Shown piece after piece: positions 1-64,000 of a stretch of 64,000 nt of DNA; position 1 is the stretch's first letter; every line of letters begins with the position of its first letter. The notes under the pieces are model-generated. The model was not told where the DNA came from. It did no database searches and saw only the letters and a list, made by a program, of their open reading frames with translations. A program made the translations under genes and the position numbers. This stretch comes from Roseibium algicola. GTDB lineage: Bacteria; Pseudomonadota; Alphaproteobacteria; Rhizobiales; Stappiaceae. The stretch lies in the NCBI RefSeq assembly GCF_001999245.1, contig NZ_CP019630.1:1922001-1986000 (forward strand). Direction: 5' to 3'.

Positions 1-154
1 TTCCTTTGCCACACATCTGCTGGCTGGCGGCGGTGATCTCAGGACTATCCAGGAACTGCTCGGCCACGCCAGTCTTGCCTCAACGCAGATCTATACGGAA
101 ATCGACAGCGCCCATCTCCTGTCCGCCTACGACAAGGCTCATCCGCGCCGTTAG
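1..154 (+). CDS. xerC: Tyrosine recombinase XerC, C-terminal 50 residues (cut by window edge)
   Basis: Only the end of the catalytic domain is inside the window, in the frame starting at base 2 and stopping at TAG 152-154. The visible part holds the conserved LLGH box (His about residue 22 of the fragment) and the catalytic tyrosine in the TTQIYT motif (residue 31), which attacks DNA in this family. XerC with XerD resolves chromosome dimers at dif. The phrase [19 protein letters not shown] is typical of XerC/XerD rather than phage integrases. The stop codon overlaps the stop of the convergent GNAT gene. XerD cannot be fully excluded from the fragment alone. Confidence 0.85.
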
Positions 155-660
155 GATCCGTCAGGTTTCGGAAATCCGTAGACTGTCCGTTCCTTGCCAT
201 CAGGAAACATCTCGCGCGCAATCGGCTCGCCGCCAAGTTTGCGCACCAGGCCCCTTGCTGCCTCGTTGTCATCCTTCATATGCGTTTCGACCAGTGGCCA
301 GCCATAGACTTCGTAAGCATGGCGGATTGCCGCCTGCGAGACTTCCACGGCTGCACCGGTGCCGCGTGCCTGAGGCATCAGCCACCAGGTCAGCTCCCGT
401 CTTGGCCAGCCTTCGGGCCAAACGAAGCCGCAACCGCCGATGATATCTGCGCCCGTTTTCGGTTCGATAACCCACATGCCATAGCCGCGCAGTTGCCAGT
501 GGCCGAGGTGGCTTGCCAGCACGCGCCAGGCAAAGTCCGCGCGCAACGGCCCACCATAGAAGTGTGAGGCCTCGCCGTTCTCGAAGAACGCCTTGTAGAC
601 TGGAAAGTCCGGTTCTTCCGGCAAGCGCAGACGAAACCGCGACGTTTCGAATGATTGCAT
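151..660 (-). CDS. GNAT family N-acetyltransferase (RimJ/RimL-like)
   Basis: A 169-residue acetyl-CoA-dependent N-acetyltransferase. It starts with the typical [12 protein letters not shown] segment of the RimJ/RimL-type Acetyltransf_3 fold and has the acetyl-CoA pyrophosphate-binding loop in the form RGTGAA, followed by helix residues AIRHAYE and the late segment LVRKLGG. The ATG at 660 was chosen because family similarity begins there, although an in-frame extension reaches 738; a weak AGAGAC lies upstream. The substrate cannot be read from sequence; relatives acetylate ribosomal protein N-termini or small molecules. It converges on xerC with overlapping stops. Confidence 0.8.
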
Positions 661-784
661 GATAAGTCTCTGTTGTTTGCGGGGAATTTCGTTCGATTCC
701 CATGTTAGTTCCAACTCCGTTGTAGCCGCTTCCGCCACAAACGGTTAGGTTGCTGAAACAGCCTGTTTCGCCGGGAGATAACGA

Positions 785-1189
785 ATGCGTCTGATACTAC
801 TCGCAGCCGGTCTTCTTCTACTGTCGGCAGCGCCCTCGCTGGCGCAGCGCGTCTACTGTCCACTTCCCGAAGACGGCGTCTGGGTCAATGCGAATGCCAA
901 ACCGAAGGAGATCTCGCGCGTCGAGGTGGAAAGCCGCTGCGAGAATGAAGCGGTGCATGTGCGCGTACGCGCATTCACCTCCTGCATTCCGCGTGACTGC
1001 AAGTGGGGCTGGACCAAAGGGGAAATGCGCTCAGATGGTGCCATCCAGGTGCTGCTGATCGGTTTCTTGAGCAGCAAGCAACTGACATTGCGGGCCTTTG
1101 GCGAGCTTCTGGATGTTCACGTGATCAACGTCGTCAACGATCTGTCCGAACCGCGAACCGAGACCACCTACAATCTCCAGCGCGAGTAA
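785..1189 (+). CDS. Exported four-cysteine protein of unknown function
   Basis: A 134-residue protein with a clear Sec signal peptide (residues 1-20, hydrophobic LLLLSAAP core, cleavage after SLA). The mature part has four cysteines (residues 25, 52, 67, 72), the last two in a SCIPRDC segment, suggesting two disulfides in the periplasm. A GGGAGAT ribosome site precedes the ATG. I do not recognise a family. It is monocistronic, between the divergent GNAT gene and another small exported protein. Confidence 0.6.
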   Translation: MRLILLAAGLLLLSAAPSLAQRVYCPLPEDGVWVNANAKPKEISRVEVESRCENEAVHVRVRAFTSCIPRDCKWGWTKGEMRSDGAIQVLLIGFLSSKQLTLRAFGELLDVHVINVVNDLSEPRTETTYNLQRE

Positions 1190-1308
1190 CCGGTCAGGGG
1201 CAGTGCGACGACAATCGCCTTTCGCTTTTTCCTTGTCAGACCTCCGTTTTCCCTTACCTTACGTAAGACTGCGCAAGTGTAGCGCAGGCCAACGGACGGA
1301 GATGTAAC

Positions 1309-1542
1309 ATGCGCCTATTGAGCACCGGCATTGCGGCCCTTGCCGTAACCGCGTTTGCAATTGCACCGGCCGCTGCATGCAGCTGGAACAAGACAGCCCA
1401 GTCCAAACAGATGACAGTGGCGGAAACGCCCGTCCTCCCGGACGCCGACTCGGATGTGGCCATCGCCACCAACGATCTCAGCAATGCAATCGTAAGCGAG
1501 ACCGTAATTCAGCCGACCACCGGCGAAACCGTGTCGGAGTGA
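1309..1542 (+). CDS. Small exported protein of unknown function
   Basis: A 77-residue ORF with a strong signal peptide (residues 1-23, ending PAAA before Cys24) and an acidic, low-complexity mature part rich in Thr, Val and Asp. Cys24 directly after the cleavage point could be a lipidated cysteine, but the AAAC box is a poor lipobox because it lacks Leu at -3. The gene is preceded by a palindromic CTTACGTAAG at 1258-1267 and followed by a good intrinsic terminator at 1574-1601, so it is probably a single-gene transcript. Function unknown. Confidence 0.55.
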   Translation: MRLLSTGIAALAVTAFAIAPAAACSWNKTAQSKQMTVAETPVLPDADSDVAIATNDLSNAIVSETVIQPTTGETVSE

Positions 1543-1573
1543 CCCCCACCGGTAAACAAGCTCCAGACCAAGA

Positions 1574-1601
1574 CCCGCTGCTACGCAGCGGGCTTTTTTT
1601 T
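1574..1601 (+). terminator. Rho-independent terminator
   Basis: CCCGCTGC (1574-1581) pairs with GCAGCGGG (1585-1592) around a three-base loop, followed by eight Ts at 1594-1601. It lies 31 bases after the small exported gene. Confidence 0.9.
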
Positions 1602-1716
1602 CGGCTGAATGCCGTCTGCACGAAATCTGCTGAAACCTGCCTTCATCGGGCCGTATCGACGCCTCAATAACCCGGTTCACTCGGGATTATCCTGAAGAAC
1701 CGGTTGATACAGTCTC

Positions 1717-2670
1717 ATGATTTCCAGACGCCGTTTCCTGCAAACCTGTGGCATCGCAATGCTGGGTGCCGTTTCCGCTCCTGCCTATGCGATTGGCGTT
1801 GAGCCTTTTCGGCTCAGCCTGAAGCATTATCACCTGACGCCTCCACGATGGCCCAGAGGGCTGAAACTGAAAGCCGCGCTGATAGCCGACCCGCATGTCT
1901 GCGATCCCTGGATGGGGCTGGAGCGGGTTCGCTCCATCGTCCGGCAGACCAACGCTCTGAAGCCCGACATCATCCTGATGCTGGGCGACTATGTGGCCAG
2001 CCACAAATGGCAATACGACCCGATCCCGCCACAGGCGTGGGCTGATCTCTTCGGTGATCTGTCGGCCCCGCTCGGGACCCACGCCATTCTCGGCAATCAC
2101 GACTGGTGGGACGACGCGGACGCGCAGCTGACTGGCGGTGGGCCGACCAGATATGGTCAGGCGTTGCTGAACGCCGGCATTCCCCTTTTCCAGAACCGGG
2201 CTCAACGGTTCGAGAAGGACGGCCAGGCTTTCTGGCTTGCCGGCGTCGACGACCAGCTGGCGCTGAGACCGCACCGCAAGATCAAGCGGCACCGCTGGAA
2301 AGGTTTGGATGACCTGACCGGCACGCTTGCCCAGGTGACGGACGATGCGCCCGTGCTGCTGATGGCACATGAGCCCGACATCATCCGCGAAGTGCCGGGC
2401 CGCGTCAGCCTGACGCTCAGCGGTCACACCCATGGCGGGCAAGTCAACTGTTTCGGCTACAAACCGGCCTTTCCCAAACGCAGCGTCAAAAGCTACGCCT
2501 ATGGCCACATCGTTGAAACGGAAGGGACGAAGCTGGCAAGGCATCTGGGCCTTGAAACGGAGCCCCGCCACCTCATCGTTTCCGGAGGTCTTGGCTGCTC
2601 GATCCTGCCGGTCCGATTCGGTGTTCCTCCGGAAATAACGGTGGTGCATCTGGGAAGCACCACCGCTTGA
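1717..2670 (+). CDS. Tat-exported metallophosphoesterase (YkuE-like)
   Basis: A 317-residue calcineurin-like phosphoesterase. A twin-arginine signal (SRRRFLQT, residues 3-10) precedes a hydrophobic stretch, so the protein is exported folded. The metal-binding motifs appear in order: DPH (58-60), GDY (90-92), GNHD (126-129), the MAHEPD His at 218, and GHTHGG (236-241). Related YkuE-type proteins are periplasmic phosphodiesterases or phosphatases for cell-envelope substrates; the substrate here is unknown. It stands alone, convergent with the cation-efflux gene. Confidence 0.85.
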   Translation: MISRRRFLQTCGIAMLGAVSAPAYAIGVEPFRLSLKHYHLTPPRWPRGLKLKAALIADPHVCDPWMGLERVRSIVRQTNALKPDIILMLGDYVASHKWQYDPIPPQAWADLFGDLSAPLGTHAILGNHDWWDDADAQLTGGGPTRYGQALLNAGIPLFQNRAQRFEKDGQAFWLAGVDDQLALRPHRKIKRHRWKGLDDLTGTLAQVTDDAPVLLMAHEPDIIREVPGRVSLTLSGHTHGGQVNCFGYKPAFPKRSVKSYAYGHIVETEGTKLARHLGLETEPRHLIVSGGLGCSILPVRFGVPPEITVVHLGSTTA

Positions 2671-2692
2671 GTCATGTTCTGGCAAGGGCGAA

Positions 2693-3331
2693 TTATTCAG
2701 CCGCCACTTCGTGCTCCGTCTTGTGCCGGTATTCCTTTATGGCCTGGCTCAGGATCTGGACCGAGGAACTGACGAAGAGAGCCGCCATGAGACCGGCGAC
2801 AATCAGGTCCGGCCAGGCGCTTGCCGTTCCCCAGACACCGGCAGCCGCCAGCATGACGGCGACGTTGCCTATGGCATCGTTGCGCGAACACAGCCAGACG
2901 GAGCGCACATTGGCATCACCATCCTTGTATCGGACCAGCAGCAGGACACTGGCAAGGTTTACGGCCAGCGCCAGAAAGCCGATGGAGCCCATCACCGCGG
3001 CCTGCGGTACGCCAAGCACGAATACCTGATAGAGCGTGGTGGCAGCCACCCAGACGCCCATCAGAAACAGGCTTGTGCCCTTTGCAAGCGCGGCCAGGGC
3101 CCGGGTCTTCAGCGATGCGCCAATGACAGCCAATGATATGCCGTAGGTGACCGCGTCGCCGAAGAAATCGAGGGCGTCGGCCTGCAGCGCCTTTGAGCCG
3201 GCTGCCTGGCCGGCAATCATCTCGACGATGAACATGCCACCGTTCAACGCGATCACCAGCCAGAGCCGGCGGCGATAGTCCTTCGACATTCCGTCAAATG
3301 TTCCGTGGGAATGTCCGCAACAGGCACCCAT
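2693..3331 (-). CDS. Cation diffusion facilitator family transporter, short form
   Basis: A 212-residue inner-membrane metal/proton antiporter with about six TM helices. The metal site is visible as Asp52/Asp55/Asp59 in the DALDFFGD segment of TM2 and Asn150-Asp151 in TM5. The N-terminus carries a Cys/His cluster (CCGHSHG, residues 4-10) likely to bind metal. It lacks the C-terminal cytoplasmic domain of most CDF proteins (usually about 300 residues), as in other short MerR-linked members. It is transcribed divergently from a MerR regulator whose operator lies in the shared promoter, so metal-induced efflux is expected. Confidence 0.88.
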   Translation of the reverse strand: MGACCGHSHGTFDGMSKDYRRRLWLVIALNGGMFIVEMIAGQAAGSKALQADALDFFGDAVTYGISLAVIGASLKTRALAALAKGTSLFLMGVWVAATTLYQVFVLGVPQAAVMGSIGFLALAVNLASVLLLVRYKDGDANVRSVWLCSRNDAIGNVAVMLAAAGVWGTASAWPDLIVAGLMAALFVSSSVQILSQAIKEYRHKTEHEVAAE

Positions 3332-3374
3332 GACGCACTCCTTGTTCGAGTCGCTTGATTTTCGGTTCCTGTCC

Positions 3375-3405
3375 CTTGTAATTGCTATAGCGACTAGAGC
3401 TTCAA
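3375..3405 (-). promoter_or_regulatory. MerR-type promoter/operator of the efflux gene
   Basis: On the minus strand a -35 TTGAAG (3400-3405) and -10 TACAAG (3375-3380) are separated by 19 bp, the over-long spacing that MerR-family activators correct by DNA distortion. A near-perfect dyad CTATAG-CGA-CTAGAG (3385-3399) fills the spacer and resembles heavy-metal MerR operators. The regulator gene starts at 3416 on the other strand, so it probably also controls itself. Confidence 0.85.
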
Positions 3406-3415
3406 GAGGCTTTTT

Positions 3416-3835
3416 ATGGATTTTTCAATTGGTGACCTTTCAAGACGGACCGGCGTGAAGGTTCCGACGATTCGCTATTACGAAAAGGAAGGCCTGCTGG
3501 AAGCGCCGATCCGCAGCGAGGGCAACCAGAGGCGCTACCGGCCCTGCGACCTGGAAAGGCTTGGCTTCATCAAGCATTGCCGCGACCTCGGCCTGCCAAT
3601 GCCGGCCATCCGCGATCTGATAGACCTCAGCCAGCATCCGGACAAACCGTGCGAAACCGCCAACCGGATTGCCGAAGATCAGTTGAAGGCAGTGCGCCAG
3701 CGGATTGCCCACCTGCGCAAACTGGAGGCGGAATTGAAGCGCATCGCAAAAAGCTGCGAAGGCGACCACACGGTGACCGAATGCAACGTTCTGAAGGCTT
3801 TCGGCGACCATGGCCTCTGCCTGAAGGAGCACTGA
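3416..3835 (+). CDS. MerR family metal-responsive regulator (PbrR/CadR class)
   Basis: A 139-residue MerR protein: winged HTH at residues 1-70 (TIRYYEKEGLL and NQRRYR signatures), a dimerisation helix at about 80-112, and a metal-binding loop. Cysteines at 79, 114 and 123 have the spacing of the three thiols of the PbrR/CadR lead/cadmium sensors; Cys135 and the C-terminal His are extra candidates. It has an AAGAGG ribosome site. Lead, cadmium or zinc is the likely inducer, inferred from cysteine spacing and the divergent CDF efflux gene. Confidence 0.88.
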   Translation: MDFSIGDLSRRTGVKVPTIRYYEKEGLLEAPIRSEGNQRRYRPCDLERLGFIKHCRDLGLPMPAIRDLIDLSQHPDKPCETANRIAEDQLKAVRQRIAHLRKLEAELKRIAKSCEGDHTVTECNVLKAFGDHGLCLKEH

Positions 3836-3934
3836 CACGCCTTTTTGCCCGGCTTCAGGCAAGCATTGTCCAGTCCCGTGTCTCCCCTACGGCACGCATG
3901 TTCGTTCCGGTGGCAGCCGCCAGGGAATGTGCTG

Positions 3935-5473
3935 CTAGCTTTCGTCTATCGGTCTTGGTCCGGCGCCTGAGCCGAGTTCCGTTGCCATCACCGTTCCCCC
4001 TAGCCTTTCCAGGCGCATCATTGTCCAGCGTTTGGCAGGCAGATTACAGGAATGACGGCCCAGAATGCAGGAGAACTGGAGGACGTGGGGATAGTCGTTC
4101 TTCGGCCAAACCCTTTCAGCAACGTCATGCCTGCCCTTCAGGTAGCCGAGCAGGGTATATTCGCTGACATACCAGACGTCGCCTTCCTTCAGGTCTCCCA
4201 TACTGGTCGGCCGCCCCTTGGGAAATGTGCCTCCCCAAGTCCAGGACAGGGCACCGGACGTTTTCTGATCTAGAAAATGGTGGGCCATCGTTTCGTCGAT
4301 AAAGACCCGCTTTCCATCCGCCAGATCCTGCCGGTAGGCCTCGACCACAGCTTGCCTGTTCGGCAAAGGTTCCGACAGCACATAGAAAACGATGAAGTTG
4401 GAGGAAAGCGCCAGCACCAATGCGGCGCAAAGGCCAAGCTTCACCCTGTGCCAGCGGTCTTTCAACAGCACGTCGACCGCCAGCAGAAACAACATTGCGG
4501 CCGCAAGATTCCGGATCAGCGGCCGGTCATGCACGAAGGCGCCGAAGAATTGTCCAGCGGCAAGGCAAAAGCCGATCATCCCGGCAGTGCGGGACTTGCG
4601 GAAAACAACCCAAGATACGCCTGCAAACATGGCAGCCCGGAAGATCGCTTCCACATTGAACTTGCCGGAGCCATGTGACCGGCTGGAGTGATAGGCGATC
4701 TGCCGGAAGAACTCGGCGAACTCGAAGTTCACCGAGACCGCAAACAGGGCAACGGCAATCGCGAGGGCGACAAGGCCTTCACTCAGCACACGAACGAGGC
4801 TTGCCTGCCGTGTCCTGAGCCTCCAGATCTGAAGAACGGCAATGACGCCAACACTCCAGGCAAGCATGGACAGTGCAGTCAGCGGAGCAATTCCCAAAAG
4901 CGCGGTACCCGCAACGGCGGAAACAGTTTCCGGACCGGTCTGCCGCGTGTCACCCGTACCTGCCCTGACTGCAACCGGCAGGACCAGCAGCAGCCCGAGC
5001 ATCCAGATGAATGAACCCGTCAGTTCCAGCCGGAAGCCGGAAACGACATACATGGGCGCAAAGATCAACGGTGTGAAAAGCGCAGCGGTGCGAAGGTTCA
5101 ATCTGAGGCAGAACACCACGAAGACCAGGCTGGTTGCCACGTAACAGAGGAATTCGAACAGGACGATTGTCGCGGTGCTGATCCCGGCGGCTTTCAAAAA
5201 CCATCCGGACAGAATGAAATGAAGCCTTGGCTGGAGATGATAGGATTCCAGCCCCGGGAACTGGACCGCAAGAAGGGGATTCAAGTGACGGCCCGTTTGC
5301 GCAAATTCGGATGCCCACGGAATAAAGAAGAGGTCATCCACGTAGGGAATGGTTCGCTCCGGCCAGAAAAACACCAGGCCGCAAACCAACGGCAATACGC
5401 CCCCTGCAACGACTGGCAGCCAGCCGCGGGTGAGATTCAGATTTTGATTGTTGCCCCGTTGCCTTTCAAGCAA
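3935..5473 (-). CDS. Polytopic membrane protein, possible GT-C type glycosyltransferase
   Basis: A 512-residue protein with roughly ten to twelve hydrophobic helices. The first periplasmic loop after TM1 carries adjacent acidic residues (YVDD, Asp46-Asp47) and an aromatic/His-rich stretch (residues 70-85), the arrangement of the catalytic loop in GT-C glycosyltransferases of the PMT/ArnT type. The C-terminal ~100 residues form a soluble domain with a CILGRHSC segment. No close family is recognised, so the glycosyltransferase role is inferred from topology only. It is monocistronic, flanked by short intergenic regions. Confidence 0.6.
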   Translation of the reverse strand: MLERQRGNNQNLNLTRGWLPVVAGGVLPLVCGLVFFWPERTIPYVDDLFFIPWASEFAQTGRHLNPLLAVQFPGLESYHLQPRLHFILSGWFLKAAGISTATIVLFEFLCYVATSLVFVVFCLRLNLRTAALFTPLIFAPMYVVSGFRLELTGSFIWMLGLLLVLPVAVRAGTGDTRQTGPETVSAVAGTALLGIAPLTALSMLAWSVGVIAVLQIWRLRTRQASLVRVLSEGLVALAIAVALFAVSVNFEFAEFFRQIAYHSSRSHGSGKFNVEAIFRAAMFAGVSWVVFRKSRTAGMIGFCLAAGQFFGAFVHDRPLIRNLAAAMLFLLAVDVLLKDRWHRVKLGLCAALVLALSSNFIVFYVLSEPLPNRQAVVEAYRQDLADGKRVFIDETMAHHFLDQKTSGALSWTWGGTFPKGRPTSMGDLKEGDVWYVSEYTLLGYLKGRHDVAERVWPKNDYPHVLQFSCILGRHSCNLPAKRWTMMRLERLGGTVMATELGSGAGPRPIDES

Positions 5474-5631
5474 AGCATCTCCTGCCTTTTGTTGAAATGC
5501 ACCACCCCTGACAGGACAACACTCTAGCGCATTAGTTGCAGATGCGCGGCATTTTTTACGTTTACTTGCAGAACTTCAAACTTGAATGGCGTCTGCCGGT
5601 CCGCAGGACGGCCGATCCAACAAAAATGTTA

Positions 5632-5658
5632 CGGGGCACCCAGCGACCGGATGCCCCG
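5632..5658 (-). terminator. Probable terminator of the lpdA end of the TCA cluster
   Basis: CGGGGCA (5632-5638) pairs with TGCCCCG (5652-5658). Read on the minus strand the stem is followed by TAACATTTTTG, a modest U-rich tail, 35 bases after the lpdA stop. Confidence 0.6.
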
Positions 5659-5692
5659 AACCGATATCGAAAAGACATCGTTCAAGCGTTGA

Positions 5693-7096
5693 TTACGCGT
5701 GGATGGACTTCGCAAATGCGCCGAGAGCCGCCTCCTTGACCGCTTCCGACATGGTCGGGTGGGCGTGGCAGGTGCGCGCAAGGTCTTCGGAAGATCCACC
5801 GAATTCCATCAGGACAGCAGCTTCGTGGATCATCTCACCGGCACCGAAGCCGACGATGTGAACACCAAGCACGCGGTCGGTCTTTGCGTCCGCCAGAACT
5901 TTGGCAAAACCGTCGGTCTTGTTCATGGCGCGCGCGCGGCCGTTTGCGGAGAAGACGAATTTGCCGGTCTTGTACTCGACGCCGGCCGCCTTCAGTTCTT
6001 CCTCGGTCTTGCCGACGGAAGCGACCTCCGGCTGGGTGTAGACAACACCCGGGATGACATCATAGTTCACGTGACCAGCCTGGCCTGCCAGCATTTCGGC
6101 AACGGCAACGCCTTCGTCCTCGGCCTTGTGGGCCAGCATCGGACCGACGACCACATCGCCGATGGCGTAGATGCCGTCGACATTGGTCTTGTAGTGGGTG
6201 TCGATCTTGACGCGGCCGCGCTCGTCCAGGGCAACACCTGCCCCATCAAGGCCCAGGCCTTCCGTGTATGGACGGCGACCGATGGCAACCAGAACGATGT
6301 CGGCCTCGAGAACCTGCGCATCGCCGCCCTTTGCCGGTTCTACAGTCACGGCAAGGCCCTTGCCTTTCTTCTCGACACCCGTGACCTTGGAGGACAGCTT
6401 GAATTCCATGCCCTGCTTTTTCAGCATGCGCTGGAAGTTCTTGGAAACGTCACCGTCCATCGGGCCGAGGATCTTGTCCATGAACTCCACCACGGTCACT
6501 TCCGACCCGAGACGGTTCCAGACGGAGCCGAGCTCAAGGCCGATGACACCACCACCGACGACGAGCAGCTTGCCGGGCACCTTGTCCAGTTCCAGAGCGC
6601 CGGTGGAAGAGACCACCTGCTTCTCATCGATCTCGACACCCGGCAGCGGCATGACGTCGGAACCGGTGGCAATCACGATGTTCTTCGTTTCCAGTACGCT
6701 TGCCTTGCCGTCGGCATCGGTAACTTCGACCTTGCCTTTGGCCAGGATCTTGCCGGTACCGGTGTGAACGTCGATCTTGTTCTTCTTCATCAGGAAGGCA
6801 ACGCCGTTCACATTGGCATCGACCACACCGGTCTTGTGTTCCATCATCGCCGGCAGATCGAGCTTGGGCTTTGCGACCTTGATGCCGAGTTTTTCGAAAC
6901 CGTGGCCGGCTTCCTCGAACATTTCCGAGGCATGCAGCAGCGCCTTGGACGGGATGCAGCCGATGTTGAGGCAGGTGCCGCCAAGCGTTGCGCGTTTTTC
7001 GACGACAGCCGTTTTCAGGCCGAGCTGCGCAGCCTTGATCGCGCAGACGTAGCCGCCAGGACCGGTTCCGATGACGACGAGATCATATTGGGACAT
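5693..7096 (-). CDS. lpdA: Dihydrolipoyl dehydrogenase (E3)
   Basis: A 467-residue FAD enzyme that reoxidises dihydrolipoamide on E2 with NAD+. Visible are the N-terminal FAD-binding GTGPGG, the redox-active disulfide in GGTCLNIGC, the NAD-binding [10 protein letters not shown], the [17 protein letters not shown] segment and the C-terminal catalytic HAHPT of the dimer interface. The ATG at 7096 is preferred over an in-frame ATG at 7120 because it has an AAAGGCGA ribosome site and matches family N-termini. As last gene of the mdh-suc cluster it should serve 2-oxoglutarate dehydrogenase (SucA/SucB). Confidence 0.97.
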
Positions 7097-7138
7097 TTTG
7101 GTCGCCTTTGCCTCTTTCATTTCTGGTTTGAATGGGGG

Positions 7139-7897
7139 TTAGGGAAGGATTGCCCGGCCGCCGGAGACATCGAGGATGGCACCGGTCGTATAGCTGGACT
7201 GGTCGGAGAGAAGCCACAGAATCGCTTCGGCCACCTCGTCGGCGGTTCCGGCACGTTTCAACGGCAGTTTGGACCTGAGCTGGGCCACCCGGTCAGGATG
7301 GCCGCCCGAGGCGTGGATATCGGTGTCGATAATGCCGGGACGAATACCGTTGACGCGAACACCTTCGTCGGCAACTTCCAGCGCCAATCCGACAGTCATG
7401 GTATCGATAGCCCCCTTGGAGGCTGCATAGTCGACATATTGGGAAGGTGACCCCAGCTTGGAGGCTGCAGACCCGAGATTGACGATCACACCGCCGGTGC
7501 CGCCATGCTTGGTCGACATGCGCCTGACCGCTTCGCGGGCACACAGGAAGGCGCCGATCACGTTGATGGAGAACATTCGTGTCAGACGTTCCAGGGTCAT
7601 TTCATCGACGCGCTGGGAATAGTCGACAACACCGGCATTGTTGACCAGGCCCTTGAGGGTGCCGAGCTTGTCGGCTTCGGCGAAAAGATGCAGCACGTCG
7701 GCTTCGTTCTGGACGTCACCCTGAACTGCCACGGCCTCGCCGCCGGCCGCCTTGATTTCCTCGACGAGAGCATCAGCGGCAGCCTGGTTGTGCGTGTAGT
7801 TGACGATCACCTTGTGACCGAGCGCCGCAACCTTGCGGCTGACGGCAGCGCCGATCCCCCGGCTCCCGCCCGTTACCAATACAACCGTGTCAGTCAT
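7139..7897 (-). CDS. SDR family oxidoreductase
   Basis: A 252-residue classical short-chain dehydrogenase/reductase: cofactor loop GGSRGIG near the N-terminus, NNAG, the catalytic Ser in NLGSAAS, and the YxxxK pair in YAASK. The sequence resembles FabG-like sugar or acyl reductases, but substrate and NAD/NADP preference are uncertain. It lies 42 bp upstream of lpdA in the same orientation; an SDR between sucB and lpd is a recurring arrangement in Rhizobiales, suggesting a stable but unexplained link to the 2-oxoglutarate dehydrogenase genes. Confidence 0.85.
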   Translation of the reverse strand: MTDTVVLVTGGSRGIGAAVSRKVAALGHKVIVNYTHNQAAADALVEEIKAAGGEAVAVQGDVQNEADVLHLFAEADKLGTLKGLVNNAGVVDYSQRVDEMTLERLTRMFSINVIGAFLCAREAVRRMSTKHGGTGGVIVNLGSAASKLGSPSQYVDYAASKGAIDTMTVGLALEVADEGVRVNGIRPGIIDTDIHASGGHPDRVAQLRSKLPLKRAGTADEVAEAILWLLSDQSSYTTGAILDVSGGRAILP

Positions 7898-7919
7898 GAA
7901 TTCCCACCGGCTCCCGTTC

Positions 7920-9338
7920 CTATTGCCCTTGAATGCGCGTCAGTTCTTCAGCGCCGCGGCCCGCAGCCCAGAGGCCTTTCAAATGCCCGTCCGCCATGAC
8001 CGCGTAAACCACCGGCGTCTTGTCGCCCCAGTCCACTGTCAGTACGTTGCCGTCCAGTTCACCCACGCCGCGATAGCTGTCGGTGCCGACTGTCCAGATC
8101 AGCGTGAATGTCCGGCCCTGCTGCGTCAACACGACCGTACCGTCATATGTCGTGCCGTCCGGGTTTCGGCCGGCAACCGAATAATTGCCAGTCAGCCCTT
8201 CCGCCTCGACCGGTGCAGTGCGCGAATAGAGCGTCAGCTTTTCGCTGGCCGAGCCGTCCGCCCATTCACCGTCCAGCGTTTCCGCGCCAGTGAAGGAATA
8301 GACGACAGGGTGCTTGTCTCCCCAGTTGACCACCAGCATGCGGCCGGCGAACTCGCCGACGCCGGTGAAGACGTCGGTTCCGATCCACCAGGTAAGCCGC
8401 ACATTCCGGTCTTCCGGCGTGATTGCCAGCATGCCGTCGTAGGTCGTTCCGTTCGGGTTGGTTCCCTCGACCCGGTAGACACCCGAGATCTGGCGGGCCG
8501 GACCGGTGCGCGCGGTGCTCTCCTTGAGCGCGGTTCCGATTGCCGCAAGAGCGGCCATCTTGGGCACCGATCCCGCCGGATTATCAGTGCTGCCGTCAAC
8601 GAAGGTAAAATCTCCGAAGAAGGACGAGGAAATCCAGGGCGTTTGCTGGCCGTTCGTTTCCTGGAAGACACCCTTCAGCGTGCGCTTGAAGGTTTCTTCC
8701 AGATTGAGCGCCGGGGTCGCGATGGCGCTGGCCAGATGCTTGGTGAAAGGGCTGTTGCTGCCCTGCCCGTCCAGAGCCACGGAGCCAGGTGACGTCGAAT
8801 ACGAGACGAACAGGCGCGCATTGCTGTCGATCCGCGACAGGCCGGACGATGCCCCACCGAGGGGATTGTTGCGGCAAGCGTCCAGTACGACGATGTTGAG
8901 CCCGTCATGGGACGACGTCATTACTTCCACGGCCTCGCTGACCGCGACCGACTGCTGCTGCAGGACTTCGTCCGCCGGCGCATCCCCAGCCACAGGCAGC
9001 AGGTAGTTTTCGCCCTTAATCTGGATACCGTGGCCGGCGTAATAGAACAGGCCGACGCCACCCTCCTTTTTCAGCCGATCACCGAAGGCCCGGATCGCCT
9101 GTTCCATGGCATCACGGTTGGCGTCAGTCTGAAGGATGACCTCGAAGCCGGCCTTGTCGAGGGCGCGGGCGATGGCCAGAGCGTCATTGACCGGATTGGC
9201 GAGCGGGCCATAGCCATATTGCGCGTTTCCGATCACAAGCGCAGTGCGTTGTTCGCTTGCGTGCGAAGAGACTATCAGTCCGAGGACGGTCCAGACGACA
9301 AGAACAACCGAAAGGGCATAACGCTTTATGGCGTTCAT
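7920..9338 (-). CDS. Exported caspase-like (peptidase C14) protein with two C-terminal beta-rich repeats
   Basis: A 472-residue protein. Residues 1-28 are a signal peptide or anchor. Residues 31-250 are a caspase/metacaspase p20-like fold: RTALVIGNAQY at the first strand, catalytic His103 in YYAGHG and Cys155 in LDACRNNP. The C-terminus is a tandem duplication, residues 284-373 and 382-472, sharing NPxGTTYDG, GTDxxxGVGE, WGDKxPVVY and a final GxWA. The repeats may bind ligand or scaffold the protease. The gene sits 23 bp upstream of the SDR gene inside the TCA cluster. Intact catalytic residues predict a cysteine peptidase cutting after basic residues, as in metacaspases; the target is unknown. 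Confidence 0.85.
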   Translation of the reverse strand: MNAIKRYALSVVLVVWTVLGLIVSSHASEQRTALVIGNAQYGYGPLANPVNDALAIARALDKAGFEVILQTDANRDAMEQAIRAFGDRLKKEGGVGLFYYAGHGIQIKGENYLLPVAGDAPADEVLQQQSVAVSEAVEVMTSSHDGLNIVVLDACRNNPLGGASSGLSRIDSNARLFVSYSTSPGSVALDGQGSNSPFTKHLASAIATPALNLEETFKRTLKGVFQETNGQQTPWISSSFFGDFTFVDGSTDNPAGSVPKMAALAAIGTALKESTARTGPARQISGVYRVEGTNPNGTTYDGMLAITPEDRNVRLTWWIGTDVFTGVGEFAGRMLVVNWGDKHPVVYSFTGAETLDGEWADGSASEKLTLYSRTAPVEAEGLTGNYSVAGRNPDGTTYDGTVVLTQQGRTFTLIWTVGTDSYRGVGELDGNVLTVDWGDKTPVVYAVMADGHLKGLWAAGRGAEELTRIQGQ

Positions 9339-9385
9339 ATTCCTGTTTCTCCTGACCGTCTCACACCGTGTCGGCGATGATCCGA

Positions 9386-10000
9386 TTATTGCTCCGCCAG
9401 AGCCAGCCGCAAGCCGAACCCGGCAAAGGTTGCAGCCACGGTCCGGCGCATCCAGACCATCACGCGATCACTCTTCAACACTTTCTCGCCGACCAGTGAA
9501 GCAAACGCGCCATAGATGACAAAGACAACGAAGGTCATTGCCATGAAGACGCCGCCCATCAGCAGCATGTCGAGCGTTGGATTGACGGCATCATGGCTGA
9601 CGAATTGCGGCAGGAAGGCGAGGAAGAATACCGTCAGCTTGGGATTGAGGATGTTGATCAGGAAGCCGGTGCGCGCCGTTGCAAGGAAGCTCTTGCGCGA
9701 ACCCCTGTCAGCTTTCAGTTCCATCGGTCCGCTGTCTTTCAGCGTCTGCCAGGCGAGGTAGAGAAGATAGGCGACACCGGCGTATTTCACGCCCTGGAAT
9801 ACCAGGGCACTGGTGTGCATCAGCGCCGCCAGGCCCACGACGGACGCCAGAATTGCGGGAATGATACCGAGGGTGCAGCCGAAGGCCGCGGCAACGGATG
9901 CCTGACGGCCTCTGCCAAGTCCGACGGCAACCGTATAAACAACACCGGTGCCCGGAACAAGCACCACGACAAGAGCAGTAATCAGAAATTCCAGGCTCAC
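9386..10000 (-). CDS. LysE/RhtB family amino-acid exporter
   Basis: A 204-residue, about six-TM inner-membrane exporter. The N-terminal VVLVPGTGVVYTVAVGLGRG matches the family signature PGPxxxxxxxxGxxxG with Thr in place of the second Pro-region residue, and NPKLTVFFLAFLPQFV is the conserved TM4 motif. Substrates in the family are neutral or basic amino acids such as homoserine, threonine and lysine; none can be assigned here. It lies between sucB and the caspase-like gene, same strand, with 47 bp to the latter. Confidence 0.88.
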   Translation of the reverse strand: MSLEFLITALVVVLVPGTGVVYTVAVGLGRGRQASVAAAFGCTLGIIPAILASVVGLAALMHTSALVFQGVKYAGVAYLLYLAWQTLKDSGPMELKADRGSRKSFLATARTGFLINILNPKLTVFFLAFLPQFVSHDAVNPTLDMLLMGGVFMAMTFVVFVIYGAFASLVGEKVLKSDRVMVWMRRTVAATFAGFGLRLALAEQ

Positions 10001-10136
10001 AATGCGGCTCCTCCTGGGCCAGACCGACGGGCATTCAACCGCGAGAGCTGGAACGCCGCTGGCCAGGCAACCTTAAAATGTCCGGGCACCCTGCCGGGGC
10101 GTTCCCGGCAAGGCACAAGCTAGGCACTGAACCGGA

Positions 10137-11657
10137 TCAGAGATCCAGAACCAGACGCTGCGGATCTTCCAGGCTTTCCTTGACGCGAACCAGGAAGGTC
10201 ACGGCTTCCTTGCCGTCGACAATCCGGTGGTCATAGGAGAGCGCCAGATACATCATCGGGCGGATAACCACCTGGCCGTTCACAGCCATCGGACGTTCCT
10301 GGATCTTGTGCATGCCCAGGATACCGGACTGCGGCGCGTTCAGGATCGGCGAAGACATCAGCGAACCATACACCCCGCCATTGGAGATGGTGAAGGTGCC
10401 GCCGGACATATCAGCCATGCCCAGCTTGCCGTCGCGTGCCTTGCGGCCGAGGTTGCCGATTTCCTGCTCGATCTCGGCGATGGACATCTGGTCCGCGTCG
10501 CGCACAACCGGAACCACAAGGCCCTTGTCCGTGCCAACGGCGACGCCGATGTGGCAGAAGTTCTTGTAGATGATGTCGGTGCCGTCGATCTCGGCATTGA
10601 CTGCCGGGATCTCTTTCAGCGCATGGGTCACCGCCTTGGTGAAGAAGCCCATGAAGCCGAGCTTGACGCCGTGTTTCTTCTCAAACAGGTCCTTGTACTG
10701 CTTGCGCAGTTCCATGACCGGGCCCATGTCCACTTCGTTGTAGGTGGTAAGCATGGCCGCGGAGTTCTGTGCGTCCTTCAGGCGGCGCGCAATGGTCTGG
10801 CGCAGCTTGGTCATGCGAACGCGTTCTTCGCGAATTTCGTCCTGGGCGGCAACCGGGCCACGGGCAACGGGAGCAGCCGACGGGGCTGACGACGAAGAGG
10901 TTGCACCGGAGGCGATCGCGTTGATGACGTCTTCCTTCAGTACCTGACCACGCTTGCCGGACCCGGCAACCTGGTCGGCGGAAAGGTTGTTTTCAGCCAT
11001 CATCTTCTGAGCAGACGGAGCCGGCGGCATGGAAGACCCACCGCTTGCGGCCGGAGCGGACGCAGCCGGTGCAGCGGCTGCCGGAGCAGCAGCAGCACCT
11101 TCGCCTGACGGATCGATCTGGCAGAGCAGAACGCCGGGTTCCACGGTCGTACCGGTTTCGACTGCGATCTTGACGATGGTGCCGGCAACCGGGGCCGGAA
11201 CTTCCTGGGCCGCCTTGTCGGTTTCCAGTTCCACCAGCGTGTCGTCGGCCTTGACGACATCACCGACCTTCACGCTCCATTCGCCGACTTCCGCCTCGGT
11301 GACGGATTCGCCTGCGCTCGGCGTGACGACATCAACCAGCTGGGCCTTTTCGGATTTGGTTTCGGCCTTGGCGTCAGCCTTTGCCGGAGCCGCTTCAGCC
11401 TTCGCGGCCGGAGCACCGGCGCCTTCTGCGATCTGACCGAGCAGGGCGCCAACTTCAACGGTGTCGCCTTCCTTGACCACGATGCTTTCCAGCGTGCCCG
11501 CGGCCGGTGCCGGAACTTCGACGGTTACCTTGTCGGTTTCCAGTTCCACAAGGGGCTCGTCCTGGCTGACGGCGTCGCCCGGTTTCTTGAACCACTGCGC
11601 AATAGTCGCTTCGGAAACGGATTCACCCAGCGTGGGGACGCGAATTTCGGTTGCCAT
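10137..11657 (-). CDS. sucB: 2-oxoglutarate dehydrogenase E2, dihydrolipoyl succinyltransferase, with two lipoyl domains
   Basis: A 506-residue E2 core of the 2-oxoglutarate dehydrogenase complex, transferring succinyl from lipoamide to CoA. Domains in order: lipoyl domain 1 (residues 1-78, lipoyl-Lys43 in ETDKVTVEV), an Ala/Lys/Glu-rich linker, lipoyl domain 2 (about 106-182, Lys148 in ETDKAAQEV), an Ala-rich linker, the E3-binding domain (about 212-250), and the catalytic domain ending with [12 protein letters not shown]. Most SucB proteins have one lipoyl domain and about 400 residues. It follows sucA by 64 bp. Confidence 0.96.
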
Positions 11658-11696
11658 GGTCGCCTTCTCTTAAAATTACCTGGCCAAATTTTTGAA

Positions 11697-11716
11697 AGAG
11701 GGCCCGAAGGCCCTCT
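11697..11716 (-). other. Intercistronic UUCG-loop hairpin between sucA and sucB
   Basis: AGAGGGC (11697-11703) and GCCCTCT (11710-11716) form a stem whose minus-strand RNA loop is CUUCGG, an exceptionally stable tetraloop context. The tail UCAAAAAUUU is a poor U-tract, so partial termination or a 3'-end protecting role are both possible. Confidence 0.65.
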
Positions 11717-11721
11717 TGTGA

Positions 11722-14709
11722 CTAACTTCCCAGAGCCTCTTCGAGGAACGCCTGCAACTGCGCCAGATGCGAGGACATCAGGCCGGTTGCGGTCGATGCC
11801 ATCGCATTGCGGCCAGCATAGCGCGGGCGCTTGTGCTTGGCGTCGATCTGCTCCAGGACCCATTCGATGTAGGACTCGACGAAGAACCAGCTGCCCATGT
11901 TCTTGGGCTCTTCCTGACACCAGACCATTTCGGCCTGCGGGAAGCGCGCCAGTTCCAGCATCAGCGCCTTTTTCGGGAACGGATAGAGCTGTTCGACGCG
12001 GAGCAGGTAGACGTCGTTGACGCCACGCTTTTCACGCTCTTCGAACAGATCGTAGTAGACCTTGCCCGAGCACATCACGACGCGCCGGATCTTGTCGTCT
12101 GAAACCAGCTTGCCTTCCGAATTCAGGTTGGGCCCCCAGTCGTCCCACAACAGACGGTGGAAGGAGGACTCCGGACCGAGTTCCTGCAGCGTGGATACCG
12201 CCTTCTTGTGACGCAGCAAGGATTTCGGCGTCATGAGGATAAGCGGCTTGCGGATATCGCGGCGCAGCTGACGACGCAGGATGTGGAAGTAGTTCGACGG
12301 CGTCGAACAATTCGCAACCTGCATGTTGTCTTCAGCGCAAAGCTGGAGGTAACGCTCCAGACGGGCGGAAGAGTGCTCAGGTCCCTGACCTTCGTAGCCA
12401 TGCGGCAGCAGGCAGACGAGGCCGGACATGCGCAGCCACTTGCGCTCACCCGAAGAGATGAACTGGTCGAACACCACCTGGGCGCCGTTGGCGAAATCGC
12501 CGAACTGGGCTTCCCAAAGGGTCAGAGCACGCGGCTCTGCCAGCGAGTAGCCATATTCGAAGCCGAGCACGGCTTCTTCCGAGAGCATCGAGTTGATGAC
12601 CTCGTAGCGCTGCTGATCGGGAGAGACGTTGTTGAGCGGAATGTACCGGCTCTCGTCTTCCTGATCGTACAGAACCGAATGGCGCTGCGAGAACGTGCCG
12701 CGTTCGCAATCCTGACCGGACAGGCGCACCGGGTGGCCTTCCTTCAGCAGCGAACCGAAGGCAAGCGCTTCAGCGGTAGCCCAGTCGATGCCTTCGCCGG
12801 TCTCGATCATGCGCTCGCGCTGGTTCATGAAGCGCGCGATCGTGCGGTGGATGTTGAAACCGTCCGGCACGTGGGTCAGAGCCCGGCCGATCGACTTCAG
12901 TTCATCCATCGGCAGACCGGTTTCACCGCGACGCGGATCGTCTTCGTCGTCGGCCCGTTTCATGCCTGCCCACTTGCCGTCCAGCCAGTCGGCCTTGTTC
13001 GGCTTGAAGGCCTGGCCGGCATCGAACTCGTCGTCCAGATGCTTGCGCCAGTCGGCTTTCATGTGCTCGACTTCGTCCTGCGTCAGAACACCTTCCTTGA
13101 TCAGGCGTTCCGAGTAGAGCTGCAGCGTCGTCGCATGCTTGCGGATCTTGCGGTACATGATCGGCTGCGTGAACGCCGGCTCGTCGCCCTCGTTGTGGCC
13201 GAAGCGGCGATAGCAGATCATGTCGATGACCACCGGACGATGGAACGTCTGGCGATATTCGATCGCGATCTTGGCCGCAAAGACGACGGCTTCCGGATCA
13301 TCCGCGTTGACGTGGAAGATCGGCGCCTCGATGACCTTCGCCATATCCGACGGATAGGGCGAAGACCGCGAGAAGCGCGGGTTGGTGGTGAAGCCGATCT
13401 GGTTGTTGATGATCACATGGACCGAACCGCCGGTGCGGTGGCCACGCAGCGCGGACAGGCCAAAGCATTCCGCAACAACGCCCTGGCCGGCGAATGCGGC
13501 GTCGCCGTGCAGCAGCAGCGGCAGAACCGTGCCGCGGTCGATTTCGGTCGTGTCGACGAAGTTGCCGTTCTCGTCGGCAGCCAGCTGATCCTGCTTGGCG
13601 CGCGCCTTGCCCAGAACCACCGGGTTGACGATTTCCAGGTGCGAGGGGTTTGCCGTCAGCGACAGGTGCACGTCGTTGCCGTCGAACGTCCGGTCGGAAG
13701 ACGCGCCGAGGTGATACTTCACGTCGCCGGAGCCTTCCACATCGTCCGGCGCGTAGGAGCCGCCCTTGAACTCGTGGAAGATTGCCCGGTGCGGCTTGGC
13801 CATCACCTGGGAAAGCACGTTCAGGCGGCCGCGGTGGGCCATGCCGAACACGATTTCCTTCAGGCCCATGGAGCCGCCGCGTTTGATGATCTGTTCCAGC
13901 GCCGGGATCAGCGCTTCACCGCCATCCAGACCGAAGCGCTTGGTGCCGGTGTATTTGACGTCCAGAAACTTTTCGAAACCTTCGGCTTCGACCAGCTTGT
14001 TCAGGATCGCCTTCTTGCCTTCCGTAGTGAAGGCAACCTGCTTGTCCGGACCTTCAATGCGCTCCTGGATCCAGGCCTTGGCCGCCGGATCGGAGATATG
14101 CATGAACTCGACACCCAGCGTCGAGCAATAGGTCCGCTTCAGGATGTCCATCATCTCGCGGATGGTGGCGTATTCCAGACCCAGCACGTGGTCGATGAAG
14201 ATCTTGTGGTCCCAGTCGGCTTCGGTGAAGCCGTAGGAGGAGGGATGCAGCTCCTCGTGATCGCCCTTGCCGGCCAGGCCGAGGGGGTCGAGATCTGCAT
14301 GAAGATGGCCGCGCATGCGATAGGCGCGGATCATCATCAGGGCGCGAACGGAATCGCGGGTCGCCTGATGAACTTCCTGATCCGAAACCGGCTCGCCCTT
14401 GGCTTCAGCCTTCTTTTTCAGTTTGTCGCCGAGCTTCTGCTCAATCGGGCCCCAGTTGCCGTCGAATGCATTGACGAGGTCGCCATTGGCCTCGATCGGC
14501 CAGTCCTTGCGTTTCCAGGTCGCCCCGCGAGCCTCTTTCAGCACTGCTTCCTTCTCGTCCTGGAAGGCCGCAAAGAAGTCCTGCCACTCGGCGTCGACCG
14601 AGCTGGGATCTGTCTTGTACTGTGCGTAGAGGTCTTCGATATAGGCTGCGTTGGCGCCGTAAAGCAACGACGTCAGTGCGAATACGTTGTTCGCTTCCTG
14701 CCGTGCCAT
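11722..14709 (-). CDS. sucA: 2-oxoglutarate dehydrogenase E1 component
   Basis: A 995-residue thiamine-diphosphate enzyme that decarboxylates 2-oxoglutarate and reductively succinylates SucB. The N-terminal segment with YIEDLYAQYKTDPSSV is the E2-binding region; the GMAHRGRLNVL motif and GDAAFAGQGVV followed by the NNQIGFTTNP loop mark the ThDP/Mg site; the C-terminal half carries the LLPHGYEGQGPEHSS signature. Length is normal. Start ATG 14709 has AAAGGA close upstream. Fourth enzyme gene of the mdh-suc cluster. Confidence 0.98.
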   Translation of the reverse strand: MARQEANNVFALTSLLYGANAAYIEDLYAQYKTDPSSVDAEWQDFFAAFQDEKEAVLKEARGATWKRKDWPIEANGDLVNAFDGNWGPIEQKLGDKLKKKAEAKGEPVSDQEVHQATRDSVRALMMIRAYRMRGHLHADLDPLGLAGKGDHEELHPSSYGFTEADWDHKIFIDHVLGLEYATIREMMDILKRTYCSTLGVEFMHISDPAAKAWIQERIEGPDKQVAFTTEGKKAILNKLVEAEGFEKFLDVKYTGTKRFGLDGGEALIPALEQIIKRGGSMGLKEIVFGMAHRGRLNVLSQVMAKPHRAIFHEFKGGSYAPDDVEGSGDVKYHLGASSDRTFDGNDVHLSLTANPSHLEIVNPVVLGKARAKQDQLAADENGNFVDTTEIDRGTVLPLLLHGDAAFAGQGVVAECFGLSALRGHRTGGSVHVIINNQIGFTTNPRFSRSSPYPSDMAKVIEAPIFHVNADDPEAVVFAAKIAIEYRQTFHRPVVIDMICYRRFGHNEGDEPAFTQPIMYRKIRKHATTLQLYSERLIKEGVLTQDEVEHMKADWRKHLDDEFDAGQAFKPNKADWLDGKWAGMKRADDEDDPRRGETGLPMDELKSIGRALTHVPDGFNIHRTIARFMNQRERMIETGEGIDWATAEALAFGSLLKEGHPVRLSGQDCERGTFSQRHSVLYDQEDESRYIPLNNVSPDQQRYEVINSMLSEEAVLGFEYGYSLAEPRALTLWEAQFGDFANGAQVVFDQFISSGERKWLRMSGLVCLLPHGYEGQGPEHSSARLERYLQLCAEDNMQVANCSTPSNYFHILRRQLRRDIRKPLILMTPKSLLRHKKAVSTLQELGPESSFHRLLWDDWGPNLNSEGKLVSDDKIRRVVMCSGKVYYDLFEEREKRGVNDVYLLRVEQLYPFPKKALMLELARFPQAEMVWCQEEPKNMGSWFFVESYIEWVLEQIDAKHKRPRYAGRNAMASTATGLMSSHLAQLQAFLEEALGS

Positions 14710-14717
14710 GTCCTTTA

Positions 14718-14734
14718 GCGGAGGTATCCTCCGC
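14718..14734 (-). other. Intercistronic hairpin just upstream of the sucA ribosome site
   Basis: GCGGAGG (14718-14724) and CCTCCGC (14728-14734) form a perfect 7-bp stem with a three-base loop, ending one to two bases before the AAAGGA of sucA. A 13-mer TTAGGCGGGCCCG at 14743-14755, next to it, is repeated exactly after mdh (17412-17424). The position suggests mRNA processing or translational tuning of sucA; there is no U-tract in the transcribed direction. Confidence 0.55.
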
Positions 14735-14915
14735 CCTTTTGTTTAGGCGGGCCCGAAAAATTGACCCGCGGCCGGTTTCCCTACAATGGCCGATGGTTTC
14801 CACCGACCCCTCGAAAAATGGTTACGGCACGTCAACCGCGCCGGAACCCATCCTTTCATCATGCGACAGGAAACGTAAACAGTTTCCGTCCCCATCGCTA
14901 AAGATTCTTGCAGAA

Positions 14916-15824
14916 TCAGCCCTTCAAGACTTCGAGAAGGGTCTCGCCGAGCTTCGCAGGAGACGGTGACACCTTGATGCCAGCAGCTTCCATCGCAGCG
15001 ATCTTGTCTTCTGCACCGCCCTTGCCGCCTGAAATAACGGCACCGGCGTGGCCCATGGTACGGCCCGGAGGCGCTGTCCGTCCGGCGATGAAACCAGCCA
15101 TCGGCTTGGACCGGCCGCGCTTGGCTTCGTCCTTCAGGAACTGCGCCGCGTCTTCTTCCGCGGAGCCACCGATTTCGCCGATCATGATGATCGACTGGGT
15201 TTCGTCGTCGGCCAGGAACATTTCCAGGACGTCGATGAACTCGGTGCCCTTGACCGGGTCGCCGCCGATGCCGACAGCCGTCGTCTGGCCGAGGCCGGCA
15301 TTTGTGGTCTGGAAGACAGCTTCATAAGTAAGGGTGCCGGAGCGGGAAACAACACCGACGGAGCCTTTCTTGAAGATGGAGCCCGGCATGATGCCGATCT
15401 TGCATTCTTCCGGGGTCAGGATGCCCGGGCAGTTCGGGCCGAGGAGGCGCGACTTGGATTTCTCCAGCTTGGCCTTGACCTTGACCATGTCGGCAACCGG
15501 GATGCCCTCGGTGATGCAGACGATAAACGGAACTTCCGCTTCGATGGCCTCGATGATCGCTGCGCCCGCGCCTGCCGGCGGAACGTAGATCACGGAGGCG
15601 TCGGCACCGGTTGCTTCCCTGGCTTCGCCTACGGTCGCATAGATCGGCAGGGATGCAGCGCTGTCGACACCGGAAGACCAGGTCTCGCCACCCTTTTTCG
15701 GGTGCACGCCGGCGACCATCTTGGTGCCGTAATACTCAAGCGCCTGTTCGGTGTGGAACGTGCCGGTCTTGCCGGTCAGGCCCTGAACGATGATTTTCGT
15801 GTCTTTATTGACGAGGATAGACAT
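14916..15824 (-). CDS. sucD: Succinate-CoA ligase, alpha subunit
   Basis: A 302-residue subunit that binds CoA and carries the phosphohistidine. The CoA-binding N-terminus contains [13 protein letters not shown], the [10 protein letters not shown] segment is conserved, and the active-site His lies in [18 protein letters not shown]. With SucC it converts succinyl-CoA to succinate with substrate-level phosphorylation. The ATG follows the stop of the small membrane-protein gene by three bases, so translation of the two is probably coupled. Confidence 0.98.
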
Positions 15825-15827
15825 CTA

Positions 15828-16136
15828 TCATGTTTCCTTCGTATTGGCGGCACGCTGTCTAGACCGAGGTCCTGCAATGTAAATAACCAGAGATACAATG
15901 CAGGCAGCAGTCAGATTATATGCAACGGTAATGTAGGCTGCTCGAGCAATATCAAAGTCCTCCAGAAAATAGCTCGTCCATACGACAAGGCACAAAACTG
16001 TTGAAACGGCGATAATCACTTTAGAAACCAAGACTTCCTTTCGAACCGTCCATTTTCTACGCCCTACAATGGCAACCCATAAAGTCATCAATGCCGGACT
16101 ATAGAGGAGCAGTAGGACCAAAAGCCCAAATACCAT
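15828..16136 (-). CDS. Small three-TM membrane protein inserted between sucC and sucD
   Basis: A 102-residue protein with hydrophobic helices at about residues 1-20, 37-58 and 66-88 and a basic C-terminal tail (GPRSRQRAANTK). No family recognised. Start ATG 16136 lies 21 bp after the sucC stop, with GGAGG 12 bases upstream (long spacing); its stop is three bases before the sucD ATG. Base composition is visibly AT-richer than the flanking suc genes, which suggests a later insertion or weak codon selection. It separates two genes that are normally adjacent, yet the tight spacing argues that it is translated. Confidence 0.6.
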   Translation of the reverse strand: MVFGLLVLLLLYSPALMTLWVAIVGRRKWTVRKEVLVSKVIIAVSTVLCLVVWTSYFLEDFDIARAAYITVAYNLTAACIVSLVIYIAGPRSRQRAANTKET

Positions 16137-16157
16137 CTATATTGCGCGCCTCCGGGC

Positions 16158-17351
16158 TTAACCTTTAACCGCTTTCACGATTTTCTGGGCGGCGTCGTCG
16201 AGATCGTCAGCGGCGATCACGTTCAGGCCGCTTTCGTTGATGATCTTCTTGCCGAGTTCCACGTTGGTGCCTTCCAGGCGAACAACGAGCGGAACCTGCA
16301 GGCCGACTTCCTTGACGGCTGCAACCACGCCTTCCGCGATCACGTCGCAGCGCATGATGCCACCGAAGATGTTGACCAGGATGCCCTTCACGTTCGGATC
16401 GGACGTGATGATCTTGAACGCGGCCGTCACCTTCTCCTTGGAAGCGCCACCGCCAACATCAAGGAAGTTGGCCGGCTCGGCGCCGTAGAGCTTGATGATG
16501 TCCATGGTCGCCATGGCAAGGCCGGCACCGTTGACCATGCAGCCGATGTCACCGTCGAGAGCGACATAGGCGAGGTCGTACTTGGAGGCCTCGATTTCCT
16601 TGTCGTCTTCCTCGGTGACGTCGCGCAGCTCCATGATGTCCGGATGACGGAACAGAGCGTTGCCGTCGAAGGAAACCTTGGCATCCAGTACGCGCAGGCG
16701 GCCGTCCTTCATGACGATCAGCGGGTTGACTTCCAGAAGGCTCATGTCCTTCTCGACGAAAGCCGTGTGCAGGATCGGGAACAGCTTCATGCCGTCTTCA
16801 CGTGCCGCATCGGTCAGTTCCAGCGCGTCGCACAGCTTGGCGGCATCGGCTTCGGTCACACCGGTTTCCGGATCGATCGGCAGGGTGACGATCTTTTCGG
16901 GGGTTTCTTCGGCAACCGCTTCAATGTCCATGCCACCTTCGGTGGAGACAACGAAAGCCGGGCGGCCAACGGTCCGGTCGACCAGAATGGAGAGGTAAAG
17001 CTCACGCTCGATGTCGGCGCCGTCTTCGATGTAGAGACGGTTGACCACCTTGCCGGCGGCACCGGTCTGTTTGGTGACCAGCGTGTTGCCGAGCATTTCC
17101 TTGGCGTTGGACGTGACTTCGTCCAGCGAGAAAGCCAGACGGACACCGCCCTTGGCATCAGCGGCCAGTTCCTTGAACTTGCCCTTGCCGCGGCCACCTG
17201 CGTGGATCTGCGACTTCACGACCCAGAGCGGGCCCGGAAGGCTCTTGGCGGCTGCTTCGGCTTCGTCGGCGGAGAAGATGGCAACGCCTTCGGCCACCGG
17301 TGCACCGTATTCCTTCAGAACGGCCTTGGCCTGGTATTCATGAATGTTCAT
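16158..17351 (-). CDS. sucC: Succinate-CoA ligase (ADP/GDP-forming), beta subunit
   Basis: A 397-residue ATP-grasp subunit. It begins with the hallmark [16 protein letters not shown], contains [16 protein letters not shown] and the nucleotide-binding ATP-grasp core, then [13 protein letters not shown] and FLDVGGGA near the CoA-ligase domain, and [14 protein letters not shown]. The ATG at 17351 was chosen over an upstream in-frame start at 17405 because it gives the family N-terminus and has GGGGGAAA as ribosome site. It follows mdh. Confidence 0.98.
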
Positions 17352-17374
17352 GTGTTTCCCCCGTTGTCGGAGGA

Positions 17375-17399
17375 CCGTTCTTCCCGGCAGGAAGAACGG
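17375..17399 (-). other. Intercistronic hairpin between mdh and sucC
   Basis: CCGTTCTTCC (17375-17384) and GGAAGAACGG (17390-17399) form a perfect 10-bp stem with a five-base loop. The 13-mer TTAGGCGGGCCCG (17412-17424), two bases from the mdh stop codon, is shared with the sucD-sucA spacer. There is no U-tract, so it is more likely a 3'-protecting or processing structure than a strong terminator. Confidence 0.6.
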
Positions 17400-17426
17400 C
17401 CGCAAATTCCCTTAGGCGGGCCCGGT

Positions 17427-18452
<1,026 letters not shown>

Positions 18453-18562
18453 CTACTCCCTTTGATCCGCCCGCGCAACCTCGCCAAAAGAATATTGCGC
18501 GATGCCGGACAAATTTTCTCAGATCTTCCCGTCTGCATAATTCACCTATAGGGAATGCAGAC

Positions 18563-19744
18563 CTATGCGTGTACTTGTCGTCTTTCTCCCGCAAGGTACG
18601 CCTCGGACCGCATCTCGATCAACCGGGAGGCTGTCCGGTCGAATTCAAAGGCTTCCGTGCCGTCCTCGCCGACGTAAAGATCCTGCGGCTCGGCCTCAGC
18701 CGATACCACCAGCTTGATGCCGTTATCGTAAAGCGTATCGATCAGATTGATGAAGCGCTTGGCTTCGTTGCGCCGCGCCTTGGACAGCACGGGCACGTTG
18801 TCCAGAAACACCGTGCCGAAAGCATGAGCGATGCGCAGATAATCACTTGCCCCCAACGGCTGCATGCACAGGTCGTCGAAGGTGAATCTGGCCGCTCCAG
18901 CCGCGACACAGGGAACGGCGATCTTGCGGCCTTTGTTCTCCAGCTCTTCGGAATGCGGTGTCATGCCGTGCGTCAGCTTGGCAAAGAGCTCATCCATCTG
19001 GGCGTTTGCACTCTCGCCCAGAGGCGTGACATAGACCGGCGCACCAGCAAGCTTCTCCAGCCGGTAATCCGTCGGACTGTCCAGATGCAGCACTTCCACC
19101 TTGGAGGTCAGCATCTTGATGAAGGGTAGGAACAGCTGGCGGTTAAGCCCGTCCTTGTAGAGGAGAGACGGCTCGACGTTGGACGTGGCGACAACGATGA
19201 CGCCGCGCTCGAAAAGCTGGGTGAACAGGCGGCCGAGGATCATGGCATCGGCAATGTCGGTCACCGAGAACTCATCAAACAGCAGCAGCCGCGTTTCTTC
19301 GGCAATCTGGCTCGCCACGGGCGGGATCGGATCGTCACCCTTGACCTCGCCGCGCTTGTGCGCCTGGCGGTGGGCATGAATGCGCTCGTGCACATCGGTC
19401 ATGAACTCGTGGAAATGCACACGCCTTTTGCGGCGGATGACCGTTACCTCGTAAAAGAGGTCCATCAGCATCGTCTTGCCGCGCCCGACACCGCCCCACA
19501 TGTAAAGCCCCTGTACGGAGGCCCAGAGCTGGTTCTTCTTGTTGGCGAACAGCCAGCCAAGTGAACTTTTCTTGGAGGCCAGGCGGGTTTCGGCAAGACG
19601 GGTGTTCAGGAGATCGAGCTGGCGCACCGCCTCCCGTTGCACGGGGTCTTCCTTGATCTCACCCGACGCGATGAGCGCGTCGTAGCGGGCGCTCAGGGCG
19701 CGGTTGACCGGCAGTTCCATCTTCAAGGGTGCTGCTCCCTCCAT
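18563..19744 (-). CDS. zapE: Cell division protein ZapE (AFG1-like ATPase)
   Basis: A 393-residue AAA-type ATPase. Walker A is GGVGRGKT (residues 84-91), preceded by LYMW; HFHEFM, the Walker B LLLFDEFSVTDIADA and the sensor-like VVATSNVEP are all typical of the AFG1/ZapE family, which destabilises FtsZ polymers in E. coli. The start may instead be the ATG at 19720 (MELPVNRAL), since neither site has a clearly better ribosome site. In many alphaproteobacteria zapE lies just upstream of mdh, as here. Confidence 0.92.
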   Translation of the reverse strand: MEGAAPLKMELPVNRALSARYDALIASGEIKEDPVQREAVRQLDLLNTRLAETRLASKKSSLGWLFANKKNQLWASVQGLYMWGGVGRGKTMLMDLFYEVTVIRRKRRVHFHEFMTDVHERIHAHRQAHKRGEVKGDDPIPPVASQIAEETRLLLFDEFSVTDIADAMILGRLFTQLFERGVIVVATSNVEPSLLYKDGLNRQLFLPFIKMLTSKVEVLHLDSPTDYRLEKLAGAPVYVTPLGESANAQMDELFAKLTHGMTPHSEELENKGRKIAVPCVAAGAARFTFDDLCMQPLGASDYLRIAHAFGTVFLDNVPVLSKARRNEAKRFINLIDTLYDNGIKLVVSAEAEPQDLYVGEDGTEAFEFDRTASRLIEMRSEAYLAGERRQVHA

Positions 19745-19892
19745 GAGAATTCATGGGGTCTTGGACGTATCTATTTGCACGGCGGAATAAGGTCAAAACG
19801 TCGCAGATGCAAGTCATGATATGGTTGCATACGATCACACATTCTTACGGATTTGTTTTTCAACCGTTTGAAATTTAAGGATTTCAGACCTC

Positions 19893-20450
19893 ATGTCCAT
19901 TCCGTTGCTCCCACATAATCCGGACTGGTTTCGCCAGGCTGACCTGCTGATCGACGACCTCGGACATCTTCTGGGAGCAAGGGCCCTGCGCCTGGACCAT
20001 GTCGGGTCCACGGCCGTCCCTGGGCTGATTGCCAAACCCAAACTTCATATCGATGTAACGCTGGCTTCCGGATTTTCACCGGCTGCACTCAGCAACGATC
20101 TCCTGCTGTATGGCTACCATGATCTCGGCGCCCGCTTTCGGGAAGACGAAGTGCAAATGACCCGGCCAGCCGGACCAGGTCCCCGGTCGAAGGAGAGGGA
20201 AAATCACGAGCTGATTATCGCGCATCGGCTGTGTCTGTGTGCATCCGATTGCCCCTCACCTGATAAGCGGCGCCAGTTTCGCGACGCCTTGCGCGGCGAT
20301 GCCAGCCTTGCCGGGCGCTATGCCGCCCTGAAACGGGACCTTGCCCTCATGGCCGGTTCGACCCCCGACTGGGAAATATACAATACCGGCAAGACATCCT
20401 TCATCGAAGGCGTGCTCTCAGGGGAAGGTATGCGACTGATCCAGCGATGA
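19893..20450 (+). CDS. GrpB family protein (UPF0157)
   Basis: A 185-residue member of the GrpB family, related to nucleotidyltransferases. The core signature DHVGSTAVPGL is at residues 35-45, followed by AKPKLHIDV where most members read AKPIIDI. The late segment WEIYNTGKTSFI is also typical. Biochemical function is not established for the family. It is divergent from zapE across a 148-bp AT-richer spacer. Confidence 0.85.
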   Translation: MSIPLLPHNPDWFRQADLLIDDLGHLLGARALRLDHVGSTAVPGLIAKPKLHIDVTLASGFSPAALSNDLLLYGYHDLGARFREDEVQMTRPAGPGPRSKERENHELIIAHRLCLCASDCPSPDKRRQFRDALRGDASLAGRYAALKRDLALMAGSTPDWEIYNTGKTSFIEGVLSGEGMRLIQR

Positions 20451-20753
20451 CGCTCCTTCCGGCCCCGCCATCACTGCCCCCATTGACGGAACACCGCACC
20501 CAGCAGCCCGGTTCGCAATTCACTGATAATGGGCAGAAAAACACAGGCCAAGCCTTGAGGAACTCGAAACAGGAAGGCAGCACGCCCTCTGAACAAACAG
20601 CGCCCGCAACCGGTGGGAGGGTTACGGGCGCAGGGCACAGGGAGGGGTCCTGTGCGGGAGGAACGCAATCATGAACGCCCAAACGGCTCGGCCTGACTGG
20701 ACCCGGCCATCATGCCTGTGCCCGGCTGAGCGCAAAAAGCACTCAGACAACAC
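20451..20753. other. Convergent intergenic region with two tandem hairpins
   Basis: About 300 bp between the stops of the GrpB-family gene and the DUF7662-like gene. It contains two GC-rich inverted repeats: GCGCCCG (20600-20606) with CGGGCGC (20625-20631), and GCACAGG (20635-20641) with CCTGTGC (20649-20655). Neither has a U-tract on either strand. Short ORFs here show no convincing coding character. The structures may serve as bidirectional RNA 3' ends. Confidence 0.4.
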
Positions 20754-21536
20754 TTAGCGCAGGTAAAGGGCCGTCTTGCGACCGTTCTGGACTTCCTGAA
20801 GATAGAGCAGCTGGGCAACCAGATAACACTCGGACTGGTCGTCCAGATTGGCCTTGCGGCCACGACCGTCGGTCAGCAGCCAGGCATTGCCGGACTTGAC
20901 GACATCGCATTCGATTGGTGCGGCGGCATCGAAACCGGCTTTCTTGAACAGCTCCGTACCGACGCGGCTGCCGGTATCGTCGTCCAGACCCTTCATCGCC
21001 ATGCGCAGGCTGCGATAGGCCTTGTGAACCGACAAGGTTGCGACGATGGCAGTGACGACTTCGTCGCCTTCCATGGCCGCGAAGCGCACAACGCCGCCTT
21101 CCTGCGGAATGATGGAATTGGAACAGGGCGTGCGCTGGACATCGCCAAGCGTGGTCCATTCGGAGCGCAACGTTACGGTTGCAGGCTGACGAAGGGCCGC
21201 CATTTCCTTGGTGAGCCGCTTTTCTGCAGTTTTTTGCGGATTCTTGGCGGTCCGATCCATACGGGCGGACACCCCGGCCACGGTTCCGCCGATGCGCAAC
21301 CGGCGGAAGACGATGACATCGCGCATGAGATCGGTTCGCTCTACCCGCCAGCCGGCATCAAGCCAGGCGTTCTGGTGAACGAGACTGCCGCCGGAATTTG
21401 CCCACCATGTCCGGTGTTCCCGGGCGCTCTTGGGCAGCGACGAGCCTATGATATCTTCGACTTCGTTCAGCTTGGCCGCCCAGACAACATCTTCCAGTCG
21501 TGCCAAGTGTTCCCGCAGTGGTTCATATTTTGACAT
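20754..21536 (-). CDS. DUF7662-like domain protein with unknown C-terminal domain
   Basis: A 260-residue protein. Residues 1-80 resemble a small domain (DUF7662 type) with the pattern KYEPLREHL, LPKSAREHRTWWANSG, AWLDAGWRVE and VIVFRR, seen alone or fused in many bacteria. Residues 100-130 are basic, and the remainder (about 125-260) is unrecognised, with a TLSVHKAYRSLRMAMKGLDDDTG stretch. The ATG at 21536 was chosen over 21572 because GGAAAGG precedes it and the domain begins there. Function unknown; no obvious operon partner. Confidence 0.65.
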   Translation of the reverse strand: MSKYEPLREHLARLEDVVWAAKLNEVEDIIGSSLPKSAREHRTWWANSGGSLVHQNAWLDAGWRVERTDLMRDVIVFRRLRIGGTVAGVSARMDRTAKNPQKTAEKRLTKEMAALRQPATVTLRSEWTTLGDVQRTPCSNSIIPQEGGVVRFAAMEGDEVVTAIVATLSVHKAYRSLRMAMKGLDDDTGSRVGTELFKKAGFDAAAPIECDVVKSGNAWLLTDGRGRKANLDDQSECYLVAQLLYLQEVQNGRKTALYLR

Positions 21537-21610
21537 TTGCACAGCCTTTCCGGTAGCTATGCAAATATACACCTATAGCGCGAGCTGTCCAGCATAAATA
21601 CGGAGGGGCC

Positions 21611-22132
21611 TTAACGGTACAGCGAGATCGGCGATCCGGTAGAGGTCTGACCGTTGAACTGGCCGGAAGCGCTGGAGTAAAGCTGTGCAACGATCAGGCC
21701 GGCGCCGTCCTTCAGAACCACCTGATTGCCGCTCAGGTCCCATGCAGAGATCCCGGACAGTACAGGCGAAGCACAACCTCTGGTATTTGCACGGTAGCCG
21801 CCGGACCATGTTGTCAGCGTCATGAAGGCCATGCAGTTGTCGCCAGCGGAGGTGATTTTCCAGCCACCCAGAAGGTCTGTCCGGCCAACTTCCTTGGCAT
21901 CGGCAGGCGCTGCAACCGGGTTGCTGGCCAGGTCGGTCGGCTGAGCCGACGGATCGTTGAGACCGCCAGCCGGCGCGTTGGGATCAAGCGGTGCAAGCTG
22001 TCCCGAGCCTACGGGTGTAGTCGGGGTCGCCGGCAGCGGTTCGGCATAATTCCGGCCTCCGGACAATCTCTGGCAACCAGCTGCCAGGACCACCAGGCCG
22101 ACGATCAAAACAAACTTTCCCGCGCGCATCAT
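21611..22132 (-). CDS. Inh/Omp19 family protease-inhibitor-like lipoprotein
   Basis: A 173-residue lipoprotein: signal peptide with lipobox LAAGC (Cys20), a Pro/Ala-rich linker (about 25-80), and a C-terminal beta-barrel-like domain (85-173) with two cysteines expected to form a disulfide (NCMAF...RGCASP). The pattern GYRA..C, W.L.GNQVVLKD, AQLYSS..GQFNGQT and SLYR follows Brucella Omp19, a surface-exposed inhibitor of host proteases. Homology is judged by eye; activity is inferred. Confidence 0.82.
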   Translation of the reverse strand: MMRAGKFVLIVGLVVLAAGCQRLSGGRNYAEPLPATPTTPVGSGQLAPLDPNAPAGGLNDPSAQPTDLASNPVAAPADAKEVGRTDLLGGWKITSAGDNCMAFMTLTTWSGGYRANTRGCASPVLSGISAWDLSGNQVVLKDGAGLIVAQLYSSASGQFNGQTSTGSPISLYR

Positions 22133-22232
22133 GACGAATCAATCCCTCACCTTCGTCCCAATATGGGAGCAACTCTTAGCCCACAATTTGTCGAAAATCC
22201 AAAATCCTGAGAATCGACCGTTTTCTGATCGC

Positions 22233-22688
22233 TCAGGCGACCCGGCTCGAGACGGCCTTGCCTGCTGTTTTTGGCGGCTCCACAAGCCTGTCGATCGCCT
22301 CCGCAATCTTCTCGAAATAAGTGGCGCAGGCACCAAAACCATCCGGAAAAGGCGGTTTTGCGGCAATGTTCCACCAATGGCTCGATGTCGTGGTCTTCCA
22401 CTGCGGCGGCAAGGCCACCGGCGCCTGGTCAGCGAGATAGACGACCCTGTCGGGAATTTCAGCATGCGGCATCAGGAAAATGTCGATCGGCTTGGGCGCA
22501 AGCCCTTTGGCATCAATTCCCCGTGCCGACAGTATCCGGCGCACATGCCGGCTCAGTTCCTGGGAAGGAGCCACACCTGCGGAGAACGCCCGCATCAGAC
22601 CACCTGCCCGAAAATTCAGATAGGCTTCGGCCAGGGGCGACAGCAGGCTGTTGTCCGGACAGACGAACAGAACGGTTGTTTTCGACAA
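22233..22688 (-). CDS. Degenerate low-molecular-weight phosphatase / arsenate-reductase-like protein
   Basis: A 151-residue protein with the LMW-PTP fold: VLFVC at residues 6-10 leads into the P-loop, but the CX5R signature reads C-PDNSL-L, so the catalytic Arg is Leu16. SPLAEAYLNF, FSAG and a late HWWNIAAKPPF segment align with the arsenate-reductase-like HW..DP motif, where the general-acid Asp is also missing. It is therefore unlikely to be an active phosphatase or reductase. The TTG at 22688 was chosen because AAGGAA lies six bases upstream; a longer TTG start at 22721 has none. Confidence 0.75.
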   Translation of the reverse strand: MSKTTVLFVCPDNSLLSPLAEAYLNFRAGGLMRAFSAGVAPSQELSRHVRRILSARGIDAKGLAPKPIDIFLMPHAEIPDRVVYLADQAPVALPPQWKTTTSSHWWNIAAKPPFPDGFGACATYFEKIAEAIDRLVEPPKTAGKAVSSRVA

Positions 22689-22922
22689 GGGGCATTCCTT
22701 CGCGGCTGCAGCCCATGCCAATCACGTCATGGGCGGCCTCCCCCTAGCGCCGGGACGGGAAGACTTTATGACAAACCCGGGGCAACATCGAAAATCATGA
22801 GGATATCTTCCACGAGCCTGATAGATATGCGCACAAACGCTCGCGTGCAGCCCGGTGCTCTGCTGCAACCTCATTCCGGGTATTCGCGCGCAAGACCTGC
22901 AACACGTTCCTGAGGAGCCCAC

Positions 22923-23300
22923 ATGCCCGTCGCCTTCTGGTGTGTCCTTGCCGCCGCCATCCTGCCGCTGCTTTCCGTCTTTCCGGCAAAACTGGACAAG
23001 TCCTTCGACAACGCCCGCCCACGTGACCCGGACTATTGGCGAGACGGTTTTCGCGCCCGCGCACAGGGGGCACAGGCGAATGGCTTCGAGGCATTTCCCC
23101 TGTTTGCGGTTGCCGTTTTCGTTGGCCTCAACCAGGGCGGCGACCCTCACTGGATCGACAGGCTCGCCGTGCTTTTCGTGTTATTGAGGATCATTTATAT
23201 CGGCTGCTACTGGGCCGACCGCGCCTCGCCGCGCTCGCTTGCCTGGGCAGCCTCCTTCTTGACATCGCTGGCAATTTTCACCAGTTCCCTATGGAGCTGA
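22923..23300 (+). CDS. MAPEG family membrane protein
   Basis: A 125-residue four-TM protein of the membrane-associated eicosanoid/glutathione metabolism family. The motif RARAQGAQANGFEAFPLFAVAV matches the conserved RaxxahxNxxE segment in TM2, and LRIIYIGCYWAD corresponds to the RxxYixxY region. Bacterial members may have glutathione transferase or peroxidase activity. GAGGAG lies five bases before the ATG. Confidence 0.88.
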   Translation: MPVAFWCVLAAAILPLLSVFPAKLDKSFDNARPRDPDYWRDGFRARAQGAQANGFEAFPLFAVAVFVGLNQGGDPHWIDRLAVLFVLLRIIYIGCYWADRASPRSLAWAASFLTSLAIFTSSLWS

Positions 23301-23417
23301 GCCGCCGATGGGCGGATTCCGATCCTGAAATTCGTACAACGATCATTTGCACCAAGAGGCTGATTTCGTTAACGATGCATCGGAGTGAGGCAGTAATCTC
23401 GTGGGCAGAGGTGCATT

Positions 23418-24311
23418 GTGCGGACGACCGACCAGACGACAGACACCTTGCCGACGCGCCGTCAGGCCGCGGCACAGAGGCAGATTTCTGAGCAGCATAT
23501 CGTCGACCTTCTGATTGCCGAACGGGGCAAGCTGGTGATGGCCAGCCCGTGGTGGCCCTTCATCAGACCCTTCGCGCACAAGATCCTTCGCTACAAGTCC
23601 GCCGTCGAAATGGCCGACACCATTGCGCAGATGGAAGCGCTGGAGGTTTTTGCCCATTTGAGCGGATTGCTGTCGCTTGACGTCACCACGCTTGGCCTTG
23701 AACGGGTTCCGCAGGAAGGCCCCGTCGTTCTGGTGTCCAACCACCCGACCGGCATTGCCGACGGCATCGTACTTTATGATGCGATCAAGTCCCGCCGGAA
23801 CGATCTTGCGATCTTTGCCAACCGCGATGCCATCCGCATCAACCCGCGCCTTGCCGACATGATCATTCCGGTCGAATGGCGTGCTGACTTCAAGACCCGC
23901 GAAAAATCCAAGGAAACGATCAAGCTCGCCTCCTCCGCCTTTGCCAAGGAGCGGGTGGTGGTGCTGTTTCCCTCCGGGCGCCTGGCCTATTGGCACGACG
24001 GCAAGCTGACAGAACGGCCCTGGATGACGTCAGCCCTGGCGCTGGCACGCAAGAACAAGGCCCCGATCATTCCCATGCACATGGGCGGGCGCAATTCCGG
24101 TCTGTTCTATTTCCTTGCGAGAGTGTCGACCGAATTGCGCGACATGACGGTCTTCAACGAATTGCTCAACAAGGAACATGCCAAGTTCAACGTGCATTTC
24201 GGCAAGCCGATCCGCCCGGAAAAACTTGAAGGCGACCTTGGCGATCTGACCGAACAGATGCGCATTCACTGCGCCGAAACGCTGGCGACGGATCCGGACG
24301 CCGAGTTCTAG
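23418..24311 (+). CDS. Lysophospholipid acyltransferase family protein
   Basis: A 297-residue PlsC-like acyltransferase. The catalytic motif is NHPTGIADG, the HX5D variant shared with ornithine-lipid OlsB-type and hemolysin-like acyltransferases, followed by the glycerol-phosphate loop-like VLFPSGRLAYW and PIIPMHMGG. It probably transfers acyl chains in membrane lipid synthesis. The acceptor (lysophosphatidate, ornithine or other) is unknown. Hydrophobic content is low; a peripheral inner-membrane location is likely. Confidence 0.82.
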   Translation: MRTTDQTTDTLPTRRQAAAQRQISEQHIVDLLIAERGKLVMASPWWPFIRPFAHKILRYKSAVEMADTIAQMEALEVFAHLSGLLSLDVTTLGLERVPQEGPVVLVSNHPTGIADGIVLYDAIKSRRNDLAIFANRDAIRINPRLADMIIPVEWRADFKTREKSKETIKLASSAFAKERVVVLFPSGRLAYWHDGKLTERPWMTSALALARKNKAPIIPMHMGGRNSGLFYFLARVSTELRDMTVFNELLNKEHAKFNVHFGKPIRPEKLEGDLGDLTEQMRIHCAETLATDPDAEF

Positions 24312-24466
24312 GTGCCAACGCACCGCCTCCACGCGTCTCCTAAGCATCTGATTTTTTGATGCTCTGACCAGGGCCTGCACGTCATCCACAGGCGTGGTTC
24401 CGCCTTCATTGCCCTTCTTCCGCGAATAAGACATTGTGCGGGAGAATCAAAGGACCCGTCTCACCC

Positions 24467-26356
24467 ATGCCCGTTTCGCCCGCTGTTGCCGCGGAGGAAG
24501 TCATTCCAGTGCAGCATGCCGTTGCTCCGACCGTGCGTCCGGAGCCGAAGCCGCTTGCGGTTCTGCAGAAGGTTTTCGGCTACAGCAGCTTCAGGGGCAA
24601 ACAGCAGGCGGTGATCGAAACGCTTGTGGACGGCAACGACGCTGTCGTTCTGTTTCCCACCGGCGCAGGCAAGTCGCTCTGTTACCAGATCCCGGCACTG
24701 TGCCGGCGTGGGGTTGGCATTGTCGTCTCGCCGCTGATCGCGCTGATGAAAGACCAGGTCGGTGCGCTTCGCGCCGCTGGCGTTCAGGCCGCAGCTCTCA
24801 ATTCCACGCTGTCACCTGAAGAACAGGACGGCATTCGCAGTGCCCTGCGCCGCGGTGAAATCGACCTGCTCTACGTGACACCGGAGCGGCTGGGCACCGA
24901 GAGCTTCCGCAAGTTCCTGGACACGCTGCAGATTGCCCTTTTTGCCATCGATGAAGCGCATTGCGTCAGCCAGTGGGGACATGACTTCCGTCCGGAGTAC
25001 ATGTCGCTGTCCTGTCTGCGCGACCGCTATCCGGGCGTCCCGCGTGTGGCGTTGACCGCGACTGCCGACCCGCACACCCAAAAAGACATTCTGGCCCGCC
25101 TGCAGCTGGAAGACGCCGCCGTCTTTTCCACCAGCTTCGACCGGCCCAACATCCGCTACGAGATTGTCGAGCGCACCAACCAGCGCCAGCAGCTGCTGGA
25201 TTTCCTGAAGAAGCACTCCGGCGAGAGTGGCATCGTCTATTGCCTGTCGCGGGCAAAGGTTGAGGATATCGCCGAATGGCTGACCTCTAAAGGCATCAGG
25301 GCCCTGCCCTATCATGCCGGATTGCCCGCGGAACAGCGCTCCGCCAACCAGGATGCGTTTCTGCTGGAAGAAGGGCTGTGCCTGGTGGCGACGGTTGCCT
25401 TCGGCATGGGTATCGACAAGCCGGATGTGCGCTATGTCGCGCATCTGGATCTGCCCTCTTCGGTCGAGGCCTATTACCAGGAAACCGGCCGTGCAGGCCG
25501 CGACGGCGCTCCCTCCGAAGCCTTCATGGCTTACGGCATGGCCGATCTGGTGCAGCGCCGGCGCATGATTGCCGAGGGCGATGCGCCCGAAGAGGTCAAG
25601 CGCGCGGAAAATGCCAAGCTGAACGCGCTTCTCGGCATTTGTGAAACGGCCGGTTGCCGTCGTCAGGCCCTGCTAGCCCATTTCGGCGAGACCTACCCCA
25701 AACCCTGTGGCAACTGCGACACCTGCCTGTCCCCGGTGGAGACCTGGGACGGCACGGAAGCTGCCCAAAAGCTGATGTCGGCGATCTATCGTACTGGTCA
25801 ACGTTTCGGCACGGCGCATGTCATAGATGTGCTTCTGGGCAAGACCAACGAGAAAAGCACCCGCTTCGGCCATGACACGCTGTCGGTTTTCGGAATTGGT
25901 CAGGACGTGCCGCAGAAGACCTGGCAGTCGATTGCCCGTCAGCTTGTCGCCGCAGGCTACGTCGATGTCGACCATGCCCAGTTCGGTGCTCTTGTTCTGA
26001 CGGAAAAGGCCCGGAGCGTCCTGCGCGGTGACGAGAAGCTCGCCTTGCGCAAGGACCGGAGCGCGGCAGGCCTGAAACGGACGAGTTCTTCACGTACGGC
26101 CTCCATCGCCGATGAACTGGACCATGAAGACAGGCTGCTGTTTGAACGCTTGCGCAGGCTGCGGACCCAGATTGCCCGCGATCAGGGCGTACCGCCCTAT
26201 GTAGTGTTCACGGATGCGACGCTGGCCGGGATATCCGCTGCGCGCCCGGTGACCGAAGATGCGCTGCTGGCCGTTTCCGGTGTCGGGCAGTCCAAACTTG
26301 AAAAATACGGCGAGGCGTTCCTCGAGCTGGTCGAGGCATTTGAAGCCGGCGTATGA
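24467..26356 (+). CDS. recQ: ATP-dependent DNA helicase RecQ
   Basis: A 629-residue superfamily 2 helicase. [14 protein letters not shown] is the Q/zero motif, Walker A is PTGAGKS (Lys69), motif II is DEAH in [19 protein letters not shown], and motif VI is [10 protein letters not shown]. The zinc-binding cysteines ([15 protein letters not shown]), RQC winged-helix domain and a C-terminal HRDC domain (about 545-625) follow. It is slightly longer than E. coli RecQ. The ATG at 24467 is preferred to a TTG at 24434, though its AAAGGA is far upstream. Confidence 0.96.
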
Positions 26357-26385
26357 CCGCCACGATGGTTGCCGATGAAATCCGG

Positions 26386-26907
26386 TCAACCGTCCTGCTG
26401 CAGGCAGAGTTGATAAACCCCGGCAAGATCCGACAAGGTTTCTTCATCAGGATGGGACAGGAAACTGTCGATGATGTCCCTGAGCGCCAGATGCATGTTC
26501 CGGTGCTGGCGCAGACGCCTGTAGGACGAGCCGAGCTTGTAGATCTGTTCGATTTCCTCATGCGAGAAGAGGTCCAGACCCGCAATACCCAGCACGACAC
26601 CAAGATCAGCATTGGTGCGGCGCGTCAGGTTATGGGCAATCAGGAACCCGAACAGGCCGGTGACAAATCGGTTTTCGAAGCACAGTTCGTCAAAGTCGCG
26701 CTCGACCACTTTCAGCACGAGCTTCATGATCGACACGGTGGCAGCTGCCGCAAATTCGGTCGGTGTGTTGGTGTCACAGATCTCCAACCCTGCTGCTTCC
26801 AGCATGGCGGCGGTGGATCTTCGAAGGCGGTCTTCCGTCTCGACGGCTCTCAATTCAGAAATAAATTCCGGCTCTGCTGTAACGCGACTTCCAAACAAGC
26901 TCAGCAT
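26386..26907 (-). CDS. Conserved-looking protein of unknown function
   Basis: A 173-residue soluble, mostly helical protein with no signal peptide, starting MLSLFGSR. A Lys/Val-rich helix (IMKLVLKVVERDF) and a C-terminal RNMHLALRDIIDSFLSHPDEETLSDL segment suggest all-alpha folding. It converges on recQ (30 bp between stops). The codon third-position GC bias supports coding. No family recognised; function unknown. Confidence 0.6.
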   Translation of the reverse strand: MLSLFGSRVTAEPEFISELRAVETEDRLRRSTAAMLEAAGLEICDTNTPTEFAAAATVSIMKLVLKVVERDFDELCFENRFVTGLFGFLIAHNLTRRTNADLGVVLGIAGLDLFSHEEIEQIYKLGSSYRRLRQHRNMHLALRDIIDSFLSHPDEETLSDLAGVYQLCLQQDG

Positions 26908-27008
26908 GTTAGCGTCCTTTCAGACGTAAGCCCACTGAAAGTATGTAGTGTACACCTTACCCTACGGCAAATTGATGCCTGAAAATTCGACGAAAATGCT
27001 GTTCTTTT

Positions 27009-27033
27009 GGGCCGTTCCCCGCGGAAACGGCCC
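27009..27033. other. GC-rich hairpin between the orphan gene promoter and msrA stop
   Basis: GGGCCGTT (27009-27016) pairs with AACGGCCC (27026-27033). It lies 12 bp past the msrA stop, so it probably marks that mRNA's 3' end, but the U-rich flank (ATTTTCG) is on the opposite side of the transcribed direction. Confidence 0.4.
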
Positions 27034-27044
27034 ATTTTCGAATG

Positions 27045-27689
27045 TTATGACCCTGCCTTGGGCAACCCCTTGAAGGCTTCGCTGCCCCACACGGCCTTGA
27101 CCTGCGCATCCCTACCGCACCCTTTCCGGTAGCCCTTGTAGGCGTCGGCGCGGGTGACGTAGCCGAAGCGGGTAAGCGTACGAACCTGGCTCTTGTAATA
27201 GGCCTGATGGTAGTCCTCAGCGGGCCAGAAAACGGCCGGAGCCTCGACCGGCGTTACGATCTTGCCGCCGAGTGCCTTTTCCGCCTTCGCGATTTCCGCC
27301 CTGGCCTGTTTCGCCTGGGTTTCGTCCAGAGGATAGATGGCGGTGGAATAGGCATGTCCCCGGTCGCAGAATTGACCGCCGGCGTCCGTCACATCGACGG
27401 TGCGCAGGAATATCCCGACAAGTTCGGTGTAACTGATCTTGTTCTCGTCGAAATCGACCTTGACGACCTCCCGGTGACCGCCACGATCATAATCCTTGTA
27501 GGTAGGGTTCTGGGTCTCCCCGCCGGCATAGCCGGAAACGACATCGCGCACGCCGGGAAGTTTCTCAAGATCGGATTCAACGCACCAGAAGCATCCTCCG
27601 GCAAGCACCGCGGTTTCGGCCTGTGCGGTTCCCGGTGGCATCGACGCCACGAGCGCGGCAAAGAAAGTGAGCGGGAGCAGGCGTTTCAT
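27045..27689 (-). CDS. msrA: Peptide-methionine (S)-S-oxide reductase, exported
   Basis: A 214-residue MsrA with a Sec signal peptide (cleavage after AQA, residue 24). The catalytic cysteine is in GGCFWCVE (Cys33), followed by VVSGYAGG and the conserved GGQFCDRGHAYSTAIYP. Cysteines near the C-terminus (KGCGRD) can serve as resolving thiol. It repairs oxidised methionine in periplasmic proteins. GGAGG lies seven bases before the ATG. No msrB or msrP gene is adjacent. Confidence 0.93.
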   Translation of the reverse strand: MKRLLPLTFFAALVASMPPGTAQAETAVLAGGCFWCVESDLEKLPGVRDVVSGYAGGETQNPTYKDYDRGGHREVVKVDFDENKISYTELVGIFLRTVDVTDAGGQFCDRGHAYSTAIYPLDETQAKQARAEIAKAEKALGGKIVTPVEAPAVFWPAEDYHQAYYKSQVRTLTRFGYVTRADAYKGYRKGCGRDAQVKAVWGSEAFKGLPKAGS

Positions 27690-27995
27690 GTCAGGTCCTC
27701 CAGGGAGCTGGTTGTGGTCGACCTTTCCTAAGGGGGCGCCAACCTGATGATGATGGCGAAACCCCGACCGGAAAGACGACCAGCGCGCTTGGGTTTCGAG
27801 CTGTGGTCTTCGACTTTGAAATGCGCCTCATGGGTTGGAAGACCGGAGAAGGCATTTCGAATTCTACCCGAAAGAGGTAACGCGCCCGGCGGCTGAGACA
27901 AACTCAACTCCGCTCGCCAAACCAGCACATGCCCGTGAGCCTGGCGTGAGGCCCCTCGTTTCGGACCGCCAAAGCCATGTCCGATCAGGCCGTTC
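27690..27995. other. Intergenic region, no recognised gene
   Basis: About 306 bp between msrA and the first VOC gene, both on the minus strand. It must hold the msrA promoter and the end of the VOC transcript. I see no convincing ORF, repeat or terminator. Confidence 0.5.
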
Positions 27996-28373
27996 TCAGG
28001 CCTCCCAGGTCTTGGCAGCCTCCTCAAAACCGGCGAGTTGCGGTTTGACGACGCAGAACCGGTGACCGCTGGTTGCCTGCATCACTGTCCAGCCGTCCAG
28101 TTTCTGAACGATGGTCGCGCCCAGACCTTCAAGCCGGGCAACTTCCTTTTCCGGATCGCCGGTTTCGATATCCAGGTGCACGCGGGAGGGATGCTCGACC
28201 GACTGGAGCAGGATGCCGATTTCATCTTCCGTGCCGATCAGACGGCGATAGCGTGGGTTTTTCGGCTCAGCTTCAACAGTGCGCCCGAGCGCACCGGCCC
28301 AGAATTCCGCATGGCGGTCGATATCGCCACCTTCACAGTCGATCACCAGATCTCCCAGCCGGCTCTTGTGCAT
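27996..28373 (-). CDS. VOC family protein (glyoxalase/bleomycin-resistance fold)
   Basis: A 125-residue vicinal-oxygen-chelate protein: LGDLVIDCEGGDIDRHAEFWAGALG opens the first beta-alpha-beta unit, VHLDIETGDPEKEVARLEGLGA the second, and the C-terminal segment ATSGHRFCVVKP resembles DPEGNxFC of glyoxalase-like proteins. Start ATG 28373 has GGAG seven bases upstream, better than the upstream in-frame ATG at 28403. Probably cotranscribed with the next VOC gene. Substrate unknown. Confidence 0.82.
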   Translation of the reverse strand: MHKSRLGDLVIDCEGGDIDRHAEFWAGALGRTVEAEPKNPRYRRLIGTEDEIGILLQSVEHPSRVHLDIETGDPEKEVARLEGLGATIVQKLDGWTVMQATSGHRFCVVKPQLAGFEEAAKTWEA

Positions 28374-28407
28374 TTTATTCTCCAAATTGAAATCAGGAAA
28401 CAAAGAC

Positions 28408-28797
28408 TTATTCAGGCAGGTGACAGACCGCCTCGATATTCAGACCATCCGGGTCGAGTACGAAAGCACCGTAGTAATTTTCGTGGTACTGCGGCCGCAG
28501 GCCCGGTGCGCCGTTGTCCTTGCCGCCGGCTGCGATCGCAGCCTCGTAGAAGGCATCGACGAGCGCCCGGTTCGAAGCTGCAAAGGCGACATGCACCGGT
28601 GTTCCGGGGGCTTTGCCTTCGCCAATCCAGAAGTCCGGCTTGTCCTTGCCGAAACCGCAATAGGCGGGTCCACCCGTCATTTCAGCGGTGACTTCCATCA
28701 ACACCTTGATGCCAAGTGGCGCCAGGACCTTTTCGTAGAACGCACGAGACGCCGGAAAATCGCTGACCGCAAAACCGATATGATCAAGAATGGACAT
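28408..28797 (-). CDS. VOC family protein (glyoxalase-like)
   Basis: A 129-residue VOC protein beginning MSILDHIGFAVSDFPASRAFYEKVLAPLG, with metal-ligand candidates His6 and the late Glu in DPDGLNIEAVCH. PVHVAFAASNRALVDAFYEAAIAAGG is the typical second-module segment. GGAGG lies five bases before the ATG. It belongs to the common AphK-like/FosX-unrelated VOC group often annotated only by fold; no substrate can be assigned. It lies upstream of a second, different VOC gene. Confidence 0.85.
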   Translation of the reverse strand: MSILDHIGFAVSDFPASRAFYEKVLAPLGIKVLMEVTAEMTGGPAYCGFGKDKPDFWIGEGKAPGTPVHVAFAASNRALVDAFYEAAIAAGGKDNGAPGLRPQYHENYYGAFVLDPDGLNIEAVCHLPE

Positions 28798-28969
28798 CAC
28801 GTCCTCCCACTCACCTCAATAGAACAAAATAAGAACATTCAAGGAGGAATTGCAAGCCTCGTTTTAGAGCTGCGATGCGCTCAACCGGCAAATGCCAAGC
28901 AAAATCGGCGGCGCAGCGATGCCACACCGCCGATCGGATTGGCGACATACCGGAATGACAGAATGACCG

Positions 28970-30436
28970 TCAGACCGCTTCGGCTTGCGGCCTCGTGCCA
29001 ACCTGTTGTTGCCCGGACCAGTCGATCCGCTGGGTGGCAAACATGGTAACGGCAAGTGACAGGAACCCGATCATCGAACCGATCAGGAGCGCGTAGTCCT
29101 GCTCCTGCATGAGCGCATAAAGCACGCCGAATATCGCAGCCAGGACCGCAAGCATCACGCTTCCGGCAAGACGGCTTTTGAGCGAAGTCCCGATATAGAG
29201 CGCATTCAGCAGCGTCGCGGCGGCAGCGGCCACAAGATAGGCCAGGCCGTAGCCAACATGCTCTGCAAAGGCGAGCAGCATGACGTAGAAGACGATCAGG
29301 GACAGTCCGACCAGACCATACTGGATCCAATGGACCCGCCATCCGGAGCGCATTTCCAGAACGAAGACCGCCAGGAAGGTCAGACTGATGAAGCAGACTG
29401 CGTATTTCAACGACCTGGAAATGGTCTGATAGAAATTGACGGGTTCAACGAATTGCACTCCCAGAACCTTGTTTTGCAACGGCATTTGCGGACCGAGCAC
29501 CAGTTTGGGAATGCCGCGGGCAAGATAGGGGATGGTCCAGGATGCGTTGAAACCGGCATCGCCGATTTCTCGGGCTTCCGGCAGGAATGCGCCGGTGAAG
29601 CCGGGATGCGGCCAGTCGGATTGAAGGGATACGCTGGTCGTCTGACCGGCCGGGGCAACATAGAAGGCGGTGGAGCCGTTCAGCTGCATCGGGATGTCGA
29701 AAGAAAACCCGTTTCGCCACAAACCCGCAGCGACAGGTGCGTTGATACCGGACGCGTTGATCGTGGCAACAGACCGCCGTATCGGCTCCATGGTCAGTGG
29801 CCCGAGCCCAGGCTCGAACGGCACGGAACCACTGTCGTTCAGGACCAGTGTGACCTCGCTTTTCAGCGCTGCGATGTCGCCGATGCCGACCACAAGAACC
29901 GCCTTGTCCCCGGCAATGTCGATTTGCCCACCGAACTGCGGCTGAAAGTTTTCGGACGACGTTGCGGCGAACCGGCCCTTCAATGTCACGTCGCCATGAT
30001 AGACGGGCAGCGAATAGATCGATTTCCTGCGCTCCTGAACGGAGATGTCGCCACGCACATCCAGCTTTTCCGGAAACAGGATGGCAGTGTGCCAGCGAAT
30101 TTCGGTCTTGGCGTTTTCTCCGGTGGAAACAGTGAAGGTCTCGCTGAACGGAACAACCAGATACGGTCCGTTGATCTCCTGGACGCCACCCCAAGATCGG
30201 GCGATGTCCTGAGCGACATCCCGGGCCCTTTCGGCACGTTCTTCCACCAGCACCCAGACGAACAAGCTCGGCACTAGCAGCATCACGGTCAACACTCCGA
30301 TGATCACGAACTTGACTGCAGGAGACCCAAGAAAAGACGTTCGGCGCACCGGCTGTTCACGGGGTGAGCGGGGCTGCGAAAATTGAGGTCGCTCCTGCGG
30401 TTGTTCAACGGTGTCGTTTTCAGTATCGCTTGTCAT
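28970..30436 (-). CDS. creD: Inner membrane protein CreD
   Basis: A 488-residue CreD-family protein. A Pro/Gln-rich cytoplasmic N-terminus precedes TM1 (about 42-64), a large periplasmic domain with RSWGGVQEINGPYLVVPF and YSLPVYHGDVTLKGRF, and five C-terminal helices containing LTFLAVFVLEMRSGWRVHWIQYGLVGLSLIVFY-type sequence. The ATG at 30436 has AGAGGG upstream. In E. coli creD belongs to the CreBC regulon; no CreBC genes are adjacent. Molecular role unknown. Confidence 0.93.
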   Translation of the reverse strand: MTSDTENDTVEQPQERPQFSQPRSPREQPVRRTSFLGSPAVKFVIIGVLTVMLLVPSLFVWVLVEERAERARDVAQDIARSWGGVQEINGPYLVVPFSETFTVSTGENAKTEIRWHTAILFPEKLDVRGDISVQERRKSIYSLPVYHGDVTLKGRFAATSSENFQPQFGGQIDIAGDKAVLVVGIGDIAALKSEVTLVLNDSGSVPFEPGLGPLTMEPIRRSVATINASGINAPVAAGLWRNGFSFDIPMQLNGSTAFYVAPAGQTTSVSLQSDWPHPGFTGAFLPEAREIGDAGFNASWTIPYLARGIPKLVLGPQMPLQNKVLGVQFVEPVNFYQTISRSLKYAVCFISLTFLAVFVLEMRSGWRVHWIQYGLVGLSLIVFYVMLLAFAEHVGYGLAYLVAAAAATLLNALYIGTSLKSRLAGSVMLAVLAAIFGVLYALMQEQDYALLIGSMIGFLSLAVTMFATQRIDWSGQQQVGTRPQAEAV

Positions 30437-30685
30437 GCAAATCAACCCTCTGCCAGAAGGATGTCCCGTCAGACGGGCACCCGGTCAACAGGGCGATCAT
30501 TGAAGACAGAACAGGACACAAAAGGGCGTGGCCGAGCGGCTTTTCAGTATTGTTTGTGCAGTTCCTGTGCAGTGGCTCAAAAGTTGTTGGATTGCTGCCT
30601 CATTTTTCCTGTCTATTTCACAACTCGCACTTGTGCGTACCGGCGGCGCAGTGCCAGAATGGCAGAACCCTCGGAATAACCAACA

Positions 30686-31876
30686 ATGCATCCATTAAGC
30701 GACATATCTACCGCGGCCGCGCCCGCCTATGCCCGACGTGCGGACTATCTGCCGGCGCTGGTCAAGCGGCTCGATCTCTTCAAGAGTGAAGCGCACCGGT
30801 ATCTGCTGGTGGCGCATCTGTTTGACGACACAAGGCGCATGATCGATGCGCTGGAAGGGGTCATGGATTTCGATGCAATCATCGGCATCCCGTATTCCTC
30901 CGGCAGTGATGTGACACGGCTGAAATGGCAGGCCGTATACGGCGACAAGGTCCAGTGCCCGAAGACCGAGCCAGAATTCAAAGAGGTCCTGGCCAACGCC
31001 TTGCAGAAGAGCCTGGATGCCTGCCTGGCCTCCGACCAGAAGCTCGTCATTCAGGAAGTCGGCGGTTATGCCGTCGAATTGCTGCACGAGCGGTTTCAAG
31101 ATCAGCTGCACCTTGTCGAAGGCGTGGTGGAGATCACCAAGCAAGGCGTGTGGCGGGCCGGGCAGACGCGGCTGCGGGTGCCTGTGCTCCACTGTGCCGA
31201 CAGCGAGCTGAAGCGCCTGGAAGCGGTACGTTGCGGCGAGACCATTGCCCGGTGCCTGGATGGGCTCATGCGCGATCTCGGCAACTCCCTGGCCGGCCGG
31301 CACGCTGCTGTCTTCGGAGCAGGCTGGATCGGGTTCGGCGTGGCCAAGGCCCTGCGCCGGCTGGATGTCATCGTCTCGCTGATCGATGTCGACCCGCTGA
31401 AAATCGCAGAAGCAAGGTTGTCAGGTTATCCGGCGACCCTTCATCCCACGGATCTCGAGCAATGCGACCTGGTTGTCGGGGCGGCAGGGCGCTTGTCGAT
31501 AACCCGGGACGTGTTGCAGCAGCTTCGCAACGGCTGCCTGGTGGCGAGCGCCAGTTCCCGGCGGATCGAAATCGACGTCGATTTTCTGGAACAGTCGCCA
31601 GCCTGCGACATTCATCCGTCGATCAAGGCTTTCCAGCTTCCCGGTCAACAGGGGGCGGACAAGCAGATCTGCCTCGTCAACGACGGCTACCCGGCCAATT
31701 TCATTCCCGGCTCCGGCAGCGTTGCCGATGAAGTGGTCGAGCTGATCCTCGGCGAACTGATCGTGCTGATGGCCGACCTGACCACCTACACCTACGAACC
31801 CGGCATTCACCGCTTGGCGACAGAAGGAGAGGCAGTGTGCACCAAACTCTGGATCGAACAGAGAGACCAGACCTAG
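30686..31876 (+). CDS. S-adenosylhomocysteine-hydrolase-like NAD-binding protein
   Basis: A 396-residue protein whose layout follows SAHH: an N-terminal domain, VVEITKQGVWR (150s) where SAHH has EETTTGVxR, HCADSELK (169-176) where SAHH has NVNDSVTK, then a Rossmann NAD loop GAGWIGFG (211-218) with Asp234 at the end of beta2, and a C-terminal NDGYPANFIPGSGSVADEVVELILGEL helix. The SAHH Lys is kept (Lys176), but the catalytic Asp and the later His of NIGHFD are replaced, so it is not an ordinary SAHH. The next gene, a methyltransferase, starts inside its 3' end. Confidence 0.75.
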   Translation: MHPLSDISTAAAPAYARRADYLPALVKRLDLFKSEAHRYLLVAHLFDDTRRMIDALEGVMDFDAIIGIPYSSGSDVTRLKWQAVYGDKVQCPKTEPEFKEVLANALQKSLDACLASDQKLVIQEVGGYAVELLHERFQDQLHLVEGVVEITKQGVWRAGQTRLRVPVLHCADSELKRLEAVRCGETIARCLDGLMRDLGNSLAGRHAAVFGAGWIGFGVAKALRRLDVIVSLIDVDPLKIAEARLSGYPATLHPTDLEQCDLVVGAAGRLSITRDVLQQLRNGCLVASASSRRIEIDVDFLEQSPACDIHPSIKAFQLPGQQGADKQICLVNDGYPANFIPGSGSVADEVVELILGELIVLMADLTTYTYEPGIHRLATEGEAVCTKLWIEQRDQT

Positions 31877-32661
31877 CGGATGATGAGCAATCCGAAGTTA
31901 CTGTCCATTCGCAGTATCTGGTCAAGAAGCTCGCGAACGCCCAGAGAAACCTGTACGGAACGGTGAAGTTCGACATTGTCGCCCGCACCATCCGGGACTG
32001 GGCACAAGACCTTGGTCGGCCGCCGCGTATTCTCGATATCGGTTGCTCGACCTCGATTTCGAAAGAATATCTCGCCGACACCGGCCTGGATTTCGACTAT
32101 TGCGGTGCCGATTATGAAGCGGCGTTCGAACCGGACATCGTGCTGGATGCCACCCGTCTTTCCGAACACCGCGACGACCTTCCCTGGCAACCGGATGTGA
32201 TCGCCCTTCTGGACGTGCTGGAGCATCTACCAGGCCGTGGGCCGGCGATCGAATCCGTGATGCGTCAATGTGGTGAGGTCATTGCGCCGGGTGGACTGAT
32301 CCTAGCCGTGGTCCCGCAGCTTTACCGCCTCGACCGGCTGAAGCTGGGCCACCTGCACTACGCCGAGCACCAGGTCCGCATGACCTTGAACGAATGGTCG
32401 GAGATCATCGGCCGCGCGGTCACGATCGAGTCGGTGCACGGCATCGGCTATCTCTCGTGCCTGCCCTATCTGCCGATGCTCAGCCCCTGGTACGAGGAAA
32501 CCAACCGCCACGGGAAACTGTTCCACCACCTGCGCGGCAAGACCTTCGAATGGGGTCCGCTGAAACCCGCTGAAATCGCCCTTACCCGCACGCTTGGTCG
32601 TGTTCCCGGGTTCAGGGGCTGGTGCAACAGCTCGCTTCTGGTGTGCCGGGCGAAGGTGTGA
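31837..32661 (+). CDS. Class I SAM-dependent methyltransferase
   Basis: A 274-residue methyltransferase. Motif I is RILDIGCST, motif II-like acidic residue in YCGADYE, motif IV VIALLDVLEHLPG and GGLILAVVPQ. Start GTG 31837 has AAGGAG seven bases upstream and overlaps the SAHH-like gene by 40 nt, indicating translational coupling. The C-terminal half (LKLGHLHYAEHQVRM, FHHLRGKTFEWGP) gives no substrate. The methyl acceptor is unknown; pairing with an SAHH-like protein suggests a shared pathway. Confidence 0.82.
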   Translation: MHQTLDRTERPDLADDEQSEVTVHSQYLVKKLANAQRNLYGTVKFDIVARTIRDWAQDLGRPPRILDIGCSTSISKEYLADTGLDFDYCGADYEAAFEPDIVLDATRLSEHRDDLPWQPDVIALLDVLEHLPGRGPAIESVMRQCGEVIAPGGLILAVVPQLYRLDRLKLGHLHYAEHQVRMTLNEWSEIIGRAVTIESVHGIGYLSCLPYLPMLSPWYEETNRHGKLFHHLRGKTFEWGPLKPAEIALTRTLGRVPGFRGWCNSSLLVCRAKV

Positions 32662-32730
32662 TGCCGGTGGAGCTTTTCTTGAGAACGCGGTAATCCCGGC
32701 ACAGCTTCGGCCCGACCAGAACAGGGCACC

Positions 32731-32753
32731 GGGAAACGCAAAAGCGTTTTCCC
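32731..32753 (+). other. Hairpin after the methyltransferase gene
   Basis: GGGAAACGC and GCGTTTTCCC flank AAAA, giving a stem with one bulge. It may end the SAHH-like/methyltransferase mRNA, although only a short T-run is inside the stem. Confidence 0.45.
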
Positions 32754-32754
32754 G

Positions 32755-32916
32755 CGTCATTCCGGACAAGGAAGGCGCAGCCGACCGCAGATCCGGAATC
32801 CAGAAATATGCTGCGCGAATAGCGCTGCCTTATCTTTCCAGAGTGTTCGCTCCGCTCACGCTGATATCTGGATTCCGGATCGGTGCGCAGCTTCACTGCG
32901 CTTGTCCGGAATGACG
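32755..32916. repeat. 162-bp nested inverted repeat (intergenic palindromic element)
   Basis: The outer arms CGTCATTCCGGACAAG (32755-32770) and CTTGTCCGGAATGACG (32901-32916) are perfect inverted copies. Inner arms GATCCGGAATCCAG (32790-32803) and CTGGATTCCGGATC (32868-32881) are also perfect, and GCGCAG/CTGCGC blocks lie between them. The sequence type CGTCATTCCGGA...GATCCGGAATC is familiar from dispersed intergenic repeats in Rhizobiales, so this is probably one genomic copy of a REP/MITE-like family. It contains no ORF. Confidence 0.85.
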
Positions 32917-32943
32917 GTGGCAAGGTCGTTCGGAACCAATACA

Positions 32944-32972
32944 AAAAAGGCCGCCCCCCGGGACGGCCTTTC
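32944..32972 (-). terminator. Rho-independent terminator of the sdh operon
   Basis: AGGCCGCCCC and GGGACGGCCT pair; on the minus strand the stem is followed by TTTTTTG. It lies about 22 bp past the sdhB stop. Confidence 0.85.
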
Positions 32973-32993
32973 GATTTTCTGGCGCCGTGAAAC

Positions 32994-33776
32994 TTACACC
33001 CGGCGTTCGACCATCATCTTCTTGATCTCGGCGATCGCCTTGGCCGGGTTCAGACCCTTCGGGCAGGCTTGCGAGCAGTTCATGATGGTGTGGCAGCGAT
33101 AGAGACGGAAGGGGTCTTCCAGATTGTCCAGACGCTCGCCGGTGGCCTCGTCCCGGCTGTCGATCAGCCAGCGATAGGCCTGCAGAAGGACGGCCGGGCC
33201 GAGATAGCGGTCGCCGTTCCACCAATAACTCGGGCAGGACGTGGAACAGCAGGCGCACAGAATGCACTCATACAGGCCATCAAGCTTCACCCGGTCTTCA
33301 TGCGACTGGCGCCATTCCTTTTCCGGGGCTGGCGATACTGTCTTCAACCACGGCTCGATCGAGCGGTGCTGGGCATAGAAATTGGTCAGATCCGGCACAA
33401 GGTCCTTGACCACCGGCATGTGCGGCAGCGGGTAGATCTTGACGACGTCGCCGGCAATCTCGTCCATGCCCTTGGTGCAGGCCAGAGTATTGGTGCCGTC
33501 GATGTTCATTGCGCAGGACCCGCAGATACCTTCGCGGCAGGACCGGCGGAAGGTCAGTGTCGGATCGATCTTGTTCTTGATGTAGATGAGGCCGTCGAGC
33601 ACCATCGGACCGCAATCGTCCGCATTGATGAAATAGGTATCGACGCGCGGGTTGCGGCCATCGTCCGGGTTCCAGCGATAGATGCGGTATTCACGCAGGT
33701 TGGTGGCGCCTTCCGGCTTGTCCCACACCTTGCCTTCCGTCACCTGGGAGTTCCGGGGAAGCGTCAGCTGAACCAT
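32994..33776 (-). CDS. sdhB: Succinate dehydrogenase iron-sulfur subunit
   Basis: A 260-residue subunit carrying three iron-sulfur clusters: [2Fe-2S] ligands in CREGICGSC...C, [4Fe-4S] in [12 protein letters not shown], and [3Fe-4S] with [17 protein letters not shown]. It passes electrons from SdhA flavin to ubiquinone at SdhCD in the inner membrane. It is the last gene of the sdh operon and is separated from sdhA by an FkbM-type methyltransferase gene. Confidence 0.98.
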
Positions 33777-33835
33777 CTCGTTACTGCTCCGCGTTGGGCC
33801 CTTGGTTTCGCGTCCAGGGCCAAATCGTCTTTCGC

Positions 33836-34681
33836 TCAGGCAGAGAGCTCAAAGACCATGTTGTCATTCGTCTGGCCGGTTACCCCGTAGCCGCGGTTTG
33901 CCAGTTCACTCAGGCAATCCTCGGTCCAGTAGGGCCGGCAATTGGTTTCAAGCAGGATCACGCGGGGCCAGAGGCTCCGGTCCGCGTGCCTCAGGAAAGG
34001 CAGGACCACACGGTCCTCAAAGCCTTCCACATCAACTTTCAAAACATCGATCCGGGTGAGGCCCTGATCGTCGGCTATGGCCGTCAGCGGACGAACCTTC
34101 ACGAAGGTCGGTGTCCAGTCGCCAGCCCACTCGCCGGTGGTCAGGTCCTTCACGAAGGTGGCAAAGCCGCAGTTGCTCGGTTCCTGCCACAGTGGCAGCG
34201 TATCGTCGCGCGGGCCAACGGCTGAATTGACCACCGTAACGGTGTCCAGGTCGTTTGCACGTACGTTGAAACCGAGCTTCGTTGCCGTCTGCGGGTTGGC
34301 CTCGATCGCAACAACCTCCGCGCCGAGACCGGCGGCAAAGATCGAATAGGAGCCGATGTTGGCGCCGATATCGACAAACACCTTGCCCTTGCCCAGATGC
34401 GGTTCGATCAGCTTGTGTTCTTCGCGCTCCGGCAGGCGGCCCTTGGCCAGGATCTTGCGGTCGTCATAGTTTTCACCCGGATAGATCCGGAACTTCAGAC
34501 CGTCGGCTTCCAGGTCGTAGGGGCCCTTGAAGAACCGCGCTACCAGGGAGCGGATACGCTTGCGCAGGCCCTTGGAAAGGTCGTGCCGGTCGGCAAGACG
34601 CCAGGCAGCCCGGACCATCCGCTCGGCGGGATATGTGCCGAACGGACTTCTCGTGTCCAAAAGGGTTGCCACCTGGCTCAC
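33836..34681 (-). CDS. FkbM family SAM-dependent methyltransferase
   Basis: A 281-residue methyltransferase. [30 protein letters not shown] is the FkbM-type SAM site, and [19 protein letters not shown] is the second diagnostic motif. FkbM proteins O-methylate sugars or natural products. The gene starts 12 bp after sdhA and ends 59 bp before sdhB, so it must be cotranscribed with them. There is no evident mechanistic link to succinate dehydrogenase. An N-terminal segment (1-60) is helical and basic. Confidence 0.9.
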
Positions 34682-34693
34682 CGTGCCGTCTCC

Positions 34694-36520
34694 TTAGTAG
34701 ACGCGCGCTTTCGGCGCGATCTTCTTCGGATCGATGCCACCCTCTTCAAGGGTGGTCAGCGGATCGAGCACCACCGGACGGTAGTCCAGCTTGACGTTGC
34801 CGGCTTCGTCGACCCACGAGAGCGTGTGCTTGCGCCAGTTCTCGTCGTCGCGGCCGGCGAACGGACCGTCCTTGTAGTCCTCGCGGGCATGGGCGCCGCG
34901 GCTTTCCTTGCGGGCTTCCGCGCCGTAGACCGTGGTGATGGCGTTGGCCATCAGGTTCTCCAGCTCCAGTGTTTCCACCAGATCGGAGTTCCAGATCAGC
35001 GAACGGTCGGAGACCTTGAGGTCCTTCATTTCGCCCCAGATCTCGGTCAGACGCTTGCAGCCCTGCTCCAGGCTTTCCTGGGTCCGGAAGACGGCAGCGT
35101 CTTCCTGCATGGCGCGCTGCATCTTGTCGCGAAGATCGGCGGTCGGGATGGAACCGGAAGCGTTCCGCAGCTTGTTGAAGCGGTCCATGATCTTTTCACA
35201 GGAAGCTTCGCTCGGCGCCGGAACGGCCGATTTCGGATCGACGACCTCACCAGCCTTGATCGCCGCCGCGCGGCCGAAGACCACAAGGTCGATCAGCGAG
35301 TTGGAGCCGAGACGGTTGGCACCGTGCACCGATGCACAGCCGGCTTCACCGACGGCCATCAGGCCTTCCTGGATGCGGTTCGGATTGTTGCCGTCCGCGT
35401 TCAGCACTTCGCCCCAGTAGTTGGTCGGAATGCCGCCCATGTTGTAGTGAACGGTCGGCAGGACCGGGATCGGATCCTTGGTCACATCCACGCCGGCGAA
35501 GATGCGGGCGCTTTCGGAAATGCCCGGCAGACGTTCGGCCAGCAGAGCCGGATCGAGGTGATCCAGGTGCAGGAAGATGTGGTCCTTGTCCTTGCCGACG
35601 CCGCGGCCTTCGCGGATTTCCATGGTCATGCAGCGCGAGACCACGTCACGGGAGGCAAGGTCCTTGGCCGACGGTGCGTAGCGCTCCATGAAGCGTTCGC
35701 CCTCGGAGTTGACCAGATAACCGCCTTCACCGCGTGCCCCTTCGGTGATCAGGCAGCCGGAGCCGTAGATGCCGGTCGGGTGGAACTGGACGAATTCCAT
35801 GTCCTGAAGCGGCAGGCCTGCACGGGCCACCATGCCGCCACCGTCACCGGTGCAGGTGTGGGCGGAGGTTGCCGAGAAGAAGGCGCGGCCGTAACCGCCG
35901 GTCGCCAGAACCACCATCTTGGCGGCAAAGCGGTGCATGGTGCCGTCATCAAGGTTCCACGCGATCACGCCCTGGCACACGCCGTCTTCGGACATGATCA
36001 GGTCGAGTGCAAAATACTCGATGTAGAATTCGGCATTGTTGCGCAGGGACTGGCCGTACAGCGTGTGCAGGATGGCGTGTCCGGTCCGGTCGGCTGCAGC
36101 GCAAGTGCGTTGCACGGGAGGACCTTCGCCGTAGTTCTGCATGTGGCCGCCGAACGGGCGCTGATAGATGCGGCCGTCTTCGGTCCGGGAGAACGGCACA
36201 CCATAGTGTTCCAGTTCGTAGACCGCCTTCGGCGCTTCACGGGCCAGGTATTCCATGGCGTCGGTGTCACCGAGCCAGTCGGATCCCTTCACCGTGTCGT
36301 ACATGTGCCATTCCCAGCAGTCCGGCGTCATGTTCTTGAGCGACGCGGCGATGCCGCCCTGGGCAGCAACGGTGTGGGAGCGGGTCGGGAACACCTTGGT
36401 GATGCAGGCCGTTCTCAGGCCCTGCTCGGCCATGCCGAGCGTGGCCCGAAGGCCTGCGCCACCGGCGCCGACGACCACCACATCATAGGTGTGGTCGACA
36501 AATTCATAGGTCTTGGCCAT
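34694..36520 (-). CDS. sdhA: Succinate dehydrogenase flavoprotein subunit
   Basis: A 608-residue flavoprotein that oxidises succinate to fumarate. The FAD loop is [12 protein letters not shown], the covalent flavin His is in [11 protein letters not shown], and the active-site segments [29 protein letters not shown] and [12 protein letters not shown] are present. The C-terminal HAREDY segment is conserved. Length is normal. It starts just after the sdhD stop (5 bp gap). Confidence 0.98.
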
Positions 36521-36525
36521 TCGGG

Positions 36526-36909
36526 TCAGCCTCCAAAGCCAATCTTGAGCACTGCGAAGACGCAGCCGAAACCGATTAAGGCGCAGAAGAAGGTGTTCGC
36601 CATCAACGTGAGGAACTTGATGCCTTCGCCATGCACATAGTCTTCGATGATCACCTGCATGCCGAGCTTCATGTGATAGACGCCGGAGAGGATAACCAGG
36701 AGCAGGATGATCGAAACGAGCGGGTTCTTGAGGGTCTCGACCACGTCACCGTGGGAGGAGCCCTGCATCGCGATCACCAGGATCACGAAGAACGAGATCA
36801 GGAACACGTTGGCGACAGCGGTCAGACGCTGCTTCCAGAAGTGATCGGTGCCTTCCTTGGCAGATCCAAGGCCGCGTACCTTGTTCAGGGGTGTGCGCAT
36901 ATCTGTCAT
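36526..36909 (-). CDS. sdhD: Succinate dehydrogenase hydrophobic membrane anchor
   Basis: A 127-residue three-TM protein. [22 protein letters not shown] is the typical start of alphaproteobacterial SdhD, including the Arg near the quinone site; [20 protein letters not shown] contains the heme/quinone-site His and Asp-Tyr. It anchors SdhAB with SdhC. It lies 11 bp after sdhC and 5 bp before sdhA. Confidence 0.95.
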
Positions 36910-36919
36910 GACACTCTCC

Positions 36920-37318
36920 TTAGCGAATCGCGTAGCCGATGATCCAGAGGATCAGCGTGACGGCAACGGACCCGATGATGGTCGCCTTGGCGAGCCACTC
37001 GCGCGCTTCCTTGCCGAAGCCCGCACCCATGTCCCAGATGAAGTGGCGCAGGCCGCCGAGCATGTGATGCACAAGCGCCCAGGTGAAGCCGAACAGGATC
37101 AGACGGCCGATGATCGAGCCGTAGATGCCGTTGACGAAATCGAAGTAGCTGGGGCCCGCCGCAGCGGCGATCAGCCACCAGGCCAGCAGGACAGTGCCGA
37201 AATAGAGCGCCGCGCCAGTGATGCGGTGCAGAATCGACATGACCATCGTCAGAATGAGCTTGTAAATCTGAAGATGGGGCGACAGCGGGCGGTTGCCCCG
37301 CAGATCGGCGTTCGACAT
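36920..37318 (-). CDS. sdhC: Succinate dehydrogenase cytochrome b556 subunit
   Basis: A 132-residue three-TM subunit. [27 protein letters not shown] is the SdhC signature with the Ser and Arg of the quinone pocket, and [15 protein letters not shown] carries the heme-ligand His. First gene of the sdhCDA-(FkbM)-B operon. A palindrome and promoter candidate lie in the upstream 270 bp. Confidence 0.96.
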
Positions 37319-37449
37319 GGAATTCCTCTCCCGTACGACGCTAGAGCGAAATGCGCTTAAGATGACCCGTTTGAACCTGGTTCCGACCCCGGACGAACCG
37401 GCGCAGCCTTCTGGCCAAACGACCCAACCTCAACTCACCTCACCCCAGT

Positions 37450-37523
37450 TTACGTTTACGCAAACGTAAGCAAATCAAAGCGTTGTCTAGGTGCGTAATA
37501 GCGCCAACGCTTCAAAAGGTCAA
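37450..37523 (-). promoter_or_regulatory. Candidate sdh promoter with palindromic operator
   Basis: On the minus strand TTGACC (37518-37523) and TATTAC (37495-37500) are spaced by 17 bp as a plausible sigma70-type promoter. About 20-40 nt downstream of the predicted start is a perfect palindrome TTACGTTT-N4-AAACGTAA (37450-37469). A site in this position suits a repressor. The regulator is not identifiable from this window. The rest of 37319-37595 shows no ORF. Confidence 0.5.
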
Positions 37524-37595
37524 AATATCCTATAGGCCTAATTGCAAGGAAACTACTTCTATATCGTTTAAATTCATCCGGTGACAGAAAGTGAC

Positions 37596-38531
37596 CTAAA
37601 CGTGAGCCCCTTCGCCCCCGTGGGGAACGCCGAACACCGACCAGCCGGTTTTGTGAGCAAAATGCTCCATTGCTTCCGTGCCCAGCTTGGAATTGCCGTA
37701 CTTGTTGAGACCCGGCGACCAGACGGCGATCGACGCCCGGCTTGGCGAAATCACGAGAATGCCGCCGCCGACACCACTTTTGCCCGGCATGCCGACACGA
37801 AAGGCGAAATCGCCCGAACCGTCGTAATGGCCACAAGTCATCATGAGGGCATTGATCCGCCTCCGGCGCTCGATCGAAACAAGGCCCGGCATCCGGGGCG
37901 CATCCACCAGAAAGCGGCCGGCAAGCGCAAGCTGCCGGCAGGACATTTCAATGGCGCATTGATGGCAGTAGGTGCCAAGCACCTTGTCGACGGAAGCCCG
38001 CAGGTTGCCGTAGGACGCCAGATAATGGGCAAGCGAGAAATTGCGGTGTCCGGTGGCGAGTTCCGACTTCGCGACCTTCTCGTTCATGTGGATGCTGTCG
38101 TCGTCGCAGGCGGCGCGAATAAAGCGCAGCAATTCGCCCAGAGCTTCCCGTGGCGTTGATCCGGCCAGATAGGTATCCGTCGTCACCAGCGCACCGGCAT
38201 TAATGAACGGATTGCGGGGAATGCCATCTTCCCGCTCCAGAAGCAGGATCGAATCGAAGGAAAGCCCGGAGGGTTCGCGCCCAACCCTGTACCAGAGCTG
38301 ATCTCCGACCCGGCCGAGCGCCAGAGCAAGGGCAAAAATCTTGGAGACGGACTGGATGGAGAACGGCACATCGGCATTGCCGGCTGTGAATACCCTGCCA
38401 TCGGCCAGGGCGACGGCTATGCCGAACTGGTTGGGATCGATGCCTGCCAGTTCGGGAATATAGGTCGCGACATTGCCTTTGTCGGGATTGGCCGCAGCGG
38501 CTTCCGCGATTTCCGTCAGCAATTCCTGCAT
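37596..38531 (-). CDS. glsA: Glutaminase
   Basis: A 311-residue serine-dependent glutaminase with a beta-lactamase-like fold. The catalytic SxxK lies at residues 61-64 ([12 protein letters not shown]), and [21 protein letters not shown] and GVGGGI are conserved family segments. It converts glutamine to glutamate and ammonia, feeding 2-oxoglutarate metabolism encoded nearby. Single gene, divergent neighbours. Confidence 0.95.
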
Positions 38532-38661
38532 GTGCTCCTCCGGTTCGGAGGGGCACTTGGTCAGATTGCCATGGGATATGCAAGTGTCGGGTGACGTGAC
38601 GCCATCCTGGCAGCCTCAATTGCCGGGCGTGGTCTCCAGCCCCGCAAGAGCAAGACAGTCT

Positions 38662-39342
38662 TCAGGCGCGCGCCACATTCTGCCGCTGCGCTGCCAGCAG
38701 CTTGAAAAGATGCAGCATGAAGATGGTCGCAAAGATCGGCGTCACCAGGTTGAGAATCGGCACGGCAAGCAAGCCGGCGATGATGAGACCACCGAGAAAA
38801 ACGGTTCCGCCCCGCGCCTTGCGGAATGCCTTCGCCTCGGCCGCCGGAAGGAAACGCATGGCGGCGAATTCGAAGAATTCCCGGCCGAGCAGGTAACCGT
38901 TCACGATGAAGAAGGCGACCAGATTGACACCGGGCACAAGCAGCAGCACCAGGGCAAACAGGTTGCCCAAAATCACGACGCCGGTGAACTTTATGGTCTG
39001 CACGATCGACTGCGACAGCGGCAGTGCGCGGCCCGGCTGGTCGTGCGGATAGTCTTTCTTGTCGACGATATCCGCGATTTCGTCCTGAAAGAGGCCGGCG
39101 AAAAGCGCTGAAATAGGCGCAATCAGGAAGCCGAGTACGAATATTGCGCCAATGCCCGTCAGAACGGATATCGCCGTGTCCATCCAGGCATAAGGCAGCG
39201 CGACGAAGGCCGCGATCACGCCCTGAAGGGCGATCCAGATGACCACAAGCACGCCAAGTGTAAAGCCAAGCATCTTCCAGAAAATTGCCCGGAACGGCGG
39301 TTCGAACACCTCGGACATGGCGCGGGAAGCAGCTTGGAACAT
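38662..39342 (-). CDS. EI24/CysZ-like inner membrane protein
   Basis: A 226-residue protein with four to six hydrophobic helices. The block AGLFQDEIADIVDKKDYP followed by VLLLVPGVNLVAFFIVNGYLLGREFFEFAAMR is the EI24 domain signature shared with CysZ sulfate permease. Whether it transports sulfate is unproven in this lineage. Start ATG 39342 has AAGG upstream; an in-frame extension to 39471 lacks similarity and overlaps the divergent promoter. Confidence 0.85.
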   Translation of the reverse strand: MFQAASRAMSEVFEPPFRAIFWKMLGFTLGVLVVIWIALQGVIAAFVALPYAWMDTAISVLTGIGAIFVLGFLIAPISALFAGLFQDEIADIVDKKDYPHDQPGRALPLSQSIVQTIKFTGVVILGNLFALVLLLVPGVNLVAFFIVNGYLLGREFFEFAAMRFLPAAEAKAFRKARGGTVFLGGLIIAGLLAVPILNLVTPIFATIFMLHLFKLLAAQRQNVARA

Positions 39343-39525
39343 GACACCTTCAAATTTCTCGTGAACGACCGCCTCGACATAAGTGCAGCGCCGATCATGT
39401 GCAAGCCCGCGGACGATAGGCGACTGAAAACTAAACTTATTGTTGTGCGAACCCGTTTCTGAAACTAGCATTTGTTAAACGGTTGTTCGTTGCCGGTACT
39501 TTACACCCCAGGTTCGGACCGCACG

Positions 39526-40272
39526 ATGCTGCATCTTCATTTCGCCCCCGACACCGACATCACCAAGGGACTGGCACCCGAAGCCCTGAAAATGTTCCAG
39601 TTCGAGTGGAACATCTATCACAAGCTGGTGCGTGCCAACGAAATGCACCACCGGGAAATCGGCCAGCTCTTGCGCGACGAGATCGGCAGACGTTTTGACA
39701 GGCCTTTCGCTTTTCTGGATCTGGCCTGCGGCGACGCCAGTCTTGCGCAGACGGTGCTTCAGGACAGCAAGGTCGCGACCTACGAGGGCCTCGACCTGTC
39801 ACGCCCGGCGCTGCAATGCGCCGCCCGGGTGATGAAAGACGTTCCGCATGATGTGGAACTTGCCGAAGAGGACATGGTGGAAGGCATCGTGAGCCGTCCG
39901 GCCAGCGCCAACTTCATCTGGTGCGGTTATTCCATCCATCATCTTCAGCGCGCGCAAAAACAGAAAATGCTGTCAGCGATCCGCAACGCACTCAAGCCGG
40001 GTGGCGTCTTCGTCTGCGCGGAGCCTGTGTGCCTGCCCGGCGAAACACGAGCCGATTATACACGCCGCTGGCAGAAAGAACTGCGCCACCGGTTTCGTTC
40101 ACTTACCGACGCCGAATATGACCACCTCTGGCAACACATCAGCACGCACGACTTTCCCGAGACCCCGGAAGATTGGTTGGCGATGGGCGAGACAGCTGGT
40201 TTTACATCGAGCCGGGAGATCTTCCGGTTTCCCGGCGATCTGTTTTGCGCCGCGTTTTTGTATGAGAAGTGA
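39526..40272 (+). CDS. Class I SAM-dependent methyltransferase
   Basis: A 248-residue methyltransferase. Motif I is FLDLACGDASLAQ, an acidic loop YEGLDLS follows, then IWCGYSIHHL and LKPGGVFVCAEPV as motifs IV-V. The N-terminal region is helical with EMHHREIGQLLRDEIG. Start ATG 39526 is preferred to the TTG at 39472, but its ribosome site is weak. Substrate unknown; single gene facing recR. Confidence 0.8.
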   Translation: MLHLHFAPDTDITKGLAPEALKMFQFEWNIYHKLVRANEMHHREIGQLLRDEIGRRFDRPFAFLDLACGDASLAQTVLQDSKVATYEGLDLSRPALQCAARVMKDVPHDVELAEEDMVEGIVSRPASANFIWCGYSIHHLQRAQKQKMLSAIRNALKPGGVFVCAEPVCLPGETRADYTRRWQKELRHRFRSLTDAEYDHLWQHISTHDFPETPEDWLAMGETAGFTSSREIFRFPGDLFCAAFLYEK

Positions 40273-40320
40273 GGCTGTCGGCTTCGGCAGTGTGCCAGGT
40301 GCCTGGTTTCCAGCGTGTTT

Positions 40321-40929
40321 CTAGAACCGCGTCCGGGCGCGCAGCGCCTGCGCCAGCGTGCCTTCGTCCAGATAGTCCAGTTCGCCGCCGACGGGCACCC
40401 CATGGGCGAGCCGGGTGACATTGACCTCAAGATGAGACAGCTGGTCCATGATGTAGTGGGCCGTTGTCTGCCCCTCGACGGTGGCGTTGATCGCCAGAAT
40501 GACTTCCGAAAAGCCTTCCGACCCGCAACGGTCGATCAGCGAGGCGAGATTGAGATCCTCCGGGCCGATGCCGTCGAGAGGCGACAGGGTACCGCCCAGG
40601 ACGTGATACCGGGCATTGACCGCGCCGGCACGTTCCAGCGCCCACAGATCGGCAACATCCTCGACCACCACCAGAACACTCTGGTCGCGTTTCGGATCTG
40701 AACAGATGGTGCAGGGATCGGACGTATCGACTGTGCCACAAGTGGAGCAGATGCCGATTTCCCGAACCGCAATGCCCATGGCGTCCGCCAGCGGCACCAG
40801 CAGCTGATCCTTTTTCTTGATCAGATGCAGCGCGGCACGGCGCGCCGAACGCGGGCCAAGCCCCGGCAATTTCGCCAGGAGCTGGATCAGCCGTTCGATT
40901 TCCGGTCCTGCCACACTTTTCTGTGCCAT
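40321..40929 (-). CDS. recR: Recombination protein RecR
   Basis: A 202-residue recombination mediator. [23 protein letters not shown] is the helix-hairpin-helix, the zinc finger is [17 protein letters not shown], and the Toprim domain holds [12 protein letters not shown] and [11 protein letters not shown]. It works with RecF/RecO to load RecA. Third gene of the dnaX-ybaB-recR cluster. Confidence 0.97.
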
Positions 40930-41081
40930 GGTTTTCTCTTCAGCGCGCGTTGACGACCACCTGAAAGACCTGCCGCGTCAAACCGGCCGGATCGCTCCCC
41001 TGATTTCCAGGAAGCAACCAAGAGGCCGGCTTACGAGGCATGGCGCGAGGCCCTTACGGCCGTCACGCACTTCAGTTGGTA

Positions 41082-41402
41082 TCAGAACGGCAGTTTCATG
41101 CCGGCGGGCAGGCCCAGACCACCCATCAGTTCCTGGGTCTTTTCCTGAATTGCCTGCTCGACCTTGGCACGGGCTTCGGTGTGGGCAGCAATCAGCAGAT
41201 CCTCGAGGATCTCCTTTTCCTCTTCCTTCAGAAGAGACGGATCGATCGACAGCGACTTCAGATCGCTCTTGCCGTTGAGACGCACGGTGACCAGGCCGCC
41301 ACCGGCCGAGCCTTCGGCCTCGATCTCAACGATCTGCTCCTGCAGCGAGCCCATCTGCTCCTGCATTTGCTTGGCCTGTTTCATCATCTTGAGGAAATCC
41401 AT
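41082..41402 (-). CDS. YbaB/EbfC family nucleoid-associated protein
   Basis: A 106-residue DNA-binding protein: MKQAKQMQEQMGSLQEQIVEIEAEG helix, GLVTVRLNGKSDLKSLSIDPSLL and EILEDLLIAAHTEARAKVEQA. It is in its standard position between dnaX and recR, and probably acts as a nucleoid protein. Confidence 0.95.
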   Translation of the reverse strand: MDFLKMMKQAKQMQEQMGSLQEQIVEIEAEGSAGGGLVTVRLNGKSDLKSLSIDPSLLKEEEKEILEDLLIAAHTEARAKVEQAIQEKTQELMGGLGLPAGMKLPF

Positions 41403-41491
41403 GGAACGACTCCTTCCAAACCCTCACATGGCGCGGATTTCCGCGACCTTACCTATCTGGGAACTGCATTTAGAAGAACAAGAAGCGCGGA

Positions 41492-43402
41492 TCAATCGTC
41501 TTCGTCATCCCCGAGCGCTTCGCTCAGGAGCGGATCGCTGACCATCGGGTCGGCCAGAGCAGCGTCGTCTTCTTCGGTGACCTGAACCTTCACGTCGACA
41601 ACACGGGCACCCGGGAACTGCGCCAGCAGGGCAGCAACGGTTGGGTGCGACTTCGCGTCGGACAGGAGTTGCTGCTGGTTGGCCTCCTGCTCCTCGTGGA
41701 TGGTCGGGCGTCCCTGAGTGCGGGAAACCACGACAAACCAGCGCTGTCCGGTCCATTCGGTCAGTTTGCGGCCGAACTCGCCGGCGATATCGGCCGGGGC
41801 GTCGTCCGTCGGCTGGATCTCGATCTTGCCGGGCTCGAATTTCACCAGACGCATGAGGCGCTGGATCTTGACCTTGAACGGAATGTCGCCCTTCTCGGAA
41901 GCAAGGGCGGCGCAATCGTAGAGGCTCTTGAGATTATACGCCGGCTGAGCCTGCGGCTCGGGCGCGGCTTGCGGCACTCCCTGAGGCGCGGGCCTGCCGC
42001 CCTGGATGGCCGAGAGCTGAGGGCGGGCGCTTGCCTGCATGGTCGGGCCACTGCCCGAACTGCCGGGCGCGTAGTTCATGCCGACAGCCATGGCGGATGT
42101 ACCACCGCCACCACCGGCAGGTGCTCCGCCACCACCAGATGGTGCCGCACCGCCAAACGGGTTCTGGCCGTTCTTGATCTGTGCCATCAGGTCGCCCGGA
42201 TCCGGCAGGTCCGCGGCATAGGCAAGGCGCACCAACACCATGTCGGCAGCGGCCAGTGGCTTGGACGCAGCCTGAACTTCCTGGACACCCTTCAAGAGGA
42301 TCTGCCATGCACGGGACAGAAGCCGAACGGAAATCTGCTCTGCAAACTCCCGGCCGCGCGCCCGTTCAGCTTCGGTCACGGACGCTTCGTCAGCCGATTT
42401 CGGCGCAACCTTCATGCGCGTGACAAGGTGCGTGAAGTCCGCCAGGTCCGTCAGCACGATGGCCGGATCCGCACCGACCTCATATTGCGCCTGCAGTTCG
42501 CCCAGGGCGTCCTCGATCCGGCCGGCCATGATGTGGCCGAAGAGGTCTATCACCCGGGCACGGTCCGCAAGACCCAGCATCTGACGCAGGTCTTCCGCCT
42601 CGATGGCGCCGGCGCCATGGGCCATGGCCTGATCGAGCAGGGACAGGGAATCGCGCGCCGACCCCTCCCCCGCACGGGCAATCAGCATCAGGGCTTCGTC
42701 GGAAATCTGGATGCCCTCGGCATCGGAGATCCGGCGCAGCAGACCGATCAGCTTGGATTGTTCGATCCGGCGCAGGTCGAAACGCTGGCAGCGCGACAGG
42801 ACCGTGATCGGCACCTTGCGGATCTCCGTCGTCGCGAAGATGAACTTCACGTGCTCCGGCGGCTCTTCCAGGGTCTTCAGCAGACCGTTGAAGGCGGCGT
42901 TCGAAAGCATGTGCACTTCGTCGATGATGTAGACCTTGTAGCGCGCCGTTGCCGGGCGGTAGCGAGCCGCATCGATGATTTCGCGAATGTCGTTGATGCC
43001 GGTGTGGGAGGCGGCGTCCATCTCGATGACGTCGACATGGCGGCCTTCCATGATGGCCTTGCAGTGCGTGCCTTCCTGGGTGAGCTTCACCGTCGGCTTG
43101 TCGGCAACGCCCGGCACTTCGTAATTGAGGCCCCGCGCGAGGATGCGGGCGGTGGTGGTCTTGCCGACACCGCGCACCCCGGTCAGCATCCAGGCCTGCG
43201 CAATCCGCCCGGTTTCAAACGCATTTTCCAGCGTCTGCACCATCGGCTCCTGGCCGACCAGATCCTCAAACGTCTTCGGCCGGTACTTGCGCGCAAGAAC
43301 GCGGTAAGCACCATCGTCGGTCGCCGGTTTCACCGCGCCCTGATCCGCCATCAACCCCGGCGTCTGCCCGCCGTCACTTTCGGAAAAGCCTGTCTCGTCC
43401 AT
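41492..43402 (-). CDS. dnaX: DNA polymerase III subunit tau/gamma
   Basis: A 636-residue clamp-loader ATPase. Walker A is GVRGVGKTTTAR, followed by the SRC motif in LSRCQRFDLRRI and the Asp box in YIIDEVHMLS. A Gly/Ala/Pro-rich linker (about residues 415-510) precedes the C-terminal tau domain. The Zn-finger cysteines of enterobacterial DnaX are mostly gone (LNYE...EGTHCKAIMEGRH), which is usual in alphaproteobacteria. Start at 43402 (MDETGF) is uncertain; 43420 and 43516 are alternatives without good ribosome sites. Confidence 0.95.
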   Translation of the reverse strand: MDETGFSESDGGQTPGLMADQGAVKPATDDGAYRVLARKYRPKTFEDLVGQEPMVQTLENAFETGRIAQAWMLTGVRGVGKTTTARILARGLNYEVPGVADKPTVKLTQEGTHCKAIMEGRHVDVIEMDAASHTGINDIREIIDAARYRPATARYKVYIIDEVHMLSNAAFNGLLKTLEEPPEHVKFIFATTEIRKVPITVLSRCQRFDLRRIEQSKLIGLLRRISDAEGIQISDEALMLIARAGEGSARDSLSLLDQAMAHGAGAIEAEDLRQMLGLADRARVIDLFGHIMAGRIEDALGELQAQYEVGADPAIVLTDLADFTHLVTRMKVAPKSADEASVTEAERARGREFAEQISVRLLSRAWQILLKGVQEVQAASKPLAAADMVLVRLAYAADLPDPGDLMAQIKNGQNPFGGAAPSGGGGAPAGGGGGTSAMAVGMNYAPGSSGSGPTMQASARPQLSAIQGGRPAPQGVPQAAPEPQAQPAYNLKSLYDCAALASEKGDIPFKVKIQRLMRLVKFEPGKIEIQPTDDAPADIAGEFGRKLTEWTGQRWFVVVSRTQGRPTIHEEQEANQQQLLSDAKSHPTVAALLAQFPGARVVDVKVQVTEEDDAALADPMVSDPLLSEALGDDEDD

Positions 43403-43566
43403 GAGCCGCACCATAACCATTTTTTCGAAAAGTGGGACGGGCTTTTGAAAGTTTTTGTGCGTCGGACTGCCCCGGGCCGCAATACCTTCAGGGAACCCTT
43501 TGCCCAAGCCACGCATTGAGTAACTGCCGGCCGTTATTTTCAGCCGGTTTTCATTAGGGAGATGAT

Positions 43567-43887
43567 ATGTCTGGAAAACTCTCGCACGACCTGTTCAGCC
43601 TCTGGTTCCAGGCGCCTGTCGTCATCGCCATGCGCTGCCAGAACTGGACCGCAAACCTTGCGGCGGGCACGGCCTGGACCAATCCGGAGCTTCATCGGAT
43701 GATAAGCGAAAAGGCTGCAGCTGCGACGGAAAGCGCGCTTGCCATGAACAGGGCGCTGCTACGTGATGGAATAACATCGTTTCAGCGGTACTGGCTGGGT
43801 GGGCAATCAATCGCGGCAAAGGGCACACGGCCCTATGCGAAGCGTGTCCGCGCAAACGCCAAGCGCCTGAGCAGGAAACCGCGGTAG
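43567..43887 (+). CDS. Short phasin-like protein of unknown function
   Basis: A 106-residue, mostly helical protein. WFQAPVVIAMRCQNW, RMISEKAAAATESALAMN and a basic C-terminal PYAKRVRANAKRLSRK resemble a group of short alphaproteobacterial phasin-like proteins that some databases name antifreeze proteins without evidence. GGGAGATGAT lies just before the ATG. Divergent from dnaX, convergent with the unknown 135-residue gene. Confidence 0.7.
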   Translation: MSGKLSHDLFSLWFQAPVVIAMRCQNWTANLAAGTAWTNPELHRMISEKAAAATESALAMNRALLRDGITSFQRYWLGGQSIAAKGTRPYAKRVRANAKRLSRKPR

Positions 43888-43899
43888 TTACCGATTTCC

Positions 43900-44307
43900 T
43901 CAGCCCTGATATCTGTCCGGCAACAAAAACCGTTGCCTTGCACCTGGCGACCCAAGCCGCGCGTCCGAATACCACGTTGCCATCAACGCCCTTGAGCTGA
44001 GATCCGGGTTCTTGGCAAGAAATTCGCCGAAGGTTTCATGCGGCGTCTCGGCCATCCGCTCCGACAGGATGCCCAGGAAGGCCAGGGTGATGGTGGTGTT
44101 GTACTTCTCCGGCACGCCTGCTCTGGAGGCGAGGCCACGCAAGGCGTTGCCATATCGGCAAGCCGCTTCCAGAAACTCGTACTTCTGCAGCATCTGGCAG
44201 GCAACGCCGATATGGTCCACATGGCTGAAGCCTTTTGCATCCAGCTGGCCAGCTTCGAAGCGATCGGAAAGCTGCGCGTAATCCCTAAGCTTCGGCATTT
44301 GTTTCAT
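43900..44307 (-). CDS. Unknown protein with FxHxDHIGVA motif, coupled to an RHH-like gene
   Basis: A 135-residue protein. FSHVDHIGVACQML (His29, Asp31, His32) opens a helical core, followed by KYNTTITLAFLGIL, FLAKNPDLSSRA and a C-terminal DARLGSPGARQRFLLPD. The pattern recurs in proteins I recognise only as uncharacterised; the His-Asp-His suggests a metal or catalytic site. It overlaps the upstream RHH-like gene by 23 nt, so the two are translationally linked. Confidence 0.72.
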   Translation of the reverse strand: MKQMPKLRDYAQLSDRFEAGQLDAKGFSHVDHIGVACQMLQKYEFLEAACRYGNALRGLASRAGVPEKYNTTITLAFLGILSERMAETPHETFGEFLAKNPDLSSRALMATWYSDARLGSPGARQRFLLPDRYQG

Positions 44308-44545
44308 CCTTCAGTTTGTGGCTGTCGGCCGCGCTCAGATCGAGGTCGTAAACGCTCTTGAGTTGCCGGATCTTGTCTAGCGTCTCCTTCGAAAACGGCG
44401 GCTTGTTCTCAAAAGCATGCAGCGCCATGCCCTCGATCAGGTCGCCAAGACTGATGTCCAGATGTTCGGCGAGCCCTTTCAGGACCTTCAGCAACCGTTT
44501 TTCCAGGCGCACACCGGTTTGAACGCGCTCAACTGATTTTTCCAT
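44285..44545 (-). CDS. Small ribbon-helix-helix-like protein, likely autoregulator
   Basis: An 86-residue basic protein. VRLEKRLLKVLKGLAEHLDISLGDLIEGMALHAF fits a ribbon-helix-helix fold (beta strand VQTGVRL then two helices), with a C-terminal tail. The start ATG 44545 has no ribosome site and coincides with the predicted transcription start, so it may be leaderless. It overlaps the next gene. RHH fold is inferred from pattern only; longer in-frame starts run into the ffs terminator. Confidence 0.65.
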   Translation of the reverse strand: MEKSVERVQTGVRLEKRLLKVLKGLAEHLDISLGDLIEGMALHAFENKPPFSKETLDKIRQLKSVYDLDLSAADSHKLKDETNAEA

Positions 44546-44551
44546 CTTGTT

Positions 44552-44581
44552 ATCATGGTACCAATGTACCAGATAAGTCAA
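44552..44581 (-). promoter_or_regulatory. Promoter with 16-bp palindrome over the RHH-like gene
   Basis: Minus strand: -35 TTGACT (44576-44581), -10 CATGAT (44552-44557), 18-bp spacer. A perfect TGGTAC-N4-GTACCA palindrome (44556-44571) lies between them and touches the -10. The layout fits a repressor operator bound by the gene's own RHH-like product. Confidence 0.6.
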
Positions 44582-44621
44582 CTTTTCGATTTGAGATGCG
44601 GAGAGCCCGAGCCTGAAAAAC

Positions 44622-44655
44622 AAAAAAGCACCGCGGAGAACCGGCGGTGCTTTTT
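44622..44655 (-). terminator. Rho-independent terminator of ffs
   Basis: AGCACCGC (44627-44634) pairs with GCGGTGCT (44644-44651). On the minus strand the stem is followed by TTTTTTG. It is 27 bp beyond the 3' end of the SRP RNA. Confidence 0.85.
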
Positions 44656-44681
44656 GGTAAAGCTGATGCTTTGGATAGGGT

Positions 44682-44778
44682 GGGAGGCTGGCACGGCGAC
44701 CCGTGCCGAGGCTCGTTAGGGCTGCTTCCTTCCGGACCTGACCCGGTTGGCGAGTGGCTCGTCCACCACCAACCTCCC
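44682..44778 (-). ncRNA. ffs: Signal recognition particle RNA, small bacterial type
   Basis: The minus-strand RNA contains the universally conserved GGTCAGGTCCGGAAGGAAGC core with the GGAA tetraloop and asymmetric loop that bind Ffh. The ends GGGAGGTTGG and CCAGCCTCCC pair to close the hairpin. About 97 nt long. It binds Ffh and targets nascent membrane proteins to FtsY. It lies upstream of dnaX-ybaB-recR as in many bacteria, here separated by three small genes. Confidence 0.95.
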
Positions 44779-44908
44779 GTGGGCCTTATATCAGAAGAAG
44801 GATGGGGTTTGGCAAGAGGGCAACACGGTTTTTTGTTCGCCGGGAAATCACACTCCCAAACCCGCCACGAAGCGTGTAGCCTTCGGGAAATTCTGCCCGG
44901 AGTGTTTC

Positions 44909-45328
44909 ATGTCATCCTTTGCCCTCAATGCCCGTCTCGAAGGCGACAGCTACTTCGTCAGCGATCTGACGCTGTGCACCGTCCGTCTGCTGAAAGATGC
45001 CAACTATCCCTGGCTGCTGCTCATTCCGCGCCAGTCGGACCTCGTCGAGATCATCGATCTGGAGGAGGCCGACCAGATGCAGTTGATGCGAGAAATCGCC
45101 CTGGCCAGCCGGGTGCTGCGCGAAGTGACCGACTGCGAGAAGCTGAATGTCGGCGCGCTCGGCAATCAGGTGTCCCAACTGCATGTCCATGTGATCGCCC
45201 GTTACCGGGACGATCCGGCCTGGCCCGGGCCGGTCTGGGGTGCGGTTCCGGCGCAGGAGTATTCCCACGACAGGGTGGAAACCCTGATCGAGAAGTTGCG
45301 GGATACCCTTGCCGGTGACGACGACTGA
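44909..45328 (+). CDS. HIT family hydrolase
   Basis: A 139-residue histidine-triad protein. The motif QLHVHVIARY supplies the HxHxHxx active site, and NYPWLLLIPRQ and EIIDLEEADQMQLMREI are typical of the HIT/GalT-like FHIT branch. It hydrolyses nucleotide phosphoramidates or dinucleoside polyphosphates. Start ATG 44909 has GGAG six bases upstream; an upstream in-frame ATG at 44747 lies in ffs and was rejected. Confidence 0.9.
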   Translation: MSSFALNARLEGDSYFVSDLTLCTVRLLKDANYPWLLLIPRQSDLVEIIDLEEADQMQLMREIALASRVLREVTDCEKLNVGALGNQVSQLHVHVIARYRDDPAWPGPVWGAVPAQEYSHDRVETLIEKLRDTLAGDDD

Positions 45329-45490
45329 TTGCCGGACCGGTCCAACTTCCTGCCTCGTAGCTGTTTCAATCTGCATTCAGATGTGATCGGCGGCTCCGGC
45401 AGGAAGCGGTTTCTCCAAGCTGGAAAATGCACTACGTGAAGAACCAGCACCTATTTACCTCCCGCCCCTTTCTCTTCCAAGGACTTTGAC

Positions 45491-46441
45491 ATGAACGCCA
45501 ACCCCGCCGGTTCCCTGGCCATGGAAATGAGTTTCCTCGGCAACACCCTTGACCGGCAATCGACACGGCGTGGCGATACCGCCTATCTGGCAAGTCTTCT
45601 GGAAAAGCCCGATACGCGCATCGTGCTGTCGACGGACCGGACATTGGTCTTTGCCGCGGGCGAAAACCTTGCCGCCGGGCATCGTCTGGAGGTCGCCCTT
45701 TCGATCGGAGCCGTGCGGGAGGAGATGATTTTCCTGGGACTGCGCCCGGAAAACGGCGAGGCCCTGTTCGCAACGGCCTTGCCCGCGACAGACGAAGACC
45801 TTGCGGATCGCACGGACCTTCAGCTTGTCGACTTGCGCACCCTTGCCCTGCAGAACGCATTTGCACCGCAGGACATGGGCGCACTTGCCCAGGCCCGCGC
45901 CCTGATCCACTGGCATCGCACGCATCAGTTCTGTTCGCGCTGCGGCGAGAAAAGCCATCTGTCCGAAGCCGGATACCGTCGCGATTGCCCGTCCTGCGGC
46001 GGCCAGCATTTTCCGCGCACAGACCCCTGTGTGATCATGCTGATTACCGACGAGAGCGGAGACAAGGCCCTGCTGGGCCGCCCGGCCCGACTTCCGGAGG
46101 GCATTTACACCACCCTTGCCGGTTTCATGGAACCGGGAGAAACAATCGAACAGGCCGTGCGGCGCGAAACGCTGGAGGAAAGCGGGATCATTGTTGGCGA
46201 CGTCCGTCTGATTGCCAACCAACCCTGGCCGTTTCCGGCGAACCTCATGCTCGGCTGTATCGGCAAGGCAACCTCCTTCGACATCGCCATCGAGGACGAC
46301 GAGCTTGAAGCCTGCAAGTGGTGCGACCGGGACGAAGTGCGGCAAATGCTGGCCGATACGCATCCCGAGGGCCACAAGATACCACCTTCGATTTCCATCG
46401 CCTTTGAACTGATCAAGGGCTGGCTCGACGGAACGCTCTGA
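45491..46441 (+). CDS. nudC: NADH pyrophosphatase NudC
   Basis: A 316-residue Nudix enzyme that splits NADH to AMP and NMNH and can decap NAD-RNA. A zinc ribbon with CSRCG and CPSCG precedes the Nudix box GFMEPGETIEQAVRRETLEESG; the SQPWPFPxxLM-like stretch (NQPWPFPANLMLG) is the NudC signature. The stop overlaps the next ATG (ATGA), so the two are coupled. Confidence 0.95.
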   Translation: MNANPAGSLAMEMSFLGNTLDRQSTRRGDTAYLASLLEKPDTRIVLSTDRTLVFAAGENLAAGHRLEVALSIGAVREEMIFLGLRPENGEALFATALPATDEDLADRTDLQLVDLRTLALQNAFAPQDMGALAQARALIHWHRTHQFCSRCGEKSHLSEAGYRRDCPSCGGQHFPRTDPCVIMLITDESGDKALLGRPARLPEGIYTTLAGFMEPGETIEQAVRRETLEESGIIVGDVRLIANQPWPFPANLMLGCIGKATSFDIAIEDDELEACKWCDRDEVRQMLADTHPEGHKIPPSISIAFELIKGWLDGTL

Positions 46442-47019
46442 TGACCTGGTGCGCGTACCTGACCCATCCGGAAGTCCTGATCGATCCGGACGTTCCCGTT
46501 CCCGAGTGGGGCCTGTCGGATACGGGCCGGGAGCGTGCGGCGAAAGCCACCGTCCTGCCGTTTGCCAAGGACATCCGACAGGTAATCTCCAGTGCCGAAA
46601 AGAAGGCGCTTGATACCGCGCAGGTCTTCTCCGGCCGCCTCCGCGTCTTTCAGCGGTCGCTTCCGTTCCTGCACGAGAATGACCGGAGTGCGACCGGCTT
46701 TCTGCCACCAGAAGAGTTCGAGCGGACCGCAGATCTTTTCTTTGCCGATCCGCATCATTCCGTTCGCGGCTGGGAACGTGCGATCGACGCCCAGGACCGG
46801 ATCGTCAATGGTGTCAAAAGCGCCCTGCGCCACATTCCCGAGGAAGACCCGGTCCTGTTCGTCGGTCATGGCGCCGTCGGCACCTTGCTGATGTGCCATC
46901 TGATGGCCGCACCGATTTCCCGCCATCATGACCAGAGACGCGGCGGCAGCTGGTACCGCTTCGAGAAATCCTGGCTGATGAGCCAGGCCGGGCGCAATTT
47001 GGCTTGGACAGACCTTTAA
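46441..47019 (+). CDS. Histidine phosphatase superfamily protein with altered RHG motif
   Basis: A 192-residue phosphoglycerate-mutase-like protein. The usual RHGE at strand 1 reads THPE (residues 8-11): His9 is kept, but the flanking Arg and Gly are replaced. The later GLSDTGRERA, SSAEKKALDTA and VGHGAV segments are conserved. Activity may be changed or lost. Start overlaps the nudC stop by one base. Confidence 0.8.
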   Translation: MTWCAYLTHPEVLIDPDVPVPEWGLSDTGRERAAKATVLPFAKDIRQVISSAEKKALDTAQVFSGRLRVFQRSLPFLHENDRSATGFLPPEEFERTADLFFADPHHSVRGWERAIDAQDRIVNGVKSALRHIPEEDPVLFVGHGAVGTLLMCHLMAAPISRHHDQRRGGSWYRFEKSWLMSQAGRNLAWTDL

Positions 47020-47085
47020 GCGCGGTCGGACGAAGACCCGGAACATGTTAGGCTGCCCCGACCTGTCGTGATCCGGGAGCCCGAT

Positions 47086-48300
47086 GTGATCTGCCGTTTG
47101 CCGAAGCTTGTTCTTGCGACCCTGAGCTGCCTCGCCGTTACTTTGCTGCCCGCCAACGCGGGCCAATATGATGCCCAATTCCGGCAGTTCCTGTCTTCAG
47201 AAGTTGCTCCGGCGGCGCGCCAGCAAGGAATCTCCCAGGCAACTCTCGACCGGGAACTGAAAGGTCTGACACCCGACACCTCCCTGCCGGGGCTGGTCAG
47301 GCCGGGCGGCAAGGGCACGCCGCCCAAGATCAACTTTCAGGCCGAGTTCGGTTCCCCAAGCCGCTACTTCCGGGACAGCCAATTCAACGCCCTTGTGCCG
47401 CGCGGGCGATCGCTGATGCAGAAACACGCGGCCGTGCTGTCGCGGATCGAAGCGAAATACGGTGTGCCCAGCCGGATCATCCTGGCCATCTGGGCAAGGG
47501 AATCAGGCTATGGCGGGGCCAAGATCCCCTATGACGCGATCCGCGTTCTGGCGACGCAGGCCTTCATGGGCCAGAGGCCGGACTTCTTCAAAGGCGAATT
47601 GATCGCCGGATTGAAGATCCTGCAAAATGGCGATGTATCCAGGCAGGGCATGAAAAGCTCCTGGGGTGGAGCCATGGGTCAACCACAGTTCCTGCCGTCT
47701 TCCTTCTGGAAGTATGCTGTCGATTTCGACGGTGACGGCAAGCGCAACATCTGGACCTCCGACATCGACACGATGGCCTCCATTGCCCATTATCTCTCGG
47801 CGCATGGCTGGGTAGCTGACCGCGACTGGGGATATGAAGTCCATCTTCCCGACAACGTCTCATGCACGCGGGAAGGTCCGGACAACCGCCAGAAAATTTC
47901 CGACTTCGTGCGTGAAGGCGTCAAGCGCGTCAGCGGCAAGCCTTTCCCGGCCAATGAAGTCAACCGGCCGGGCAACATCCTGCTGCCTGCCGGCCGCTAC
48001 GGCCCAGCTTTCATTGCCACGGAAAACTTCTACGTCATCAAGGACTACAACGAGAGTGACACCTATGCGCTCTTCGTCGGTCACCTGGCGGACAGGTATG
48101 GCAACAACAGCGGTTTTGTCGGCGACTGGAAACCGATGAAGGAAACAACCAGAGGCGCGGTACGGAACCTTCAGCAGAGGCTTGAGGGACTGGGGCATGA
48201 CGTTGGCGGCGCCGATGGCCTGATCGGCTTCAAGACCCGTCGATCCATCGGCAAGGACCAGGAGAAGAACGGCTTCTTCGCGACTTGCTGGGTCGGCTAG
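47086..48300 (+). CDS. Lytic murein transglycosylase (MltB family)
   Basis: A 404-residue periplasmic enzyme. After a signal peptide (ending PANA) comes the SLT_2 domain: IEAKYGVPSRIILAIWARESGYGG holds catalytic Glu139, and SWGGAMGQPQFLPSSFWKYAVDFDGDG is diagnostic. A C-terminal peptidoglycan-binding domain has RNLQQRLEGLGHDVGGADG. Start GTG 47086 has GGGAG six bases upstream, better than GTG 47068. It cleaves glycan strands to 1,6-anhydromuropeptides. Confidence 0.92.
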   Translation: MICRLPKLVLATLSCLAVTLLPANAGQYDAQFRQFLSSEVAPAARQQGISQATLDRELKGLTPDTSLPGLVRPGGKGTPPKINFQAEFGSPSRYFRDSQFNALVPRGRSLMQKHAAVLSRIEAKYGVPSRIILAIWARESGYGGAKIPYDAIRVLATQAFMGQRPDFFKGELIAGLKILQNGDVSRQGMKSSWGGAMGQPQFLPSSFWKYAVDFDGDGKRNIWTSDIDTMASIAHYLSAHGWVADRDWGYEVHLPDNVSCTREGPDNRQKISDFVREGVKRVSGKPFPANEVNRPGNILLPAGRYGPAFIATENFYVIKDYNESDTYALFVGHLADRYGNNSGFVGDWKPMKETTRGAVRNLQQRLEGLGHDVGGADGLIGFKTRRSIGKDQEKNGFFATCWVG

Positions 48301-48480
48301 AACACACCCTGACCGCTCTCCTGGGTTGTGTTTCAAGGTGCCCGCAAAACTGCCGTTTCCAGGTAGAAGTATCCCGTGACCAAGCGCCGCGGGACGCCCG
48401 TTTCAACAAACAGTTGATTTTGGGCGTGCAGTGCGGAAGACTGTTTCCACATCCTTCCTTACTGCTTCTCCGGTGCCTTC

Positions 48481-49746
48481 ATGCGGCTCCCCAAGATCGT
48501 TACCACATTGCAGGATTATTCCCTGCCGCTCTTCCGTGCCGACCTCGTCGCCGGGATCACCGTTGCCATGGTTGCCCTGCCGCTCAGCCTGGCGATCGCC
48601 ATTGCTTCGGGGGCCGATCCTGCGAAAGGGCTGGTAACGGCGATTGTCGGCGGGTTCTTCATCTCGCTTCTCGGCGGCAGCCGGGTGCAGATTGGCGGGC
48701 CGACCGGCGCTTTCATCGTGGTGGTTTACGGCGTCATTGCCGATCACGGGTACGACGGGCTGGTGCTGGCAACCTTCATGGCGGGCATACTGCTATTGAT
48801 CGGCGGGTATTTCCGGATCGGCAGGCTGATCCGCTATGTGCCGGAAGCCGTGGTCAACGGGTTCACCATCGGCATCGCGATCATCATCGCCTCCAGCCAG
48901 ATCAAGGATTTCTTCGGCCTTCAGATCTCCGAGGTACCGGCGGACTTTCTGGAAAAGCTTCCCGTTCTCTGGGAAGCACGTGACACCGCGTCGCTGGCCG
49001 CCAGCGGACTTGCCCTGGTCACGCTGGTAATGATCGTCGTCCTGCGCCGGATGGCTCCGGCCTTTCCGGGGCTGATCGTTGCCGTGTCACTGGCCTCGCT
49101 GGCTGTCGTTCTGGCCACCCTGCCGGTAGAGACCATAGCCTCGCGCTTCGGTGCCCTGCCCAACACGCTGCCACTTCCGGCGCTGCCAAGCGTCACTGTC
49201 GAGCGGGTCGTGGAACTGTTTCCCTCCGCCATCGTGATCGCGTTCCTTGCCGGCGTGGAATCACTTCTGTCCGCGATGGTGGCCGACAGGATGATCGAAG
49301 GAAGCCACCGCCCCAACGCCGAGATGCTGGCACAGGGAACCGCCAATATCGCGTCTGCCCTTTTTGGCGGCCTTCCGGCCACCGGTGCCATTGCCCGCAC
49401 GGCCACAAACGTCCGTGCCGGTGGCAAGACGCCGGTATCCGGGCTGGTGCATGCGCTTGCCATTTTGCTGATCATGCTGGTTGCGGCCCCCCTGGCCGGA
49501 TACCTTGCCTTGCCCGCCATGGCGGCCTTGCTGGTTCTCACAGCCTGGAGCATGAGCGAACCGCACAAGTGGAAATCCTATCTGAGCGCCCCGATGGCCG
49601 ACCGCATGTTGCTGTTGACCACGCTGATCCTGACGGTCCTGATCGATCTGACCGTTGCCATCGGCGTGGGCGTTTCAATCGGTCTTGCCCTCAGGCTGCG
49701 CGAACGCAAGAAGCAGCCGGACGACTGGTCGATGCCGGAACGCTGA
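48481..49746 (+). CDS. SulP family anion transporter lacking the STAS domain
   Basis: A 421-residue inner-membrane protein with about 12-14 helices. LVAGITVAMVALPLSLAIAIASGADP is the family signature, and GGLPATGAIARTATNVRAGGKTPVSGLVHA is the second conserved core. SulP proteins are usually over 500 residues with a cytosolic STAS domain; here the protein ends shortly after the last helix with RERKKQPDDWSMPER. Likely substrates are bicarbonate or sulfate. Confidence 0.9.
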   Translation: MRLPKIVTTLQDYSLPLFRADLVAGITVAMVALPLSLAIAIASGADPAKGLVTAIVGGFFISLLGGSRVQIGGPTGAFIVVVYGVIADHGYDGLVLATFMAGILLLIGGYFRIGRLIRYVPEAVVNGFTIGIAIIIASSQIKDFFGLQISEVPADFLEKLPVLWEARDTASLAASGLALVTLVMIVVLRRMAPAFPGLIVAVSLASLAVVLATLPVETIASRFGALPNTLPLPALPSVTVERVVELFPSAIVIAFLAGVESLLSAMVADRMIEGSHRPNAEMLAQGTANIASALFGGLPATGAIARTATNVRAGGKTPVSGLVHALAILLIMLVAAPLAGYLALPAMAALLVLTAWSMSEPHKWKSYLSAPMADRMLLLTTLILTVLIDLTVAIGVGVSIGLALRLRERKKQPDDWSMPER

Positions 49747-49928
49747 CACGCCCGGTCACCGACTGCAGGACATTCAAAACACAAGGTTTTCAGCTGGAAT
49801 TTCCAGTTTCCCCTTTGGTCGCGACCAGCCAAAGGCCTGATGCCGTGTGCGCGACATATATTTTCTGCTTTTATTTTTTATTGTTTTACGATAATTAATC
49901 GCTGCAACTTAAATTGGAGCCACTCCGC

Positions 49929-50543
49929 ATGTCTGTTTTGTCGTCTTGCGGCGCGAACCCTCGGGTGCGCGCGAGAACCCTTCTTATTGCTCTTTTTCTG
50001 ATGGCCTTTGGCACAGCACCGTCATTTGCGGACCCACTCGACCGGTTCAATCCCGCCACGACCGACCCTGACCTCTTCCGGCTAGCGGTCCGTCATCCCG
50101 ACAGAATGAAGGTTCCGGATGGAGCCGCAACGGTTCATGTTGTCCTGTCCGACAAGGAAACCGGCCGCGTTGTCCAGGAAAAGCGGATCGAGCTGCAAAG
50201 GACCACAACCGGCGAACAGGCAGCTGAAGTGCGTGCAGAGGCACCGGAAAACGTGGTGACTGTATACCGGATCCCGGCAAAACAGGTGGCTGAACTGCGG
50301 GCACTGCAGGCCAAGTATCTGGCCATGCCCCAGTCTCGTCAGCAAACGATTGGCGGATCCCTGTCGATCGACGTCACCGGCTGCAAACTCGATGCTGCCG
50401 ATACCGGCGAGATGTTGATTTCGACTTATCTCAAGACATCGGAACTGGAGACCTTCGTGGCTCTGGCGGAAAATTTCGACCTGCGGAACACGCAGGCTTC
50501 TGGCCGCAACGACCTCGATAACACGATCCCGCCCTGTTCATGA
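49929..50543 (+). CDS. Exported protein, first of a tandem paralogous pair
   Basis: A 204-residue protein with a signal peptide (positively charged start, LLIALFLMAFG core, cleavage near SFA). The mature part, RLAVRHPDRMKVPDGA, VVLSDKETGRVVQEKRIEL, VYRIPAKQVAELRALQ and LISTYLKTSELETFV, aligns by eye with the next gene across its whole length. No known family recognised. ATG 49929 has GGAG nine bases upstream. The upstream spacer is strikingly AT-rich. Confidence 0.7.
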   Translation: MSVLSSCGANPRVRARTLLIALFLMAFGTAPSFADPLDRFNPATTDPDLFRLAVRHPDRMKVPDGAATVHVVLSDKETGRVVQEKRIELQRTTTGEQAAEVRAEAPENVVTVYRIPAKQVAELRALQAKYLAMPQSRQQTIGGSLSIDVTGCKLDAADTGEMLISTYLKTSELETFVALAENFDLRNTQASGRNDLDNTIPPCS

Positions 50544-50552
50544 CCGGGGAAC

Positions 50553-50580
50553 CGGGCAAGGTCACCTCAGACCTTGCCCG
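50553..50580 (+). other. Stable hairpin between the tandem paralogs
   Basis: CGGGCAAGGTC (50553-50563) and GACCTTGCCCG (50570-50580) form a perfect 11-bp stem with a six-base loop, nine bases after the first gene's stop. No T-run follows, so mRNA processing or differential expression is more likely than full termination. It overlaps an upstream TTG start candidate of the next gene. Confidence 0.65.
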
Positions 50581-50633
50581 CCCCTGCTACGGACAATCAC
50601 CCTTCCCTGTCTTCGGATCGAAACGCACTTCCC

Positions 50634-51272
50634 TTGTCGACCCCTTTTTCAAGCCGCTCGCTGCTTGCGGTTATGCTTTGCCTGCCCCTGTTTCTGCTGA
50701 CTGCCTGCAGTCATGTTCCAGTTGCCACCATGGTCAAACTGGCAAACTTCGATATTCTGAAAACCAACCCGGCAGGCTTGCGGGTTGCCGTCAGATATCC
50801 GGCCAGCATCCGCATCCCGAAAGGCGGAGCACGCATGATGCTGACGGTGAAGGACAAGAAGACCGGCAAACTGGTTATGGAGGAGAAACTTGCTTTCGTC
50901 CGCGTATCGTCCAAGGCCGAGCGGGCGGAGCTGAGCGCCGAACTGCAGGAAGGCCGGCGGATTGCGATCTACCGGCTACCGGACGACAAGATCCCCGCCT
51001 TCAAGGCCTTTCAGACGTACCTTCTGACAATGGACAAGGCGGAACGGGACAAGATCGAAGGCAATATGGAAGTCGGCGTCGACGGCTGCCTTGCTTTCGA
51101 GCACCGGCCCGCGCGTATCCTCGTCAGCACCTATCTGAAAGCGGATGAGCTGGGCGGCTACATACCACTGCTGCGCGATGTCGATCTTGAGGAACAGATG
51201 GCTGACGGCAAGAACGGCGTCGATGGTGGCCTGCCGCGCTGTACGGACGCCCGCGCCGCTACTGAAGGATAA
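50634..51272 (+). CDS. Lipoprotein, second of the tandem paralogous pair
   Basis: A 212-residue predicted lipoprotein: MSTPFSSRSLLAVMLCLPLFLLTAC gives a lipobox LTAC with Cys25. The mature part mirrors the previous gene (RVAVRYPASIRIPKGG, VKDKKTGKLVMEEKL, IYRLPDDKIPAFKAFQ, LVSTYLKADELGGYI). Both end with a PxC motif. The start is uncertain: TTG 50634 gives a proper signal peptide, TTG 50574 lies in the hairpin and ATG 50673 lacks the basic n-region. Function unknown. Confidence 0.65.
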   Translation: MSTPFSSRSLLAVMLCLPLFLLTACSHVPVATMVKLANFDILKTNPAGLRVAVRYPASIRIPKGGARMMLTVKDKKTGKLVMEEKLAFVRVSSKAERAELSAELQEGRRIAIYRLPDDKIPAFKAFQTYLLTMDKAERDKIEGNMEVGVDGCLAFEHRPARILVSTYLKADELGGYIPLLRDVDLEEQMADGKNGVDGGLPRCTDARAATEG

Positions 51273-51365
51273 CGACTCAAGCGAGTGCACTGTCCGTCCG
51301 TCGAGACCGGCAGACGGCACACCTTTGGACGAGGCAGCACATGTGCCCTGCTCGGTCCAACAGGA

Positions 51366-52997
51366 TTACGCGCTCACCACACCTTCCGGTGCTGCTTCCA
51401 GGCGGAAGGCGGCAGCCATCAGGGCTTTGGTGTAATCGGTCCGGGGCGCATCGAAGATCTGTTCGGAGGCGCCCTGTTCCACCACCTTGCCCTGACGCAT
51501 GACGATAACCTCGTTGGCCAGGGCGCGGACAACCTTCAGGTCGTGGGAAATGAACAGATAGGCGAGACCGTGCGCCTTCTGCAGATCTCGCAACAGATCG
51601 ACCACCTGGGCCTGGACACTCATGTCGAGGGCTGAAGTCGGCTCGTCCAGCATGACGAACTTCGGCTCAAGAACCATGGCCCGTGCGATGGAGATGCGCT
51701 GACGCTGGCCGCCTGAGAATTCATGCGGATAGCGATGCCGGGTGGACGCATCGAGCCCGACTTCCTCCAGGGCCTTGGCGACCTTGCGGTCGCGCTCATC
51801 GGCCGAAATACCGGGGAAATGCACCTGCAGGCCCTCACCGACGATTTCAGCCACCGACATGCGCGGGCTCAGCGCACCAAAGGGATCCTGAAACACGATC
51901 TGCATGTCCCGGCGCAGCGGGCGCATTTCCTTCCAGGAATTCTTCTGGATTTCGGCACCGTTGAAGGCAATCCGCCCGGTGGAGGAAATCATGCGCAGGA
52001 TCGCAAGACCGAGTGTCGTCTTGCCCGATCCGCTTTCGCCGACGATCCCGAGCGTCTGGCCCTGCCGCACTTCCACATCGATCCCGTCCACCGCCTTGAT
52101 GTGGTCGACGGTCTTGCGCAGGAAGCCCCGCTTGACCGGGAACCACACCTTCAGATCGTCTGCCTGAACGACAATCGGCTTGCTCTTGTCCGTCGCCGGT
52201 GGTTCGCCCTTGGGCTCAGCAGTGAGAAGGTGCTTGGTGTAGGCGTGCTGCGGCCGGTCGAAGATATCGGCGACCGGTCCCTGCTCGACGATCTTGCCTT
52301 TGGTCATCACGCAGACCCGGTCGGCGAACTTGCGCACGATCCCGAGATCGTGGGTAATGAACAGCATTGCCATGCCGTGGCGACGCTGAAGGTCCTTCAG
52401 CAACTCCAGGATCTGCGCCTGAACTGTGACGTCGAGCGCCGTGGTCGGTTCGTCGGCAATCAGCAGGTCCGGTTCGTTGGCCAGCGACATGGCAATCATC
52501 ACGCGCTGGCGCTGGCCACCGGAAAGCTGGTGCGGATAGGAGTTGAGACGTTTTTCAGGATCGCGGATGCCCACCTGGTTGAGCAGTTCCAGCACGCGCT
52601 CACGTGCCTTTGTATCGCTCATGCCCCGGTGGATCTTCAGAATTTCCGAAACCTGCTTTTCCACCGAGTGCAGCGGATTGAGCGAGGTCATCGGTTCCTG
52701 GAAAATCATCGAGATGCCGTTGCCGCGCACCTTGCGCAGTTCGGCTTCCTCAACCGCCAGAAGATCCTGACCATTCATCAGGATCCTGCCGGAGGGGTGC
52801 GAGGCTGCGGGATAAGGCAGAAGCCGCAGGACCGACTGAGCGGTTACGGACTTACCCGAGCCGCTTTCCCCCACCAGTGCGACGGTCTCGCCTTTCTTGA
52901 TGTCGAAGGTGATCCGGTCGACGGCAAGGTTCTTGCTGCCGCCTTGGGAAAAGGCGACGGACAGGTCTTCTACGGAGAGGAGCGTTTCTTTTGTCAT
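51366..52997 (-). CDS. yejF: Peptide ABC transporter, fused ATP-binding protein (YejF type)
   Basis: A 543-residue protein with two nucleotide-binding domains. Each has Walker A (GESGSGKS and GESGSGKT), a signature ([24 protein letters not shown]), and Walker B ([24 protein letters not shown]). C-terminal oligopeptide-type extensions follow each. It powers YejB/YejE. Start ATG 52997 has AGGA seven bases upstream. Last gene of the minus-strand yejAABEF operon. Confidence 0.95.
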
Positions 52998-53007
52998 CTT
53001 GTGTTCC

Positions 53008-54276
53008 TCACCCCAGACTCTTGCGCGGGTCGAACGCATCACGCACCGCCTCGCCGATAAAGATCAACAGGCTCAACATCAGTGAAATGACCATGAAGCC
53101 GGTGATCCCGAGCCAGGGCGCCTGAAGGTTGTTCTTGCCCTGCGCCAGCAGTTCGCCAAGTGATGCCGACCCTGGCGGCAGACCGAAGCCAAGGAAATCC
53201 AGCGCCGTCAGGGTGGAAATCGAACCGTTGAGAATGAACGGCATGAAGGTAAGCGTCGCCACCATGGCGTTGGGAAGCAGGTGCCGCCACATGATCACCG
53301 GATTGGAAACGCCGAGTGCCCGGGCTGCGGATATGTATTCCAGGTTCCGGCCGCGCAGGAATTCCGCGCGCACGACACCCACGAGCGCCACCCAAGAAAA
53401 TGCCAGCAGAATGGTGAAAAGGGTCCAGAAGCCGGGCACCAGAAACGACGACACGATCAGGATGAGGTAAAGCGTCGGCACCGCCGTCCAGATCTCGATG
53501 AAACGCTGGAACAGGAGATCGGTCCAGCCGCCATAATAGCCCTGCACGGCCCCTGCCGCGATGCCGATGACGGAGGATGCCAGCGTCAGCGCCAGGCCGA
53601 ACAGCACGGAAATCCGGAAGCCGTAGACGAGACGCGCAAGCACATCCCGGCCCTGGTCGTCCGTACCGAGCCAGTTCCAGTTACCCATGACGCAATTGGG
53701 GTCTTCCGCGCCAAGCGGATAGCGCGAGCAACGCTTTTCCTTGTCCATCGTCCAGGAGGGAGGTGCAGGTGCCGGGACCGGAATGTCATTGTTGACCGAT
53801 CGGTAGGAATAACGCACCGGCGGCCACAGCATCCAGCCGTTGGCGCTGATCTCTTCCTGGATGAACGGATCGCGGTAGTCGGTCACCGCCAGGAAGCCGC
53901 CGAACTTTTCTTCCGGGTAATCGACGAAGACCGGCGCCAGCAATTCGCCGTTGTAGGAAACAAGGATCGGCCGATCATTGGTCAGGAATTCTGCCAGCAT
54001 GGCCATGACGAACAGCACCAGGAAGATCCAGAGCGACCAGTATCCGCGCCTGTTGGCCTTGAAGTTCACCAGCCGCCGCTGGTTTATCGGCGAAAGGCGT
54101 GCCTTGGAACCCTTTGCCGGGACGACAAACGCTTCGCGATCATCCGTTACAGCTGCCTCGAAGTAGGCCGCCCTGGACCGCTCGCGGCTTTCGGCTTCAT
54201 ATCCGCCAGCCTCATGTCCGCCACTGCCGGTCTCGTAGTTTGCACTTCCTGCATCACTGTCTGAATCGGTCGCCAT
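53008..54276 (-). CDS. yejE: Peptide ABC transporter permease (YejE type)
   Basis: A 422-residue inner-membrane permease. A long, acidic, Ser/Gly/Glu-rich N-terminus (1-60) precedes TM1; the YejE-type periplasmic insert includes GTDDQGRDVLARLVYGFRISVLFG and the EAA-loop region EFLRGRNLEYISAARALGVS..IMWRHLLPNA. Six helices in total. Forms the channel with YejB. 10 bp upstream of yejF. Confidence 0.95.
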   Translation of the reverse strand: MATDSDSDAGSANYETGSGGHEAGGYEAESRERSRAAYFEAAVTDDREAFVVPAKGSKARLSPINQRRLVNFKANRRGYWSLWIFLVLFVMAMLAEFLTNDRPILVSYNGELLAPVFVDYPEEKFGGFLAVTDYRDPFIQEEISANGWMLWPPVRYSYRSVNNDIPVPAPAPPSWTMDKEKRCSRYPLGAEDPNCVMGNWNWLGTDDQGRDVLARLVYGFRISVLFGLALTLASSVIGIAAGAVQGYYGGWTDLLFQRFIEIWTAVPTLYLILIVSSFLVPGFWTLFTILLAFSWVALVGVVRAEFLRGRNLEYISAARALGVSNPVIMWRHLLPNAMVATLTFMPFILNGSISTLTALDFLGFGLPPGSASLGELLAQGKNNLQAPWLGITGFMVISLMLSLLIFIGEAVRDAFDPRKSLG

Positions 54277-54279
54277 CGA

Positions 54280-55404
54280 TCAGACCTCCCTGCTTTCGAA
54301 GTCGATCCGGGGATCGATCCAGGTGTAGGTCAGGTCGGAAATGAGGTTCACCAGAAGGCCCATGAGCGAGAAGATGTAGAGGGTTGCGAAAACAACCGCG
54401 TAGTCGCGGTTGATCACCGATTCAAAACTGAGCAATCCCAGGCCATCGAGCGAGAAGATCGTCTCGATGAGGAGCGAGCCGGCAAAGAAGGACGAGATGA
54501 AGGCCCCCGGGAAACCGGCCACCACGATCAGCATGGCGTTGCGGAACACATGTCCGTAAAGCACCTGGCTTTCCGTCAGTCCCTTTGCCCTTGCGGTGAT
54601 CACGTATTGCTTGCGGATTTCATCCAGGAACGAGTTCTTGGTCAGCAAGGTGGTGGTGGCAAAGGCGGACAGGGCCATGGCCGTCAAGGGCAGGGCAAGG
54701 TGCCAGAAATAGTCGGCGATCCGGGCAGGCCACGAGAGCTGTTCCCAATTGTCAGACACCAGCCCCCGCAAGGGAAAGATATCCCAGAAGGAGCCACCGG
54801 CGAAAAGCACGATCAAGAGAACCGCAAAGAGAAAGCCCGGTATGGCGTAAGCCACGACGATGACACCGGAGGTCCAGACGTCGAACCGCGAACCGTCCGA
54901 AACGGCCTTGCGGATCCCGAGCGGTATCGACACCGCATAGGATATCAGCGTCATCCAGAGGCCGAGCGAGATTGAAACCGGCAGTTTTTCGGCAATCAGA
55001 TCGATGATCTTGATGTCGCGGAAATAGCTTTCGCCGAAATCGAAGCGGGCATAGTCGCCCAGCATCTTCAGGAAGCGTTCCAGCGGCGGCTTGTCGAAAC
55101 CGAACTGCGCTTCCAGTTCCTTGATGAATTCCGGGTCAAGCCCCTGGGCACCGCGATATTTCGAACTGGCCGAGTCTGCAGTTGCGCCACCGCTGCCACC
55201 GGAAGCGTCGTTGCCGCCCCCCAGCATGTCGCTGCCACCACCGCTGATGCGTGATGTCGCCGAAACGTCCGTTCCCTGCAACTGGGCAATGACCCGCTCG
55301 ACCGGACCACCTGGCGCAAACTGGATGATGACGAAGTTGATTGCCATGATCCCGACCAGCGTCGGTATCATCAGCAGCAAGCGGCGGAGGATGTAGGCGC
55401 CCAT
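54280..55404 (-). CDS. yejB: Peptide ABC transporter permease (YejB type)
   Basis: A 374-residue permease beginning MGAYILRRLLLMIPTLVGIMAINFVIIQFAPGGPVERV, the usual YejB/DppB start. Residues 45-90 contain a Gly/Ser-rich insert (GGGSDMLGGGNDASGGSGG) in the periplasmic loop, typical of YejB but expanded here. EAA loop is FLDEIRKQYVITARAKGLTESQVLYGHVFRNAML. Spaced 3 bp from yejE. Confidence 0.95.
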   Translation of the reverse strand: MGAYILRRLLLMIPTLVGIMAINFVIIQFAPGGPVERVIAQLQGTDVSATSRISGGGSDMLGGGNDASGGSGGATADSASSKYRGAQGLDPEFIKELEAQFGFDKPPLERFLKMLGDYARFDFGESYFRDIKIIDLIAEKLPVSISLGLWMTLISYAVSIPLGIRKAVSDGSRFDVWTSGVIVVAYAIPGFLFAVLLIVLFAGGSFWDIFPLRGLVSDNWEQLSWPARIADYFWHLALPLTAMALSAFATTTLLTKNSFLDEIRKQYVITARAKGLTESQVLYGHVFRNAMLIVVAGFPGAFISSFFAGSLLIETIFSLDGLGLLSFESVINRDYAVVFATLYIFSLMGLLVNLISDLTYTWIDPRIDFESREV

Positions 55405-55467
55405 GGAGTGTGTGCAGTCCCTTTTGTCTTGGCCTTCTGGAGCGGGCCCGAGGTTTCGCTGGAAATA

Positions 55468-57363
55468 TTACCCGGCTTTGCCGAGTTTTTCCGCCTTTTC
55501 CTTGTCTATCCACCACAGTTCTTCAACCGGGAAGAAGTAGCGCGGAGTTTCTTCGGGAAAGCCGTAGACATCCCACATGGCAACAGTGTGGACGTTCTTG
55601 AACCATTGCGGGATCCAGTAATGACCGGCTCGCAACACGCGGTCGAGGGCCCGCGCCGCGTTGGTCATCTCATCGCGCGTTGTCGCCGCGATGGCCTTGT
55701 CGATCAGTGCATCGACAACCGGGCTGGATATGCCGGATGTGTTGTAGGTGCCCGGAATTGTCGCCGCCTTGGAGCCCCACATCTCGCGAATGGTATCCGA
55801 CAGTGTCGGCGAAAGGCTGAGCCTGCGGCTGGCGATATCAAAGTCGTAGTCGTTGAGCCTGGCCTCATATTGCGCCGGATCGACGATCCGCAGGCTCGCC
55901 TTGATGCCGAGCCGTTCCAGGTTCTTGATCATCGGATTGACGATCCGTTCGTAAGCGGCGGTGTTGTTCAGGAACTCGATCGTCAGCTGATTTCCGTCCG
56001 GGCCGATCAGGTCGGTCCCCTTCCGGGTAAACCCGGCTTCGGCCAGAAGTTCGCTCGCCCGTTTCAGCAGCTTGCGGTCATTGCCGGACCCATCGCTGAC
56101 GGGCTGCATAACCGCTTCGCCGAAGACAGCCTCCGGCAACTGGTCCCGGAAGGGCTCCAGCAAAGCAAGTTCCGCGGCCGAGGGCATCCCCTCCGCCTTC
56201 ATGTCGGAGTTTTCGAAGAAGGACTGGGTTCTCGTATAAAGCCCGTAGAACAGGTTCTGGTTCGACCATTCGAAATCGAAGGCGTATCCAAGAGCCTCGC
56301 GCACGCGCGGGTCCTTGAACTTGTCGAGCCGGGTGTTGATGAACCAGCCCTGCGCCCCTGACGGCCGGCCATCGGGAAACTCGCGGCGGATGACCTTGCC
56401 TTCTTCCACAGCCGGAAAATTGTACTCCGTTGCCCAGTTCTTGGACGTGAATTCCTCGCGGTAGAACGTCTTGCCCTTCTTGAAGGCTTCGAATGCCGTC
56501 TGGCGTTCACGGTAGAACTCCACCCGTATAACCGCGAAATTGCAGTGCCCGACCCTGACCGGCAGATCCTTTGCCCAGTAGTTTTCGACCTGGTGGTATT
56601 CGACATAGTGACCGACGGCATGTTTTCCGACCTTGTAGGGACCGGATGACAGGGGCGGTGTCAGGGTCGATTGCTTGAAATCGTAGGCGGTGTAATACCG
56701 CTTGGAGAAGATCGGATAATCGGCCGCAACGACGAGCGGCAGGTTGCGCGACTGCGAGCCGTCGAACTGCAGCGCGACCTTGTGTTCGTCCAGAATGACC
56801 GCGTCCTTCAATGACGACAGCGGCTGGCTGAGCATGGGGTGACCGTCGGCCTTCAGAAGCAGAAGCGAAAAGGCAACGTCCTCTGCAGTCAGTTTGGAGC
56901 CGTCGTGAAATCTGGCTTCAGGCCTCAGACTGAACGTGAAGACGTTGCCGTCCTCCGACACCTTTACCGTTTCCGCCAGCAGGCCGTAGACCGCGTCCGG
57001 CTCATCGTAAGCACGCACCATCAAGGTGTCGAAACACAGCTCCATGCGGGGCGGGGCATCGCCTTTCAGGATGAAGGCATTGAAAGTGTTGTAGGTCAGG
57101 ACATTCTGGTTGAAGTACCAGTAAGGCGCCTGAAACGAGAAGGTCCCGCCTTTCGGAGCCAGCCGGTTGACATAGTCGAACTGGGTGAAGTCCGGTCCGT
57201 ATTTCAGGTCGCCGAATACGGACAGGCCGTGTACGGGGCCATCCGGATAGGCGGTTTGTGACGCGAAGGCCGTGGACACCGGCCAGGGCGCTGCCGACGC
57301 AAACGCCGCGGCGCTGCTCATTTGCAGGAAACGGCGCCGGGAAGTCGTCAGAGCCCCACTCAT
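55468..57363 (-). CDS. Peptide ABC transporter substrate-binding protein, Tat-type (YejA paralog)
   Basis: A 631-residue SBP_bac_5 family solute-binding protein. The N-terminus has a twin-arginine motif (TSRRRFLQM, residues 7-15), so it may be exported folded through Tat. FDYVNRLAPKGGTFSF opens the mature domain and RLDKFKDPRVREALGYAFDFEWSNQNLFYG is the family core. Start ATG 57363 has GGGAG seven bases upstream and overlaps the previous stop (ATGA). It is the second of two binding proteins in the operon. Confidence 0.9.
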   Translation of the reverse strand: MSGALTTSRRRFLQMSSAAAFASAAPWPVSTAFASQTAYPDGPVHGLSVFGDLKYGPDFTQFDYVNRLAPKGGTFSFQAPYWYFNQNVLTYNTFNAFILKGDAPPRMELCFDTLMVRAYDEPDAVYGLLAETVKVSEDGNVFTFSLRPEARFHDGSKLTAEDVAFSLLLLKADGHPMLSQPLSSLKDAVILDEHKVALQFDGSQSRNLPLVVAADYPIFSKRYYTAYDFKQSTLTPPLSSGPYKVGKHAVGHYVEYHQVENYWAKDLPVRVGHCNFAVIRVEFYRERQTAFEAFKKGKTFYREEFTSKNWATEYNFPAVEEGKVIRREFPDGRPSGAQGWFINTRLDKFKDPRVREALGYAFDFEWSNQNLFYGLYTRTQSFFENSDMKAEGMPSAAELALLEPFRDQLPEAVFGEAVMQPVSDGSGNDRKLLKRASELLAEAGFTRKGTDLIGPDGNQLTIEFLNNTAAYERIVNPMIKNLERLGIKASLRIVDPAQYEARLNDYDFDIASRRLSLSPTLSDTIREMWGSKAATIPGTYNTSGISSPVVDALIDKAIAATTRDEMTNAARALDRVLRAGHYWIPQWFKNVHTVAMWDVYGFPEETPRYFFPVEELWWIDKEKAEKLGKAG

Positions 57364-59240
57364 CGCGCGGCTCCCGTCTTGGCGGCCAGGGCCTCGTCGT
57401 ACCACCAGATGGTCGGGAACCCGGTGCTGTATTCCGGCATCTGTTGCGGATGGCCGAAGCGGTTCCAGCGTGCCGTGCGAGTTTCGTCGGAATAGAACTG
57501 CGGCACTACATAATGGTTCCACAGCAACACGCGGTCGAGCGCGCGGGTGGCAGCCACCAGCGTTTCCCGGTCTTCGGCAAAGATGACCTTGTCGATCAGC
57601 TTGTCGATCGCGGGGTTCTTGATGCCGGCATAGTTGGCCGAACTTTCGTTATCAGCAGATTCAGACCCCCAGTACTCCCGCTGCTCGTTTCCGGGCGACA
57701 GGGACTGGCCGATCGCCAGGACCACGGTGTCGAAATCACGGCTGCGGACACGATTGACGAACTGTGAGGTATCGACCAGACGCAGGATCGGCTTGATGCC
57801 GATGGCTTCCAGGTTCTGCGAATACGGCAGAAGAGTGCGTTCGCTGGCCTTGTCACGGTAGAGGAATTCGATGCTGAGCTGTTCGCCGGTTTTCGGATCG
57901 ACCATCTTGCGGTCTTTCAGCTCATAGCCGGCCTTGCGCAGCAACTTGACGGCTTCACGCAGGTTCGCGCGCACGTTCTGCGGATTGCCGCCAACCGGGT
58001 TCTTGAATTCTTCCGTGAAGACTTCGGGCGGCACCATGTCCCGCACTTCCTCCAGGATCTCCAGCTCCTTGCCCTGCGGCAGACCGCTGGATGCCAGTTC
58101 CGTGCCGGCGAAATAGGAATTGACCCTCTTGAGAAGATTGGCGGAAACGATCTCGTTGGTGGTTTCGAAATCGTAGGCATAGTTCAATGCCTGACGGACA
58201 TCAGGGTTCTGGAATTTTTCACGGCGCTGGTTCAGGAAGAACCCCTGCATGACGCCCCTGGACTTGTCCGGGAAGATTTCCTTCACCACCCGGCCATCCT
58301 TGATGGCTGGGAAGTCGTAGCGCTTGGCCCATTGGCTCGAGCTGCGCTCGGTATGGAAGTCGTACTGGTCACCCTTGAAGGCTTCGAACTGCACGGAATC
58401 ATCGAGGAAGGAGATGTAACGGATCTCCTCGAAATTATCGGTGCCGACGCGGATCGGCAGGTCCTTTCCCCAATAGTCCGGCACGCGCTCGTAGATCACC
58501 TGTCGGTTGGGCGAGAACTCTTTCATCTTGTAGGCACCGGAACCGAGTGGCGGCTCCAGAGTGGTGCGGGAGATGTCACGCTGTTCTCCCTTGCTGTTCG
58601 TGCCTTCCCACCAGTGTCTGGGCAGGACAGTCAGCTGGCCCATGATCTTGGGAAGCTCGCGGTTTCCGCTGACATCAAAGGTGAAACGCACGGTGCCATC
58701 GCCGACAATCTCGGACTTCTGGACATTCTGGAAGTAGTACTTGCGCTGCGGGTCCAGCTCGATGGACTTTTCGAACGACCAGATGACATCGTCGGCGGTT
58801 ACCGGCTCGCCGTCATGCCACCTTGCATCCGGGTTGAGCCTATATTCGACCCAGGAATAGTCGTCGGGAAAGCGGACCGCTTCGGCCAAGACGCCGTATT
58901 GGGCACTGATGTCCTCTTCGTCCAGAGAGGGCTCCATCAGGCTTTCGTAGATATTCAGGATGCCGGGGGCGATATTGCCCTTCTGCGCCAGAATGTTGAA
59001 CGTATCGAAACCGCCGCTGGCGGCTAGCCGAACCGTGCCGCCCTTGGGGGCATCGGGATTGACGTAATCGAAATGCCTGGCGTCAGCGTCGTATTTGGGT
59101 GTTCCGTTGAGGGCGGCCGCGTGATGCCATTCCGGTTCAGCCGCGAAAGCCGGTACGGATCCGATCCCCGACATCACCACCACACTTGCCAGTGCAAGCC
59201 CAGCTGCGGCCCGCTTCCCTACATGCCATTTGAACACCAT
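57360..59240 (-). CDS. yejA: Peptide ABC transporter substrate-binding protein, Sec-type (YejA)
   Basis: A 626-residue solute-binding protein. The Sec signal peptide ends at AFAA (about residue 34), followed by FDYVNPDAPKGGTVRL and the SBP_bac_5 core RREKFQNPDVRQALNYAYDFETTNEIVSA. It matches YejA, which feeds oligopeptides (microcin C in E. coli) to YejBEF. First gene of the minus-strand operon. It is clearly paralogous to the next gene but not a recent duplicate. Confidence 0.93.
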   Translation of the reverse strand: MVFKWHVGKRAAAGLALASVVVMSGIGSVPAFAAEPEWHHAAALNGTPKYDADARHFDYVNPDAPKGGTVRLAASGGFDTFNILAQKGNIAPGILNIYESLMEPSLDEEDISAQYGVLAEAVRFPDDYSWVEYRLNPDARWHDGEPVTADDVIWSFEKSIELDPQRKYYFQNVQKSEIVGDGTVRFTFDVSGNRELPKIMGQLTVLPRHWWEGTNSKGEQRDISRTTLEPPLGSGAYKMKEFSPNRQVIYERVPDYWGKDLPIRVGTDNFEEIRYISFLDDSVQFEAFKGDQYDFHTERSSSQWAKRYDFPAIKDGRVVKEIFPDKSRGVMQGFFLNQRREKFQNPDVRQALNYAYDFETTNEIVSANLLKRVNSYFAGTELASSGLPQGKELEILEEVRDMVPPEVFTEEFKNPVGGNPQNVRANLREAVKLLRKAGYELKDRKMVDPKTGEQLSIEFLYRDKASERTLLPYSQNLEAIGIKPILRLVDTSQFVNRVRSRDFDTVVLAIGQSLSPGNEQREYWGSESADNESSANYAGIKNPAIDKLIDKVIFAEDRETLVAATRALDRVLLWNHYVVPQFYSDETRTARWNRFGHPQQMPEYSTGFPTIWWYDEALAAKTGAAR

Positions 59241-59349
59241 CGGCTTCTCCGTCCCCTTCCGGTTCCTGAACCCAAATCACGGGTTTAGAGAATCAGTGTA
59301 GGGACCTGTTGGCCCTGCGTCACCTGCTGGCTGCCGAGATGACAGAAAT

Positions 59350-60783
59350 TTAACCTGTCTGGGGGAGGCCGTTTCCGGGAATATCCTGTGAATTTCTCTT
59401 GGACTTTGCCTTTTGCGCGTACATTCTACCGTCAGCAACCCTAAGTAAATCTTCCACCGTAGCGGCATCGCCGGGATAGCTTGCAGAACCAATACTGGCC
59501 TTCACGTCGATACGGGCACCCGAATACTCGAAAGCCTCGGTCACACGCTCACCAAGTCGATTGAGAAAGGTGTCCTTCTCCTGGCGCCGCATGTTGCCTG
59601 GCGTCAACACGATGAACTCGTCGCCACCGACCCTGGCGACGGTATCCGTCTGCCGGATCTGGTTCTGCAGCCGCTGCCCGACCTCGATCAGAAGCTGATC
59701 GCCAACTGCGTGACCATAGTTGTCGTTGACCGGCTTGAAGGCATCCAGATCGACGTAAAAAATCTCGAAGCCCGCGCCACTGCGCTCGCACATGGCGGCA
59801 AGCTGGTGCATGCGGTCTTCCAGCAGGCGCCGGTTCGCCAGTCCTGTCAGCGGGTCATGCAGCGCCATGGAGCGAACCTTGTAGACTTCGCTGATCAACA
59901 GAAACGCCATGGCGCCAAAGACAAGCGAGATCAGGCTGCCGACGAGTTGCGTGATCCAGACCTGGTTGCCCGTGCTCGACCAGCCGGCCTCCGGAAGGCC
60001 GACAAGCTCCCAGTTCAGACCGCCGGGAAGATGCAGAGGCAGGGACACATGGTCCTTTTCAAGGAGAGACTGGCTGCCGAAAATCATGTTGTTGGAGGCA
60101 ACCGCGCTCCGGTTCACAAGGCCGATACGGATGCCGTTGATGACATCCGTGATGCCGGCAGTCTTCATCATGCCCTCTTCGTCCAACACCAGGGTGGCGA
60201 CACCCCAGTAACTGCGCTCCTTGAGCGGTTGCCCAAGGAAGCTGGCTGGAAAGATGGGAATTCGGATCAGGAGGGCCCTGCCCCCCTGCACAAGTTCCAG
60301 TGGGCCTGCAATCACGACGTCACGCGTCACCATCGCCTGCTGGATTGCGGGCCACTGCGCCGTGTTCATGCGGTAGTTCAGACCGAGCGCCGCCTGGTTT
60401 GGCTCCAGCGGAAACACCGCGCGAAGAATGTTGTTGGGTGCCAGGCCGATAGAGCGGATGGACGGATTTTCCTCGATCAGTTCGACCGCGATTTCCCGGT
60501 AGTCTTCCATATCGAATGGCTGTTCGACGAACTGGGACACATAGGCCCGGATCCCGAGACCGTGGGCCACTGTCCGGTTGATTTCGCCTTCAAGGCGCGC
60601 CCGCGCTTCGGAGAGCGAGGCGACGGCCTGACGTTTGTGCTGGGAAACAAGTTCGTTGCGGACCAGTTGACCGACATGCGCAGTGACGGCGATACCAGCG
60701 AGAAAACAGACGGCAGCAACGATGGAAGCGATCCACGTTCCATTCGACTTAGAAAATACATTCCTCGTCAAGTTGATGCCCAT
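59350..60783 (-). CDS. Membrane-bound diguanylate cyclase, CHASE-GGDEF
   Basis: A 477-residue sensor cyclase. TM1 is at residues 17-37, a periplasmic CHASE domain (about 40-270) includes NPSIRSIGLAPNNILRAVFPLEPN, TM2 is at 276-300, and the GGDEF domain (303-465) has the active-site GGDEF at 386-390 with an RxxD inhibitory site at 377-380 five residues upstream. It should make c-di-GMP from GTP in response to an external ligand. TACGTAACGTAAG lies in its promoter. Confidence 0.92.
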   Translation of the reverse strand: MGINLTRNVFSKSNGTWIASIVAAVCFLAGIAVTAHVGQLVRNELVSQHKRQAVASLSEARARLEGEINRTVAHGLGIRAYVSQFVEQPFDMEDYREIAVELIEENPSIRSIGLAPNNILRAVFPLEPNQAALGLNYRMNTAQWPAIQQAMVTRDVVIAGPLELVQGGRALLIRIPIFPASFLGQPLKERSYWGVATLVLDEEGMMKTAGITDVINGIRIGLVNRSAVASNNMIFGSQSLLEKDHVSLPLHLPGGLNWELVGLPEAGWSSTGNQVWITQLVGSLISLVFGAMAFLLISEVYKVRSMALHDPLTGLANRRLLEDRMHQLAAMCERSGAGFEIFYVDLDAFKPVNDNYGHAVGDQLLIEVGQRLQNQIRQTDTVARVGGDEFIVLTPGNMRRQEKDTFLNRLGERVTEAFEYSGARIDVKASIGSASYPGDAATVEDLLRVADGRMYAQKAKSKRNSQDIPGNGLPQTG

Positions 60784-60862
60784 AGGGTCCTTGCCCGACC
60801 TTAGCCCACTTTCAACAGAACTACGTAACGTAAGATTTGTTAATTTTTCTTATAAATCAAAT

Positions 60863-60889
60863 AAAAAAGCCGGGTAGTTAACCCGGCTT
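60863..60889 (-). terminator. Rho-independent terminator of the cytochrome c gene
   Basis: AAGCCGGGT (60867-60875) pairs with ACCCGGCTT (60881-60889) around a five-base loop. On the minus strand TTTTTT follows. It lies 40 bp after the stop. Confidence 0.92.
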
Positions 60890-60928
60890 CTCTACAATTC
60901 AAGTCACGTCTGCGATGTCGACGAGATT

Positions 60929-61480
60929 TTACTCGGTCGGCAGCGGTGCAGGCGAATCGGCCTGTTCACGAAGGTAGGCAATCAGGTCTGCCCGGTCTTC
61001 CGGTTTACGCAGACCGGCAAAACCCATCGTGGTGCCGGAGATGAAGTTCTTCGGGGACTCCAGGAAGTGATCCAGCTCTTCGTAGGTCCACTCCGGATTT
61101 TCTTCACCGAATGCGGTCATTGCGGAAGAATAGCCGAAACCTTCGTGAGAACCAGGCTTGCGGCCGACGACATCCCAAAGACCCGGGCCAACCTTGTTGG
61201 CACCGCCCTGCGTGAAGTCGTGGCAGGCGGCGCATTTCTTGGCCACCTTCGCGCCGTCTTCAGCAGATGCTTCGACCAGACGCTCGGAGATCGGCACCAC
61301 TTCCGGAACCGCGCCGACTTCCGAGGTGCTATCCTCTGCAGACGCCACGACGATTTCATAACCCGGTTTACCCGGGATCGTCGGATGGAAGATGATGTCG
61401 GAGACAATGCCGACACCCATAGTCAGAATCAGAACCATCAGTACCGCACCAGCGGCCTTGTTCAGCGTGAAGGAATCCAT
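60929..61480 (-). CDS. Membrane-anchored cytochrome c (CycM/c552-like)
   Basis: A 183-residue class I cytochrome. The N-terminal helix (residues 8-32, VLMVLILTMGVGIVSDIIF) anchors it in the inner membrane; an Ala/Glu-rich linker precedes the heme site KKCAACHDFT (Cys83, Cys86, His87) and the distal Met in GTTMGFAGL. It resembles CycM, which carries electrons between bc1 and terminal oxidases in Rhizobiales. Start ATG 61480 is after GGAGCCGGAGAGA. Confidence 0.92.
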   Translation of the reverse strand: MDSFTLNKAAGAVLMVLILTMGVGIVSDIIFHPTIPGKPGYEIVVASAEDSTSEVGAVPEVVPISERLVEASAEDGAKVAKKCAACHDFTQGGANKVGPGLWDVVGRKPGSHEGFGYSSAMTAFGEENPEWTYEELDHFLESPKNFISGTTMGFAGLRKPEDRADLIAYLREQADSPAPLPTE

Positions 61481-61665
61481 TCTCTCCGGCTCCAAGCTCA
61501 TACGCGTCCGGGCCCGCAGCGTCGCTGCGACCCCTATCAGCTTTTCGAATTTTGCCGGAACCTACAAATTTTTTGACCTTGCTGTCCATAGCTTTAAAAG
61601 GGCATCTGATACGACAAACGGACGCGGCACGTGTTTTTTTGCATTTCTTCCGCCCGTCCGGCTCC

Positions 61666-62412
61666 ATGGAGACCCGATTGACCGCTGCTCTTGTGATTAT
61701 CCCGGCCCGCCTCGCTGCCACCCGACTGCCGCGCAAACCGCTTGCCGACATCTGCGGAAAACCCATGATCGTGCGTGTTCTGGAACAGGCCCGCAACGCG
61801 GATATCGGTCCGGTGGCCGTTGCCTGTGATGACAAGGACATTTTCGAAGCGGTGCAGGACCATGGCGGCAAGGCAGTCATGACGCGTGCCGACCACGCTT
61901 CCGGATCTGATCGCATTCACGAGGCAGCGGGACTGATCGATCCGGACGGAAAGCACGATGTCATCCTGAACGTGCAGGGTGATGTGCCGCTGATCGCACC
62001 GGAAGCCATCCGGGCGGCCTTTGCACCGCTCGCCATTGCCGATGTCGACCTGGGCACCATCATGACCGAGTTCACCAATACCGCCTTCCGGGACGATCCG
62101 AATTTCGTCAAGGCAGTCACCACACCCAACGGCCACGGCCATCATCGCGCGCTTTACTTTACCAGGGCCGTCGCCCCGCACGGTGACGGCCCGTACTACC
62201 ACCACATCGGCATCTATGCCTACCGCAGGGCAGCCCTGGCGAAATTCGTCCAGCTGCCGCCTTCGCCGCTGGAACAGCGTGAAAAGCTGGAGCAGTTGCG
62301 GGCCCTGGAAGCGGGCATGCGGATTGATGCCTCCGTCATCGACAGCGCGCCGATGGACGTGAACACGCCCGAAGATCTGGAACGAGCCCGGGCGGCCTAT
62401 CAGACAAACTGA
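61666..62412 (+). CDS. kdsB: 3-deoxy-manno-octulosonate cytidylyltransferase
   Basis: A 248-residue CMP-Kdo synthetase. IIPARLAATRLPRKPLADICGKPMI is the nucleotidyltransferase start with the CTP loop, and VQGDVPLIAPEAI and HIGIYAYRRAAL are diagnostic. It activates Kdo for lipid A core synthesis. The ATG at 61666 was chosen because the upstream in-frame extension overlaps the divergent cytochrome gene's promoter and lacks similarity. Confidence 0.95.
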   Translation: METRLTAALVIIPARLAATRLPRKPLADICGKPMIVRVLEQARNADIGPVAVACDDKDIFEAVQDHGGKAVMTRADHASGSDRIHEAAGLIDPDGKHDVILNVQGDVPLIAPEAIRAAFAPLAIADVDLGTIMTEFTNTAFRDDPNFVKAVTTPNGHGHHRALYFTRAVAPHGDGPYYHHIGIYAYRRAALAKFVQLPPSPLEQREKLEQLRALEAGMRIDASVIDSAPMDVNTPEDLERARAAYQTN

Positions 62413-62441
62413 CGAAAGACTGCCGAAAGGCGGAAAGACAT

Positions 62442-63332
62442 ATGACCGACAGAAAAAGAATCGTGTTCCAGGGAGAAACCGGTGCCAACTCGCACATGGC
62501 CTGCCGGAGCGTTTATCCCGATTACGAAGCCATCCCCTGCGCCACCTTCGAGGACTGCTTTTCGGCCATGGCCGACGGGTCGGCAGACCTTGCCATGATC
62601 CCGATCGAGAACTCCGTTGCCGGCCGCGTCGCGGACATTCATCACCTGCTGCCCAAATCGGACCTGCACATCATCGGCGAATATTTCATGCCGATCCGGT
62701 TTCAGCTCATGGCGGTCAAGGGTGCAAAGATCGAAGACCTGAAAAAGGTGCAAAGCCATGTGCATGCCCTTGGCCAGTGCCGGAACGTGATCCGTGAACT
62801 CGGCCTGACGGCCGTCGTCGGCGGCGATACCGCGGGCTCCGCCCGGCAGATCGCCGAGCTGGGTGATCCGAGCGTCGGCGCTCTTGCGCCGGAAATGGCC
62901 GCCGAAATCTACGGTCTGGACATTCTGCGCCGGGATGTGGAGGATGAGGCGCACAACACGACCCGCTTCGTCATTCTCTCGCGCGACAAGATGGAGGCCG
63001 CGCACAACGGCCAACCGGTCATCACGACCTTCATCTTCCGGGTTCGCAACGTCCCGGCAGCGCTCTACAAGGCCCTGGGAGGATTTGCCACCAACGGGGT
63101 CAACATGACCAAGCTGGAATCCTATCAGCTTGAAGGGCAGTTTTTCGCGTCGATGTTCTATGCGGACGTCGAAGGCCATCCGGAAGATCCGAAGGTGGCC
63201 CTGGCGCTCGAGGAGCTGGCCTTCTTCTGTGCCGAGCTGAACATGCTCGGCGTCTACCGGGCAAGCCCGTTCAGGGACAAGATCAGGGAGCCGGAATCCA
63301 ACCGTGCTCTCCGGCCCAATCCCTACTCGTAA
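62442..63332 (+). CDS. pheA: Prephenate dehydratase, monofunctional
   Basis: A 296-residue enzyme converting prephenate to phenylpyruvate in phenylalanine synthesis. VFQGETGANSHMAC is the domain start, MIPIENSVAGRVADIHHLL and NTTRFVIL (TRF motif) line the active site, and the C-terminal ACT domain has GVNMTKLESYQLEG for Phe feedback inhibition. It lies 29 bp after kdsB, in the common alphaproteobacterial arrangement. Confidence 0.96.
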   Translation: MTDRKRIVFQGETGANSHMACRSVYPDYEAIPCATFEDCFSAMADGSADLAMIPIENSVAGRVADIHHLLPKSDLHIIGEYFMPIRFQLMAVKGAKIEDLKKVQSHVHALGQCRNVIRELGLTAVVGGDTAGSARQIAELGDPSVGALAPEMAAEIYGLDILRRDVEDEAHNTTRFVILSRDKMEAAHNGQPVITTFIFRVRNVPAALYKALGGFATNGVNMTKLESYQLEGQFFASMFYADVEGHPEDPKVALALEELAFFCAELNMLGVYRASPFRDKIREPESNRALRPNPYS

Positions 63333-63364
63333 CGGCGGCTACCCGACACCACCAGAGGAACTCT

Positions 63365-64000
63365 ATGACTGAAACAAGATTTGATGCCCTGTGCATCGGC
63401 AATGCCATTTGCGACGTCTTCGCCCATGTCGAAGAGGATTTCCTGCTTCAGGAAAACCTCGTCAAAGGCTCCATGCGCCTGATCGACACCGACGAGGCAG
63501 TACGCCTGTTCGACAAGATGGGACAGACCGTCCGCATTTCCGGCGGCAGCGCCGGCAACACGGCGGCTGGCATTGCCTCGCTCGGCGGACGCCCTGCCTA
63601 TTTCGGCAAGGTTGCCGAGGACGAACTGGGCGACAGCTATTATCACGACATGAACGGCACCGGCGTCTATTTCAACACGCCCCGCCTCAAGGAAGGCAAG
63701 CCGACCGCCCGGTCGATGATCCTGATCACGCCGGACGGCGAACGCACGATGAACACCTATCTGGGTGCATGCACCGAATTCGGCATCGCCGATGTTGACG
63801 AGGAAGTCGTTGCCGCCGCAGCCGTCACCTACATGGAAGGCTATCTGTGGGACCCGGCAGACGCCAAGAAGGCGTTCCTGAAAGCTGCGGAAATCGCGCA
63901 TGCAAACGGGCGTCAGGTCGCGATCACCCTGTCCGACTCATTCTGTGTCGACCGCTACCGCAGCGAATTTCAGGCCCTTCTGACCGATGGTGTCGTCGAC
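63365..64000 (+). CDS. PfkB family sugar/adenosine kinase, truncated by window end
   Basis: The first 212 residues of a PfkB-family kinase. LCIGNAICDVFAHV opens the fold and ISGGSAGNTAAGIASLGGRPAYFGKV is signature 1; TARSMILITPDGERTMNTYLGA follows. The second signature and catalytic Asp are beyond the edge. It most resembles the adenosine-kinase-like group. Starts 32 bp after pheA with GAGGAA upstream. Confidence 0.88.
   Translation, partial: MTETRFDALCIGNAICDVFAHVEEDFLLQENLVKGSMRLIDTDEAVRLFDKMGQTVRISGGSAGNTAAGIASLGGRPAYFGKVAEDELGDSYYHDMNGTGVYFNTPRLKEGKPTARSMILITPDGERTMNTYLGACTEFGIADVDEEVVAAAAVTYMEGYLWDPADAKKAFLKAAEIAHANGRQVAITLSDSFCVDRYRSEFQALLTDGVVD

Follow-up and report, generated by a model that had tools for sequence, protein, structure and literature searches.

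The S-adenosylhomocysteine hydrolase (SAHH) fold and the idea that it can be re-used for other purposes are already known. AHCYL1 and AHCYL2 combine an SAHH-like fold with a non-SAHH role, and we know of no methyltransferase partner of either. For the canonical enzyme (AhcY/SAHH; TIGR00936; PF05221 and PF00670), residue roles have been described in mouse: the 3'-OH is contacted by Thr157 and Lys186, the 2'-OH by Glu156 and Asp190, and the 5'-OH by His55, Asp131 and His301; Lys186 is responsible for acid-base chemistry at the 3' oxygen, Asp131 operates at C4' and His55 activates water (PMC4647836). AgmF, an NAD-dependent dehydratase from the angustmycin A pathway, uses self-recycled NAD to dehydrate angustmycin C, and has and needs H56, D129, K184, D188 and H299; in the portion of its description used here it is said not to recognise SAH, and no fused or coupled methyltransferase is mentioned (PMC8599513).

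Here we analysed a 64,000-nucleotide stretch of the 6.65 Mb genome of Roseibium algicola, called the window in the following. It contains a gene for a putatively NAD-binding SAHH-like protein (30686..31876, stop included, plus strand; 396 aa) with a full SAHH fold and a rebuilt active site. This gene overlaps by 40 nt (31837..31876, plus strand) with that of a class I SAM-dependent methyltransferase of the Methyltransf_23 family (31837..32661, plus strand; 274 aa). The layout of both reading frames, including the overlap and the GTG start of the methyltransferase, agrees with a preliminary description of the locus, which had also pointed out a strong ribosome-binding site; by eye, this site reads AAGGAG (31824..31829, plus strand) and is located 7 nt ahead of the GTG at 31837. 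An overlap of 40 nt is likewise present in the comparison loci L003, L004, L005, L044 and L045, and one of 4 nt in L006, L007, L008, L046 and L047, the start codons in these loci having been picked mechanically.

One flank of the pair carries genes for methionine sulfoxide reductase, two glyoxalase-type proteins and CreD, the other sdhB-, FkbM-methyltransferase- and sdhA-type genes. As these nearest neighbours are all encoded on the minus strand, the pair forms an isolated plus-strand operon. The FkbM-type methyltransferase gene (33836-34681, minus strand; PF05050, 50.3 bits) lies between the sdhB- and sdhA-type genes, and the order of this cluster is kept in L003, L004 and L005. A search for RNA control elements gave one weak Rfam match (ryfA, 22.5 bits as compared to a gathering score of 80), and a promoter and terminator scan yielded numbers near those of shuffled sequence. 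A suspected repeat downstream of the methyltransferase gene was discarded, its pattern being present once in the window. Among named records, those of Roseibium aggregatum IAM 12614 and Stappia sp. BW2 come closest to the SAHH-like protein, with 92% identity each. Both genes are under purifying selection, with dN/dS values of 0.06-0.20 in ten comparisons, five per gene.

The SAHH fold spans the whole length of the SAHH-like protein, which matches PF00670 with 54.4 bits, and the NAD-binding glycine loop G211-A-G-W-I-G216 (31316..31333, plus strand) is intact, as had been claimed at the outset. G211, G213 and G216 are present in 115 of 115 family rows, as is an acidic residue (D or E) after beta-2 at the position of D234. 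From the loop and its neighbouring residues we infer that the protein would bind NAD; a caution comes from the positions of Thr158 and Thr159 of SAHH, which are occupied by K and Q in all 115 rows. The C-terminal Lys/Tyr tail, which in SAHH clamps the NAD of the neighbour, is absent, the last residue of the model aligning with human residue 405. Since archaeal and some bacterial SAHHs also lack this tail (PMC13406329), its loss alone does not exclude an SAHH. With NCBIfam ahcY (TIGR00936) the protein scores 92.6 bits, as compared to a curated cut-off of 497.6. Furthermore, an AhcY with the catalytic residues is also encoded in the genome of the window, and 14 of 14 further genomes that were checked have an AhcY relative at a site distinct from the pair. 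An ordinary SAHH, the outcome against which the preliminary description had set its proposal, or a duplicated one was rejected because of the score far below the ahcY cut-off, the replaced catalytic residues described below and the presence of the separate AhcY. Most likely, the protein belongs to an SAHH-fold family that has lost hydrolysis and is unnamed in the libraries searched. The protein searches scored about 8000 candidates each, and one of them gave the best 120 of 248 matches, so that family sizes are lower bounds.

For the analysis of the active site, a profile alignment of the SAHH-like protein to five true SAHHs was used together with a larger alignment containing 115 family rows (P0001-P0102, P0109-P0111, nine loci and the window), some of which are near duplicates or fragments. 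Three fusions, seven distant relatives and five canonical SAHHs were counted apart, and the fragment P0116 was left out. The equivalents of the catalytic His55 (H44, codon 30815..30817, plus strand; H in 108 of 108 rows scored, gap in seven), of Thr157 (T151) and Lys186 (K176), both invariant in 115 rows, and of Asn346 (N338, codon 31697..31699, plus strand; N in 113 of 113 rows scored, gap in two) are kept. The place of Asp131, the acid/base at C4', is taken by V125 (codon 31058..31060, plus strand; V 112, I 1, C 1, gap 1), and by cysteine in all three fusions. In the segment E149-I150-T151-K152-Q153 (31130..31144, plus strand), which corresponds to E155-E156-T157-T158-T159 of SAHH, Thr157 is retained and Glu156 lost (I 94, L 18, V 3). 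The segment from K176 to E179 (31211..31222, plus strand) begins with the Lys186 equivalent and ends with an invariant glutamate one place before the position of the lost Asp190 (A 102, G 13); E179 might stand in for Asp190 and take over part of its role, including 2'-OH binding. In the molecular gate Gly300-His301-Phe302, the last two residues are replaced by S291-R292 (31556..31561, plus strand), with S in 115 of 115 rows at the first position and R (101) or K (14) at the second. The adenine contacts are changed as well, Thr57 to F (100) or Y (8) and Glu59 to D (108), each with a gap in seven rows. The column of His353 is uncertain by one place between the alignments; in the one used, His does not occur in any family row. 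Thus, both alignments bear out the earlier claim of a replaced catalytic Asp (Asp131 to V125) and His (His301 to S291); the two retained catalytic residues H44 (His55) and K176 (Lys186) had been absent from its list.

As compared to SAHH, the protein therefore has other conserved residues in place of Asp131, Glu156, Asp190, His301 and Phe302, changed adenine contacts and no C-terminal Lys/Tyr tail. When read against the residue roles known for SAHH, these states indicate that the redox half of the site is kept, whereas the 2'-OH contacts and the half that serves elimination/hydrolysis have disappeared, which supports the proposal of a non-canonical, non-hydrolysing SAHH relative. That the residue states are fixed or nearly so in 115 rows and dN/dS is low is more than chance, and the strong conservation shown by most of the newly introduced residues favours a new activity over decay. 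The preliminary description had further suggested that the protein may oxidise or transform a nucleoside or the methylated product. The changes of the adenine-contact side chains and of both 2'-OH contacts speak against an ordinary adenosine-type substrate. With the acid/base residue Asp131, the His301 that serves to eliminate and add water, and both 2'-OH contacts gone, the protein is most likely an NAD(H)-dependent oxidoreductase acting on a small molecule other than SAH.

Removal of SAH or of a close analogue by a changed mechanism, by which the protein would ease product inhibition of the methyltransferase, would be in keeping with the SAHH fold and the physical link to a SAM-using enzyme. 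We nevertheless consider it very unlikely, since Asp131, Asp190, Glu156 and His301 are all replaced, the score is far below the ahcY cut-off, and another AhcY in 15 of 15 genomes checked already covers SAH removal; in the related enzyme AgmF, mutation of the equivalents of Asp131, Asp190 and His301 abolished activity (PMC8599513). A dehydratase of the AgmF kind, acting on a methylated nucleoside, also appears improbable. AgmF does provide a precedent, being an SAHH homologue in another use that does not involve SAH (PMC8599513), and the change from polar to hydrophobic at both 2'-OH contacts could accommodate a 2'-O-methyl or 2'-deoxy sugar. However, only the equivalents of H56 and K184 are retained in the SAHH-like protein, while the other three of the five residues essential in AgmF are lost, and the adenine contacts are changed (T57 to F/Y, E59 to D). 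In addition, no nucleoside-biosynthesis genes were recognised among the listed neighbours, judged from the first 60 residues per ORF and few family searches. An oxidoreductase that has kept the redox half of the site is the preferred assignment.

The partner protein passes the Pfam cut-off for Methyltransf_23 (35.5 bits, cut-off 27) and has the Rossmann fold of class I enzymes. D67, G69 and C70 of its SAM motif ILDIGC (32029..32046, plus strand) are invariant in 12 sequences. Its fold matches are generic class I only, so that the fold does not indicate the substrate. With class I proteins of the Methyltransf_23 type (UbiG, CmoM, glycine N-methyltransferases) it shares 14% identity, and unlike these it carries a signature of its own, VPQ-YRLDR-K--HL-Y-EH--R----W. 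One genome (G035) contains, about 2.8 kb from the intact pair, a second and broken piece of the methyltransferase (C1:4708850-4709191, minus strand; residues 151-264, 77% identity, one stop).

The two genes are adjacent in 19 of 21 loci (the window and L003-L022), and this in either order: alphaproteobacterial loci have the SAHH-like gene first, Granulosicoccaceae and cyanobacterial loci the methyltransferase gene. Exceptions are R. denhamense (L009) and a cyanobacterial, possibly incomplete Leptolyngbyaceae MAG (L016), where a methyltransferase of the pair type was found neither nearby nor elsewhere in the genome (E <= 1e-15; 12 of 14 genomes positive). Co-occurrence across genomes had been suggested as a check of the pair, and the genes did not turn out to be rarely together. 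Among 61 Roseibium-centred genomes, the SAHH-like gene is present in 11 and the methyltransferase gene in 10, with both in 10 and neither in 50. In 48 genomes of the Granulosicoccus family, all 13 carriers of the SAHH-like gene also have the methyltransferase (E below 1e-100); two genomes contain a weak methyltransferase relative only (E 1e-38 to 1e-39) and 33 have neither. A strong methyltransferase match is absent from the 50 non-carriers of the first and the 35 of the second set. As the genomes are related and do not represent independent events, these counts and the corresponding Fisher p values (1.2e-10 for the Roseibium-centred set, and 5.2e-12, or 5.4e-10 if the weak matches are counted, for the Granulosicoccus family) overstate the evidence. 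According to their coordinates, the two genes are direct neighbours in each of the 23 double carriers. In one carrier, G699, a second SAHH-like copy lies on a different contig and lacks a methyltransferase match. R. denhamense (L009 / L048, G028) has retained only the SAHH-like gene of the pair, and its CreD gene is found downstream instead of upstream, which suggests a local rearrangement. Together with the cyanobacterial MAG and the additional copy in G699, this means that the SAHH-like protein may also serve a purpose independent of the methyltransferase.

In broader samples, the pair seems to be rare and its distribution patchy. It was found in at least 1 of 385 alphaproteobacterial genomes, namely that of the window, in at least 2 of 345 genomes of the Rubrimonas family, both already known from the relatives search, and in at least 3 of 242 genomes of the cyanobacterial class, two of them already known and one a distant relative; these are lower bounds, as the best 4 to 7 first-look candidates per genome were scored. 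The order of Myxacorys gave 2 of 42 genomes, both already known.

In three proteins the two parts are joined in one chain, the SAHH-like part preceding the methyltransferase: P0112 from Chrysophaeum taylorii (736 aa), P0113 (721 aa) and P0115 (709 aa). A source is named for P0112 only, and an algal origin of P0113 and P0115 is a guess from their linkers. Each fusion is a candidate single protein, for which one continuous message is predicted. In the tree, their SAHH-like parts fall within the clade of the window protein (100/99), the internal order of which is partly unresolved, and the canonical SAHHs form a separate clade (100/100) on a long branch. The C. taylorii culture is reported to have contained Roseibium species (PMC10366177). 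Since none of the bacterial loci seen has the genes fused and P0112 has a glutamine-rich linker, simple contamination is unlikely. Furthermore, the divergences of the partner proteins correlate with r 0.90 over 22 pairs that include related genomes and are not independent events, and none of 2000 permutations gave a value as high. Overall, the near-perfect co-occurrence, the adjacency with swapped order and the fused proteins support the proposed two-gene system. A pair kept together in distant bacteria and joined in an alga probably represents a small undescribed pathway.

The main rival explanation regards the SAHH-like protein as a catalytically dead partner subunit, which senses NAD(H), SAH or another ligand and thereby switches or stabilises the methyltransferase. 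AHCYL-type proteins, which are regulators in animals, offer a parallel; several catalytic residues are lost, and the gene overlap and the fusions suggest physical contact. We regard such a role as possible but rather unlikely. The equivalents of Lys186 and Thr157 are invariant in the 115 rows and in all three fusions, and that of His55 is present wherever scored, which would be unexpected if only binding mattered; in addition, R. denhamense keeps the SAHH-like protein without a methyltransferase.

Some loci contain a possible third component. A PAS-PAS-GGDEF-EAL gene is located beside the SAHH-like gene in 10 of 11 assessable Granulosicoccaceae loci (present in L012, L013, L015, L017, L021, L022 and L040-L043, absent from L014; L019 and L039 end too soon to be counted). 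In L010 (Rubrimonas) and L011 (a Rhodobacteraceae MAG), the pair has a gene for a PAS-PAS-histidine kinase as its neighbour. The PAS parts of both kinds of neighbour are related, with 30-38% identity over 221-351 aligned residues. A Pfam scan of six of the ten GGDEF-EAL proteins gave passing scores for GGDEF and EAL in each of them and PAS model matches in five; for L041, which had no PAS model match, the PAS part rests on the alignment. These genes (L010:6146-7900, L011:6147-7703, L012:9163-11271 and relatives) represent a PAS-PAS sensor family with exchangeable outputs, either histidine kinase or GGDEF-EAL, which adjoins the pair in two lineages. Of 36 genomes searched, 32 contain members of this family; the three cyanobacteria have none, and 8 of 9 genomes that lack the pair do have them. 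The genome of the window has a relative at a distance of about 350 kb, and for five genomes of Granulosicoccaceae (G448, G449, G457, G708 and G718) the better PAS-PAS match is a copy that does not adjoin the pair. Occurrence away from the pair and in genomes without it makes the adjacency suggestive only and weakens the case for a fixed third component. If the pair produced or degraded a small signal molecule that PAS-PAS sensor proteins recognise, this would account for these neighbours and their related PAS parts, but such a role is doubtful given this wider distribution; no PAS-PAS gene was seen beside the pair in Roseibium or cyanobacterial loci, and where it is a neighbour, the sensor may only control expression.

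Beyond the family, AHCYL1 and AHCYL2 (3mtg, 3gvp) share 20-22% identity with the SAHH-like protein in the structural match. A wider SAHH-like clade comprises P0103, P0104, P0105, P0114, P0117, P0119 and L038; these seven distant rows all keep the equivalents of His55, Lys186 and Asn346 and have Ser at His301, and two carry the source name adenosylhomocysteinase. P0103 (672 aa), placed in this clade by search and tree, has an SAHH-like C-terminal half with 30% identity to the window protein, and differs from the window pair by a fused SAVED sensor domain (98.3 bits) instead of a methyltransferase. SAVED domains occur in CBASS effectors, so that anti-phage defence may include an SAHH-like effector. 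In the cyanobacterial L038, the distant SAHH-like gene (572-1846) is followed by a stretch (2230-5642) with a gene for an ethylene-receptor-like (ETR1_N) histidine kinase and, overlapping with this gene, a long ORF, which by eye looks like a second sensor kinase. For the pair itself, no PADLOC defence family matched either protein at E <= 0.01. A phage or mobile origin was rejected: 22 pattern matches in viral contigs gave no relative by tblastn, three matches in phage records covered at most 57% of the query (two annotated as ahcY, one record without annotation), and six in plasmid records were all under 31% identity. Of the four plasmid stretches retrieved, the annotated L050 and L051 have many hypothetical proteins and no named methyltransferase, and none was recognised by eye in the ORF list of the unannotated L049; L052 likewise carries no annotation. 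Among the matches listed from titles and abstract starts of the open-licence PMC literature, no description of the family, the pair or the fusions was found; within this scope, the alternative active site, the methyltransferase partner and the fusions are apparently new.

In our proposal, the pair would be a self-contained two-enzyme module that combines NAD-dependent oxidation or reduction of a hydroxyl with methylation of the same molecule, in either order; we give this even chances. The SAHH-like protein would bind NAD+ and oxidise (or reduce) a secondary hydroxyl via Thr151 and Lys176, with His44 nearby, and the conserved Ser291-Arg/Lys292, Glu179 and Glu185 would provide new contacts. The translationally coupled methyltransferase would act on the same molecule before or after the redox step, working in contact with the SAHH-like protein or fused to it. 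More speculatively, and with little confidence, the pair could be a minimal two-step synthase, with redox chemistry on an SAHH scaffold followed or preceded by methylation, for an undescribed small signal or cofactor-like molecule. In some bacteria this molecule would be read by PAS-PAS sensors whose outputs are exchangeable (histidine kinase or c-di-GMP enzymes), and algae could have obtained the synthase from an operon of alphaproteobacteria and turned it into a single fused enzyme.

The module is now known in alphaproteobacteria, gammaproteobacteria and cyanobacteria, and in fused form in an alga, and marks a defined and testable two-enzyme pathway. The identity of its substrate would show how the scaffold of a hydrolase such as SAHH is converted to another use, and could bring to light a metabolite common to bacteria and algae.
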